Shown in pieces: positions 1 through 64,000 of a stretch of DNA of 64,000 nt. Source of the DNA: Spiroplasma chinense. GTDB lineage: Bacteria > Bacillota_I > Bacilli_A > Mycoplasmatales > Mycoplasmataceae. The notes under the pieces were generated by a model, which worked only from the letters and a program-made list of their open reading frames with translations, was not told the DNA's origin and did no database searches. Numbering within the stretch: position 1 is the stretch's first letter; each line of letters starts with the position of its first letter. The DNA lies in contig NZ_CP043026.1 in assembly GCF_008086545.1 (NCBI RefSeq), positions 620,001-684,000 on the forward strand, given 5' to 3'. The position numbers and the translations under genes were made by a program.

Positions 1-754
1 AGGTACTTATATTATTAAAGGGGACAGTGCAACATATAATACTATGATGGAAAATGTTGTTAGAGGTGCATACCAAACTGATGCAACTTCAACATTAAAT
101 TCAAACGAAATGTCACCAGAAGATTATGATGCAGCATTAAAAGCTTATTCAGAATTTGCAAACACTTGATATTTAAATAGATGAGAAAATGCAATAAAAG
201 AACAAAAAGATCTAGACTTATATGATTTAGGGATGGATTTAGTTAAATTTGATAAAGCAGTATCAACAGAATTTCTAAGTTACGGTTATGTACATGCAGG
301 AATTGCTTGATTTTTCCATCCTGGAGGAATTAAAGATATCTTTTCAAAAGAAAGATATAATGATGCTTTAAGAAATCAAACTATGATTGACCAAGAAGTA
401 TATGATGAAGCACTTAATTATGTGGTTCCAGGTACAAATGTACCAAATATAAATAAATCATTGGGAACTTTATTATTGAATAATAAAACATGATTTTTAA
501 ATTACCAAATTGAAAACATTAAATATGGTTTTAATGTAATGGGGGTAAATGTATTTGAAGATTCAAATCTTAGTGTGTCTACAATGCCTAAAAGTTCAAT
601 GGATATATCTGAATTATATATGCCAAACTTTACATCTACTCTGCAAGTTTTAAGAGCAGGGATTGTTATGTTTTTTATTTACATTGGATTAATTTTACCT
701 TTATATATTTATGCAATGGTAATGCTAATTAAAAATAGAAAAGAGAAAGGATAG
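1..754 (+). CDS. Cassette membrane protein, copy 1 (5' end cut by window)
   Basis: The gene is open from base 2 to a TAG at 752-754 when TGA is read as Trp, so its start lies left of the window. The visible part is a mostly extracytoplasmic domain followed by one C-terminal membrane segment (about 620-735) and a short basic tail ending KNRKEKG. It is a close paralog of the complete gene at 4157-5089, sharing long blocks such as DLYDLGMDLVKFDKAVSTEF and GGIKDIFSKERYNDALRNQT. The next gene starts 2 bases after the stop, which implies translational coupling. I recognise no family; an anchor or partner for the two lipoproteins behind it is an inference. Confidence 0.85.
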
Positions 755-756
755 TT

Positions 757-1911
757 ATGAGAAAATTACTTGGTTTTTTAGGTGCGTTAAGTTTAACTGC
801 AACATCTACAATTACAGTTGTTGCTTGTACACCAACGCAAGGAAAAATTAATACTAATTTTGATTTGAGTATTGGGATTCATATAGATAAAAGCAAAGCG
901 CAAGATACTAGTTCTGATAAAAATGAACATTTAGGTGTTTCAAACTTTTTTACATTGGGAGATAGTTTGAGCGACCAAAACGGAATAACAACACTTCTTA
1001 AAAATAAATTAGGGGTTAATTTACAAATGGCGGGAGAATATAAAAATGGTTTTAGTAATGGACCAACAACTGCTGCTATTATCAATGAGAAATTAAAATT
1101 CACAACTGAAGAATTTAGTGCTGCAAACATTGTTCAAGAGGATGCACCAATTAGTAAAGGTGACAAAAATGTTTGAGGTAAAAATTATTCAGTTGGAGGA
1201 GCTACTGCCATGACTCAAACTGGGGTTGCAGGTATGATTATCAATGATTCAAGAATTGATTTACAAGCAGAAGCTTTAGTTAAACAACAAGTCATTCATG
1301 ATGATGATATGGTTTTATTTGAAATTGGAGGAAATGACTTATTTGCATTAATTGATAATGCAATAAATGATCCTTCAATGCAAGTTAGCATATTGAATGA
1401 AGCAATGGCAAATATTAAAAATTCAATCTTTACACTTCTAAATAATGGTGTAAAGAAATTAGCAATTTTAACACCACCAAATCTTGAGTTTGTTCCAAAA
1501 TATAATGAAACAACAGATGAAGATAAAATGGAATTTATTCAAAGAATTGGTAAAGAATTTAATGAAAAAATGTTAAATGTAATTAATGAAGCTAAACAAT
1601 ATTATGAAAATAATATTTATGTTTATGGATTATATGAAAATTTTGAATCTATCTTAGATGGATTTAAAGAAGAAGTTGGAACTGGTGCAAACATTACGGA
1701 TAAAAGTACAACACCAGTTGGTAGTTGAGAAAGCGACTTAATTCAAGGTAAATCTGAAATTAAAATGGAAGTTCAAGCAATTAAAGGTGTTGATATGGAT
1801 AAGTACTTCTTCACAGATGAAGTACACCCTACAAAAGTAGGGCATGAATATTTTGCTAATTTATTTTTCGAAGAATTGAAAAGTAAATTTAATTTATTAG
1901 GAGATGAATAG
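757..1911 (+). CDS. SGNH/GDSL-type esterase lipoprotein, cassette copy 1
   Basis: This 384-residue lipoprotein has a signal peptide ending VVAC with the lipidated Cys at residue 24. The SGNH hydrolase blocks are visible: FFTLGDSLSD with nucleophile Ser70 (block I), NGFSNGPTTA (block II region), EIGGNDLFA (block III) and DEVHPTKVGHE with the Asp/His pair (block V). SGNH enzymes hydrolyse esters such as lipids or acyl sugars. The substrate cannot be read from sequence, but host or membrane lipids are plausible for a surface enzyme in a mollicute. Three internal TGA codons are Trp. It begins 2 bases after the membrane-protein stop and is followed by the large lipoprotein with an overlapping ribosome binding site. 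Confidence 0.88.
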
Positions 1912-1912
1912 A

Positions 1913-4009
1913 ATGAAAAAATTATTAGGAATTTTAGGAGCAGTTTCATTATCTGCTTCTGCATCAGTGTCTGTTGTGGCGTGTTCTTCACAAAGACCAA
2001 ACTTATTTAATGATGAAATTTCACAAGATACATTATCAAAATTAATGTCTCAATATGCAAAAGTTTTGTTTATTAACCAAAATGGAGCTGGAGATTCTGG
2101 GTTACACATTAGTCCGGGTGAAATTTTTAACAGTAAAATTAAATCACAATATTTAGACAAATTAGATTTAACAAAATTTGATAAGTCTTTAGAAATTTCA
2201 GATACAACTAGATTCCAAGAACTTGGATCTAATTATCTAAACTTTGATAAATTATCAAGTGAATTATCTGTAAGTGAAGATATTTATCAAAATGGTGTTA
2301 TGTCAATGGAAAGTTCAGCACCCGATATTTTAAAAACTTTAGCTGAAAATGCACCAACTTTATTATCTGCATTAGCAAACCCATCAGCATTAGCTGGAAT
2401 TTTAGAAAAATTTGATATGAGTAGTTTATTATCACCAGATATTGCGCAAGTATTTGGAAAAGTTCTAACAAATGAAAATATGCAATTGATTGAAAATGCA
2501 TTTAGCAATGAAGTTTATGCAAATATGTCAATGCAACAAGCCTTAGATTCAAGTGTTATTGGTCTTGCAAATGCTTTGGAAAACTTAACAAATCCTTCTT
2601 CAGGAGTTTGAATTGAATACACTGGATTTAGTGATTCAAATATGAGTGAACAATTGGAAGCAAATTACCAAAAAGCTATAGGTTCTTTATCAGGAGTAAT
2701 TGGTGGTTTAATAAGTGGCACTAAATCAATTAATTTTGATTTAATTAAAAATTTACCAGCAATTGCTGAAATTATAAGATTTATAAGAACATTATTAGTG
2801 TATTTAAACCAATATACTTTTGATGATTATACAAATGGAATAATTAAGGTTAATAAAGTTGAAACTGTGAGAAGTAAAAAAATGCAAGATGTTGCTAATG
2901 AAGTGGACTTAAAACCATTATTACAATCTTTAAAATACATGGTAAATGATACTGACAATAATGGAGCAGTTGTAATCAAAAACTTATTAGCGGTAGTTGC
3001 AGGTTCTGTTAAAACCACAAACATACAAGAAAACTATGATGGTGGACATGATGGATTTGCAGACTTACTGGGTAATGTTGTTGTAAATATAGCTGGTATG
3101 GAAAGTATTAGTGTTAATGTTTCTGGTCTTAATTTAGAAATAAATCTTAAATCTGTTATTAGAGCGGTTTTAAACTACTGTGTCGGAACTTCTACTGGAG
3201 AGGGTGATTGAAAATCTGATTCACTAATGAATAATGTAATAAAAGCTATTTTTGGGTTAGTTAATGATCCGATGATTGCTGAAACAATACCTCAACAACT
3301 TTTAGACTTATTAATAGGTATTTCTGATGCTGGTGATGCATCTAAATTTTCAGATGACATAATTGGATATCTATGAAATCAAAGTGATGAAACAATTGGA
3401 TTTTCAATTAAAACACTGCTTTCAACTCCAATGGCATCAATTCCAAGTTTACTTGAACCATTATTGGGTGGTTCAAGTTCAGAATCAAGCAAACTGGGAT
3501 ATGATGTAAGTACTTCATCAGAATTTGACTTTATTTTAGGTAAAAGTATAAAAGATATTGTCAATGACTTAAGTGAAGCTGTTGATAAATCTAAAAATAC
3601 AAAAATGGATTTTGATGGACTTACAAAAGTTATTAAAGCAGCTAGAAAAGATGATGCTTTGGTAAAAGGGTTAAGTGACCTTAAAAACTTATTTAAATAT
3701 CTAGGTATTGAAGATGGAAAAGTTGTGGCTGGATCAGTTTTAGATGAACTTTCAAAAAGTGTTGGAACTTGAGATTGACTTGCAAATGTCTTGGAGGTTT
3801 TAGGAAAATACATGAATAGTGGAAGTGATCTTGGAAAACTTGCATCTGATGCACTAGAAAATATATCAGTTACAAAAATTGATAAAAAAGGTGTAAATGA
3901 TTTTGTCTATACAGTAACTGATGGTGAAGATATTTTAGATAGATATGAAATCACTTTAAAACCATATAAACAAAAATTAATTATTGATAAAATAACTTTG
4001 GTTAAATAA
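1913..4009 (+). CDS. Large lipoprotein, cassette copy 1
   Basis: A 698-residue lipoprotein with MKKLLGILGAVSLSASASVS and the lipobox Cys at residue 24. The ATG at 1913 was chosen over the ATG at 1904 because the Shine-Dalgarno AGGAG (1899-1903) directly abuts 1904 but sits 9 bases from 1913. The rest looks largely helical, with no motif I recognise. It aligns along its whole length with 6252-8357: shared blocks include SQETIAKLMSQYAK/SQDTLSKLMSQYAK and QLIENAFSN, and both end in a short lysine-rich tail with KITLV. It closes a three-gene operon with the SGNH lipoprotein and membrane protein and is followed by a terminator. Function unknown. Confidence 0.85.
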
Positions 4010-4015
4010 TTTTTT

Positions 4016-4048
4016 AAAAATTCTCATTAAATTGAGAATTTTTTTTTC
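4016..4048 (+). terminator. Intrinsic terminator of cassette 1
   Basis: The stem AAAAATTCTCA / TGAGAATTTTT with a 6-base loop is followed by a run of T. It separates the two cassette copies. Confidence 0.85.
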
Positions 4049-4156
4049 ACTTTATAAGTTTGTTTTTATAAAATTTTTTTAAATATTAAAACAACTTTTA
4101 TAAATCAACAATATTTGAAATAGTTATTTAGAATAATTTAGTAAGGGAGATAAATT

Positions 4157-5089
4157 ATGTTAACTAAATTTAAAGAATATTTCACAACTAAAGTGAAACT
4201 AAAAATTATTATTTTTTCAGTGTTATCAGGATTGCTATTTTTATTAAGCTTTTTAATGATAGTGCCTGGAATGGGACTGGAATCAAAAAGTTTCATTGAT
4301 AGTATTGAAACACAAATTAAAAAAATTATGCCTAAAGAAACATATGTAGTTTCTGGAAATGACCCGGCATATAATGAAATGATGAACAATGTAATCCAAG
4401 GTGCTTACTTGACAGACGTTCAATCAACTCTTAATTCATATGACACAGAACCTGGTGAATATGCAGCGTTAAGAGAACAATATGAAAAATTTGCAAAAGA
4501 TTGATATCAAAAAACTTGAGGTGATCATGTTGCAAACAAGAAAGATCTAGACCTATATGATTTAGGAATGGACTTAGTAAAATTTGATAAAGCAGTATCA
4601 ACTGAATTCTTCAGTTTTGGATATGTTAATGCAGGAATTGCTTGATTCTTCCATTCTGGAGGAATCAAAGATATCTTTTCAAAAGAAAGATATAATGACG
4701 CATTAAGAAATCAAACAATGGTTGACCAAGATGAATACAATAAAACTGTTGTTGTAACTTCTTCTGGAATAGAACTATCAAATGTTAGTGCTTCAAAAGG
4801 GGCAATGTTATTAAATAATAAAACTTGATTTTTAAATTATCAAATTTCAAATATTATTTATGGATTTGACGCAATGGGACACAATGTCTTCAATGACCCA
4901 AACCTTAGTGTAGAAACAATGCCAAAAAGTTCAATGGACATATCAGAATTATATGTGCCAAACTTTACAGGAACTTTACAAGTATTGAGAGCAGGAATTG
5001 TATTATTCTTAATCTACATGTGTTTAATCTTACCTCTATATATCTTTGCAATGGTAATGTTAATCAAAAATAGAAAGAAAGGTAATTAA
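4157..5089 (+). CDS. Cassette membrane protein, copy 2
   Basis: A complete 310-residue membrane protein. It has an N-terminal segment at about residues 15-38 (IIIFSVLSGLLFLLSFLMIV), an extracytoplasmic domain of about 220 residues, and a C-terminal segment at about 277-302 followed by KNRKKGN. A good Shine-Dalgarno (AAGGGAGA, 4143-4150) precedes the ATG. It is a paralog of the truncated gene at the left edge and heads the second cassette, with the esterase lipoprotein starting 2 bases after its stop. TGA codons encode Trp. No known family was recognised. The two-ended membrane anchoring suggests a scaffold or transport accessory rather than a channel; this is inference. Confidence 0.87.
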
Positions 5090-5091
5090 TA

Positions 5092-6249
5092 ATGAAAAAA
5101 TTATTAGGAATTTTAGGAGCACTAGGTCTTACAACTTCAACAGCTGCAACTGTTGTTTCTTGTACACCAGCTCAAGCAGATATCGATCTTTCTGTTAATC
5201 ACGCAATTGGTAACGATATTGATAAAACAAATGCGAAAAACACAGGAGATGATGCTTCTAAACATTATGGATTTACAAACTTCTTCACTTTAGGTGATAG
5301 TTTAAGTGACCAAAACGGTATTACTACATTAATTAAAAATAAACTTTCAATAAGTATTGAAATGGGTGGAGAATACAAAAATGGATTTAGTAATGGTCCT
5401 ACAACTGCAGCATTAATTAACAATAAATTAAACTTTAACGATGAAGAATTTAGTGCAGCAAACATTGCTCAAAAAGATGCACCAATTAGCAAAGGTGAAG
5501 AAAAAGTTTGAGGTAAAAACTATTCAGTTGGAGGAGCTACTGCTATGACACAAAGTGGAGTTTCAGCAGCATTTATAAATGACTCAAGAATTGATTTACA
5601 AGCACAAGCATTAATCCAACAACAAGTTGTTGGTGCAAATGATCTAGTTATGTTAGAAATTGGTGGAAATGATTTATTTGCGATGATAGATAATATGAAT
5701 AACCCCTCAAAACAAGTGACTATTATGAATGAGGCACTTGCAAACATTCAAAAAGCAGTTTACACATTGCTTAACAACGGTGTAAAAAATATTGTATTTT
5801 TAACACCTCCAGATTTAACAATAGTTCCAAGATATGTTAACGCAGGAGAAGAAATTCTTAACTTTGTTGATAAAATTGGACACGAATTTAATAAAAAAAT
5901 TATAGCTATTTTAGATGAAGCAAATAAAGCAAATGACAACAATATTTACATTTACGATTTATTTACAGAATTTAAAACAGTAATTGAAAAATTTAAAGTA
6001 GTATCAGAAAACAAAGTTGTTGATAAAGAGTTTGCTTCAAGTAATGCATTTGATTTATCAAAAATTGATATAAGTGATATTCAAAACTTTAAATTAGAAG
6101 CTACTAAATTAGAAGAAAATAGTGATAAAAATATTGAAGACTTCTTCTTTATTGATCAAGTTCACCCTACAAAAGCAGGGCATGAATTTTTCTCAGAAAT
6201 CTTCTTTAAAGCTTTACAAGAGCATTATGACTTTAAGGAGGTTAAATAA
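5092..6249 (+). CDS. SGNH/GDSL-type esterase lipoprotein, cassette copy 2
   Basis: A 385-residue lipoprotein (lipobox VVSC, Cys24). It has all SGNH blocks: FFTLGDSLSD with Ser70, NGFSNGPTTA, EIGGNDLFAM, and IDQVHPTKAGHEFF carrying the catalytic Asp and His. The catalytic positions match those of the paralog at 757-1911, so both copies look active. It is predicted to be an outer-surface ester hydrolase of unknown substrate. It is tightly packed between the membrane protein (2-base gap) and the large lipoprotein (2-base gap; Shine-Dalgarno AAGGAGG at the 3' end), which fits one translation-coupled operon. Confidence 0.9.
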
Positions 6250-6251
6250 TT

Positions 6252-8357
6252 ATGAAAAAACTTTTAAGTATTTTAGGAGCTATGAGTATTACAGCATCAG
6301 CATCAGCTAGCGTTGTTGCTTGTGGACCTGCAAAAGTTACAAATTTATATACAGACAATGTTTCTCAAGAAACTATTGCAAAATTAATGTCACAATATGC
6401 AAAAGGTCTATACTTAAACCAAAACGGTGAACAAACAACTAAAAGTCATATTAGTTCAAGTGAAGTGTTTAATAATATGGTTAAAGACCAATATTTAGAT
6501 GACTTAGGATTAGAAGGTTTTGATGAAAGTTTAGGAATTTCAAAATATACAAGATTTAACGAAGTTGCTTCAAACTTTATAAATACTGAAAATCTAACAA
6601 GTAAAGTTGAAGTTAGTGAAAGAGTTTGACAAGGTGGAGTGGTTTCTATGGAAAACCAAGTACCTGAATTACTTCAATCAGTTGTTGATATGGCACCATC
6701 ATTAATTGGAGCTCTAGCAAACCCTGCAGCATTAGCGGGAATGCTTGAAAATCTAGATATTAGTGCATTTATTCAACCAGAAGTTTTAAAGGTTATGGCA
6801 AATGTTTTAACTGAAGAAAACTTCCAACTAATTGAAAATGCATTTAGTAACGATGTTTATGAAAACATGAGTGTTCAACAATCATTGGACTCAAGTGTTA
6901 TAGGACTTGCAAATGCAATGGCAAACTTAACAGGAACTGGAACTGATAAATTTATTCAATCTTCAGGGTTCGACAAAGATACTCTAGATACAGATTTAGA
7001 AACAAATTATAATCTTGCAATAAATTCATTAATTAAATCTATTGGAGGATTTATGGGTGGATCTGTTTCGATCAAATTTGACTTGGTTGAAAGTGTTCCG
7101 GCTGTTGCTGAAATATTAAGATTTGTAAGAACTTTACTAGTTTATTTAAACTCATTTACTTATGAAGATTACACAAATGCAGAAGGTGTTAAAGCTGTAG
7201 ATGTAAAAACCAAAAGAGATACAAGTATGAATGAAATAGATAACACAACAGATATAAAAAAATTACTAGATGTATTAAAATATATGGTTAATGACCAAGA
7301 TGGCAATGGTGTTGTTGTATTAAAAAATGTACTTGGAATATTGGCTGCAACTTCTTCATCTGTTGCTTGTGTTGTGTCAGAAACAGTTCCTAATACAGGT
7401 GTATATCCGAGTGAACATGCTGCATTTGGGGATTTAATAACAAAAATTTTATTTGCAATGACAGGAATGAGTGAAATAGTTGAAGCAAACCCAATTCCAT
7501 CTATACCAAGTATGGTTTTAAAAGTTAACGTTAAATCATTCTTAAGAGACCTAATTAATTCAGGTGCAAATATGAAAGGTAAATCATCTGCAAATTGAAG
7601 TGTATCTTCTCAAACAAACCAAGTTTTAACAGGAATGTTTGCAAATACTTCATTGGTTACTGAACCTTTAAAATCAATTTTAGAAGCTATAAAAGAAAAA
7701 GGAGATTCAACAACTTTTAAAAATGATTGAGTAGCATACTTATGAGACAATGATAATGAAGCTTTAAACATGTCTATTAAAGGTATGTTAGATCAACCGT
7801 TATCTGGATTAATGTCTTTATTTGGAGAAACTGAAGTTGCTAAAAAATTAGGATTTGATGTTAAAACTTCAACCGCATTTGATTTCTTATTAAACAAAAG
7901 TCTTAAAACAATAGTTAACGATTTAAGTGCAGCTGTAGATACTGCAAAAAATACTGAATTTAATTTTGATGATATTACAAAAGTAATTCAAGCTTGTAGA
8001 AAAGATGATGCTTTAGTTAATGCATTAAGAGACCCAGAAAACTTAATGAGTCATTTAGGGCTAGTTGATGGAAAAGTTATTGAAGGTTCAGTGTTAGATG
8101 TTATTTCAAAAACTGTTGGAACTTATGATTGATTAGTTAAAGTTCTTCAAGTAATCCAAGGTTACTTAAATGAAGGAAATAATTTAGCAAAATTAGTTAA
8201 AGATCAATTAAAAGAAATTAAAGTCGAAACAACTATCAAAGGAACAAATACTTTTGTTTATACAGTTTCTCAAGGTGATGTAACAAACACATTCGAAATT
8301 GCTATGAAACAAGTAAAAAACAAATTAGTTATTGATAAAATTACTTTAGTTGACTAA
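6252..8357 (+). CDS. Large lipoprotein, cassette copy 2
   Basis: A 701-residue lipoprotein with signal MKKLLSILGAMSITASASAS and the lipobox Cys at 24. Several TGA codons are read as Trp. It is paralogous to 1913-4009 throughout, with a conserved hydrophobic middle region around ALANPAALAGMLENLDISAF and a C-terminal region containing VNDLSAAVDTAKNTEFNFDD. No enzymatic motif was seen. Its position as the third gene behind an esterase lipoprotein and a membrane protein, kept in both copies, suggests the three products form one surface complex (inference). It ends just before a terminator. Confidence 0.85.
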
Positions 8358-8365
8358 TTTATTAA

Positions 8366-8394
8366 AAACAAATCATACAAGATTTGTTTTTTTA
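8366..8394 (+). terminator. Intrinsic terminator of cassette 2
   Basis: AAACAAATC pairs with GATTTGTTT across a short loop and is followed by a T run. Confidence 0.85.
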
Positions 8395-8466
8395 TTTGTT
8401 TTTTTTATAATTCTTAACAATAAATGCAAAATTTTAAAAAAACTATTAAATTTCACTCTTTTTTAG

Positions 8467-8544
8467 TATAATAAAACTAATCTTTATATATATGCCTCAG
8501 GTATTTATATAAAGGTAAAAACGGAAAATATGAGGTGACAGAGT
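8467..8544 (+). promoter_or_regulatory. Promoter and structured leader of the nucleosidase-like gene
   Basis: A consensus -10 TATAAT lies at 8467-8472. The leader then holds a 9-bp inverted repeat (CTTTATATA 8482-8490 / TATATAAAG 8506-8514). It also has a CCTCA (8495-8499) complementary to the TGAGG (8531-8535) that forms part of the Shine-Dalgarno. The two pairings overlap topologically, so they could be alternatives. No known riboswitch class was recognised. Confidence 0.5.
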
Positions 8545-10071
8545 ATGATCGGAATAATTTCGACAGCTTACTTTACAGTTAAAGACCGTCCAGGTATTAG
8601 AACTGTAAGAAAATACTGATGAAGAAACATGGTTATTCAACACGTTAAGTACAGAGGGAAATTCTTTGTAATAGCTACAATTGGGTATGGTAAAGCAAAT
8701 GCTGCTATGGCAATTACTTACTTAATGGAAGAGTATCCAGGATTAGAAACAGTACTAAACGTTGACTTAGCTTTATCAACAAATGACAAATTTGATACTA
8801 CTGACACTGTTATGTCTACAAAATTTATTTATAGAGATGCAGACTTAACAGTTTTCAAAGATATTAAATATGGACAAATCGTTCACGAACCAGAAGCATT
8901 TACATTCAATACAGAGTTCGTAAACCAAGTTAAAAACTTCAAATTAGGAGTTTCTGACGGAATTGTTGGGACAGCAGATATGTTGATCTACAACTCAAAA
9001 CAATTTAAAGAAATGGTTGACAAATACGGTCAAACTATTGACGTAATTGATACAGAAGCTGGAGCATTAGCTCAAGTTGCTAAAAAATCAAGTGTAAACT
9101 TCGTTGCAATGAAAATTATGTATAACAATGCATTATCACCATGAGACAACGATCCTCTACACAAATTTAAAATTTACGAAACAGCTAATACTTTAAAATA
9201 CTTATTAGCTAGATTATTTAACTTATTATCATCAAGATATGTTCTTGACTTTACAAAAAACACAAATGATGAATTAGAAATTATTAATGAATTATTTGAA
9301 TTAGAACATGATGCTTGAGTAAAAAGATTCAAAAAAGATGTTGTGTCACTTATCTCAGGTATGGGACCATCATTAATGTTAGTTGACAAAAAAGGTATTA
9401 AACCTGAAGCAGTTGACATTGTTGAAGTTATGAAAGCAAAAATCGAAGACGAAGGTCCTTCAAAAGTAATCTTAGGGGAAGATGAATGAAAAAATGCTCC
9501 TAAAAAATGATTACGTAAATTAATGTTCTTACAAAACATCCACGTAAACGATGATGAATTATTATGAAATAAATCAGCAAAATACGACATCAAAACTGGG
9601 AAAATTAACTCAATCGAAGATGTTGCTAAAGCAATCGCTGATCGTTCTCAAGACAAATCATCATATACTTATGATGGAACAACTGTTAACAACAAACACT
9701 TACTAGTTGCTTGTGATGCAGCAATTTCATTCTACATTACACACAACGAAACTCACGAGTTTGTTGAAAGCAGAAAACAAGGTTCAAAACTTGTAGCTAA
9801 CGAATTTACAAAATACTTAAATGAATTATTAGCTGAAGTTGAATCACCATTTGAAAAAATTGTAGTTTATGTTAAAGTTCCAGCAATGGGAGCTGTAAAA
9901 ATCCCTGTATTTGTTGAAACTAAATCAAAAGCTAACCAAGCAATCGTATTCAATGGTTACTCAGCAAAAGCTCAAAAAGACTTTACAGTTGTAGATATTA
10001 CAAGAAATGACTACGACCCACTAAAAGTTGGATCATTCAAAGTTACAATTCGTTTAAAAGCTGAAAATTAA
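8545..10071 (+). CDS. MTA/SAH nucleosidase-like protein with extra C-terminal domain
   Basis: A 508-residue protein. The first ~205 residues resemble the 5'-methylthioadenosine/S-adenosylhomocysteine nucleosidase fold: MIGIIST at the N-terminus, GYGKANAAMAITYLM, and IDTEAGALAQVAKKSSVNF ahead of a strand ending KIMYNNA. Glu171 fits the purine/ribose-binding Glu of the family. However, the usual N-terminal Glu of the active site is missing, and the catalytic Asp of the ISD motif is Asn194 here. The remaining ~300 residues match nothing I recognise. Usual family members are about 230 residues. It may be a divergent or non-catalytic ligand-binding protein. The gene stands alone between terminators. 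The ATG at 8545 follows GAGGTG. Confidence 0.65.
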
Positions 10072-10076
10072 TAAAT

Positions 10077-10103
10077 AAAAATCACTTTCAAGTGATTTTT
10101 TTT
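10077..10103 (+). terminator. Intrinsic terminator
   Basis: AATCACTT / AAGTGATT hairpin followed by eight T. Confidence 0.85.
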
Positions 10104-10146
10104 ATGCTCTAAAAAATGTTATAATCATTTCTAAAGGGTGACGTAT

Positions 10147-10575
10147 ATGGAAAAGAAAAATAAAAAAGTTATAGATGTTGATAAAGAAGCAGAACTTGCT
10201 TTTGAAGAACTTTTAGATCTTTCAACTTCAGAATTACAAGATATAGTTTTAGATCAAGAAACTAAAAAAAGAACTTCTAAAAAAAGTTACCTTAAAGTTT
10301 CAGATAAAGATAAATTAGGGCAAAACGATTTATTTAATATAATACAAAACGCAAAAAAACAAGAAGGAATAGTTAACAAGGAAATGTGAGTTGACGATTC
10401 TGTTGACGAAGAAAAAGCGATAATTGAAAAAGCAAAAGCAAAAGGTAAATCTGAATATGATTCAGATGTTTTAAGAGAATTAATTTTAAAAAGACAACAA
10501 CAAAGAAGAAATACAAATGGTATGAGCGCATTTCTAAATAGTGTTAAAGATAAAAAAGATAACTACGATAAATAA
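10147..10575 (+). CDS. Small charged hypothetical protein
   Basis: A 142-residue, highly charged, lysine- and glutamate-rich protein with no membrane segment and one internal TGA Trp. A consensus extended -10 (TGtTATAAT, ending 10125) and AAAGGG precede it. The ATG at 10147 suits the Shine-Dalgarno spacing better than the in-frame GTG at 10138. It probably contains a coiled coil (residues 10-45). I do not recognise a family. It is transcribed alone: a terminator lies on each side. Confidence 0.75.
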
Positions 10576-10608
10576 TTTTTTATAAAATAAAAAATTATTT
10601 ATTTTTTA
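10570..10608 (+). terminator. Intrinsic terminator
   Basis: A perfect 14-bp AT stem (10570-10583 with 10587-10600) and a T run. The stem overlaps the stop codon of the preceding gene. Confidence 0.75.
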
Positions 10609-10671
10609 TTTAAAAAAGTATTTTTGTAATACAATACTTTTAAGAAATAACAAATAGAATCGGAGAGCACC

Positions 10672-12378
10672 ATGGAACCATTAAAAGATGAAAATCAAGA
10701 ACTAGATAGTCAGGAAATAACAATTGATGAGTTCCACTCCAAAGAAGAACAAAAAGCAATGAAGAAGGTTGCAAGAACTTTAATTAAAAATGAAGGTAAT
10801 GGACAAATTGACCTTTCTCACATAGAAAATAAAATTATGTCTAGAAGAGAACAAATTCTTTTAGTTCAAACTTATTTTAAAACTAAATTCTTCAAAGATT
10901 TAGCGATGCTTGCATTAGCTGCTTTGATCATGACAATATCATTTGACTACTTTATTTCATCAACTGGAAGAACTGGACTATTTCCTGCTGGGTTAGGTTC
11001 TGTTGCTCGTTTTCTAGCGATTCTAACATTTAATGATGATGTTTCAAAACAATCATCTTTCTACTTTATTTATTACTTTTTAATGAATTTACCTTTATTT
11101 GTTTTTGGATATATTAAATTGGGTAAAAAATTTACATATACCACTTTATTATTTATTGGTCTGCAAATTGCGTTTGACCAGATTTTACAATTAATTCCTT
11201 TTATTAATCCAACTTCATTTCACGTAATTGTAAATTACCAATTATTACAAGAAATTGGAAATTCTTGAAATTCTGGTATTTGATTATTTATTTTTGCAGC
11301 CCTTGGAGGGGTATTATTAGGGGTTGCATACTCTATAACTTATAAAATTGGTTCTTCAACAGGGGGTTCTGATTTTTTGACCATGTATTTTTCAAATAAA
11401 AAAAATACACCAATTGGTAACATAAACAGAAATGTTAATTTTTGTATTTTAGGAGTTGTAATTATTTTAAATACAGCAATTTTACCAATGGATATGATAA
11501 ATGCTGACATTAAAATTAATGCTTTAAGTAATTTAGGATGAGAAAATGCTTTAAGCGATGGAACCATTGATAAAATGATCGATTTTGCAGTTAATCCTGC
11601 AAACAGAGTAGCTGTAATTGATGGTCAAATAAGTCCTGAATTCATTTTTAATCTTGGTTTAGATTCAGATGTAGTAACTCCAGAAAACTTAGCTGAAAAT
11701 ATTAAAAATATTTTCACAAAAGATGGGGCAAATCCAAGTTACCAATATAATTATTTAATTGAAATATTAACAAAAAAAGGGTTTGGAAATGAAATGTCAG
11801 GAGTTTCTGCTCTTAAAGTTAAAGTAATGTTTATGTTTGGACCAAGTTTATTTGCATCAATTGTTTTAGTTCTTTGTGTTTCTATGACAACAAATGCACT
11901 ATATCCAAAATACAAAATTAGAACATTTTTGATTACAACAAACAGTCCAAAAGAAATGAACAAAACTTTATTGGATAAAGGATATCAAAATGATATTGTT
12001 TCTTGAGATGGAACTAACAGAATTAATAGAAACTACTTACACAGAAGTGTAATAATGGTTTCTATGTCTGTTATGAACTGGGATTTAATAGAAAAAGAAA
12101 TATTCTTAGCAGATCCTCATGCAAAAATAAATGTTTTAAAAACTAAAGCTGTAAAAGGAATCTTTAACTATGAAATTAAAAAGAATGATGAAAGAGATAT
12201 CATTCATAGACAAGTTGAAAGAGACGAAGTAGAGCTTGAAAAAATCAGACAAATTGCAATTGTTAAATATAATAAAGAAAATGAAAAGATTAACAAGAAA
12301 AGAAGTAAAAAAACTAAAAAGATTAGTAAAATTACAAATAAGATTGTTGGAAAAGATAATGATAAAAAAATACAATAA
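10672..12378 (+). CDS. YitT-family membrane protein
   Basis: A 568-residue polytopic protein. A charged cytosolic N-terminus (1-70) leads to YitT-like membrane segments (DUF161-type, about 71-330) with GGVLLGVAYSITYKIGSSTG, which resembles the family's glycine-rich signature. An extracytoplasmic insertion of about 110 residues follows, then a last membrane segment (FMFGPSLFASIVLVLCVSM). A cytosolic DUF2179-like domain (about 415-505) and a very basic tail end the protein. Family members are usually near 280 residues, so this one is expanded at both ends and in the middle. The function of YitT proteins is unproven. The ATG follows CGGAGA. Confidence 0.75.
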
Positions 12379-12402
12379 ATTAAGATTTATTGTATTTTTT
12401 TT
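12369..12402 (+). terminator. Intrinsic terminator overlapping a stop codon
   Basis: AATACAATAAAT / ATTTATTGTATT, perfect 12-bp stem with a 4-base loop, then T run. The stop codon of the YitT gene lies inside the left arm. Confidence 0.85.
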
Positions 12403-12428
12403 GTATAATAAATTGGTATGGTGATTAT

Positions 12429-12704
12429 ATGAGAGAACAGTACTTGTTAGAGGTTGTAAGCAAGATGTTAGACTTAAAACTAACAGAAATTAGGCAACAA
12501 ATTAAAAATGTAACAATATATGACTTGTATAATTACGTAAAAAATATTATATTAAAGAATAATAAGATTAGGGATGTTAATGATGCTTCTTTTTACATAA
12601 TGAACATAAAAGTAAATAAGCTATTTGAATATTTAAATGTCGAAACAATTATGGACAATTCAAATACAATAGAGATGGATTTAAAAATAATATTAGAGGG
12701 ATAA
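12429..12704 (+). CDS. ComN-like post-transcriptional regulator
   Basis: A 91-residue soluble protein. The stretch VTIYDLYNYVKNIILKNNKI followed by a conserved FEYLNVETI matches my memory of the post-transcriptional regulator (ComN) family. Members of that family lie next to secDF in many Firmicutes, and here the stop codon touches the secDF start region. A TATAAT (12404-12409) just upstream would start this operon. The ATG at 12429 was chosen because the in-frame upstream ATG at 12390 lies inside the preceding terminator. In Bacillus, ComN helps place comE mRNA; a role in this bacterium is unknown. Confidence 0.55.
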   Translation: MREQYLLEVVSKMLDLKLTEIRQQIKNVTIYDLYNYVKNIILKNNKIRDVNDASFYIMNIKVNKLFEYLNVETIMDNSNTIEMDLKIILEG

Positions 12705-15700
12705 GTGATTGTGATGAACAACCGCAAAAAATTAAAATTTAAAAAGAAACTTGCATTCAGTATAATGACAATATTTATTATATTGTCTTCATTGATTGTA
12801 GGAATTTTCTTTTCAACTCAACATTTTAGCGAAAATTATAAATTAGGAAGTGACTTTAAAGGATATTACTCAGCATTAGTAGCTGTTGATAATGCCAATG
12901 AAGAAACAAATAACGACGGACAACCAAATGGTAATGCAAAAACTGCTGCAAAAGTTTTAGAACAACGTTTGAACCCAATGGGTACAAACCAAATTCTTAT
13001 TGAAACTGCTGGATTAAACTATTTAAAAGTTTTATCACCAGTTGATGCTTATGATAGCGAAACAACTTTCCAGAACCAGATCCAAAGAAATGGTGGAGCT
13101 ATTTTATTAGATAGTGAATTTGCCGACTTACAATTTAGCGGTTCAGAAAGAAAAGGAATTAATGATTACTTTACATCAGCTAGTGCAACATCAGTTGCAA
13201 CTTCTGGAGGTAAAAATCCAGCAATTTCATTCGAATTAAATGGAACTGAGTTTTCAAGTTTAATCTCATCAGAAGATAGCAATGGAGCTCAAACAAGTCC
13301 TCAAATGTCAATTATGATTGACGCTGACGGACTTTATAATGATGTTAGAAACTGATATTTACTAGTTGATAAAGATACTGAAGCTGAAAGAATAGAATCA
13401 TACTACGATACTATAATCAGTCCTTTGGTTTCAAAATACAACAACAGCAGTACAGAAGCAGCTGTAAAAAATGTTTTAAATGACATGTTTACAGGTAGAT
13501 ATGAATCAAGAAGTACTGGGGCAAATACTTTCTATAGTTATATAAACCTATTAACTATGTCAGCTGATAGAAGTACTTGAATTGCTAATTTTACAGATTA
13601 CGTTTCAAAAGGTTTTGAATATTTATCAAGCACTTCTAAATATGTATATGACCCTAATGCAAAAACAGAAGATTTTGCTGAAGGTGGAAAATATGCAGAT
13701 GATATTTTCGGATACAATGGAACTGCATTGGCAACTGTTAATTTAGGAAATATTAAAGATGTATTCTCAAATGTTAATAAAACAATGTTAAATTCTATTT
13801 TTATTACTGATTCAATTACTAATCAATTGAATGTGAATGCAACAATTGAAAATGATTCAAAATTCATGACAAACAAATTTAAAAGTTATTTCTTACTTTT
13901 AAATAGCGCAGTAAGTTCTCAAAAAACACAAGGTTCAGCTGCATACATTAATGGAGATAAATTCTTTATTGAATTTGCAACTCAACCTGAATCAAGAGCA
14001 AGAGTTGGAGCTGCTGTATTTAATGCATCAACTCAGGGATACATATTTACAGTAAATAGTGTTTCAACTTTAAACCCTACAATCAACTCTGTAATGCTAT
14101 CTACAGCGCTTATATTTATGGGAATTGTATTATTGGCACTAATTGTCTATGTTCTGTTTATGTACAGACTTCTAGGGCTATTTATGATCATTGTGATGTT
14201 GGCAATCTCAATGCTGACATTAATGTCAACAACATGATTTGGACTAACACTTGGACCAGAAGCAATTATTGGAACAATTATTATTGTTGCAATTAACCTA
14301 GAATTATTCTCAATGATCTTTGAAAATCTTAAATTTAACTTGTATGCAAAACAGAGAAATATTAAAACTAGTTTTAATATTTCAATGAAAGAAAACATAG
14401 CTCTGTCAATTGACGTATTAATTGCGTTAATTGTTCCAGCAATTTGTTTATTCTGAATTACTTCAAATGCAATTCAATCATTCTCAATTATTATTTTAAT
14501 GGGAGTTTTATTCTCAATTACTATTGGAGTTTTAGTTGGATTTATATTAAATAAACTAACTATTTCTACAAATGTTTTCAACAATAGAAGTTGATTGGTA
14601 GCATTAAATACTGATTTTGCAAACCAAGGAAACCCATTGTTAAATTTCAAAATTAGAAATTTAAAAAATAAAATTGAAAAATTAGAAAAAAAAGCAGAGG
14701 CAAAAGATAAAATTTTATCTTTAAAAGAACAACTTAAATTATTAAATGAAAAATTAGAAATAATAAACAAAAAAATTGAGGAAAATCCTTCAAAAGTAGC
14801 AAACAAGGCTAAAAATAAAACTTTAGCAAAAATAGCAAAAGTTGAGAAAAAAATAGCAAAAGTTGAAGCAACAAAAAAACAAGTTAAAATAGAAAAAAAA
14901 GCAGAAGTAAAAGATAAAATTTTACCTCTAAAAGAGAAACTTAAAAAATTAAATGAAAAATTAGAAATCAGAAATAAAAGAGCAGATGAAAAATTTGCAA
15001 AAGCTACAAGTAAATCAAAAGAAAAAATTTTAGCAAAAATAGCAAAAGTTGAGAAAAAAATAGCAAAACTTGATGCAACTAAAAAACAAGTTAAAATTGT
15101 TAAGTTAGAATTAAAAATAGCTGACTATAACTATATTCTTGGAGATAACACACAACAAATCATTGAAAATGAAAGTGAAATTGTTTTAAGTACTCAAGAT
15201 AAAGTTAAAGTTAAAGCTTATGAAAAAACAATTAAAAATGGATCAAAAATTATGGCAGTTGTTCTTATGGCAATTACTATAGTTGCTGCAACCATTGGGG
15301 CAGTATTTGGACCAAAATATGATTCATCATTTGGTAATAGAACAGAATATACACTTTGAGGTACAAAAATTGAAAAAATGTACTCAGGTATTGAAAACTC
15401 TGTAGAAGATCCTAAGGTTGATGCAGATTTTAGAGCGTTAGTTGCAAAAGAAGTTATTATAAGCAATGATGATACTGACTTTAACATGAACAGAGCTGTT
15501 GCAAATTACTTCTCATTATTATTAGATAGACCTGAAGTTGTAAATCAAATTATTGGTCCAGTTACTAATATTGAATACAAAGCACATAAATTCACAGTCT
15601 CATTTGGTAACAATTTCTCATTCAGTAACTCGTCTACAAATAATGATGAAAGTGAAATTGGTTGAATTAACTTATCTGTTATGACAACATCTGGATTCCA

Positions 15701-16658
15701 AAGTAGAGCAATAAAATCTATTTTCAATAGAATTGGAAATATTGCAATCAGTGATACTGGGGCTGGTGGTGACTTTAATAACCAAAATGAAGGATTTATT
15801 TCAAAAAGAATTAGAACTTACTCATTAAGAATATTGGTTATTCAATCAGCTTATGCATTACTTGCAATTGTGTTAGCATTAATTGTTTACATCTTAATTA
15901 GATTCAAATGAACATACTATATTGCTATGGTAGTTGGTATTGCATTAGCACCAGCAGTTACACTTGCAATTGCAGTTGGTTTACAATTCCCAATTGGAGT
16001 AAATACATTAATTGCACTAGCAGCAATTATGATCTTTATGTGTATTTCTCTGTTTATGGTATTTGGTAAAGCAAGAGCATTAATATCTACAAAAGATGAA
16101 AAAAGTATGATGAATTTCTTTAAAGAAGAAATTCAATACTCATTTGTAATCAAAGATGAAAAGAAAAAAATCAAAGATAAATTATTCTTAGATAAATCTG
16201 ATTTAAAATTAAAATTAAAAAATAAAGAATTAACTAAAGAAGAAGTTAAAGCATTAAAAGTTGAATTTAGAAAACTTAAACATGCAGAATGAACTAAGTT
16301 TAGAGATGTTAAAAAAGAAAATAAAATCAAAATTAACAGAGTTTCAAAACAAAATAACTACTTAAAAGAAGTTATGGTTCAAACATTTAAATATGGAGCT
16401 ATACGTACAATAATGTCTTCAATTTTATATGTAACTGTTTCAATATTATTGGCAGTTACATTAACACCGATCGCAACTTTTGGAGTAAGTATTGCAATTG
16501 GAGTTGTGCTAACTAACTTTATAATTCTATTCATTTGTTTACCAGTTTGAATTTACTTAGAACAAATAAGAATTAGAAACTACTTGACAAGAAAACGTTT
16601 CATCAATAACTTAAAAGTTTCTGGTGAAGAACAAATTATCGAAGGTGTAAATGATTAA
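12705..16658 (+). CDS. secDF: Fused protein translocase subunit SecDF, enlarged
   Basis: A 1317-residue fusion of SecD and SecF, far longer than the ~740 residues of Bacillus SecDF. Order: first membrane segment (about 15-38); SecD extracytoplasmic part with LGSDFKGYYSALVAV and KVLEQRLNPMG; membrane cluster (about 460-625); a cytosolic lysine/glutamate coiled coil (about 645-815) containing a 69-residue duplication; SecF first segment (about 845-865); SecF extracytoplasmic part; then membrane segments split by a second charged loop of about 95 residues (1127-1222). SecDF uses the proton-motive force to help SecYEG export. The start could also be GTG 12711 or ATG 12714; GTG 12705 has the closest Shine-Dalgarno (AGAGGG). 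Confidence 0.88.
14688..15101 (+). repeat. 207-bp tandem duplication inside secDF
   Basis: Two in-frame copies, 207 bp (69 codons) apart, each encode a segment that runs KKAE-KDKIL-LKE-LK-LNEKLEI and ends IAKVEKKIAK-ATKKQVKI. The copies have diverged slightly, so the duplication is not brand new. Confidence 0.8.
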
Positions 16659-16680
16659 TATCTAGAATGGAAATAAAGCA

Positions 16681-17193
16681 ATGGATTTAAAAAAATATAT
16701 TTTAGACGTAGAAAACTTCCCAATTGATGGAGTAGTTTTCAAAGATATAACACCATTATTAAACAATGTAGAAGCCTTTAAATACACTGTTGATAAAATG
16801 GTAGAGTACGTTAAAGAAAAAGGTGCTGACGTAATTGTTGCACCAGAAGCTAGAGGGTTCCTATTTGCAAGTGCTGTTGCATATGCTGCAGGATGTAGAT
16901 TTGTATTGGTAAGAAAACCTGGAAAACTTCCAAGAGAAGTGAAAGACGTTGAATATGAATTGGAATATGGTAAAGGTCACATCCAAATTCATAAAGATGA
17001 CTTAAAAAAAGGAGATAAAGTTGTTATTGTTGATGATGTTTTGGCAACTGGAGGAACTATGAAAGCTATTGTTGAATTAGTTCAAGATGACCAAGCATCA
17101 GTTAACGGAATTGTATTTTTAGCAGATTTATCATTCTTACATGATCCAGAATTATTTAGCGAATATGATTCAAAAAGCTTAATTACTTATTAA
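16681..17193 (+). CDS. apt: Adenine phosphoribosyltransferase
   Basis: A 170-residue enzyme that joins adenine to PRPP to make AMP, a key step of purine salvage in bacteria that cannot make purines. The PRPP-binding loop VVIVDDVLATGGT is at residues 114-126. The APEARGFLFASAVAYAAG and RKPGKLP segments typical of Apt are present. Length is normal for the family. It starts 22 bases after the secDF stop with only a weak Shine-Dalgarno, so it is probably read from the secDF transcript. A terminator follows directly. Confidence 0.95.
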   Translation: MDLKKYILDVENFPIDGVVFKDITPLLNNVEAFKYTVDKMVEYVKEKGADVIVAPEARGFLFASAVAYAAGCRFVLVRKPGKLPREVKDVEYELEYGKGHIQIHKDDLKKGDKVVIVDDVLATGGTMKAIVELVQDDQASVNGIVFLADLSFLHDPELFSEYDSKSLITY

Positions 17194-17195
17194 TT

Positions 17196-17226
17196 AAATG
17201 AAGGTTTTATACCTTCATTTTTTTTG
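17196..17226 (+). terminator. Intrinsic terminator of the secDF-apt transcript
   Basis: AATGAAGG / CCTTCATT with a 7-base loop and eight T. Confidence 0.9.
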
Positions 17227-17390
17227 ACCAAAATTTTTTTAAAAAAATAACAGAAATAATTACCATAAAAAGGGGATTATTTTTCTATCACACTATTAGT
17301 TTGTGGAAAAAAATAATTAATGAATATATAATCAATTTATAAATTTAGATAAGTATTTTTTTTGGGTTTTTATAAGAATTGGGGTGTCAA

Positions 17391-20300
17391 ATGAAATTAA
17401 TGTTGAAATTTTTTGCTGTGTCTAGTCTTTTTGCTTCCCCAATAAGTTATGTAGCAGCTTGCGGTAAAAAAGCACCTCAAGAATTAGTTGGATTGACAAC
17501 AATTAAAAATCAAATCAAAGAAAAACTAAGTAGAACAAAATTTGAGAGCGTCGAAGATTTAGTAAATGATCTAAATAACGAAGGTTCTCTTGTAGAAAAT
17601 CAAATAATTGGTCTTGTAATTGGTGAAGAAAAAAATCCTGAACCAAAAAATTATTATGATTTACTTTATTTAAGAGCTGAGGTTACAAAAAACACAAATG
17701 ATCATGTAACAATCTTTTATAAAGTAGTAGATTTTGATTACAATGATGGTGTAAAAATGATTTGAGGAGAAGAAAAATCAATAAGTTTTGAAGTTGATTT
17801 ATTTGGAGAAACAAAACAACCTTATATTGTAAAACCCGAAGATCAAGAAATTGATGCAACTAAATCAATATCTTTAGATATTCAAGTAAATAATAAAACT
17901 GAAGGAAAAGCAATTGTTGCAAAATCCAATGATTCAAGTATTGCACAAGTATCATCTAATGGTAATCAAATTACTATTAAAGGTATTAAAGAAGGTCAAA
18001 CAACAATTACTTTAGATTATGAATATGCAAAACAAGTTGAATTTAAAGTAAAAGTTAATGCTTTAGTTCCAATAATTGAACCAATAGTTGGTTTTGATAT
18101 GTATGAAAATGAAACTAAACAAGTGGAAGTAAATATTACAAATCCAATCGGTTCTGAATTAAAAGCAAGTTCTGAAGTAACAACAGTTGTTGGAGTTGAA
18201 GTGAGTGGACAAAGACTTACTTTCAAAGCCAATGGAATTGGTGAATCAAAAATTACATTAGTTTATGCTGGAGCTAAAAATGTAACTTTCACAGTAAAAG
18301 TTAAAGAAAAAGTTGTAGATCCAGTTATTATTTCACCAGGAAACCAAGAAGTTAAAGTTGGAAATAAAATAACTAAAACTATTACTATTCAAAATCCAAC
18401 ATCAGCTCAATTACAAGCTGATGAAGTAAATGGAAATGGTGCAGTAAAAGTATCGGTTAGTGGAAATGATATAACTATTGAAGGGTTAAGTGCAGGGACT
18501 TCAACAGTAAACTTGTCATATACTGGAGCAAATACTGTTTCTTTCATGGTGACAATTTTACCAAAAGACCCAGTTATAAATCCCATAAATGATATAACTA
18601 TTGAAAAAGGTACAACAAGAGAGGTTTCTGTTGTAATTCAAAATGAAGTTTCAGGTTCAACATTAAATGCAACTTCAAGTGATCCAAATATTGTGGAAAT
18701 TGCAGGAGTTAGTGGAAATAAAGTAATTTTAAATGCTAAAGAGGTTGGTGAAGTTACAATTACTTTAAGTTATCCAAATGCAAGTGATGTTACATTTAAA
18801 GTAACAGTGTCTGAACAACCACCAGTTGTTGTGCCACCAGTAATTAATAAACCAAACGATATTGCTATAAAAGTTGGGCAACCTGATGAAATTATGAATG
18901 TTTCTATTGATAATAAAGTTGATGGAGTTCAATTAAATGCAAAATCAGATAATGATGCAATTGCTACAGTAAATGTTAACGGAGATAACTTAACAATTCA
19001 TGCTGTAAACAAAGGAATGGCAAAAATCACTTTAACTTATAACGGTGCAGAATCAAAAACATTCAATGTAAATGTATTACCAAAAGACCCAATAATCGAT
19101 CAAGTTGAAGATATTTCATTGGTTGAAGGAGAAGAAAAAGAAATAACTATTAATATTCAAAATCCAATCGATGGTCAAAAAATAGTTTCATCTACCTCAA
19201 TGAGTCTGGTAGCTACTGTAAATGCAAGTGATAATGTTGTTACGATTAAAGCTGTTAAAGTAGGTGTTGCAAAAATAACTATTGGTTACTCTGATGCAAC
19301 AGATATGTCATTTAATGTTACAGTTATTGAAAAAGAAACAGAAGTAATTCCTCCAAGTTTAACAAAACCTGACAAGGTTTCTGTAGAAGTTGGACAATCA
19401 GTTTCAGTTGAAATTAAAATTAATAATCCTATTGAAGGACAAAGTATTTTTGCAACTCCAAAAGATAACACTATTGCAAATGTGAGTGCTAGGGATAATA
19501 AGATTGATGTAACTGGAGTTAAAGAAGGAACAACAACAATTAAAGTTGATTATGAAAATGCAGAATCAATAGAATTTGAAGTTGAAGTTTTACCTGAAAA
19601 AATTGAAGATCCTGTAATTACTGCTCCAAAAAATATTTCTCTTCAAACAGATGAAGAACAAACTGTTAAAATTGAAGTAAAAAATCCAATTGATGGTGAA
19701 AAAATTTCAATAAATAATAAAAACTCAGATATTGCAGAAACTACTTTGATTAATGATTTTGAATTTACTGTTAAAGGGATTTCTGTAGGAAGTACAACAC
19801 TAGTTGTGAGTTATAAAAATGCACAAAGTGTAGAAATTAAAATAGTTATTACAGAAGAACCAATTATAAAACCAATTATAAAACCAGTTGAAGATATAGC
19901 AATTACTGAGGGAGAATCAACTTTTGTTAAACTGGAAATTGAAAATAAAAATGATAAATTTAATGTTGAAATTGATAATTCAAATAGTGAAATTGCCGAA
20001 GTTAAACCTACTGGTGAAACTTTAGATGTAAAAGCATTAAAAGTTGGAACAACTGAAGTGACTATTTCATATGGAATAGCAGATACAGTTAAATTTAAAA
20101 TAACAGTTGATGAAGATAATCATGAACCAAAAATTGTTATGTTAGATACTTATTACATGGTAAAAGGTGATGAAACAAAAGGGGTTATTGATATAAGAAA
20201 TCCAAAAACTGATGCTAAATTGGAGGCTGAAAGCAATTCTACAAATGTTGAAGTAAAAGAAACTTCAGAAAATACAATAACATTAAAAGCTATTGAAGAA

Positions 20301-20720
20301 ACTGAAGAACCTGCAGTTATTACAATTAACTATGTTAAAGGAGATGAAATTTACGATTCAGTTGAAATAAACTTGATCGTAGAAAAAGAACTCTTTAAAG
20401 GTGAAGTAAATGTTATTGATGGTGAAAAATGAAGTGTAAAAGTAACTGAAGGTGAAAACTACGAGATTAAATTCAAAATAGCCAAACCTTTATTTGGTAG
20501 AGAAGTTAAAGTTAAAGTATTCACTTGAAATGATAGTGAAAACATTGATGATTTAGCTTCGGTTGAGGTTAGAAATGGAGTTTTAGTTTTAAAAACTAGA
20601 GTAACTGGAAAAACCGGAATTAATGTTGTTTTAAGATGATATTATGACGAAGATTTAGATGAAAATATTATTGAAGATATAGGAATTGAAATCAAAAGTA
20701 AAACTGAAGAACAATCATAA
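17391..20720 (+). CDS. Giant Ig-like (Big_2-type) repeat lipoprotein
   Basis: A 1109-residue surface lipoprotein. The signal ends VAAC with Cys at 24. A unique domain (about 25-145) is followed by ten or eleven repeats of about 84 residues. Each repeat opens with P-.-I-.-DI and V-.-G-, carries INNPI-G or IQNPI-G, and closes with T-TI-L-Y-.-A followed by a V-F-V-V strand. This is the pattern of bacterial Ig-like group 2 domains, found in adhesins such as intimin. Attachment to host tissue is the likely role (inference). The ATG at 17391 is preceded by GGGGTG; an upstream TTG in frame was rejected. A single gene between terminators, with 165 bases upstream and no clear promoter. Confidence 0.85.
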
Positions 20721-20746
20721 AATAGAGTATTTACTCTATTTTTTTA
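20720..20746 (+). terminator. Intrinsic terminator
   Basis: AAATAGAGTA / TACTCTATTT hairpin, then T run. Confidence 0.85.
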
Positions 20747-20753
20747 TCTTGCC

Positions 20754-20782
20754 TTAGTTTTACCTATATTTTTTGTTAAAAT
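20754..20782 (+). promoter_or_regulatory. Probable guaAB promoter
   Basis: A -35-like TTAGTT (20754-20759), 17-base spacer, and -10 TAAAAT (20777-20782) preceded by an extended TGt element. The guaA ATG is 36 bases on. No purine riboswitch pattern was found in the short leader. Confidence 0.5.
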
Positions 20783-20817
20783 AAGACAATAAATATAATT
20801 ATGGAGATAAAAAAAAC

Positions 20818-22359
20818 ATGAAAAAAGCACAAGTTTTGATATTGGACTATGGAAGCCAATATACTCAGTTACTCTCTAGAAAAGTGAGAGAACTCAATAT
20901 TTACAATGAAGTTTTAAGTTTTGAAACAACTGCAGAAGAACTTAAAGAATATAAAGATTTAAAAGGAATTATATTATCTGGTGGACCTTCAAGTGTATAT
21001 GAAGAAGATTCATATGGAATTGACCAGGAAATATTTAACTTAAATGTTCCTATTTTAGGAGTTTGTTATGGAATGCAACTTATTGCTGAAAAATTTGGTG
21101 GTAAGGTTGAAAATGCTGATGCAAAAGAATTTGGAAAAGCACAATTACATTTTGATAACTTTGAAAATAAATTATTTGAAGGATTAAATGATCATAAAAA
21201 TGTATGAATGAGCCATGCAGACCATTTAACCAAAATTCCAAATGGTTTTATTCAATTAGCACACTCAGATTCATCAATTGCAGCTATTGCAAATATTGAA
21301 AGAGAAATTTATGCTATTCAATTTCACGCAGAAGTTACTCACAGTGAAGAGGGTATGCAAATGTTACAAAATTTTGTTTTCAAAATTTGTAACGCACAAA
21401 AAGATTGAAATATGAATAGTTTTATCGAACATCAAGTTGAAGAAATTAAAAATATTGTAAAAAATGAAGAAGTTATTTTAGGGTTAAGTGGTGGAGTTGA
21501 CTCTAGTGTCGCTGCTGCCTTAATTTCAAAAGCTATAGGTAAACAATTAACTTGTATCTTTGTAGATACAGGTTTATTAAGAAAAAATGAAGCAAAAAAA
21601 GTAATGGAAAATTACACTAAGTTATTTGATTTAAATATTAAATTAATAGATGCTTCACAAAGATTTTACTCAGCTTTAAAAGGTATCAGTGAACCTGAAG
21701 AAAAAAGAAAAATTATTGGTAGAGAATTTGTTAATGTCTTTAATGATGAGGCTAGAAAAATGCAAAAAGCTAAATTTTTAGCTCAAGGAACAATTTATCC
21801 TGATGTAATTGAATCTTCTTCAAAAGGACATAGTTCAAAAACAATTAAATCTCACCATAATGTTGGTGGATTACCAGAAGATTTAAAATTCGAACTTTTA
21901 GAACCATTGAGAACTTTATTTAAAGATGAGGTGAGAGAAGTTGGAAGAAAACTTGGTTTAGATAACTCAATAGTAAATAGACATCCATTCCCAGGTCCTG
22001 GGCTTGGTGTAAGAGTTATTGGAGAAGTTGAAAAAGAAAAAGCAGATATCTTAAGAGAAGTTGATGATATTTTTATAACAAAATTAGAACAACATAATCT
22101 TTATGATAAAGTAAGTCAAGCTTTTGCAACAATTTTACCTGTAAAAACAGTTGGAGTTATGGGTGATAATAGAACTTATGATTATGTAGTTGCTCTGAGA
22201 AGTGTAAATACTATAGACTTTATGACAGCAACTTCAACTCACTTACCATGAGAATTTTTAGATGAAGTTGTTAATGAAATTATTAATAAGGTAGAAGGTG
22301 TAAATAGAGTTGTATATGATATAACTTCAAAACCACCTGGAACAATTGAATGAGAATAG
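20818..22359 (+). CDS. guaA: GMP synthase (glutamine-hydrolysing)
   Basis: A 513-residue enzyme converting XMP, ATP and glutamine to GMP. The N-terminal class I glutamine amidotransferase has catalytic Cys83 in GVCYGMQL and His170/Glu172 in FHAE. The ATP-pyrophosphatase domain has the P-loop SGGVDS at 224-229, and the C-terminal dimerisation domain contains [16 protein letters not shown]. Length is normal. TGA is Trp at several points, including two residues before the end. Its TAG stop overlaps the Shine-Dalgarno of guaB, so the pair is an operon; together they turn IMP into GMP. Confidence 0.97.
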
Positions 22360-22371
22360 GAGATAAATATA

Positions 22372-23838
<1,467 letters not shown>

Positions 23839-23867
23839 AAATTTTATTATTTTGTAAAACTAGTTTT

Positions 23868-23908
23868 AATAACCATGTTAATTGTATTAATATGGTTATT
23901 TTTTTTAT
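23868..23908 (+). terminator. Intrinsic terminator of guaAB
   Basis: A 15-bp stem (23868-23882 with 23886-23900, one G-T pair) and eight T. A TATAAT follows at once (23908-23913) and may start the next small gene. Confidence 0.85.
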
Positions 23909-23959
23909 ATAATTTTTAAGGCAAGGAGAAATTGTGTTTTTATAAAACATAAAAAAATT

Positions 23960-24223
23960 ATGTATTGAGAAAGTGAATTTGAACAAATCATGGCAAGTGA
24001 TTACTTTAATTTTCAAAAAGAATCTGAGTCGGCAAAAATAATATGAGATGCAATAAAATATGAACTTGAATTTAATATGTTAAAGGAAAATATTAATAGT
24101 AAAGAAGATATTGTAAACCAACTATTAGGTGTTAAAAATAGATTGGTAAAAAGTGTCTTTTCTTCAGAGGAAGTTGAAGAATTAAGTTTTCAAATAGATC
24201 ATGTCATTAAAAATCTAAAATAA
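23960..24223 (+). CDS. Small hypothetical protein with a broken or frameshifted start
   Basis: From the first in-frame ATG the protein has 87 residues (two TGA Trp), is charged and helical, and ends DHVIKNLK. That ATG has no nearby ribosome binding site. The good Shine-Dalgarno AAGGAG (23923-23928) is instead placed for the GTG at 23934, which reads GTG TTT TTA TAA and stops. A -1 shift on the T5 run at 23937-23941, or one extra T there, would open GTG into this frame and add FFIKHKKI upstream of Met. So the real start is probably 23934, with a frame change. Function unknown; terminators on both sides. Confidence 0.6.
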
Positions 24224-24248
24224 TTCAAAACTTTTGAATTATTTTTTA
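24219..24248 (+). terminator. Intrinsic terminator
   Basis: AATAATTCAAAA c TTTTGAATTATT followed by T; overlaps the stop codon. Confidence 0.8.
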
Positions 24249-24265
24249 TTTTTCTTTAAATTTTA

Positions 24266-24313
24266 TTGTAATTTTACTTTTTTAGAGTTATTATATTGTT
24301 GCAAATGCAACAA
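24266..24313 (+). promoter_or_regulatory. marR-yhgE promoter with 18-bp palindromic operator
   Basis: The -35 TTGTAA (24266-24271), a 17-base spacer and the -10 TATTAT (24289-24294) are directly followed by the palindrome TTGTTGCAAATGCAACAA (24296-24313). The palindrome would cover the transcription start. MarR proteins typically bind 16-20 bp palindromes at their own promoter, so autorepression is likely. Copies of this palindrome recur at 59.5 and 60.5 kb. Confidence 0.75.
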
Positions 24314-24336
24314 AAAAAGTTAGAAGGAGGAAAAAA

Positions 24337-24768
24337 ATGCACGATATTTCATTTAGTATTCAATTATTTTTAACAGCAACTTTTGCAGTAGAATATGTTG
24401 AAAAGAAGCTTAAAAAAATTGGATTAGATAGAAATGAATTTTTATATATCATTGTAGCAAAATATTTTCCTAGTGTTTCTCAAAGCACTATTGCTAAAAA
24501 ACTTAATGTTAATAGATCCACAGTTTCTCGTATTATAAGTAAATTGATAAAAAAAGATTATTGTTATAGAGAAAATAGTGAAAATAACAGAGATTTCAAT
24601 GTATATCTTACAAATAAAGGACAAGAAACTTGTACAGATATTGAAAAAGTAATTAGTGAATTTGAAGACAAGTATTTAAATACTTTAGGAAATACAAAAG
24701 ACTTTACTAACACTTTTTGAGATTTCTTTACAAAAATTAGAGAAGCGCAATTTGGCATAAAAAAATAG
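24337..24768 (+). CDS. MarR-family transcriptional regulator
   Basis: A 143-residue winged-helix protein. The recognition region is QSTIAKKLNVNRSTVSRIIS (about residues 48-67), followed by the wing KKDYCYRENSENNRDFNVYL and a C-terminal dimerisation helix. Length is typical of MarR. It has a strong Shine-Dalgarno (AGAAGGAGG) and lies 17 bases upstream of a YhgE/Pip-type membrane protein, a common MarR-transporter pairing. It presumably represses its own operon through the palindrome just upstream, and by the repeated palindromes also lipoprotein genes near 59-60 kb (inference). The ligand is unknown. Confidence 0.85.
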
Positions 24769-24785
24769 AAAGAGAGTAAGAAGAC

Positions 24786-27020
24786 ATGAAAGATAACGAC
24801 GATGAAAAAAATGTTTTAGATTCTAAAAAAGATAAAACTGTTAAAAAAGAACCTAAAGCAAAAAAAGAAAAATCAAACAAAACATCTTGATTAAATGGTT
24901 ATGCAACTTCTGTTAGAGAAGAATTTAGTTCACGTATTGGTTCAAGTTGAAAACGTGTAATTAAATTCTTAGGAATATGTATTGTACCAATTCTTTATGG
25001 TGTAACTTGTATTTTAGCTTTCTGAAATCCAATACCAAACATCGGGAAAGCTAGTGTAACTTTCCTAGATCAAGAACAAGAAATGCTTGTAGCAACAAGT
25101 TTTAAAATGGATGATCAACTTGACGGTCTATTAGTTTATAAAAACGATTCTGAACAAGCTGAAAAACCAGAATATAAATTCATAACTACTTTATACGAAA
25201 AAAACCAAGACGGGAACTACAGTGAAGCTTCATATCGTTACAACGATGAAAAAGCTCGTGTTGAAGCTGCAACTAAAGTAGGAACTTGAATGAAACAAGT
25301 AGAAGGGGCTAAAGATTTATTTAAAACTTCAGCTGAATTAAAAAATCCAGTAGAAGGAGTTGAAGTAAATTACTTAAGCGACATAAGATACGTTTATGAC
25401 ATGACTCCAATGCATTTACTACAAGCATTTGGTGTAATTACATCAAATGATAGTAGCAAAGATATTGAAGATCAAAAATTCCAAACTAAAGGAATTGGAG
25501 AAGAAAATATCGCTTTCTCAAACATTGATTACAAAAGATGAGACAATGGTGGAAGTGATATTTGACAAACTACTAAATCATACGTACAAATAAAAGTTGA
25601 AAAAGAAACATTTAGTAACTTAATTAACTTTGCAAATTACTTTATGATTTCTTTAGAAAATCAATTTGAAGAATCATTTGGAGCAATGTTACCATTAATG
25701 TTTAGTTTGTTAGGAGTTAGTTCAATTGATGAAATTATTGCAATGCCTCAAGAAGAATTACAAACTAAATTAGAAAAATTGTTAAGCAGTCCATTGGTTG
25801 CAGCTCAATTAGCACCAGCAAAAGAAAAAGCAGAAGAAATTATTTTTTCACTAACTGGGGATGTTAAAACTCAATTAGAAAAATTAAAAGAAACACCATT
25901 AAATATTTGAACAACATATTCAAAAAACTTCTTATTTGGATATTACTTAAATACTGTAAATAAATTTAAAGATGCTATTCCAATGCAAATTTTAGAAGGT
26001 GCACCTGGAATTATTCAAGCTTATTTAAATCAAACAGGTAAAGGTAACATCAACTTGATACTTGAAGGGATAGGGGCATATGATTCTTCTATTACAACAA
26101 CAAGTGATTTAGTGAAAGTTGATGTTCATGGACAAGAAAATGGAATATATGGGATTGGATTGGGACAATTCTTCCTATTAATTGGATTATTTGTAGGAAC
26201 TTTAATGCACACATTTGTTTATGATAGAGCAAAACGTGGTGGACCAAAAGTTTCTAAAACACAATGATATTGTGCAAAATGAACTTTAATGATTGTAACT
26301 GGATTTATCCAAACAACATTATTAGTATTGGCAGCTGCAGCTGCAGGAATGCATCAATTGGGATTTGCATCTCTTGCTGAATTGTGGGCAGTGTTGTTGT
26401 TGGTAGATCTTGTATTTGTTACAACAATTCAAGCAATTTGATTTAGTGTAAAAGATGAAACAATTGGAAAATTCTTGGTGATTATTTATATGATCTTAAA
26501 CCTTTCATCAGGTTGAGGAACATTCCCATCATTTATGCAATTTGGATTCTTCCACGCTGTATCATACATTACAGAATACTCATACTCATTACACTTAATG
26601 GGATTAGCAATTTATGGAGGAAATGGCGTAACTGATGCGTTATTTGCTCTACAAAATGTATTTATATTACTTGCATTTGCAGTAGTGTTCTTTACATTTG
26701 GAATTCTAATGTCAAGATTTAGAAATTACGAAATGCACTTTGGTACATATAATAAAAAACACATTGCAGAAGGTTTACAAGCAATTGGTGCAAAAGAATA
26801 TGACCAATTTGTAACAGTTAATGCAAAAGGACGTAAAACTTATAACATGAAAGCTCTTGATCACGAAAAAGTTTATGAAGACTTAATTTCTTGAATGAGA
26901 GTAAATCACCCTTATGAAGGACAATTCAAACGTTATAAAGAAAAACAACGCCCACAAGTGTTAAAACCAAACTATTCAGATGATGACATCATGACAAGAA
27001 ATGATGATACATTAGTTTAG
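24786..27020 (+). CDS. YhgE/Pip-type membrane protein (ABC-2-like exporter)
   Basis: A 744-residue protein. A lysine-rich cytosolic start (1-45) leads to a first membrane segment with VPILYGVTCILAFWNPIPN, closely matching the YhgE/Pip N-terminal signature (LYA...AFWDPYGN). A large extracytoplasmic region (about 80-450) contains a helical part. Five or six C-terminal membrane segments begin at GQFFLLIGLFVGTLMHTF and include the ABC-2-like core. The cytosolic tail is basic. Family members (phage infection protein Pip, YhgE, EsaA) have export-related roles or act as phage receptors. It forms an operon with the MarR regulator. Substrate unknown. Confidence 0.75.
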
Positions 27021-27032
27021 TTTATAGTGTTT

Positions 27033-27065
27033 AAAAAACTCTCAATTTAATTGAGAGTTTTTTTG
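27033..27065 (+). terminator. Intrinsic terminator of marR-yhgE
   Basis: AAAACTCTCAATT / AATTGAGAGTTTT hairpin plus T run. Confidence 0.9.
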
Positions 27066-27161
27066 TTTTTACATATTATTTTTTAATTCTTTTAATATAT
27101 TATTAAGTTGTATAGCAAAACTATACGGTTATGAATGAAAAAAGAGGGGAGGTTTTGACTG

Positions 27162-27719
27162 ATGAACGACATAAGTCGTAGTTCTAAAGAATTATTAGTA
27201 TTAAAATTATTTTGTTACATTCAACTTGTTGGTTCAATGTTTTTAATTATATTATTAAGTATTTCAAGTGGTGATACTTATTTAACTTGAATCATCGTGT
27301 TGTTAGCATTATTCTTTATGTTTGGACAATGATTCAATGCAGCACATGTTTTAAAATATTCTTCAATGGATTATCTTTTAATGAAGAAAAGATTAATAAA
27401 TATTTATATGTTGCTAACTTTAAACTTCTTTGGTTTGTTTATTTTTTATAAGGGACAAAAGTCATTTAAAATAAATAAAAATAAGGAAAGTGATGAAATA
27501 TTGTATACTTATAATTCAATCCCTGTGTTATATTGAATAGCTAGTTTTTTAAGTATAATAACAATTGTATTTGCTTTTTCTCATATTTGAGGAATTATCT
27601 ATAATAGATATTCAAAACAAGAAACTGATGAAGTTGGTAATTCTTGAGTGTATATTTTAAAATTAATTAATCCGTTATTTCCGGTTCCTAAATTTGAAAA
27701 TGCAAATAATATCAATTAA
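27162..27719 (+). CDS. Hypothetical four-segment membrane protein
   Basis: A 185-residue protein with about four membrane segments: residues ~15-35, 42-62, 78-96 and 125-148. Four TGA codons encode Trp. A strong Shine-Dalgarno (GAGGGGAGG, 27144-27152) precedes the ATG by 9 bases. No family was recognised. It is transcribed alone between two terminators. Confidence 0.75.
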
Positions 27720-27766
27720 TATTTTTAATGATTTAAACACATTTTTATAAGTATTGTAATGATACT

Positions 27767-27803
27767 AAAACACAAGAATTAATTATTAATTCTTGTGTTT
27801 TTA
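27767..27803 (+). terminator. Intrinsic terminator
   Basis: A 17-bp near-perfect stem around AAAACACAAGAATTAAT, then T run. Confidence 0.9.
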
Positions 27804-28209
27804 TTTTTTTATTAAAATCATTGATAATATGTTTTGTTTGTTGATTAGCGTTTTGGTCTTATAAAAGTGAAATAAAACTTTTTATTTGATTTCTCTTTTA
27901 TAATTTTAATGTGTTTTAAATTTTAAATTTTATTTAAATGATTTTTTTACATAAAGTCAGTTTTTTATAATATATCAATCATAACATTTAAATATTAACC
28001 TTAAATGCTATAATGAATTTATAAGAATGAGTAAAAGGAGTGAGAGGTAGGAACTTAAAAAACTATTTTTTAAAGTTATAAATTATTTTAAGTTTAAATA
28101 ATGTTGTATAAGTTTTTACTAATTATTAATTACTAATTATTAAATGATATTAAATATTAAAAATTTCTTATTTCTTATTAAATATTAAGCAATTAAGAGG
28201 GATTTTAAT
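27804..28209. other. AT-rich intergenic stretch with gene-start remnant
   Basis: No gene was seen. It contains a promoter-like TGCTATAAT near 28011 followed by a perfect Shine-Dalgarno AAAGGAG (about 28035). The only codons behind it (GTG, 13 residues) are closed by TAA in a small hairpin. This looks like the head of a deleted gene. A second GAGGG at 28196 precedes the pseudogene. Confidence 0.4.
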
Positions 28210-28726
28210 ATAAAAAAATATTACAAAGCATTAGTCTAATTTTATTAGGGTTAACATCTATTATGTTGGTCGCTCAAACACAAGATAAAGTTATCAAGTT
28301 AAATAATAATATTAATAAAATAAATTTAGTTTAAAAAAATAATACTGCTAAAAAAGTTTCAAATATTGAGATTTGATTATGTTTTTATCAAGACACATAT
28401 GATGAATCGAAGTCATGGGGTTCAGGTAGTCGCACTATAAAATGAAGTAACTAAGACAATAACCTCAGAAAGTCAAGGTTTTAGTAATATTTAGTTATTG
28501 CAAGATGCTTACAAAATATTTTTTTTAAATATTACAAAAGAATAATATTTTACTAAAAAAAGATTTAATTTGAGGTGAATAAGACAGAGATAAAACCACT
28601 TATACCACTAATAGAACATTAGATTGAGATTTAAGAGAAAATTTTGGACAAGAAATTCAACTCATACATAAAACTGGAACTGCTGTTTCACTGTGGATCG
28701 GTAAAGTTACTTTTAACGCGAAATAA
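28210..28726 (+). pseudogene. Decayed secreted-protein gene
   Basis: The reading frame shows a signal-peptide-like start (KKILQSISLILLGLTSIMLV) but its ATG has lost the G (AT-AAAAAA). An in-frame TAA follows after about 40 codons, then further stops and at least two frame changes. The 3' part in another frame still reads DLRENFGQEIQLIHKTGTAV and SLWIGKVTFNAK before a stop. TGA Trp codons persist. It was probably a secreted protein of about 170 residues; no lipobox Cys is visible and no family was recognised. Confidence 0.65.
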
Positions 28727-28737
28727 AACAGAAAAAA

Positions 28738-28771
28738 AATGATTTAGTTTTTAACAATCATTCATTTTTTT
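28738..28771 (+). terminator. Probable intrinsic terminator
   Basis: AATGATT / AATCATT with an 11-base loop and a T run, just after the pseudogene. Confidence 0.6.
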
Positions 28772-28794
28772 ATTTAAAAGAAAGGGGATTTAAA

Positions 28795-29511
28795 ATGATT
28801 AAAATTGAAAACATTACAAAGGATTTTGGTAATGATGCTGGAAACTTTGGTATTTCACTTTCTATAAAAGAAGGGGAAATATATGGAATAATGGGAGCTA
28901 ATGGTTCAGGTAAATCAACGTTATTAAGACAAATTTTAGGTTTCTTAAAACCAGATAGTGGAGAAATTTATGTAAATAATAAAGATCCATTTAACAATTC
29001 ACAAATACTTATGAGTTATATTGGTTATATACCAGGTGAATTATCCTTGTTTAATACAATTACAGGAATAAGTTATTTAAAAATATGCGCAAACTTAAAA
29101 GGAAATGTAGATTGAAGTTTTGTAGAAAAGTTAATTAATTTTTTTAAATTAGATGTTAATAAAAAAATAAAAAAAATGTCTAGTGGTATGAAACAAAAAC
29201 TTGCCATAATTTCTGCCTTAATGCATAAACCAAAAATTCTTGTTTTAGATGAACCAACTAGGGGTTTGGATATTTCTGCAACTGAACAATTTAAAGAAAT
29301 AATATTGATTTTTAAAAATGAATTTAAATCTACTATTATTTTTTGCTCACATGTTTTTGATGAAATTAATGATACTTGTGATAAAGTAATTTTTATTAAC
29401 CAAGGAAGATTTGTAAAAGAATTTTTAATAGATGAAAACTCAAATTTTAAAGTTATTAAAGAAGAATTTCTTTTAATGAATAAAATACAAGAAGCAAAGG
29501 AGTTGTTCTAA
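28795..29511 (+). CDS. ABC transporter ATP-binding protein
   Basis: A 238-residue ATPase with Walker A GANGSGKST (34-42), signature SSGMKQK (129-135), Walker B ILVLDEP (148-154) and switch His in CSHVFDE. It is of the type that pairs with ABC-2 permeases. Its TAA overlaps the ATG of the permease gene (TAATG), so the two are translationally coupled. It is preceded by AAAGGGG. Substrate unknown; drug, lipid or peptide export are family options. Confidence 0.92.
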
Positions 29512-30433
29512 TGAAAATCTTAAAATTAATATCTAGCTATTTTAAAATTCATTGAAAAATAACTATTTCTATTGTGATATTTTGATTATTAATAATGACA
29601 ATGTTATTTATAATGCCTCTATTTTATGATTTTTTTGTAATTGCAGAAGGAGAAACTATGTTATTCACGATTAAAGGTGCTGGTACTGGTAGTACTGGTT
29701 CTGTTTATATAACATTGAGAATGAGCATGTTGTATGATTATCTATTTAGTGGAATTGGTATAGCTTTTTATGCTTTGTTGCAATTGTTTTTATAAATATA
29801 ATTTTAATTAGAGAAATAAGCACCAATAGAATTTCTTTGTGATTAACTCAACCAATTTCTAAAACTAAAATCCTATTATCAAAGTTGTTTTTTGTAATTT
29901 TAGTCATATCTTTAATGTATATACCTACTTTTATTTTAATTGTTTCAGTATCAACAAAAGCTGTTGATAAAAAACAGTTAATACAAAATCTTGTACTTGG
30001 AGGTCTTCAAAACTATATTTACATTTTATTGTTAATTACTATTTTATTTTTAATAGCTATTATATTTTCTGGAAGAGAGACATTAATCAACTTAATATAT
30101 GCTTTTATAGTGTTTTATTATTTATTTTTGTTTTCTTTACAGTTATTTAAAATGATAAGCGCATCAGAAAGCAAAGTGATTAGTTTTGTTTTGAATTATT
30201 TAGGACCTCAAATGTTGTTAACAAATGTTTTTCAATATAATTTAGATAAAGAAACTGTTGAAATAATTATTCCAACAGGAGAAAAAGACACTTATTATTC
30301 TTTTACTCCGTTGTTTGTAGAGAAAATAAACTATATTAAATATACAATATTATTTATGTTGATGGTAATGTTAACTGGTGGTATTAATTATTTGAATTGT
30401 AATCTATTTAAAAACAAGTCCTTTGTTTTATAA
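29511..30433 (+). CDS. ABC-2-type permease with an apparent frameshift
   Basis: About 307 residues if joined. The first frame (29511-29795) encodes a membrane segment and an extracytoplasmic loop, then stops at TTG TTT TTA TAA. The -1 frame continues without a break: VFINIILIREISTNRISLWL (the cytosolic ISTNRIS-type motif of ABC-2 permeases), then five membrane segments to 30433. One missing T in the T5 run at 29787-29791, or a -1 slip there, accounts for it. The long intact downstream half argues for a recent change, a sequencing error, or recoding rather than old decay. Partner of the ATPase upstream. Confidence 0.75.
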
Positions 30434-30588
30434 ATAAATGAATATTTTTAAAAAAATATGTTAAAAAAAATAAATTAATATAAAATAAATAAGTAATTAA
30501 GAAAATTAGTTTTTCTAATATGTCCAAAACTAATTTCAAACAATTTTTATTTTTAATTACAAAATAAAAACAAAGGGAGAACTTATAA

Positions 30589-31125
30589 ATGCTAAAATTT
30601 CAGCATAATTTAAAAATGTTAATTTCTAAAGAAGAAATTCAAGAAAAAATTGCACAATATGCAAAAGAAATTAATGAAAAATTTAAAGATGAAAAAGAAA
30701 TCAGTGTAATTGGGGTTATGAATGGTGGAGTATTTTTCTTCACAGATTTCTTAAGAAAAATTGATTTACCAATTAAAATGGATATCATTTCAGCTTCATC
30801 TTATTCAGGAACTTCTTCTACAAGAGAATTAATTTTCCATAAAAAAGTAACAAAACCAATTATTGAAGGAAAACATGTAATTATTATTGAAGATATTTTA
30901 GACACAGGTCTTACAATGGAAAAAATCTATGAATACTTATTAGATTTAAAACCAAAAAGCTTACAAATTACTGTTTTAGCAACAAAACCTATGTGTCATC
31001 CAGACTTTAAATACGAATACAATGCTTTATTTGAAGTTCCAGATAAATTTATTGTGGGATATGGTATGGAAACTGACGATCTTTACAGACAATTGGAAGA
31101 TATTTATGTAATTGAAGAAGACTAA
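30589..31125 (+). CDS. hpt: Hypoxanthine(-guanine) phosphoribosyltransferase
   Basis: A 178-residue purine salvage enzyme joining hypoxanthine or guanine to PRPP. The PRPP loop is VIIIEDILDTGLT (97-109). The active-site flap region SSYSGTSSTRE and the C-terminal DKFIVGYGME, which binds the base, fit the Hpt family. Start ATG 30589 follows GGGAG at good spacing. The 155 bases upstream are AT-rich without a clear signal. It supplies IMP to GuaB and GMP directly. Confidence 0.95.
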   Translation: MLKFQHNLKMLISKEEIQEKIAQYAKEINEKFKDEKEISVIGVMNGGVFFFTDFLRKIDLPIKMDIISASSYSGTSSTRELIFHKKVTKPIIEGKHVIIIEDILDTGLTMEKIYEYLLDLKPKSLQITVLATKPMCHPDFKYEYNALFEVPDKFIVGYGMETDDLYRQLEDIYVIEED

Positions 31126-31148
31126 AAGACTTATTTAGTCTTTTTTTT
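31124..31148 (+). terminator. Intrinsic terminator of hpt
   Basis: AAAAGACT / AGTCTTTT hairpin with a 5-base loop and T8; begins at the stop codon. Confidence 0.85.
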
Positions 31149-31180
31149 GTACTCAAAATTAATTTCATAAAATTATTATT

Positions 31181-31209
31181 TTCACAATAATTGCAATTAA
31201 TGTTAAAAT
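31181..31209 (+). promoter_or_regulatory. Probable rel promoter
   Basis: -35 TTCACA (31181-31186), 17-base spacer, -10 TAAAAT (31204-31209) with extended TGt. The start codon is 33 bases further on. Confidence 0.6.
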
Positions 31210-31242
31210 AAAATATAGATTAATTCATTTGGGAGGATAATT

Positions 31243-33549
31243 ATGATTCAAGATAGCGCATCATTTAATTATGTTGAATGTAGAGATGTTCAAGTGCTTA
31301 TCGCAGAGATGAGAAAGTACATTAATAATGAAAAACAAATTGAAGAAGTAAAAGAAGCATATTATTATGCCGAAGAAAAACATAGTGATCAGAAGAGAAA
31401 AAATGGAGATCCGTTTATTATCCATCCACTATCAACAGGATATTACTTAGCACAATGAAGAATGGGACCAAAAACCATAATAGCAGGTCTACTTCATGAT
31501 GTAATTGAAGATACACCAGTTACTTTTGATGAAATTGAAGAAAAGTATGGAACTGAGGTTGCAGATATTGTTGAAGCTGTAACAAAAGTAAGTTACTTTA
31601 CAAAAGAAAATAGAGCTCAAATGAAAGCTCAATATTTAAGAAAACTATTTTTATCAATGGTTAGAGATATTCGAGTTATTATTGTTAAAATTGCTGATAG
31701 AATGCATAATCTTTTAACATTAAAATATATGACTCCAGAAAAACAAAAGATAATAGCAAAAGAAACTTTAGAAATTTATTCAACAATTGCCCACCGTATT
31801 GGGATGAAATCTGCTAAAAATATCTTAGAGGATTACAGTTTTGAATTTTTAGACCCAGATGAATATAAAAAAATTACAACTTTATTAGAAGAAGATAAAG
31901 AAGCAAGATACCAAATTATTAACGAAATTATCAAGGATATAAACACTAAAATTGAAGAATGTGAAGATATGGGTGAAGTTATGGTTTTTGGACGTTCAAA
32001 AACCATATACTCAATTTACAGAAAAATAGCTGTTTTTGGTAAGTCATTCCAAGATATTAATGATATCTTAGCAATTATAATTATTACAAACTCAGTTGAT
32101 GACTGTTATAGAATTTTGGGTTGAATTCACCAAATGTATACACCACTTTCTGGACGTTTTAAAGATTATATTGCAACACCAAAAAATAACTTGTATCAAT
32201 CACTGCATACAACTCTTGCAAATAAAGATGGTATCATTTTTGAAGTTCAAATCAGAACTAAAGAAATGGACGATGTAGCAGAACATGGTGCTGCTGCTCA
32301 CTGAAAATATAAAGAGGGCGAAAAAAATGTTGATATCGCCAAAAAACAACGAGAAATTGATGAAAAAGTTGATATGTTTACAAGAATTATGAACCTTGAA
32401 AAATTATCAACTGATGGAACAGAGTTTGATTACTCAAATTCAACAGAAATGTTTGTAGAACAAGATATTGAAGAAACAGTTAAATCAGATTATTTAACTT
32501 CTCTAATATATATTTTGACTCCAGAAGGACACGTTGTTACTTTACCATTTGGATCTTCAGTTCTAGACTTTGCATATAAAATCCATACAGATGTTGGTCA
32601 CAAAACAATTGGTGCCAAAATCAATGGGGTATTTTCTCCGTACAATACAATTCTTAACTCTGGAGAAATGGTTGAAATTCAAACTTCAAATGATACAGAG
32701 CCTCAAGAAAAATGATTAAAATTTGTTAGAACTTCAACAGCTCGTAGACCAATTGAACAATTCTTGAATCAAAAGAAACGTGAAGAAGAAGAAAAAGAAC
32801 AAATTACAAATCAAAAACTTATTAGAAATACAAAAAGAGAAATTGACAGATATATCATTGCTCATAATTTAAAATGACAAGTTAATTCACTTGATGATAT
32901 TCAAAAGAAATTAAAAGTTTTGGATTATAGAAACATTGATGAGTTCTTATTGTCAGTTGGAAAAGGTGACTTTTCAATTCCAGAAGCAGTTGATGTAGTT
33001 TATGTGGCAAAAGAAGAATTAAAAGACATAGACCAAATTAATGATATGAAAACAAGAAAATACAAATCTCAAATGGGACGCGATGATCTTAGAATTAATG
33101 GAATTGAAAAAGTTAGTTGTACAATTGCACAATGTTGTTTCCCAATACCTATGGAAAATGTAACAAGTTTTATTTCTAAAACAAAAGGTATTCAGGTTCA
33201 CAGAAGTGAATGTGTAAATATTGTAAACATACGTAAAGTTAAAAATTTACTTCCAACAGAATGAGTGGCTTCTAAAGTTGAAGGTAGATCTTATAGTGCA
33301 AAAATTAGATTATTATTACAAGATAGACCTGGAGTATTAAATGAAATTTTTGCAATCTTTAGTCAAAAAAGAATTAACGTTGATGAAGCAAAAGTTATCA
33401 CAAATCATGATGACTTTTCTCAAAAGGGTAGTTTAATTATTTCTGTAGAAGATGTAGAACAATTAAACAGTACACTTACAATTCTTTCAGAACTACCTGG
33501 AGTTGTAAAAATTTCAAGAGCTCTTACAGTTGGAGATAATTTAGAATAA
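31243..33549 (+). CDS. relA: Bifunctional (p)ppGpp synthetase/hydrolase
   Basis: A 768-residue Rel protein. The HD hydrolase domain keeps His61 and His85-Asp86 (GLLHDVIEDT). The synthetase domain has SIYRK, the RFKD motif at 305-308 (GRFKDYIATPKNNLYQSLHT) and FEVQIRT with the catalytic Glu. TGS (about 420-485) and C-terminal ACT (about 690-765) domains follow. Because both catalytic centres look intact, it is likely a bifunctional Rel of the Gram-positive type. RFKD rather than the EFDD-type charge supports Mg-dependent ppGpp/pppGpp synthesis. The helix normally containing AIRII reads AIIII here. It sits next to hpt, linking GTP supply to the alarmone. Confidence 0.95.
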
Positions 33550-33564
33550 TTATTTTAAAAAGAT

Positions 33565-34047
33565 ATGAAGAAATATTTTGACACAAAAAAGATTGCACAA
33601 TGCGCAATGATAACAGCTTTAATGTATATTATAGGTTTACCAACAATTTTTTTAGGAAATTATTTTGGTAAATCTATTTTTCAGATAAGTGATATATTTT
33701 ATTTGAGTTCAATGCTATTTATAAATCCTTTTGTGGGAATTATAAGTGCAATGTTAAGTGGTGCTTTAATTGATTTAACATTTGGAATGTTATTTTATAT
33801 TCCATTTACTGTTTTGATTAAAATATTAATTGGATTAACTTTATATTTTTTAAATAAAGTTATCAGTTATTATTTTGTAATTTTTATAAGTTATCTTTGA
33901 ATATTTCTGTATGTAATTGTGGCTTTGATTTTATTTGACAGAGCAACTGCAGTTGCAGAATTATTTGTAGATTTAACACAATACTTTGTTACAACAATTA
34001 CAAGTTGTATTGTAGTTGTTGTAATTAAAAAAAGTAATTATTTATAA
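33565..34047 (+). CDS. ECF transporter S-component-like membrane protein
   Basis: A 160-residue hydrophobic protein with five or six membrane segments. The start KIAQCAMITALMYIIGLPTI resembles the N-terminus of vitamin-binding S components of energy-coupling-factor transporters. An ISDIFYLSSMLFINPFVGII segment and a GALIDLTFG segment follow, as in that family. It begins 15 bases after rel with a weak Shine-Dalgarno. The shared EcfA/EcfT module is not in the window. Substrate unknown. Confidence 0.65.
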
Positions 34048-34059
34048 TTTAAATAATTG

Positions 34060-34086
34060 ACATATTCTATATAGAATATGTTTTTA
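34060..34086 (+). terminator. Intrinsic terminator
   Basis: ACATATTCTAT / ATAGAATATGT palindrome followed by T. Confidence 0.75.
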
Positions 34087-34110
34087 TTTATTTTTTTACA
34101 AAGGAAAAAT

Positions 34111-35172
34111 ATGAAGACAAAAACTATCAATCAAGAATTTAATATCAAACCAAAAGAATTTAGTAAGAATAAAAAAGAGAGGTCAAGTAATATAGAATTG
34201 TTAAGAATTATTTTGGCAATATTTGTAATTTTAATACATTATGTAGGTTATTGATACCTTCCATTTTTATGTGGGACTGTAAATTGTTTCACAATAATAA
34301 CTGGTTATTTTTTAATTAAAAATAATGACAACTATAGATTTTTAAAGTTTATACCAACCATTGTTTTTTTACATGTTATAAATATATGTTTATTTATATT
34401 TTTCAATTATTCTACTTCATATAGAATAATTGAAAACAAAGAAGGGTGAATAGAGTTAATCCAATATGGATTGGGTGCTTGATGATATATATGAGCTATT
34501 TTTATTCTATATATAATATCTCCATTTTTAAATTATGGTATGCAAACGTTGGGCAAAAATACCAGTCTAGTTTTAATAATTTCACTTTGAATAGTCTTTC
34601 AACTTCAAGGTCTATTAAAATATTCTTTTGCTCCATTTGGATATTATTGAGGCTCATTTGTTATGATGATCTATGCTTATTTATTGGGAGGTTATATTAG
34701 ATTACATGGTGCAAAACTGTTGGAATGAAAGAAAAGTATATGAGTTATTACAATTTTGTTTTTAGCAATTCAGTATATGTTTTTCTTTCTGTATAAAGAA
34801 TTTTATCCTAATCAAATTCTTTGATTAGATTTCTCAAATAATAATCAATCTCTATTTGCATTGCCAACTGGGTTTTTAATGTTTATTTCTTTTTTAACAA
34901 TACCTTTAAAGAACTATAAAGTAATTAATTTTTTAGCATCATTATCTTTATTTACTTTTGCATATCACAACAGTAGTTTGAAATTCTCAAGTTATTTTAT
35001 ATATGTTTTAAATTTAAAAAATACTTTTTTGATTCATAGACTAATAGCTTTGCTTATTACTTTTGTGATAAGTTTTGCTGTTTGATGACCATTTAAAAAG
35101 TATGATTATGCGTGAAATATTGTTTATAAAAAAATAGAGGCAAAAAATGTAAAATCACAGATTCAAAATTAA
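34111..35172 (+). CDS. Acyltransferase 3 family membrane protein
   Basis: A 353-residue polytopic protein. After a basic N-terminal tail it reads RSSNIELLRIILAIFVILIH, the first-helix signature of the acyltransferase 3 family (N-I-E-x-L-R and the H of the following HY). About ten membrane segments follow, with many TGA Trp codons. Family members O-acetylate sugars, lipids or glycans at the membrane. In a bacterium without a wall the target is likely a glycolipid or capsule; this is inference. A second, shorter member lies at 55178-56161. Confidence 0.85.
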
Positions 35173-35195
35173 TCAAAATATGTTAATATATATAT

Positions 35196-35343
35196 GCCGT
35201 TGAAAGAAAATTACATTTACAAGTAGCGGATATTTACTTTTAGGTAAATACAGGTTTTCTATTAGAGAGAGAACAAAGAGATGGGTTAAACCTAGTTTAA
35301 CTTAGATCTCACAAGAGAAAGTTTGAGTAACTTTCTTTTTTTT
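35196..35343 (+). ncRNA. Candidate structured RNA or leader ending in a terminator
   Basis: A 148-base stretch behind an extended -10 (TGtTAATAT, 35181-35189). It contains a long-range GAAAA / TTTTC pairing and an inner TTTAC / GTAAA pairing. A hairpin follows with outer arms GAGAT (35278) / ATCTC (35306) and inner GGGTTAAAC / GTTTAAC. It ends in the terminator GAAAGTT / AACTTTC plus T8. The ATCTC arm can instead pair with GAGA of the terminator stem, so two exclusive folds are possible. It has a T-box-like layout but lacks the T-box consensus GGTGG-ACCGCG. It could be an attenuator for the next gene or a free small RNA. Confidence 0.5.
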
Positions 35344-35393
35344 GTTGCTTTTTTTTGTTTTTTAAATAAAATGAATTTATGAGGTGATGAAAG

Positions 35394-36149
35394 ATGAATA
35401 AAAAAAGAGTTATTCTACTTGTAGATTTATTTTTCTTTTTGTCAATCCTATCTTATGTAGTGACTGATTTGGTGGTGGATTTTTCAGGGGTATATATCTT
35501 TGAAAATACTTACATTAAGTTCTGAGAAGTTTTAATTTTAACTCTTATTATGATAATGTCTATTTTTCTTGGAACTGAAATTTCCAAATATTTTGATTTT
35601 AGAAATAGTAAAAAGGTGTCATTAATTGCTATTTTGAATATTTTTCTATTTAATGTTAAAACAAAAAATAAATCACCTATGTTCTACTCTATACTATTCT
35701 TTTTAATTCCATTAATTACCTATTTTGCTTTTAATCAAATTGAAACAAATAAAATAAAATTCAACACAATTATAAATACAGAACTTTTTGTTGAATCTTT
35801 TAAAAGAAATTCAACTTCTGCTTCTCAAATAATTACTAATTCCTTGTTGTTGTGTTTGGGTATTATAATGACAACCATTTTTGCACAAGTAACTATATTT
35901 GTATTAATTTGACAACTTACATTATTAGTAGAAAAAAAATTCTTAATGTTTTGTAAAATTCTAAGAAATTGCGATATTGACGTTGAACAAAATCGCAATG
36001 ATGAAATTAATAATCAAAAAATAATTTTAAAATTAAATTTAATGCAGTTATTATTTTTAAATTTTTACTTTTTTAATAGCGAACAAAAAATTAAATATAA
36101 AAAACTGAAAGTATTAAAAATAACAAAATTAAAGGTGGTTTTATTTTAA
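35394..36149 (+). CDS. Hypothetical membrane protein behind the candidate RNA
   Basis: A 251-residue protein with membrane segments near residues 5-25, 42-62, 93-113 and 150-182, then a lysine-rich cytosolic tail of about 70 residues. The N-terminus VILLVDLFFFLSILSYVVTD is not from a family I recognise. Shine-Dalgarno GAGGTGATG lies 7 bases before the ATG. If the upstream RNA is an attenuator, this is the regulated gene. Confidence 0.75.
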
Positions 36150-36161
36150 ATTTTTCATTTT

Positions 36162-36188
36162 CCTATCAATCCTATCAATCCTATCAAT
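36162..36188 (+). repeat. Three tandem CCTATCAAT units in a lipoprotein promoter region
   Basis: Perfect 9-bp units at 36162, 36171 and 36180, followed by a possible -10 TAGAAT and the Shine-Dalgarno of the lipoprotein gene. Unit number could change promoter spacing. Confidence 0.85.
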
Positions 36189-36223
36189 TACTAATATTTT
36201 TTAGAATAAAAGGAGAAGGAAAA

Positions 36224-38569
36224 ATGAAAAAATTACTAAGTATATTGTCAGCTGTGACAATTACAACTTCATCAGCAACTACAGTTGTTGCTTGTGGGGG
36301 AAAAACAAAAACAACACCATCAGATAATAAAGGTGATGGAGATAATAATGTAAATGAAGATGGAGACAATTTATTAACCGAACTTCAAAATCAAATGATA
36401 GATGGTGCTGAAATTATTTCTAGAATAATAATTGCATCTAGACATGAAAATTTAAACTTTAATGTAAATGAAATGTTATCAATGTTCTTTACACCTGAAG
36501 CTACATTGATGAGAATGCCTCAATCATATGATTATGAGGGAAAAAACTATAATATAAATAATAATCTAAGTAAATATAAAAATTTACTTGCACCTTCATT
36601 AACAACTTTAGACCAAGATAACTATGCTGGAATGTATGCAAGTTATGTTATGGGAATGTATGATAATGATTTCTATGCACCAATAATAAATGGTGAAAAA
36701 TCTTTTAATGACACAATGAATATAAATGGGGGTATTGGTTTTAACAAAGAAAACGACAATGCTACAGGATACTTAGCGGGATTAAATAAAAACATTAAAC
36801 TATCTTCTAATCAAGAAAGAAGAGACTTGGCATGAGGTATTCAAGATACTGGAGCTTTAACAAATTACTTATTGGATAAAGGATTTGATGGAGGAACTCC
36901 TGGAGATACTAGAGCTGCTATGGGATTTATTGTTGGAAATCCAGCTTCTGCAGGAACAATTTTAAATGGTGGTACTAATGGAGGGGGTTATGCCTTTTAC
37001 AACTCATTAATGCAAGGAGGAACTCCCTCAAGAACTACTTATAAAAAAGTTTCTGTCTCTGATAAATTAACAAGTCTTAATGCAGGTATTGATTACAAAG
37101 CTGGAGGTTATTTTTCAGGTCTTTCGTCAATTACAGATGATGGTGAACCATTTAACTTTGGAGAAGTTGGTGGTTCATTAATAAAAGCAGCTCAGGCTAA
37201 TAATATAAATGGTGGAGTAGCTTTGTTTAACTCAATGTTAGAAAATTTATCAACTACAAACTCAGGAGCTCTTTTAACTGGGGAATTTAGTAATTATATA
37301 TTGCCAGTTATGGTAAGTGAAATTGATGCTGATAGATTTATGCAAGGCGTAGCCTTTAGTTTATTAAGTAATGTTTGAAAAGCAATTTACGATATGGCTT
37401 ATGGAACTAATGCTATTAAAGCAAAAGCTTTAGAGTTTTTTGGGCAAGAATTAATAGATGAAATCAAAGATTTGGATAAAAACCCAAATTACAGTATTGG
37501 TTCAAGCAATTCATCTGCTAAAAAAGATGAAATTGGTTTTGATGCACTCTTAAATTTTGCGCCAAAAGATAAAATTAATCCTGGTACAAACCTAGTCAAA
37601 GTTATTGAAATACTAAATAAAATTATTGACAAGTATGATAATTCAAATGATAAAGAAGATTTTGTACAATCTGTTTTTAAAGCAAAGGGTATCATTGCAA
37701 ATGCTTATAGTACAATAATTTCAAATTTTGTAACTGAAGAAACATGAAATGAAATTATGGATGGTGATTCAGGAATTGATCTTTTACATTTGGCAAAAGG
37801 TGCATTTGAAATGGTTCTTGATGAAGACATTCAAAAAACAGTTGCGAGTGCAAAAAATAAATACAGTTCTCTTGGAGGGTTTAGAAATCTAACAGCTGGC
37901 CAAAAACAAGATTACATAAATATTCTTGGTTATAACGGTTCAGGTTATAAAGAAAACAGTTATTTGGATAAAATTTATAAAGGTTTTAAAGATGAAACAA
38001 TTATAGGACAAAAAGAAATAGAAGGCATTTTTAAAGGATTTAAAAATAAAGTAAATATTGAAATGAAAGATATTCATGAAAAAGTTTTCCAATATATTTT
38101 AGATGACAAGTATTGAGATAAAAAAGATGTTAAAGTTAGTGGTACTTCTAATCTTGAAACAAGTGGTTCATTAGAATTTAGTCTTGACTATAAAGGGGTG
38201 GGAGATTCAACATCAAATGCTTCATCTCAATATAAAAAAGTTAGAGTTGATGAAGATTTCAACCCTTATCAAACAATTCTTTCAAATCAAACTTCACTAG
38301 ATACTGCGCCAACTCAAGATGCATTAGATAAAATTGATGCAAACAGAGCTGCAAAATCTGGAAAAGTTTTAGGTGTAGAGCAAGGTTTGATTGATAAAAA
38401 AGATCTTATTGCATATGATGGTACAGGATTGTTTGAAAATATGAAAGATGTTAACTTTGAATACAAAGTTAAATGAGAAAATGTAAGTACAGATAGAGAT
38501 AACCCATATTGAGTAATGACAAGCATGGGATTCTACAATAACGGAACTGAGTTCTATAACATTTATTAA
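36224..38569 (+). CDS. Surface lipoprotein paired with an FtsX-type permease
   Basis: A 781-residue lipoprotein, signal MKKLLSILSAVTITTSSATT and lipobox VVAC with Cys24. An acidic, Asp/Asn/Gly-rich linker (25-48) leads to a large mixed domain with Gly/Asn-rich stretches (NGGTNGGGYAFYNSLMQGG). No catalytic motif was found. Shine-Dalgarno AAGGAGAAGG. It lies 52 bases before a giant FtsX-type permease. Mollicutes often pair a lipoprotein with such permeases, so it may be the substrate-binding or surface partner (inference). Confidence 0.85.
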
Positions 38570-38621
38570 TTCTTAACAAAATACTCTTTTAAAAGGGGGT
38601 ATTTATTAAGAAAATAAAATT

Positions 38622-41600
38622 ATGTTACTATTTAAAAACGGTTTAAAAAATTTAATAAAAGATTATATCCAATTTATCATATTTGTTATGCTAGTTGCGT
38701 TAGGAGTAATTTTTACCTCAACCTTTGGTATAGCATCTTCAAATCTTATAAGAATAAAAGATAGAACAACTTCAAATTTTGAAAGTTATGATTATTCTTT
38801 TAAGTATACTTCAAGTGGATATAATTCAAATGATACTCAAACGTTAAATCCTTGATTTGCATTTAACACAAATGTTATTTCAAGTGGTATGGAGAATTAC
38901 AATAGTCTTTCAATCGGAAAAGACAAAGTGTTAAAACCCTTTGACTTTAAGATTGAAAAAAACAATAATGGGGAATATACTTACAAGTCATATATTTTAG
39001 AAGATGTGGTTAATTCAAGTTCTGTAAAAGCTATTAACTTTGGTTTTGGAGATGTGGAATCAGATTTTGAAAAAAGAAATCCAAATCTTTCATTTCTGCC
39101 TAATGCTACAGAAAGAGTTATTGACTACAATGAACAACAAAAAATAGATGTAGTGAAAAGCGGGGAATTTGGTAGATTTTACAGATTTAATTTTGATAAT
39201 GCCTATTTTAAAAATTCTTTAATAGGAAAGCTTTATCAAAAAAATAATTATTTTAACGGAACTTTAAATGAAGAACAAAAAATAAACGCTAAAAATATTT
39301 TCGACTACATGTTCTATTTAAATAATTCTTCAATAACTAGTTTGATAAAAAATGAGATTTTAAATGAATATATTTCATTAAAATCCCAAAGTAAAAATGA
39401 TAATGTTATAGAACAATCAATAAATAATTTTATAAATTTTAAAAATGAAGATAGTGATCCAAAAACTTTAGAAGAAGTTAGTTCAAAAGGATATAACGGA
39501 AAATTTGGAAGATTAATTGAAGGTAAATACTTTTTAGTTAAAGGTGATTTTTCAAAAGCATTTTATTCTAAAACAAATTCCTATGCAATAGACCAGCTTA
39601 AAAGAAATGGAACTTATTTGATAAAAGATTTTGAATCAACTGATTTATTTTGAAATTACTATACTATTACGGGTTATTTAATTGAAAAGAGAAATGTAAC
39701 GAATAGAAACTTATTTCAAACTTACTTTAACTTAATTGCAGATCTGACTAAATTTAAAATTGAGTTAACAAGTGAAGTTGTTATGTGAAATAATGATGGT
39801 CAAAAATTCAGATTTATTTCAGCATTTTATAATTACACAGAAGGTGAAGTTAATAAATACAAATTCTTTAATGAAAAAAATTATACATTTTATAAATCTG
39901 GTAACTTTGATAATCAATTTACTTGAAATAGTTTTATGATTTCAAGTGGATTTGCAAAAAAACAAAAATTTGAATTGGGAAAAACTTACAATATTGTTCC
40001 TGGTAAAAATTCAATTTCAGACCAATTAAGGTTAGATGCTATTGGTACTGATGCATATAATATGTATCCAACAATTTATGAAGAAGATTTAATTACTAAT
40101 CAAAATAATGAAGCAATAATTTATCTAAATTCTATAAAATTTGAAAGTTATTTTAATAATAAAAATAACACAAAAAGTGTTGAAGATAGTAAATACCAAG
40201 ATGTAAGTCGAACTTATATGAGATATGTTGGAAAAGAAAATGAAATTGAAAATAATGTTGAGCTATACAAACTTTATCTAGCAGATAACATAACTAATCT
40301 AAAAGTTGTAAGTGATATTTTAAATGAACAGTTAGAACAACCAAAAGATTTAAAAATATCAAGAGCAAATATACAATCAGTTTCAGAAACAAGTCTTCTT
40401 GCTTTGAGAAGTGGATTGTTACAAAAAATATCATTATCATTTATGTTGATATCGATCATATTTTGTTCAATTTTTCTAGCGTGTATTACATTTATGTTAT
40501 ACACAATAGTTAAAAAAATTATGATAAACCAAAGAGGACAAATAGGAAATTTAAAATCCTTGGGTTACTCTAATTCAAGTATATTATTTAACTATATTTT
40601 GTATTTAACAATACCAACCATTTTAATAGTTCCATTAGCTTGAATTGGTGGTATATTTTTACAAATTCCTATAATGGCAATTTTTGAAATATATTTCAAT
40701 ATTCCAGAAATATTTACAATAGATTACATGATATTGATCTTTATATTTATAGGTTTTGTTTCTTTAAATACCTTTGTGGTTGGAATAATAGCTTATCAAA
40801 CTATCAAACAGCCTCCTTTGAAATTAATGGCGCCATCAAAAAGTTACCAACCAAATTTATTTGTAAAAAAAATAATATCTAAATTAAAGTTTTCTAAATT
40901 TAATACAAAACTAAGAGCAACATTAATTTCAACTTCAGTTAATGGTTTATTAACTTTCTTTGGAGTAATTACTTTTTCTTCAATAATTTTGACCTTATCC
41001 AGTTTACTACCAAGTACAATGGATAATATGAAAACTGAATACTTTAAAAGAATTAAATATAACAATGACTATAATTATGTAAATGTTATAAGTAATAATC
41101 CTATGACTAGAAATTCATTTTATAATTTAACAAACAATGTTGAAGAGTCCAATTTAAAAGCTTCTGTTTTTAATACATATATAAAAGAGGGTAACGAATT
41201 TATAAATCTTCAACAAGCAAGTAACTTAAAACCAGAATTATTTATTCAGTATTTTGAAGATATCATGTATTATAATTTATTATCTTTTAAAGGGATTACA
41301 TTATCACCTGCAATGTTAGAAAATATTGTTAAAGTTAATAGTGATGCTTCAAGGTTGGTTAAGAAAGATATAAATAATTTTACCTGTCAAGTATTGCCAA
41401 GTTTATTTGGACAAGAAATGATAGTTGATAGTACAAGTGATTTTAATGACTGTATAAAAAATATTTCAAATAATATTTTGCCTTCTACAATAAAACAAAT
41501 GTGAGATGAGGATGAACAAAATTATAAAAACTTTACCTTTAATTTCTCAACAATTTCAGTCAATGAAAATGAAGATCAAATGTACACAAGGGTTTTGTCA

Positions 41601-42989
41601 AAAGATGAAAAGAAAAATCTAGATATTCAAACTTATGGTTTGGATTTACAAAACCCTGTTGACAAAATAGATTTACAAAGTTTAGATAAAATAAAATATG
41701 TTAGTGACACTGAAAGTATTCCAGTCATTATATCTAAAAAAATGGCTATTCGTGGTTATAAGGTAGGGGATGAATTATCTCTTAAAACAACTTTACAAAA
41801 ACTTGCTGTAAAAAATGATGTTGGTTCTGAAATCATTAAGGATAGTGATTGGAAATATAATGTAAATGGTGAAAGCATAAACCTAAATGAAATTCCAATG
41901 GACAAGTTCAGTTATGTTCCAAGTAGATTTTCAGATTCTGAAGTTCTAAATAATAAGTTTTATTATTTAGAAGATAAGGAATACAAACAATACTACAATC
42001 CAGCTGATATAGAGTTAACTATTAATGTTAATGAAGTTGATAAAAAAGTATTAGAAAAAGTAAATCAAGAATATTTAGAGTATTCAAACATTGATCTAAG
42101 TAAAAAAATGACAAGAGATTCTTTAACAGTAAAACCTTTTGATATTTTTGTTTATGAAAACAATATGCCAACAAGAATTGGTTTGGAATCATTAATTGGA
42201 GGAACAAATTCTTGAATTAATATAGCACTTCAAAATGGTTTACTTTTTGATGAGCAAGTAGATACTTATTCTAAACCATTAAAAATTGTAGATATTCAAA
42301 AAATATATAATGGAGATAAAGTTTTTATGGACCAACATTATGCAAATGAGATGTTGGGATTCTCAAATATTGATGCGCGAGTTAAGTTATCTGATAAAAA
42401 GTCAATTAACATTTGGTCTAATGCAAAATTCAGTAGCAATGAAATAATTGCAGATCAATACTCAAGATATCTTTTGGCTCCAAATAACATGAATAATTCA
42501 ACTAGTGGATTTTCAAGGTATATGAAAGAACTGGTTGGTAATGCAGATTATGTGTTAATTAGAAAACAAGCAGTTCAAAACCTTATCCATTCAACTTTAG
42601 CAATAGTTTTTGTATTGATAGTTATTTGTATAATAACATCAGTTATTGTAATTTATCTAATAACAGATATGTTTGTAGGTCGATATAAAAGATTTATGGG
42701 TTATATGAGAATACAAGGATACTCAATGAAGGAAATTAACAATATAGTTAGTTGGATTTTCATTCCTTTAACAATTGGTGGTGGATTGTTGGGTATTGGA
42801 ATTGTAATGCTGATTCTGTTCTCAATTGTTCCTAAAGCACTATTATTTGCTAACATAGCTGTAGGAATTATTATTTCTTGGTGAATGCTTTTAATTATAA
42901 TGATGATTGTTATAACAATATTTGTTGTGGCTTATTCAATCATTTTAAGAAAATTGGCAAAAATTAATTTAACAGAATTAATGGATTAA
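38622..42989 (+). CDS. Giant FtsX-type ABC permease
   Basis: A 1455-residue protein made of two FtsX/MacB-like halves. Each half has one membrane segment, a large extracytoplasmic domain (about 30-590 and 765-1315), and a three-segment membrane cluster. The clusters lie near residues 605-725, with QRGQIGNLKSLGYSNSSILF, and near 1320-1450, with RYKRFMGYMRIQGYSMKEIN. Those cytosolic coupling helices (LK-LGYS, MRIQGYS) are the hallmark of FtsX permeases. No ATPase gene is adjacent; a LolD/MacB-like ATPase elsewhere would be needed. Likely role: moving lipids or lipoproteins, or transmitting force. Mollicutes carry very long versions of this family. Confidence 0.85.
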
Positions 42990-43022
42990 ATATTTCGCTA
43001 AGATTGAGGTAAAAAATAATTT

Positions 43023-43050
43023 AAAAGACATTTTTTAAAATGTCTTTTTT
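43023..43050 (+). terminator. Intrinsic terminator
   Basis: AAAAGACATTTT / AAAATGTCTTTT hairpin and T run. Confidence 0.85.
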
Positions 43051-43125
43051 ATATTAAAATTAATATATTAATTTACTCGTTATGTTAAAAAAAGTCATCC
43101 GGTTTAAAACACAACAATAATCATA

Positions 43126-43154
43126 TTGTTTTAAGGTTCAAAATATGCTATACT
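43126..43154 (+). promoter_or_regulatory. Promoter of the 43.2-kb gene
   Basis: -35 TTGTTT (43126-43131), 17-base spacer, extended -10 TGcTATACT (43146-43154). An inverted repeat AACAATA / TATTGTT (43112-43130) overlaps the -35 and may be an operator. Confidence 0.6.
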
Positions 43155-43195
43155 ATATTTAATTGAAATATTATTTTTAAAAAGGGGACTTATTT

Positions 43196-44008
43196 ATGAA
43201 AAAAGAGATGATTTATTTACCAATACAAGAATTTGTTCAAGCTAATCTAGATTTTAATATAGCTTCAACAAGAAAAGATTCAGAGTACGATTTCAACTTT
43301 ACACGTTGAAAAACATTAATTTTTTCAAGTCAAAAGCTTAAATTTGTTTTAAAATATGCTCAATCAGTTTTACAATGATTAAGTAAAGTTGTTGATGTAA
43401 AAAACTTTAATGTATCAATCGATACAACAACAGTTGATAGATTCAACTTCTCAATTTATGAATTTGAAACACACGTTTTTAACTGTTCATTATTCACAAA
43501 CTTTTACTTAATACCTGAAGAAGATTGATCATCAAAAATATTTGAAATGCACTTTTCTAAATATGACTTATTAAATGGTAACCTAGTAAACAAGGAACAA
43601 ACAAACTTTTGAAAAGGTGAAGATGGTTTTGAAAAATTTGTAAACATGTTATATGCAATTATTAAAGAACCATACAAATTTGAAAAACAAGCACCAATTC
43701 AATGACAAGTTGACTTTAAAGATAAAAAATTATCAAGTTCTCAAATCAGAATGCAAATTGCATCACTTGTGCAAACAGGAATTAGACCTGAAGATCCTTA
43801 CCTAACAATTGAACAAGCTATGAAAATTGAACAAGGAGCAAATCCAGATCAAATAGCACAAGAAGCTAAAGCGGAAAGTGAAATGAAACAAGTAATTAAC
43901 CCTATTTGAGATGAAGCTATTGAACAAGAAACAAAATATAAAGATCTAAACTTTGCAATGGCAAAATCACGTGGTATTGATCCAAACAAAAAAAGAAAAA
44001 AAAGATAA
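43196..44008 (+). CDS. Conserved-looking hypothetical soluble protein
   Basis: A 270-residue soluble protein with ten TGA Trp codons, which hide it from a standard-code search. The C-terminal third is helical and acidic, then ends in the basic tail NKKRKKR. The segment SSSQIRMQIASLVQTGIRPE followed by DPYLTIEQAMKIEQGANPDQ looks like a helical oligomerisation region. No family was recognised. Shine-Dalgarno AAAGGGG, own promoter and own terminator argue that it is a real gene. Confidence 0.75.
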
Positions 44009-44014
44009 TTACTT

Positions 44015-44044
44015 AAAAACAGCTAATTTAGCTGTTTTTATTTT
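44015..44044 (+). terminator. Intrinsic terminator
   Basis: AAAAACAGCTAA / TTTAGCTGTTTTT with T tail. Confidence 0.85.
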
Positions 44045-44189
44045 GGTTGTTTTTGGTTTTAAAAAACCAATAAAATATTACTTATTGAAAATTTATGGAA
44101 ATTTTTTTTATATGCATTAAATCTAATGAAAAAAGTTTAAATTTTTGGTTGAAATTGGTTGTTTTTGGTTAAAAAAGGTTTAATATAAT
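44040..44189 (+). promoter_or_regulatory. Fructose operon promoter with phased decamer direct repeats
   Basis: Five decamers of the form TTTTTGGTTG occur in two blocks: 44040 and 44050 (block 1), and 44142, 44152 and 44162 (block 2). Repeats within a block are exactly 10 bp apart, and the blocks are 102 bp apart, about ten helical turns. The -10 TATAAT is at 44184-44189. DeoR-type sugar regulators such as LacR/FruR act on repeated elements like these, and the first gene of the operon is a DeoR regulator. Looping between the blocks is an inference. Confidence 0.65.
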
Positions 44190-44206
44190 AAGTGAGGTGA
44201 TAAATA

Positions 44207-44911
44207 ATGCTTAGAGAGCAAAGACTTCAACTAATCTTAGATTATATTGAAAAAAAAGGTTATTGTACTAACGAAGACCTATCAAAATCTCTGGGTATAC
44301 CTTTTACCACCCTACGAAGAGACCTGACAGATCTTGATTCTGAACATAAACTCCAAAGAGTTCATGGAGGAGTTAAGGTTATTAAGGAAAAATCAATTTT
44401 AGAAGCAGAACTTGGAGAAAAGCTTACAGAAAATATTGAAGCTAAAAAATTGGTTGCACAGAAGGCACTTCTTTGCATTAAACCAAATGAATCAGTATTT
44501 TTAGATGCAGGTTCAAGTACCTACTTCTTGGCACAACTTATAAAACCAGAACTAAACATTAGGATATATACGAACTCAATAACTAATGCTCAAGTTCTTG
44601 CAAGTAATGGTATTCGAGATATCAATATCTTGCCAGGACATTTAAAATTATCTACTGGAGCAATTTGTGGAGTTGAAACTATTTCAGCAATTAACAAATT
44701 TCACTTCGATGTAGCTTTTTTAGGAGCTAATGCAGTTGATGGAGAATTCAATTTCTACACAACAGATAATGATGAAGCAGAAGTTAAGAGTACAATCATT
44801 AAGAATGCGCAATTTGCTTTCATTTTAGCAGATAAATCAAAAATGAACTCTAAATCTTTTGTGAGATTTAGTAACAAAAGTGAGGTTGCACTTATAAACG
44901 AAGAGGTATAA
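44207..44911 (+). CDS. DeoR-family regulator of the fructose operon
   Basis: A 234-residue regulator. The N-terminal winged helix-turn-helix starts MLREQRLQLILDYIEKKGYC with recognition region FTTLRRDLTDLD. The C-terminal sugar-phosphate sensor has LDAGSSTYFLAQ and the ADKSK motif of the DeoR family. Four bases separate it from the kinase gene. By analogy to FruR, fructose-1-phosphate is the probable ligand. It is likely autoregulated through the decamer repeats upstream. Confidence 0.9.
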   Translation: MLREQRLQLILDYIEKKGYCTNEDLSKSLGIPFTTLRRDLTDLDSEHKLQRVHGGVKVIKEKSILEAELGEKLTENIEAKKLVAQKALLCIKPNESVFLDAGSSTYFLAQLIKPELNIRIYTNSITNAQVLASNGIRDINILPGHLKLSTGAICGVETISAINKFHFDVAFLGANAVDGEFNFYTTDNDEAEVKSTIIKNAQFAFILADKSKMNSKSFVRFSNKSEVALINEEV

Positions 44912-44915
44912 AAAT

Positions 44916-45854
44916 ATGATATATACAATTACATTAAACCCAGCAATAGATCACATTATTCTAACAGATAAACCAGTTGATTTAGGGGTTACAAATTACT
45001 ACAGCGATGAATATAAAGTTGTTGGTGGTAAAGGAATAAATGCAGGGGTTATTTTAAATAACTTAGAATCTAATGTTGTTGCTATCGGTATTATGGGTGA
45101 TGAAAACAAAGAAATTTTTACCAAAAAATTTGATGATGTTAACTTAAATGTTAATTTCTTCTTCAATCCTGGAAGTACAAGAGTTAACTATAAAATCAAA
45201 CACCTTGAAACTCACCAAGAAACTGAGTTAAATGGGTTAGGTTTTGAAACTAAAAAAGAAGTGTTAAACGACTTTATTAGTTACTTAGAAAAAAACCTAA
45301 AAAAAGATGACATAGTTATAGCTACAGGAAGTGTTGCAAGAGGAATTGATAAAGATATTTACCAACAAATTGGTAAATTAGCCAATGAAAAAGAAGCATT
45401 ACTTGTTTGTGATGCAACAAATGATCTTTTAAAAAATGCTTTAAAAGAAAAACCATTTTTAATCAAACCAAACCTTGAAGAAATATGTTCAACTTTAGGA
45501 TTAGAATTTAACGAAGATATCTCATTTGAAGAAACTAAAGAATTAATTGTGAAATTACAAGAATTAGGAGCTAGAAATGTTTTATTAAGTAAAGGTTCTC
45601 AAGGAAGTATCTATTTTGCAGAAAATGGAGACGTATATAAAGTTGGAATTGCAAAAGGTAAATTGGTAAATTCAGTTGGTGCTGGAGACAGTATGTTGGC
45701 TGGTTTCGTTTATGGAATCGACCAAAAGTTATCAATTGAAAATTCATTACAATATGCTGCGGCAAGTGGTGCTGCAACAGCTTTTAATGAATGACTTGCT
45801 TCAAAAGAAGAAATTGAAGCGCTAACATCAAAAATTGATGTAAACAAAATCTAA
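44916..45854 (+). CDS. fruK: 1-phosphofructokinase
   Basis: A 312-residue PfkB-family kinase. The N-terminal MIYTITLNPAIDH and GGKGIN motifs and the C-terminal VNSVGAGDSMLAGFVYG (anion hole and catalytic Asp) are diagnostic. It phosphorylates fructose-1-phosphate from the PTS to fructose-1,6-bisphosphate. Tagatose-6-phosphate kinase is a related possibility, but the fructose-type PTS directly downstream favours FruK. It is followed by AAGGAGG and the PTS gene 11 bases later. Confidence 0.92.
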
Positions 45855-45865
45855 GGAGGAATATT

Positions 45866-48232
45866 ATGGAATTAAAAGATTTATTTCATAAGGATATCGC
45901 CTTTTTTGAAGAAGATTTAAAATCTAAAGATGAAGCTATTGAATTTTTAATAAAAAAATTAGCTGAAGCTAAATTCATTAAAGACGAACAAGCATTCAAA
46001 GATGCAGTTTACAAACGTGAAAGTGAAGGTTCAACAGGTATTGGTGATGGAATTGCAATTCCACACGTACTTAACCCAACTGTTAAAAAATCAGCAATCG
46101 CATTTGTAAAATTAAAAAATAAAGTTGATTGACAATCATTAGATGATCAACCAGCAGATCTAGTATTTATGATCATGACAAACGGGAAAGATGGAAATGA
46201 ACATTTAGATGCTCTTGCAAATCTTTCAGGGTACTTAATCAAACCAGAAGTACAAAGCGGTTTAAGAAGTGCTAAAAGTGTTGATAAAGTAAAAGAATTA
46301 CTAAGTCAACCAAAAGCTAAAAAAGAAGTTAAAGCAAGTGGGACATATGATGTTGTAGCAATTACAGCATGTCCAACAGGAATTGCTCATACTTACTTGG
46401 CAGCAGAAAAAATTGCAGAATATGCAAGTCAATTAGGACTTAGTGCAAAAGTTGAAACACAAGGTCGTAGAGGTGTTGAAGATAGATTAACTGCAGAAGA
46501 TATTGCTAACGCAAAAGTAGTTATTCTAGCTCATGATAAAGCAATCGGAGGGATGGCAAGATTTAACGGTGTTAAAGTTATTGACACAACAACTAAAGAT
46601 GCTATCTACAACGGTAAAGATTTAATTTCAGGATTTGATTCAAATCCAAAAACAAAATTAGTGGAAAACGCTAAAGACGAAGATGATGCAAGTACAGGAG
46701 AACTAAACTTGTCTCAATTCAAAAAAGTAAAAGATAACTTATTAGCTGGGGTATCAAGAATGTTACCTTTTGTTGTAGCTGGGGGAATCATCTTAGGATT
46801 TGGATTCTTACTAGATTACATCTATACAACAGCTATGGGAATGACAGCAGTAGCTAGTGAATCTAAATTTATAGAATTTGGATTAACTGGTTGAGGTTCA
46901 TGATCTGACTTTACAGGATTAGCAGGAGCTATTAAAGTTGACGGTTCTTGATACTATGCTGCTGGATCATTTGGAACAATCTGGGGGCCAGCTCACTTCT
47001 TCTCAGGAATTGGTAAAGTTGGTATGGAATTAATGATTCCAATTCTGTCAGCATACGTATGTTACTCAATAGTAGGACCACAAGGTCTAATGGTTGGGGC
47101 AACTGCAGGATTAATGGCTAATGGAGATGGAATGTTATATGGATCAGTTGGTTCATGAGCAGGAGCTTGAACAAGATTCTTGCCAGAAGTATTCCAAAGC
47201 TTACCAGCTTCAGGATTTATTGGAGCATTAGTAGGAGCTTACTTAGGAGGATTAGTAGTATTTGGTTGAACAAAAGCTATGAAAAACTTTGGTAAAGGAC
47301 TACAAGGGGTTAGAGATATCGTGTTTATCCCTGTATTATCATTATTATCAACAGCTATCGTTATGTTAGCAATTAACATTCCTTTCGGATATGTAATGTT
47401 TGGATTACAAGAAGGAATTACATTTATGGCTGAGAAAAACTTAATGCCATTAGTATGTATTATTATTGGAATTATGATGTGTGTTGATATGGGTGGACCA
47501 ATCAACAAAATCGCTTATGTTTTAGGAACATTATCAGTAGGTTATGGATTAGTTTCAGAACCAACAGGTGATGCAAGCAGATTAGCATATGACTCACAAA
47601 CAATGGTTATGACAGCTGCTATGGTAGCTGGTATGATACCACCTTTAGGAATTGCTGTATCAACAGTATTATTCCCAAAACAATGAACAGAAAAATCAAG
47701 AGATGCTGCAAAAACTAACTGATTAATGGGAATGTGTTTCATATCAGAAGGTGCAATTCCATTTATGATTGAAGATCCAAAAAGAATTGCTGGATCAGCT
47801 ATCGTTGGAGGAGCAGTATCTGGTGCAATCGTAGGAGCATTTAAAGTTGCTATTACAGCACCACATGGTGGAATATTTGTATCACCATTAACAAACTCAC
47901 TATACTTTGATGACCCAACTTTATCAAAAGTTATGGGAATTGGAGGATTCTTAATTGCATTAATTGCTGGAACATTTGTAATGGCATTAATCTTAGGATT
48001 CTGAAGATTATCAGATATTAGAAACGGTAAATTAGTTCTTTCTTCAACAAATGGTGTTAAAGAAAGTTTAGAAGCAAAAAAAGTAAAATTTGCAGATAAC
48101 AAAGATAAAGTTTCTAAAATTGATGCAAAAATATCAAAATACAATGAATTTGAAAAAGATTTAGCTTCAAAACAAGCTGCTTACATGAAAAAAATGGAAG
48201 AAAAAACAGCTTTAAAAGCAAGTAAAAAATAG
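45866..48232 (+). CDS. fruA: PTS fructose-specific EIIABC
   Basis: A 788-residue transporter. The EIIA domain carries phosphorylatable His67 (IAIPHVLNP). The EIIB domain has Cys169 in ITACPTGIAHTYLAAE. The EIIC membrane domain (about 285-725) ends with the GGPINKIAY substrate motif region and SEGAIPF. A lysine-rich cytosolic tail of about 75 residues follows. It takes up fructose and delivers it as fructose-1-phosphate to FruK. Last gene of the deoR-fruK-fruA operon. Its base order A-B-C is normal for the mollicute fructose type. Confidence 0.93.
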
Positions 48233-48240
48233 TATTGTCT

Positions 48241-48267
48241 AAAACGCCTTAAATAGGCGTTTTTTTT
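48241..48267 (+). terminator. Intrinsic terminator of the fructose operon
   Basis: AAAACGCCT / AGGCGTTTT plus T8; among the most GC-rich stems in the window. Confidence 0.95.
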
Positions 48268-48320
48268 GTTTCAAAAAATAAAAAAATTTTTAAAAAATAA
48301 AAAAAATTTACACAATATAG

Positions 48321-48348
48321 TTGACATAACCAATAATGTGTATATACT
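48321..48348 (+). promoter_or_regulatory. Promoter of the repeat lipoprotein
   Basis: A consensus -35 TTGACA (48321-48326), 16-base spacer, -10 TATACT (48343-48348). The start codon is 198 bases downstream, leaving an unusually long leader. Confidence 0.7.
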
Positions 48349-48354
48349 TAGAAA

Positions 48355-48530
<176 letters not shown>

Positions 48531-48546
48531 TTAGGAGAATATTATT

Positions 48547-49203
48547 ATGAAAAAACTTTTAACTATTTTTGCAGCATTCGGATTAACTGGAGTAGCTTCA
48601 GCAAGTGTTGTTGCATGTGACGATACTGCGGATAAAAACTTATTAAATGCAAACATAAACGATACATTAAATGATGATAGCAATAAAGCAGATAACCAAG
48701 GAATTGATGCAACAAACCCATCAGTTGAAATGCCAGCTATTAATGGAAACCAAGGAATTGATGCAACAAACCCATCAGTTGAAATGCCAGCTATTAATGG
48801 AAACCAAGGAATTGATGCAACAAACCCATCAGTTGAAATGCCAGCTATTAATGGAAACCAAGGAATTGATGCAACAAACCCATCAGTTGAAGCACCAGTT
48901 GTAGATCAACCAGAAGTTGAAAAAAACAATGATAGTAAATTTGCTTTAGTAGGAATTGAAGATGTAATTACTATTAAAAACCACGATACAGTTGAATATG
49001 ACCTAGTTGATGGACAAGATTTATCAGGAATTAACTTCACTATTACTAATGTAAACGTAGCTCAATATTATGATGTACACTTATCAGAAGATATGTCAAA
49101 ATTAGTTATTACAACAGATTACGGAATTCAATCAAAAGTTGAATTAGTAGTTACTGGTGATGTTTTAGTTGAAACAAACTTTACATTATCTGTTCAATGA
49201 TAA
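48547..49203 (+). CDS. Repeat-containing surface lipoprotein
   Basis: A 218-residue lipoprotein, MKKLLTIFAAFGLTGVASAS with Cys24. The middle (residues 50-115) is a tandem 18-residue repeat, NQGIDATNPSVEMPAING. The C-terminal ~85 residues form a beta-rich domain ending in Trp (TGA) and TAA. Repeat regions in mollicute lipoproteins often vary in length between strains. Expressed alone behind a long leader with a TAAA tract. Function unknown; a surface coat or antigen role is likely. Confidence 0.85.
48694..48893 (+). repeat. 54-bp tandem repeat in coding sequence
   Basis: Three full copies (48694, 48748, 48802) and a partial fourth (48856). The copies look identical at the nucleotide level, which points to recent expansion or homogenisation. 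The unit is a multiple of three, so copy changes would not break the frame. Confidence 0.9.
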
Positions 49204-49228
49204 TTATTTAAAAACTATTTATTTATTA

Positions 49229-49258
49229 AAACAATGAATATATTATTCATTGTTTTTT
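49229..49258 (+). terminator. Intrinsic terminator
   Basis: AACAATGAAT / ATTCATTGTT with T7. Confidence 0.85.
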
Positions 49259-49335
49259 TATTTGATAGGAATTTTTCTATTTTATGAGTAATAAAATTAG
49301 TGTAAAATCATAGAGTTAGAATTTAGGTGAATAAT

Positions 49336-50574
49336 ATGATACAAAAACCAAGAGGAACAGAAGACTTAATTGAAGCAGAAGTAAAAGAGTTTTTTGCTTT
49401 AGAAATGATAATAAGAAATATTGTAGATCTTTACAATTTTTCAGAAATAAGAACACCAATATTTGAATCAGTAGATTTATTTAAAAGAGGGGTTGGACAA
49501 GAGACTGATGTAGTTTCAAAAGAAATGTACACATTTTTTGATAAAAAAAATAGAGAACTTGCTTTACGTCCAGAAGGTACAGCACCAACTGTAAGAGCTA
49601 TTTTAGAAAATAAACTATATATTAATGAAAAATTACCTTTAAAACTATTTTATTTTGCAAGTATGTTCAGATATGAAAGACCTCAATCTGGTAGACAAAG
49701 ACAATTTAACCAATTTGGAGTTGAAGTTTTTGGACCAAAATCTTCAGAACTAGATGCAGAATTGATGTGTGTTGCTGTAAACATTTTAAATGCAATTGGA
49801 ATTGAAAATCATACAGTTCACTTGAATTGTTTAGTAAATGATGAACAAAGAAAAAAATACATAATTGATTTAAAAGAATATTTAAAATCATTTGATTTAT
49901 GTAGTGATTGTCAAACAAGAATTGAAACAAATCCATTAAGAGTACTTGATTGTAAAGTTGATGGAGATAAGTTTGTTGATGTTAAAGACATGAAAGATTA
50001 CTTGAGTGATGAGGACAAACAATATTATGATGACCTAAAAAAAGATTTAGAAAATCTAGGAATTGATTATAAAGAAGACAAAATGCTTGTTAGAGGATTA
50101 GATTACTATACTGGATTTGTTTTTGAAATCAAAGATGATAAAGGTTCAACATTACTTGGTGGGGGAAGATATGACAAGTTAGTAAATGAACTTGGAAATA
50201 TAGATCTTCCAGCAGCTGGTTTTGCTTTTGGAATGGAAAGAATGATTTTAGCACTTAAAAATAATAATATTTCTTTAAGTCCTCAAAGTTCTTTGGATGC
50301 TTATGTAATAGGTTTATCTAAAAAAGCAAAACAATTTGCAAACATTTTATTGTTAATGTTAAGAAATGCTGGTTTAAAAGTTGATGTTGACTTTATGGAT
50401 AGAAGTTTTAAATCTGCTTTTAAACAAGCAGATAAATATAATGCAAAAAATATAATTATCATTGGTGATAATGAACTAAAAGAAAATGTAGTTGTTATTA
50501 AAAACCAAGAAACAAAAAATGAAAAGAAAGTTAAATTTGAAGATATAGTAAAAACTATAATAGAGGGAAAATAA
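49336..50574 (+). CDS. hisS: Histidyl-tRNA synthetase
   Basis: A 412-residue class II synthetase. The N-terminal QKPRGTEDL, motif 2 MFRYERPQSGRQRQF, the histidine-specific RGLDYYTGFVFE, and motif 3 AAGFAFGMERM are all present. The ATG at 49336 follows AGGTGA at 5 bases; an in-frame GTG at 49327 lies inside that site and was rejected. It lies 2 bases before aspS, a pairing conserved in Firmicutes. Confidence 0.96.
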   Translation: MIQKPRGTEDLIEAEVKEFFALEMIIRNIVDLYNFSEIRTPIFESVDLFKRGVGQETDVVSKEMYTFFDKKNRELALRPEGTAPTVRAILENKLYINEKLPLKLFYFASMFRYERPQSGRQRQFNQFGVEVFGPKSSELDAELMCVAVNILNAIGIENHTVHLNCLVNDEQRKKYIIDLKEYLKSFDLCSDCQTRIETNPLRVLDCKVDGDKFVDVKDMKDYLSDEDKQYYDDLKKDLENLGIDYKEDKMLVRGLDYYTGFVFEIKDDKGSTLLGGGRYDKLVNELGNIDLPAAGFAFGMERMILALKNNNISLSPQSSLDAYVIGLSKKAKQFANILLLMLRNAGLKVDVDFMDRSFKSAFKQADKYNAKNIIIIGDNELKENVVVIKNQETKNEKKVKFEDIVKTIIEGK

Positions 50575-50576
50575 TT

Positions 50577-52301
50577 ATGAAAAGAACACATACATGTGGT
50601 GAGTTAAATATTTCTAATGTAGGACAAAATGTTATTTTACAAGGTTGAGTTGCTAAAGTTAGAAAAATGGGAGGACTTACTTTTGTTGATTTAAGAGATA
50701 GATATGGAATCACTCAATTAGTTTTAAGTGAAGCTTTTAATGAAAAATTAAGTGAAATTAAAAGTGAATATGTAATTGAAGTTCATGGAAAAGTTATTGA
50801 AAGAAAATCAAAAAATAAAGATATTGCAACAGGTGAAGTTGAAATTGAAGTTGAGGAAATTTCAACTATTAATAAATCTAAATTAACTCCATTTGAAATT
50901 AAAGATGGAATTGAATCTAATGAAGATACAAGATTAGTTTATAGATACTTGGATTTACGTCGTCCAGAAATGCAAAATAATTTAGTTGTTAGAAGTAAAA
51001 TGAATAATTCAATTAGAAATTATTTTGTAGAAAATAATTTCATCGAAATTGAAACTCCAATTTTTGGTAAATCTACTCCAGAAGGAGCAAGAGACTTCTT
51101 GGTTCCTTCAAGATTAAATCCTCAAAAATTCTATGCACTTCCTCAATCTCCACAACTATATAAACAATTATTTATGATTTCAGGATTAGATCGTTATTTC
51201 CAAATAGTTAAGTGTTTTAGAGATGAAGACTTAAGAATTGACCGTCAACCTGAATTTACTCAACTTGATATGGAAATGTCATTTGCAGATTCTGAAGATG
51301 CTATGAATATGATTGAAGGAGTTGTTAAAAAAACAATTCTTGATATTAAAGGAATTGATTTAAAAGAATCAATTCAAAGAATGACTTGAAAAGAATCATT
51401 TGATAAATATGGAAATGACAAACCTGATTTAAGATTTGGTTATGAAATTAATACATTAGATGAGTTATTTTCAAACACAGAAGTGCCTTTATTTTCAAAT
51501 TTAGAAGGTAAAACAATTCGTGCAATTTGTGTTGAAGGTTTATTAAATAAAAAAGAATTAGAACAATTAAGTGAAACCGCAAAACAAAATAGTTTAAATA
51601 TTTTAGCTTTTGCAAAAATTACAAACAACGAATGAAGTGGTTCTGTTGCTTCTAAATTAAGTGAAACCGAAAAAGAAAGTTTAATTAAAACTTTTAATAT
51701 TTCAAAAGATTCTACAATTTTATTTGGAGTAGAAAACTATGAAGTGGTTTCAAAAGCGCTTGGTTCTGTAAGAAACCATGTTGCAAAATTACAAAATCTA
51801 TTAAATCCTGAAGAATTAAAATTAGTTTGAATTACAAACTTCCCACTATTTGAATTTAGTGAAGAAGAAAATAGATTTGTAGCAGCGCACCATCCATTCA
51901 CAATGCCTTCTGATGGATGTTTAGATGATTTTGATGTTAATTTAAAAGATGCAGAAGCTAAAGCTTATGACATCGTTTTAAATGGTTTTGAATTAGGTGG
52001 AGGAAGTCAAAGAATTACTGACCCTCAATTACAACAAAGAATGTTTGATGCAATTGGTCTTTCAAAAGAACAAGTTGAAGCTAACTTTGGATGATTTGTA
52101 AATGCTTATAACTATGGAGCACCATATCACTCTGGTTGTGCTCTGGGATTAGATAGATTCTGTATGTTATTAACAGGAGCTGAAAATATCCGTGAAGTTA
52201 TTGCATTCCCTAAAAACTCTTCTGGAGTAGATCCAATGACAAATGCACCAGATTTAGTAACAGCATCTCAACTTGATGAATTACATATTAAAACTAAATA
52301 A
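50577..52301 (+). CDS. aspS: Aspartyl-tRNA synthetase
   Basis: A 574-residue class II synthetase of the bacterial type. The anticodon-binding OB fold covers residues 1-105 ([20 protein letters not shown]). The catalytic core has [12 protein letters not shown], motif 2 [18 protein letters not shown], the bacterial AHHPFTMPS segment with the GAD-type insertion before it, and motif 3 GLDRFCMLL. Length is normal. Cotranscribed with hisS and followed by a terminator. Confidence 0.96.
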
Positions 52302-52303
52302 TT

Positions 52304-52332
52304 AAAACAAGAACTACGTTCTTGTTTTTTTG
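52304..52332 (+). terminator. Intrinsic terminator of hisS-aspS
   Basis: AAAACAAGAAC / GTTCTTGTTTT plus T. Confidence 0.9.
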
Positions 52333-52423
52333 TAAAAAATTTCCATAAGTTTAAAAATAACTTGGAATTTCTATTGTATTATATTTTATTTTTTGCTAAC
52401 ATTTTCTAGGTAGGAGGTACAAA

Positions 52424-55069
52424 ATGGAAAAAATTTTAAATACTAAGAATATATTCTTAGATGAAAAATTAGTTGATCAAAAATCTGTATTTGAATTTAT
52501 TGCAAATGCAGCACTTAAAGATAAAGTGATTTCCGATAGCGAAGCATTAATAAATGGTTTTAATTCTCGTGAATCAGAAGGTTCAACTGGTTTTGAAGAT
52601 GGTTTTGCTATTCCGCATGCAAGAATAAAAGAAGCTAAAGAAGCTGCTATTTATGTTGTTAGACTTGCAAATGGAATTGAATGAAATTCTATGGATGGAA
52701 AACCAACAAAAGTTATAATTGCTTTAATAGTTCCTGATGGAAAAAATGATGAACATTTAGCTATTTTAAGTGATGTTGCAGTTAAGTTGATGGATTCGAA
52801 CTTTAAAAAAGTTTTAAATACAGCAACAGATGCTAAAAAAGTTTTAGAAGCATTTAGTGCAAAAAAACAAGTTTCAAAAACTAAAGCAAATAAGGAAGGG
52901 CTAAATATTTTAGCCATTACTTCATGTGTTACAGGTATAGCACATACTTATATGGCTGAAGAAAAGCTTTTAAATGAAGTGCCTAAAATGGGGCATAACA
53001 TTCGCGTAGAAACTCATGGTTCAAAAGGGGTAGGAAACGCTTTTAGTCAAAAAGAAATCGAAAACGCAGATTTAGTAATTTTTGCAGTTGATATTAATAT
53101 CGACAATTCAAGATTTGCAGGTAAAAAGTTTTACCAAGTAAAAGTTGCAAAAGCAATTAAAGACCCTCAAGGTCTTGTAACAGAAGCTATTGAAAACGGA
53201 AAAGAATTAAGTGGTAACTCTAAAGTTTCATTTAATTCAAATTCAAAAGCAGGAAAAGATAGTGTTATGCAACATATTTTAGCAGGTATTTCATACATGA
53301 TTCCTGTTATTGTCATGGGGGGAATTGCTATTGCTTTCTCTCTAGGGGTTGCAAAAGCTATTTGAGGTCCTGAATCAAATACTATGGGACAAGTTCCACT
53401 TAAATTTGCTGATGTGGCAAACGGAACAATAATTCAATTAATAGGTGGTCAATGATATGTGCCAGAAAGTTTGGATACTTCAATGATTAACCTTTTAAAT
53501 ATCAATGAATATGCAATGGTTGAAAATGGATTTATTTATGCTTTAAATAATGATTTAACAAAAGGTGCTCAATTATTATCTGAAATTAAGTCACAATGAG
53601 GACCATTACGTACATTAGAAATGATTGGTAGTGGAGCCTTTACATTAATGATTCCAATTTTAGCTGGATTCATTGGAAACTCAATTGCAGGTAGAGCTGC
53701 AATCGCACCTGCAATGGTAGGGGCATTTATTGGAAATGATGCAGGAAACTTTGCAGCATATGGAAATATGTTGCCAGTTCAAACACCAACTGGATTTATT
53801 GGAGCTATTGTAGCGGGATTATTGGTTGGATATACTGTAAGATGAATTAATACTTGAAATGTACCTCGTTCATTGGCACCAGCTATGCCTATATTCTTTA
53901 TCCCATTGGTAGTTGGATTAGGAATATCATTACTATTTATTTATGTAATTGGAACACCAATTGGATATGTAATGGGTAAATTTGGTGAAGCCATTGAAAG
54001 TGCTTATACAGGTAAAGGAAATGTTGGAGTATTCTTAGGGTTAGGTTTAGGAGTATTACTTGGAGCTATGGCTTCATTTGATATGGGTGGACCAATCAAC
54101 AAAATTGCATTTGTTACTTCAAGTGCATTAATTACACAAGATATTACACAACCTATGGGAGCACTTGCAGCTGCAATTCCAGTTGCACCTCTAGGAATGG
54201 GATTATCAACAATATTCTTTAAAAAATTCTTTACTCCTGATGAAAGAGGAATGGGAATTAGTGCAATTATTATGGGAACAATCGGAATTTCAGAAGGTGC
54301 TATTCCATTTGCTATTCGTGACCCAAAAAGAGCTATTGCATCAAACGTAGTTGGTGGAATGGTAGCTGGGGGAATTGCTGGAGCATTAATGGTTAATAAC
54401 TTTGCAGCTCACGGTGGACCTATTGTTGCAATCTTAGGAGCTGTTCCTTATGGTTGAGAAACAGTTTACTTCTTTATAGCTGTAGCTTGTGGAACAACAG
54501 TTACAGTATTAATGTATGGAAGTTGAATGTTAGCTGATGCTGGAAAACCAGGATCAGTTAAAGAAAATCATGTAAATTATCTTGCAAAAATTGCAACAAA
54601 TAAAAAAGATAACATTTCAGAAATTAATTCATCTATCTTAAAACTTAAAGGTGAAATGTCAGCTTTAAGAAAAGAAGAAAAATTAACAAACAAAGATAAT
54701 TCTTCAAAATTAAATGACTTAAAAATTAAAATTGAAAAATTAAATAGTGAAATTGTTAATGAAAAAAACTTGTATAAAGAAGCTAAATTAGTTGCAAAAA
54801 CTTCATATAAAGAAGCTTCAAAACAAGAAAAAGAATTTATTAAGTCACAAAGAAGTGGAATTAAAGAATTTGTTGCAAATTCAAAAGAAAATTACAAAAA
54901 AGAACTTGAAAAATTAAACTCTAATGATTTTAGAGGAAATAAATTAGCAATGATTGAAAATAAACAAAATAAAAATTTAGCTAAAGAAAATTATTTAAAT
55001 TCAATTAATAATGATCAAGTTAAACGTAGAGAAAAATATGTTCAAATGTATAATTCAAAACTTGTTTAA
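52424..55069 (+). CDS. PTS fructose/mannosylglycerate-type EIIABC with coiled-coil tail
   Basis: An 881-residue transporter. The EIIA domain has His65 (FAIPHARIK), and the EIIB domain has Cys168 (ITSCVTGIAHTYMAEE). The EIIC domain (about 280-705) has GGPINKIAF and SEGAIPFAIRDPKR. It resembles FruA at 45.9 kb but lacks a kinase partner. The last ~175 residues are a charged, lysine/glutamate-rich coiled coil, absent from ordinary EIIABC proteins. The substrate may be fructose, mannosylglycerate or a related sugar. Shine-Dalgarno AGGAGG; own terminator. Confidence 0.87.
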
Positions 55070-55077
55070 ATAGTGTA

Positions 55078-55108
55078 AAAAATTTAAGATTACTCTTAAA
55101 TTTTTTTT
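55078..55108 (+). terminator. Intrinsic terminator
   Basis: AAAAATTTAAGA / TCTTAAATTTTT with T run. Confidence 0.85.
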
Positions 55109-55177
55109 ATTTTCAAATTAACAAAAAAATGTATAATTATATTTATGTTATATATCTTGCTGATTGGGGAATAATTT

Positions 55178-56161
55178 ATGAGAAATAGTAATATAGAAAT
55201 TACCAGGTTTATTTGTATTTTTTTAATAATATTTTCACATCAGTTTTCAGCTCAAATGCCTTATGATAAAATTTTACTTAGAGAAATTATGGCCCCAATG
55301 ATTAGTGTGCCAATTTACATTTTCATGTTGATTAGTGGATATTTTAAGTCAACATCTAAAAATTATAATTTTATGAAAATATTGTTTACTGTCTTTTTAT
55401 GCTATATTTTAAACTGAATTCTAGCTCCTGGAATTATGTATTTGGTAAATGGACATTGAGAATTTACAAGTTTTATTTTAGGTGGAAGAGATTGATGGTA
55501 TATGTGAGCATTTTTAGTAATACAATTATTTGTACCATTGTTAAATCTTTTATTAAATAAAATTAAAGTTCATTATTTGATACTTGTGTTAATAATTTCT
55601 TATATAATTTTGCTTACAAATAATGCTACAAAATATGGTCAAAACTTTACAATTGATAACATAGCTATATTTATAATTCTTTACTTAGTTGGGGGAGTTT
55701 TAAAACTATATTGTGATTTTAGTAAAATAAAGTGAAGATACATTTTTTTATCATTAATTTTAGTAAGTTATTCTTTAAACTTGGTTTTTAGAGCTACATT
55801 AAAATTATTTTTTTGACATTCTGTAAATGATTTATCATTGGCAATATTTGCTATTATGGTTTTTTGTTTTATAATTTCATTTAAACCTACAAAAAATAAA
55901 GTCTTTGATTTTTTAGGTACATTAACTTTATTTATATATCTATTTCATTATTTATTTGAAAATTTAAATAATCATTTTATAGGTCCTTTAATAGGGGAGT
56001 TAAATGTTAATTTAAGATACTTAATTCTTTCAATTAATACTATGATTTTTACTTTCATTTATGCATTAATTATATTTAAACCAGTATTAATTGTTTCGCA
56101 AAAAATAGCTAATCAAAAAGTGTTTAAGAATTTATTTATTGAAAAACAAATATTTAATTAA
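55178..56161 (+). CDS. Acyltransferase 3 family membrane protein, second copy
   Basis: A 327-residue polytopic protein opening MRNSNIEITRFICIFLIIFS, with the NIEITR-type first-helix signature and His of the acyltransferase 3 family (SHQFSAQ). About ten membrane segments follow, with many TGA Trp codons near WWYMW and FFWHS. It is a distant paralog of 34111-35172, without that protein's basic N-terminal tail. Probable O-acyl transfer to a surface glycan or glycolipid. A TATAAT at 55132-55137 is the likely -10. Confidence 0.82.
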
Positions 56162-56163
56162 AT

Positions 56164-56193
56164 AAAAATCTCAAGTTAACCTTGAGATTTTTT
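56164..56193. terminator. Bidirectional terminator between convergent genes
   Basis: AAAAATCTCAAG ttaac CTTGAGATTTTT has A and T runs on both sides, so it serves both strands. It overlaps the last codons of the minus-strand dehydrogenase. Confidence 0.85.
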
Positions 56194-56982
56194 CTGTTTC
56201 ATTTGACTGTAAACATTATTTAAAACTAGTTTTTGTGGTGCTCTTTTAGATAAACTTACAAGTAATTTATTTTTTAAACCAACTAAAATATAGTTTTTAT
56301 TTTTTGTTTTTAAAGCTTTATTTAAACTTTTCTTACAAAACTTATCTGTATCTGATGTTTTGATAGATTCTTTTTTGTTGTTTTCTTTGAAATTACTATT
56401 CTTTCAAAAGTCTGTTTTAATTGGTCCTGGACAAATGGTAACAACTCTAACTTTAGATTTAGTTTTTTTAAGTTCTGTATTAATTGCCTGTCCAAGACTT
56501 AAAACATAAGCTTTTGAAGCAAAGTATGAAGAAAAATTTGGTCCTGGCATAAATGAAGCAATTGATCCAATATTAATGATTCTTCCATATCCTTGTTGTA
56601 TAAACTTTTCTACAAATAACTTTGTAAAAATATGTAAAGTTTTGATGTTTAAATCAATCATATTCAATTCACGTTCTAAATTAGTGTCTTTAAAAGGCCC
56701 TCAAACCCCAAAACCTGCATTGTTTATAAGTAATGCTATATCTAATGTTTTAACACTCTCAAATACCTTATAAACGCTATTATAATCACTTAAATCAGCT
56801 TCAATTTCTTTTATATCAGAATTTGGATATTGTTCTTTTAAAGTATTTATTGAAGAAAGATCTCTTGCTATACAAATTAAATTAAAACCTTTTTGTAAAA
56901 GTAATTTACAATATCCAAATCCAATTCCTTTACTTGCACCAGTTACAAGTGCATACTTTTCTTTGTGTAAATTCATGTTCAT
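56176..56982 (-). CDS. Short-chain dehydrogenase/reductase
   Basis: A 268-residue SDR enzyme. The NAD(P)-binding TGASKGIGFGYCK, the NNAGFGVW segment, catalytic Ser in INIGSIASF and the YFASK (Tyr-x-x-x-Lys) motif are all present, followed by CPGPIKTDFW. An Arg/Asp pattern after the second strand (CIARDLSSI) suggests NADP preference. The ATG at 56982 lies 7 bases after GGAGG; an upstream in-frame start was rejected. Substrate unknown. The only metabolic gene on the minus strand here. Confidence 0.9.
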
Positions 56983-57157
56983 AAAATATCCTCCAAATTG
57001 ATATAATTCTATTTTAAAGTAAAAAAACAAAGATAAAGACCAAATTTATTACTTATTCATTGGCTAGATATTTATAAAAATTTATACTTTTAATGTTAAT
57101 TTAAACACTTATATTTGTTAATAAACACTTAAAAGTTAATTTTTTAACAAAAAACTA

Positions 57158-57189
57158 TTGATTTTTTTTTTTTTTTATGAGAACATTAT
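57158..57189 (+). promoter_or_regulatory. Promoter with a T15 tract in the spacer
   Basis: A possible -35 TTGATT (57158-57163) overlaps a run of 15 T (57162-57176). A possible -10 CATTAT is at 57184-57189. The spacer is 20 bases, 3 over the optimum, so a shorter T tract would restore good spacing. AGGAGG follows at about 57198. Confidence 0.55.
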
Positions 57190-57211
57190 TTTGCTTAGGA
57201 GGCAAATAAAA

Positions 57212-57814
57212 ATGAAAAAATTATTAAGTTTATTAGCAGCTACTGGATTAGTTGCAACAACTAGTGCTACTGTTGTAGCATGTGGTGACAAACCAGCAGC
57301 TGAAAATGATGCTAAAGAATTAACAATCGCAAAAGATGCTACTGAAGTAAAAGTTTCAGTAACAGTTAAAGAATTTGTTGAAACTTCACAATTCTCATTA
57401 GTTTCAGATAAAGCTGAAGCTTCAATATTAGAAGTTAAAGGATTTGAAGTTAAAGCTGATGCTTTAACAGGAGAAATCGTAATTTCTGTAAAAGCTGACG
57501 CAAAAAGAGAAGCTGATGTAACTGAAGCTATCACTGTTAAATATGGTGAAGAAGAAGTTGTTAAAGTAAGTGTTACTATCGCTGCTTTAGAAAAAGAAGA
57601 TGGTAATGGTGGAGACAACGGAAACACTGATGGTGGAGACAACGGAAACACTGATGGTGGAGACAACGGAAACACTGATGGTGGAGACAACGGAAACACT
57701 GATGGTGGAGACAACGGAAACACTGATGGTGGAGACAACGGAAACACTGATGGTGGAGACAACGGAAACACTGATGGTGAAAATAACGGAAACACTGATG
57801 GTGGAAATGAATAA
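57212..57814 (+). CDS. Surface lipoprotein with acidic octapeptide repeats
   Basis: A 200-residue lipoprotein, MKKLLSLLAATGLVATTSAT with Cys24. A beta-rich domain of about 100 residues (VKVSVTVKEF ... EEEVVKVSVTIA) is followed by eight octapeptides GGDNGNTD to the end. The start is the ATG behind AGGAGG, not the earlier in-frame ATG at 57158. The design (lipid anchor, small domain, repeat tail) and the homopolymer at the promoter recall phase- and size-variable lipoproteins of Mycoplasma. Function unknown. Confidence 0.85.
   Translation: MKKLLSLLAATGLVATTSATVVACGDKPAAENDAKELTIAKDATEVKVSVTVKEFVETSQFSLVSDKAEASILEVKGFEVKADALTGEIVISVKADAKREADVTEAITVKYGEEEVVKVSVTIAALEKEDGNGGDNGNTDGGDNGNTDGGDNGNTDGGDNGNTDGGDNGNTDGGDNGNTDGGDNGNTDGENNGNTDGGNE
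57608..57799 (+). repeat. 24-bp tandem repeat, seven perfect copies plus one variant
   Basis: Units of 24 bp encode GGDNGNTD. Seven appear identical at the DNA level; the eighth reads GENNGNTD. In-frame expansion or loss is expected. Confidence 0.95.
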
Positions 57815-57901
57815 TTAATTTAATTATATTGAATAATTAATATTGATAAAATTTATAACCAACTAAAATAAAAAAACAAAACATTGATTAGTCACCAATG
57901 T

Positions 57902-57934
57902 AAAGCAATGATCTAAAATCTTTGCTTTTTTTTG
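57902..57934 (+). terminator. Probable intrinsic terminator
   Basis: AAAGCAA-GAT / ATC-TTGCTTT stem with one mismatch, then T8. Confidence 0.7.
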
Positions 57935-58004
57935 CCTATAATATAAAATTTATCCTATAAATGTTGGTATTTCATTTAGTTGTATGATTTGCCAAAATTT
58001 TAAA

Positions 58005-58029
58005 AATATTATAGAATAATATTATAGAA
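58005..58029 (+). repeat. 13-bp duplication creating two -10 boxes
   Basis: AATATTATAGAA occurs twice, 13 bp apart, each containing TATTAT, just upstream of the next gene. Either could serve as its -10. Confidence 0.6.
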
Positions 58030-58049
58030 ATTTATCAGGAGAAGAACTT

Positions 58050-58583
58050 ATGAATTTAAATGATAGTGTAAAAGATTTAATTGGTAACTTTTTTAAAATG
58101 GATAGTAATTTAGAGTTTTTTGCTCCAGGTTACATAAGCTCAATTAAAGTTACAGAAGACAATATTCCTTGGTTGGGTTTAAAAAACCTAAATAGAGCAT
58201 TATATTTAGCAACAACTTTTAATTTTTATTTCTTTGAAACAATGATAGCAGATATATCATTTTCTATGGATGTAAGTGGTAAAGAACCTATTATTCTTGA
58301 AGCAAGAGACAATTTTACAAGATTAATCGAACTTGAAAAATTAGGTTTCTTACAAGCTAGAGTAGGGGTATTGCCAGCACCTCAAATGTTAATTTTAAAA
58401 GAAATATATAAATTCATGACAAAAAGTTATGATAAATTTAATAAGTTTTTTGAAAATGATCCTAACATTGCTAAACTAGCAGCTCATGAAGGACCATTAT
58501 CTGCGCCTTTATTTTTGGAAAATCAAGAAGTTTACCAATATTATGATAAGGGAGCAAAAATGATCTTTGCAATTGGAAAATAA
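58050..58583 (+). CDS. Hypothetical soluble protein
   Basis: A 177-residue soluble protein with no signal and no internal TGA; its single Trp uses the rare TGG (IPWLG). Shine-Dalgarno AGGAGAAG precedes the ATG. It has mixed alpha/beta composition with AARDNFTRL- and LPAPQMLILKEIYKF-like helices. No family was recognised. Transcribed alone. Confidence 0.75.
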   Translation: MNLNDSVKDLIGNFFKMDSNLEFFAPGYISSIKVTEDNIPWLGLKNLNRALYLATTFNFYFFETMIADISFSMDVSGKEPIILEARDNFTRLIELEKLGFLQARVGVLPAPQMLILKEIYKFMTKSYDKFNKFFENDPNIAKLAAHEGPLSAPLFLENQEVYQYYDKGAKMIFAIGK

Positions 58584-58590
58584 ATAAAAT

Positions 58591-58620
58591 AAAAATCTAC
58601 TCGATGAGTAGATTTTTTTT
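58591..58620. terminator. Bidirectional terminator between convergent genes
   Basis: AAAAATCTACTC gat GAGTAGATTTTT with T8 on the plus side and A-rich left arm; lies between a plus gene and the first minus-strand lipoprotein. Confidence 0.85.
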
Positions 58621-58630
58621 GTATAAATAT

Positions 58631-59377
58631 TTAGTTTAATATAATTGTTATAATAGCTTTTCCGTTAATTCATGAGTCTTCAAGGCCTCAAAAATTAATA
58701 GAAATTTTTTGATTTGGTTTTAATTCTTTTGTAGCAATAACCTCATCATAATCGCATTTATAATGAACGTTTTCAACTATTTCTTTTCAACGATCATGTT
58801 CGGGTATTCCAAATGATTCACCTACAATGCTGTTAAATACACCGATCATAACACCTTTGATATAGCTTCATTCAGCATTTGGATCGTTTGTGTTTTGATT
58901 AACTTGAAAGTGAAAATTAGTATTAGAATCAAATTTATTTTGAATAGTGGTTAGATTATTATTTTTAGACTCTTCTGAAATTTCATCTTCTCCACCAGTA
59001 TTTGGTGTATCTTCTCCACCAGTATTTGGTGTATCTTCTATATAAAATCAAGAAACTTCAACAAAACCTTCAACTTTAATGAAGAAATCTTCATTAGGTA
59101 TTAGTTTTACCTTACCTTCATTAACTCTACTATCAACTTCACCATCTATTTTTATTTGTTGAGAACTTACTATTTTTAGATTTTTAATAGCTTGCATTAG
59201 TCCTTCATTACTTTTTTTGTAAATTTGTATATTTAATTTATCACCACTAAATAAGTTATTTAAATCTGTTCCAGCTGGTGCAAAAACTTCCACATCTCCT
59301 GGATCACATGAAATAACGTTTGTTACTGTAGGTACTACAAATGAAGCACCTCCAATAATAGCCAATAATTTTTTCAT
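58631..59377 (-). CDS. Family lipoprotein A
   Basis: A 248-residue lipoprotein, MKKLLAIIGGASFVVPTVTN with lipobox VISC (Cys24). An N-domain (about 30-110) is followed by a linker with a doubled TPNTGGED. A C-domain of about 110 residues ends in WGLEDSWINGKAIITI. The same two-domain plan, with the motif W-GL(E/K)-SWI-G-AII near the end, recurs in the next three genes and in part in the fourth. Its promoter contains the MarR-type palindrome. Shine-Dalgarno GGAGGTG. Function unknown. Confidence 0.85.
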
Positions 59378-59502
59378 ACAAACACCTCCATTTTTTAAGG
59401 TAATTTAAAATTTGAACTATTTGTTAATTAATACGCCTCTTTTTAATCATATTGCCGTATAGTTAAAAAGAAACAATAACATTTTTAAATGTTACTAAAT
59501 AT

Positions 59503-59539
59503 ATTCTATATCTAAAATTTAACTGTTGCAAGTGCAACA
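59503..59539 (-). promoter_or_regulatory. Promoter of lipoprotein A with embedded palindrome
   Basis: On the minus strand, -35 TTGCAA (59526-59531) lies inside the palindrome TGTTGCAAGTGCAACA read on the plus strand (59524-59539). After 17 bases comes -10 TAGAAT (59503-59508). A bound repressor would cover the -35. Confidence 0.7.
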
Positions 59540-59565
59540 ATTAAAAAATAAAGTAAAAAACGTTG

Positions 59566-59592
59566 AAAAAATCAGCTTAAAAAGCTGATTTA
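59566..59592 (-). terminator. Intrinsic terminator of lipoprotein B
   Basis: AAATCAGC / GCTGATTT followed, on the minus strand, by T6. Confidence 0.8.
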
Positions 59593-59604
59593 AAATAATT
59601 TGAA

Positions 59605-60318
59605 CTAATTTAATGTAATGGTAATGATAGCTTCACCGTTTAATCAAGAACCATCCAAACTTCAAAAGTTTATATAAATTTTTTGACCTGGTATCAATTC
59701 TTTTGTTGCTACTACTTCGTCATAATTACATTCATAGTGTTCATACTCTTTAATTTTTTCGTAACGTTCGCTTTCTGGTATTCCAAATGATTCTCCAACT
59801 ATTTCGTTGAATACTCCAATTACAGTACCTCTAATATATTTTCAACCTGCCACAGGGTCTGTAGAAACAGAGTTAACATTGAAATTAAAACCTGCATTTG
59901 AATCAAATTTGTTTTGAATTGAATGCAAATTGTTGTCTGAATTTTCACCACCAGGATTGGGTTCTGGTAATTGTCCATTGTGATAAATTCAAGTTATTTC
60001 TACTTGACCTTCTACTTTAATAAAAAAATCTTCATTAGGTAATAATTTAACTTTGCCAGTATCTAAATCTGATTTTATTTCACCCTCAATGATATATTGT
60101 TGGTGATTTATAATATTCAATTTCTTGATAGCATCAATTAGACCTTGAATATTTTTTTGGTTTATCTGAACAGTTGCTTTTTCTTCATTAAATAAAGATT
60201 CTAATTTTGACCCAGCTTCTGCATATATTTCAGTTTCACCTGGATCACATGAAACAACATTCGATGCACAAGATGCACCAACTGTTGTACTTGCCATAAT
60301 TGCCAACAACTTTTTCAT
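59605..60318 (-). CDS. Family lipoprotein B
   Basis: A 237-residue paralog of lipoprotein A: signal MKKLLAIMASTTVGASCASN, Cys24 in VVSC. The N-domain contains LPNEDFFIKVEGQVEIT (A has IPNEDFFIKVEGFVEVS), and the C-terminal domain contains FGIPESERYEKI and the INFWSLDGSWLNGEAIITIT ending. Short Pro/Gly linker. A terminator on the 3' side and its own operator-bearing promoter show it is expressed separately from A. Confidence 0.85.
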
Positions 60319-60487
60319 AAAAACACCTCCTCATTTTTTTAAATAAGTATAAAATAAGTGTTTGTTGATAAAAGTTAATATTTCTGTTTTTTAGAAACAG
60401 TTTTGATAGTCTTAAGTAATTAACTATTTTATGCCTGCTAGCTAATTCTCAAAACGATAACATCCATACTTGAATATTACTAAATCT

Positions 60488-60600
60488 ATTGTATAAAAAA
60501 TTTTCAATTGTTGCAAATGAAACAATATTTTTTTCTACTCTAAAACTCCATAAATAGGGGGTTTTAGAAAAAGTTTAAACTTTTGTTGCAATTGCAACAA
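60488..60600 (-). promoter_or_regulatory. Promoter of lipoprotein B with two palindromes
   Basis: On the minus strand, -35 TTGCAA (60511-60516) sits in TTGTTGCAAATGAAACAA (60508-60525, one mismatch from a palindrome). A 17-base spacer leads to -10 TACAAT (60488-60493). A second, perfect palindrome, TTGTTGCAATTGCAACAA, lies at 60583-60600, 75 bp away centre to centre, about seven helical turns. The rest of the 340-base gap shows nothing else but the terminator of lipoprotein C. Confidence 0.7.
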
Positions 60601-60617
60601 ATTTGACAAATAGGGTA

Positions 60618-60653
60618 TAAAAAAACCATATAATTGATCAAAATTATATGGTT
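60618..60653 (-). terminator. Intrinsic terminator of lipoprotein C
   Basis: AACCATATAATT / AATTATATGGTT followed, on the minus strand, by T7. Confidence 0.85.
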
Positions 60654-60658
60654 AATGA

Positions 60659-61354
60659 TTAATTTAAAATAATTGTAACTTGTGTTTTACCACTAAATCA
60701 AGAATCTTTTAGAGTTCAAATATTGATTATAGCTTTATTGCCAGGTTTAAATTCTATATTTTTGACAACTTCATCGAAATCGAAATCATATTCAAAACCT
60801 TCTCTTATTAAGTTTTGTCTATCACCAGGTGCAATTCCAAATGCTTCCCCAACAAGTGTATTAAATACCCCCTTAACAGTACCTTTAGCCATTTCTCAAG
60901 ATGTATCTGGTGATGTTTGATAGTTAAATGTTCAATCCTTAAGTTCGCTGATTGTACTTAAACTATTATCTTTATCATCTGGTAAATTAGGTATTGAACC
61001 ATCATCATAGATTCAATTAATTGTAACTTCTTTTATAACTTGGTATCCAGGGAAAGTTCTTGGAATAATGTGAGCTGTTCCAAAGTTTTGACTAAAATCA
61101 ATTTCGTTGTCATTTTTATCTCCAGCCACTTCAAATTGTAATGAACTGATAAATTTAAGAGAAGTAATTTCTTTTACAATTCCTTCAACTGATTTGTTTT
61201 TTATAGTAATTGTTTCATAATCGGCAAATAAAACCATTAGATCAGATTGGTCTGGTGCTAAAACACCTAAATCATCTGAATCACAAGAAACTACGTTAAT
61301 AATGGTAGGGGTTGTAATTGAAATTCCCCCAATAAATGCAAGTAATTTTTTCAT
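60659..61354 (-). CDS. Family lipoprotein C
   Basis: A 231-residue family member: MKKLLAFIGGISITTPTIIN, Cys24 in VVSC. The N-domain is more divergent than in A and B, and the C-domain ends WTLKDSWFSGKTQVTI. The ATG at 61354 is 7 bases after GGAGG; an earlier in-frame ATG at 61387 was rejected. The upstream gap holds a palindrome CCTTA-tgca-TAAGG-like sequence near 61390, different from the MarR palindrome. Confidence 0.83.
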
Positions 61355-61565
61355 TAAAATACCTCCAGTATCACTTGTTCGCAACATTCCTTATGCATTA
61401 AGGCAAAATCACTGTAATAATACATAAAAACATATGTGTTTGAAATATTATTTATATTTTAATATTTTTGATTCACAAAAGCAAATTAACACACATTTTT
61501 TTTGCCTAAATACCTTTTTAAATAGGGGTAATTTAAAGGAAAAAAAATAATAAATTTTTTTTCAT

Positions 61566-61594
61566 AAAAAAAACTCTAATGAGTAGAGTTTTTT
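61566..61594 (-). terminator. Intrinsic terminator of lipoprotein D
   Basis: AAACTCTA / TAGAGTTT, followed by T run on the minus strand; touches the stop codon. Confidence 0.85.
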
Positions 61595-62354
61595 ATATAA
61601 TTTCAACTTCAATTATAGCTTGACCTTTAATTCAAGAACCTTCAAGTCCTCAGTGTCTAACTAATAAAGTTTGTTCTTCTAATTTTTTGTCTTTTATAAC
61701 TTCTTTTCAATCATTTGTATATGTTAAATCTTTTCTAACACTATCATAATCGTTTTCATCTATTCCAAAAGCCTTTTTAGTTACAGTGCTGAATGTTGCT
61801 TCAACTTGAGCACCAATTAAGTATCAAGTGTATTCTTCTATTGAAGTAATTCCAGCTGGTGCATCTTTAAAGCCTTCTTCAGCACTTTTCATTTGACTTT
61901 TTAAATCAATTTTAAATCCAGCACTTGTATTTAATTCTTTTTCAATGTTATTTAATGAATTTTCTTCATCTGGTTTTGGAGTTTCTGATCCATTTTCTTC
62001 ATTTGGATTTGATGAATCTTTATAAATTCACTCTATTTCAGTTTCACCAATTACTGGCAGAAAGTAATCTTTGTTACCGGTGATTTTTACAACTCCTTTA
62101 TCAGAAGTAAAATCAATATTATCTTCTAAAAGAAATTGGTCTGCACTCATTACCTTTAAATCTACAATAGATTTGATAAGTGTTTCTTTATTTTTTTGAT
62201 TAATAATAACTTGTTTATAATTTGTTAGTAATTCGCTAATGTCAGAATTTGCTGGTGCAAAAACTGTAGCTTCCCCAGGATCACAAGATACAACACTAAT
62301 AGCCGTTGGCGTTGTAACTGAAATCCCTCCAATAAATGCAAGTAATTTTTTCAT
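61593..62354 (-). CDS. Family lipoprotein D
   Basis: A 253-residue family member: MKKLLAFIGGISVTTPTAIS, Cys24 in VVSC, then DPGEATVFAPANSD (A has DPGDVEVFAPAGTD). An acidic Pro linker precedes the C-domain, which ends HWGLEGSWIKGQAIIEV. Shine-Dalgarno GGGGGTG lies 6 bases before the ATG. It is 59 bases downstream of lipoprotein E and probably cotranscribed with it, with a hairpin switch in between. Confidence 0.85.
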
Positions 62355-62360
62355 AACATG

Positions 62361-62412
62361 CACCCCCAATTAATATTTTTTTTGTTATTTTAGTCCCCCT
62401 TAAGGGGGGGTG
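62361..62412 (-). promoter_or_regulatory. Competing GC hairpins over the ribosome binding site of lipoprotein D
   Basis: On the minus strand CACCCCC (62406-62412) can pair with the nearby GGGGG (62395-62399), forming the palindrome CCCCCTTAAGGGGG, or with the Shine-Dalgarno GGGGGTG (62361-62367). The two pairings exclude each other. There is no T run, so it is not an intrinsic terminator. Confidence 0.55.
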
Positions 62413-62413
62413 A

Positions 62414-64000
62414 TTAAACCCATTTAACTGTAATTTCTGCGGAATTTTTAATTCAAGAATCTTTTGTTCCTGAAACTACAATTGTTAAATCTTCTAAATC
62501 TGGTGGAACAGAACCTGTAAAGTCGCTATATTCGAACTTAACATCTTTTGTTATTTCTTCATAATTTGTTGTGTAATCAACATTACGTCTAATAAAGTCT
62601 CCTAAACTTGCTTCTTGTCCAACATCAATATTTAAAATTAATCCTAAAGTACCAACAAATGTACTTGCAACGTTTCCTTCAATTATATTTCAAGCAATTT
62701 CATCAATAGTTTTGTCTGGATTGTTTTTTTGATCTGCTTTTGCAGAAGAAAGTGTTGATTTATATTGAACACTAATTGGTCTGACATTTAATTGATCTTG
62801 AAGGTTTTCTAAATCAATTTCTTCTTCTTTAAAATCTGAAGAAACTGTTCATGTAACATCAACTTGACCAATAAATTTACTTCCAGCAACAGCTGAAATA
62901 TGTGCTCCTGTTTTAGAAATATTTGAAATTGTTACATCTTTTAAAGATAATGCACCAATTGTTTCAACATTTTCTTTTTTAACTAATTCTCAAACATAAA
63001 CTGGAATAAATTGTAACTCTTTAATATTTTCTCCCAAGTTTCTATTAACAATAAGTTCTGGAATTGATGTTTTTCCATTGTCTACTGCAAATGATATTTT
63101 GATTGAATTTTTAACTTTTGTAGAGTTAGCTATAATTACAGCTGAATTTACAGTTTTATCAATAACTTTTACGTCAGCTGTTTTAATTCCAGCAGTTCCT
63201 AATTCTCAATTTTTATTAAAGAATTCATTTAAAATAGAAATGTCGCTATCACTTGTTAACGCTCCAAGTGCAATTCCTTTTAAACTAGATAGGTCAAATG
63301 CATCAGGGTCTGGAGTTTCAGTTTCTTTTAAACTATATTTAACTGAAACATTTCCAGTATATTTAGTTGAGTTTGAAATTGATTTAATAGTTGCACCAGT
63401 ATCACTAATGTTTGCAACTTCAATTTGACTAGTATCTAAATCACTATTTAAACTTTTTACTTTTGAAATAATTGTGCTTGAAGAGTTATTTTCAAGTTCA
63501 CCTAAAGTAGTTGATTTAATGATTGTTGATAATTCAACTAATTTATCTCCAGGTTCTGGTTCTGGTTGAGTTTCTTTTATTGTAAAAGTAACGTTTACTG
63601 AACCTTTGTATTTTGCAGAATTTAATTTTGGAGTAACTTTTGCTCCAGTATTTGTTATGTTTGTAATTTGAATCTCTGATTTATCTAAACTACTATTTAA
63701 AGCAGCTATTTTTGAAATAATTGTAGATTCGTCATTTTTATCTAATTCACCAAGTGAATTTGAGGTAATAACTGTTGCAAGATCTATTCTTGTGTCTGGA
63801 ACCCCAGCTTTTGAGTATTGAATATTTTGCTTACCATAGTAATAATTAGAATCTTTTATTGAGTTTACTACAGCACCGTTATTTCCAATTTTAGAAATTG
63901 TAAAATCACTTTCTTTTAGATTTGAGTTTTTAGCTAAAAGTACTTCTTTAATATTTTGTTCGTTAATTTCTTTAATTTCTCCCAAATCACTTTGAGGTAT
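62414..64000 (-). CDS. Large repeat lipoprotein-like protein E (5' end beyond window)
   Basis: At least 528 codons without a stop; the start lies past 64000. At least three repeats of about 90 residues are visible. Each starts with an S-LGEL-type motif, continues with STIISK(I/V)-LNS-LD-S-I-I-NI--TGA, and ends with Y-G-V-V-. This resembles the repeated domains of Spiroplasma/Mesoplasma lipoproteins. The C-terminal ~130 residues (TKDSWIKNSAEITVKW) share the closing domain of lipoproteins A-D. Trp near the end uses TGG. Surface location is inferred; the signal peptide is not visible. Confidence 0.8.

Follow-up and report, generated by a model that had tools for sequence, protein, structure and literature searches.

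A candidate MarR operator shared by a marR-pip operon and two distant lipoprotein promoters in Spiroplasma chinense

Introduction

Does a short palindrome that occurs both at a MarR-family regulator gene and at lipoprotein genes 35 kb away mark the operators of one small regulon? The question bears on the surface of a group of bacteria in which regulators are scarce. Mollicutes retain few transcription factors and, to our knowledge, little is understood of how their surface lipoproteins are controlled, repeat-based phase variation apart. Judged by title and abstract, no paper found in the open-licence literature describes a regulon of this kind, be it a Spiroplasma MarR-lipoprotein link or a YhgE/Pip-MarR link.

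The DNA analysed here (the window) is a stretch of 64 kb, bases 620001-684000 of a single-contig genome of 1,370,182 bp (1.37 Mb; 27.9% G+C). A sequence-only reading of the window had noted a palindrome at 59524-59539, 60508-60525 and 60583-60600, had placed it over the -35 boxes of two lipoprotein promoters, and had proposed that the regulator of a distant marR-pip operon acts on these lipoprotein genes through this operator.

Results

A MarR-family gene and a YhgE/Pip-like gene share a predicted promoter

The genes of the window are open only if TGA is read as tryptophan. Together with the match of the lipoproteins to Mollicute models, this code marks the genome as that of a Mollicute from a Spiroplasma-like family. 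Under the same code, marR encodes a protein with a PF01047 winged helix-turn-helix domain (44.8 bits against a cut-off of 24.6), and numerous MarR proteins of solved structure match its profile (best 3s2w, E 1.7e-22). It is the sole member of its clade in the genome. The pip product matches the Pip C-terminal model TIGR03062 with E 4.5e-23 at 81.9 bits, below the curated cut-off of 102.2, and the N-terminal model TIGR03061 with E 0.0011, likewise below its curated cut-off. All three palindromes of the sequence-only reading are present, and the 16-bp sequence TGTTGCANNTGCAACA occurs in a fourth copy at marR, ending 24 bp before the gene (Table 1).

Table 1. Positions in the window of the genes, predicted promoters, palindromes and terminators discussed in the text
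Feature	Position	Strand	Description
Predicted marR-pip promoter	24266-24294	+	-35 TTGTAA, 17 bp, -10 TATTAT (24289-24294); consensus match only
marR palindrome, TGTTGCAAATGCAACA	24297-24312		Directly 3' of the -10, over the expected marR-pip transcript start
marR	24337-24768	+	143 aa, MarR-family winged-helix regulator, TGA = Trp
pip	24786-27020	+	744 aa, YhgE/Pip-like membrane protein, co-directional with marR
lpA	58631-59377	-	248-aa lipoprotein; LP_plasma NF038029 30.7 against a cut-off of 24
Predicted lpA promoter, TGTTGCACTTGCAACA	59503-59531	-	-35 TTGCAA (59531-59526) inside the palindrome, 17 bp, -10 TAGAAT (59508-59503)
lpA palindrome, TGTTGCAAGTGCAACA on +	59524-59539		Covers the predicted lpA -35
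lpB terminator	59570-59591		Hairpin
lpB	59605-60318	-	237-aa lipoprotein, 56% identical to lpA; LP_plasma 18.9, below cut-off
Predicted lpB promoter, TGTTTCATTTGCAACA	60488-60516	-	-35 TTGCAA (60516-60511) inside the palindrome, 17 bp, -10 TACAAT (60493-60488)
Proximal lpB palindrome, TGTTGCAAATGAAACA on +	60509-60524		Covers the predicted lpB -35; one half-site changed
Distal lpB palindrome, TGTTGCAATTGCAACA	60584-60599		Perfect; 75 bp upstream of the proximal lpB copy
lpC terminator	60626-60651		Hairpin

The palindrome covers the predicted -35 of two tandem lipoprotein genes

The products of lpA and lpB carry a lipoprotein signal peptide with a lipobox cysteine, with the same MKKLLA...SC signal in both. 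The predicted -35 of each gene is the second TTGCAA of its palindrome, read on the minus strand. The hexamers of these promoters have only 9 of 12 consensus matches, and shuffled DNA is equally rich in such matches; the case for the two predicted promoters is made by their position, their common 17-bp spacing and the alignment of both regions, not by the hexamer score. The claim that the same operator lies over the -35 of two lipoprotein promoters thus stands for lpA and for the proximal lpB copy, with the boxes and spacing as first read, but the distal lpB copy lies over no -35 and has no convincing promoter under it. Its distance of 75 bp from the proximal copy was borne out. Moreover, lpA and lpB are tandem paralogues whose upstream regions align from the palindrome through the ribosome-binding site, so that the two promoters amount to about one independent event, in effect one promoter duplicated. 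The distal copy counts as another independent event besides this duplicated promoter.

The region from 58631 to 64000 belongs to a run of five lipoprotein genes in tandem on the minus strand (genome 678631-684340), where the syntenic place in genome G005 has two. A further lipoprotein, at 57158-57814, has a C-terminal part made up of a run of NGNTDGGD repeats.

Intergenic copies of the palindrome are confined to these sites in the genome

The genome-wide motif scan that had been suggested as a check was run over the complete genome, and chance expectation was taken from a first-order model over about 105-106 kb of intergenic DNA. Exact intergenic matches numbered 3 against 0.00014 expected, and matches with at most one mismatch numbered 4 (three perfect and one single-mismatch) against 0.008 expected. 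Beyond the marR copy, the lpA copy and the two lpB copies, no intergenic match with at most one mismatch was found in the whole genome. At two mismatches the only intergenic matches were two parS sites and a site at genome position 755183, which reads like part of a small gene missing from the annotation. Every remaining match at two mismatches or fewer falls inside a gene. Only two of the 104 lipoprotein-like genes in the genome, lpA and lpB, have the palindrome within 300 bp upstream, which extends to the whole genome the earlier remark that the motif is absent from other lipoprotein genes. The proposed link between marR-pip and lpA/lpB by a common operator is therefore strongly supported by the scan, but it is not seen in relatives, as detailed below.

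The parS sites (TGTTTCACGTGAAACA) lie outside the window at genome positions 8270 and 8314 (8270-8329), 44 bp apart, with a partial further copy just downstream of the pair. Their outer frame is that of the MarR palindrome. Another inverted repeat outside the window, AGCACTT-N9-AAGTGCT at about 573638-573660 of the genome, precedes a TATAAT-like -10 and is CIRCE-like.

marR and pip recur as a pair in other genera, and MarR paralogues carry similar palindromes

A MarR gene is directly followed by a YhgE/Pip-like gene in genomes G204, G152, G144, G106, G124 and G166, which represent four other genera of the same family; the MarR of G204 is 41% identical to the one studied here. Because the pair recurs across genera, MarR and Pip belong together. 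Within G005, a MarR gene keeps the neighbourhood seen in G144 and G106, and pip is located elsewhere. Four genomes (G006, G007, G012 and G015) have pip between recA and rny, without marR.

Upstream of the marR-pip operon of G124, TATCTCATTTGAGACA forms a clear palindrome in the same frame just 3' of the -10. The corresponding palindrome of G166 is weak, and none was found at the operons of G106, G144 and G152; in G204 the upstream region is cut off by the contig end. On the lipoprotein side, a clear lpB homologue outside the genome studied here occurs, within the genus, only in G005 (39% identity, same neighbouring genes), and no such palindrome is found at the lipoprotein genes there. The regulon as such is known from one genome.

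The genus contains a second MarR clade with 16-bp palindromes in the same frame (TGTTTCA-WW-TGAAACA and variants, for example TGTTTCATATGAAACA), which lie about 30 bp ahead of the start codon of the MarR gene itself, in excess of the number expected in shuffles. They differ from the motif of the window by one base per half-site. At L046-L055, L134-L135, L139 and L263-L270 the second-clade MarR gene is usually divergent from a membrane- or transporter-like gene, with the conserved palindrome TGTTTCAWWTGAAACA or a variant of it.

These comparisons bear on the identity of the protein that reads the palindrome. A different regulator, with marR-pip, lpA and lpB as its targets, is an unlikely reader, although it would have candidates: other helix-turn-helix proteins of the genome match the MarR profile weakly, one DeoR-type protein lies just over the PF01047 cut-off, and the half-site TGTTTCA, present in one lpB site as well as in parS, implies that a relative of the half-site is read by another protein of the cell. 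Against this, one of the four sites lies directly before the gene of the sole MarR of this clade, where MarR operators are usually found, and the MarR paralogues of the genus carry palindromes in the same frame. A TetR-type protein was also considered as the reader, and none scored over the cut-off in the genome. The position of the marR copy, the pairing of marR with pip in other genera and the palindromes of the paralogues all point to MarR as the predicted reader, as first proposed.

A similar stem-loop in the rny leader has a separate explanation

In G006, G007, G012 and G015, a palindrome close to that of the window, found between the divergent genes pip and rny, was considered as a conserved pip operator and rejected, as it is a stem-loop of the rny leader that is present also without pip. 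G006 and G012 have this palindrome and no MarR at all. When rny leaders were compared in all 20 genomes of the genus, nearly all had a stem-loop just 3' of the -10, among them genomes where pip is absent. Its arms vary and stay complementary (GTTGC/GCAAC, GTCGC/GCGAC, GTCAA/TTGAC), while the loops differ. Judging from this pattern, the rny message most likely begins with an RNA hairpin, and the element as such is uninformative on pip regulation; possibly it is a leader element for mRNA stability or feedback of rny (RNase Y). It was located at L171-L190 (for example at about 1459-1474 in L171) and at about 485791-485806 of the genome studied here, and in several genomes the leader then has a second stem such as CTACTT..AAGTAG.

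Since rny shows a 5' hairpin with similar arms at the same place, the transcript start right after the -10, the marR copy alone is ambiguous. This opens the reading that the palindromes act not as DNA bound by a protein but in RNA, as 5'-terminal hairpins or terminators. A pattern scan in which the lpA copy is rated a weak terminator also speaks for it. We nevertheless consider this reading very improbable. The lipoprotein copies are unambiguous because they lie upstream of the predicted starts, and would thus be untranscribed from those promoters, and because lpB and lpC already have separate hairpin terminators of their own (Table 1). In addition, arm sequences are identical among the sites, whereas an RNA hairpin would need complementarity only. 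Least probable of all is that the lpA and lpB copies were merely inherited by gene duplication and are functionless. The aligned upstream regions accord with duplication but leave unexplained the match to marR and the additional perfect copy, the one at 60584, and exact matches are expected only 0.00014 times in all intergenic DNA. Furthermore, 14 of 16 positions are the same in the lpA and lpB palindromes, against about 10 of 17 in their 17-bp spacers, which have drifted.

Discussion

The reading that we favour, and regard as likely from the sequence comparisons, is that the MarR encoded at 24337-24768 has the palindrome as its operator and is an autorepressed regulator with a tiny trans-regulon. 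One repressor would then probably control both marR-pip and lpA/lpB. A MarR dimer would bind all four palindromes, and repression would come about by a block of the transcription start at its own operon and by occlusion of the -35 at lpA and lpB. In the light of established MarR biology, the placement of the palindrome at the marR-pip start and across the lpA/lpB -35 would in both cases fit steric repression by such a dimer. The two lpB sites, separated by about 7.1 helical turns, would present similar faces of the DNA, and binding to them may be cooperative. If a ligand or stress signal were to release MarR, Pip and both surface lipoproteins would rise together. Pip as an exporter, the term of the sequence-only reading, is an assumption, and the coordinated envelope response that this reading foresaw is putative.

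The lpA/lpB arm was probably added to the regulon recently: the operator may have captured a single promoter, which was then duplicated along with its gene. The complete picture, in which MarR coordinates a YhgE/Pip protein with two distant surface lipoproteins, using one operator in two ways (at its own start site and at a -35 in trans) as an inducible surface switch born of recent operator capture and duplication, seems to us evenly poised. If true, this would make a compact example that lends itself to testing: a MarR regulon of four sites and three promoters in which surface lipoproteins are tied to a membrane protein operon. It would also hint at the role of YhgE/Pip proteins.

The proposed regulon resembles what is known of Mollicute transcription networks, where regulators are few per genome, regulons are small, and Spiroplasma promoters have TTGACA-like -35 and -10 boxes (PMC5138195); the main text of that promoter map makes no mention of MarR or lipoproteins. 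The second MarR clade of the genus is like the MarR of the window in the frame of its palindrome, TGTT-CA-NN-TG-AACA, and in its distance of about 30 bp from the MarR start codon. It differs in the half-site (TGTTTCA versus TGTTGCA here), in the neighbouring gene and in the protein itself, which has 26-31% identity to this MarR.

Autorepressed operons of the MarR family include MarR-marRAB of E. coli, MepR-mepA of S. aureus and MexR of P. aeruginosa. Like these, the present case has a MarR gene with or beside a membrane protein gene, a palindrome of about 16-20 bp at the promoter and few extra targets in trans. Unlike them, it has a YhgE/Pip-like protein in the place of a proven drug pump, its operator is a predicted one, and its putative targets in trans encode surface lipoproteins in a bacterium that has no cell wall. 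The regulator thus appears to be of an ordinary kind, with a target set that is unusual and, so far, lineage-specific.
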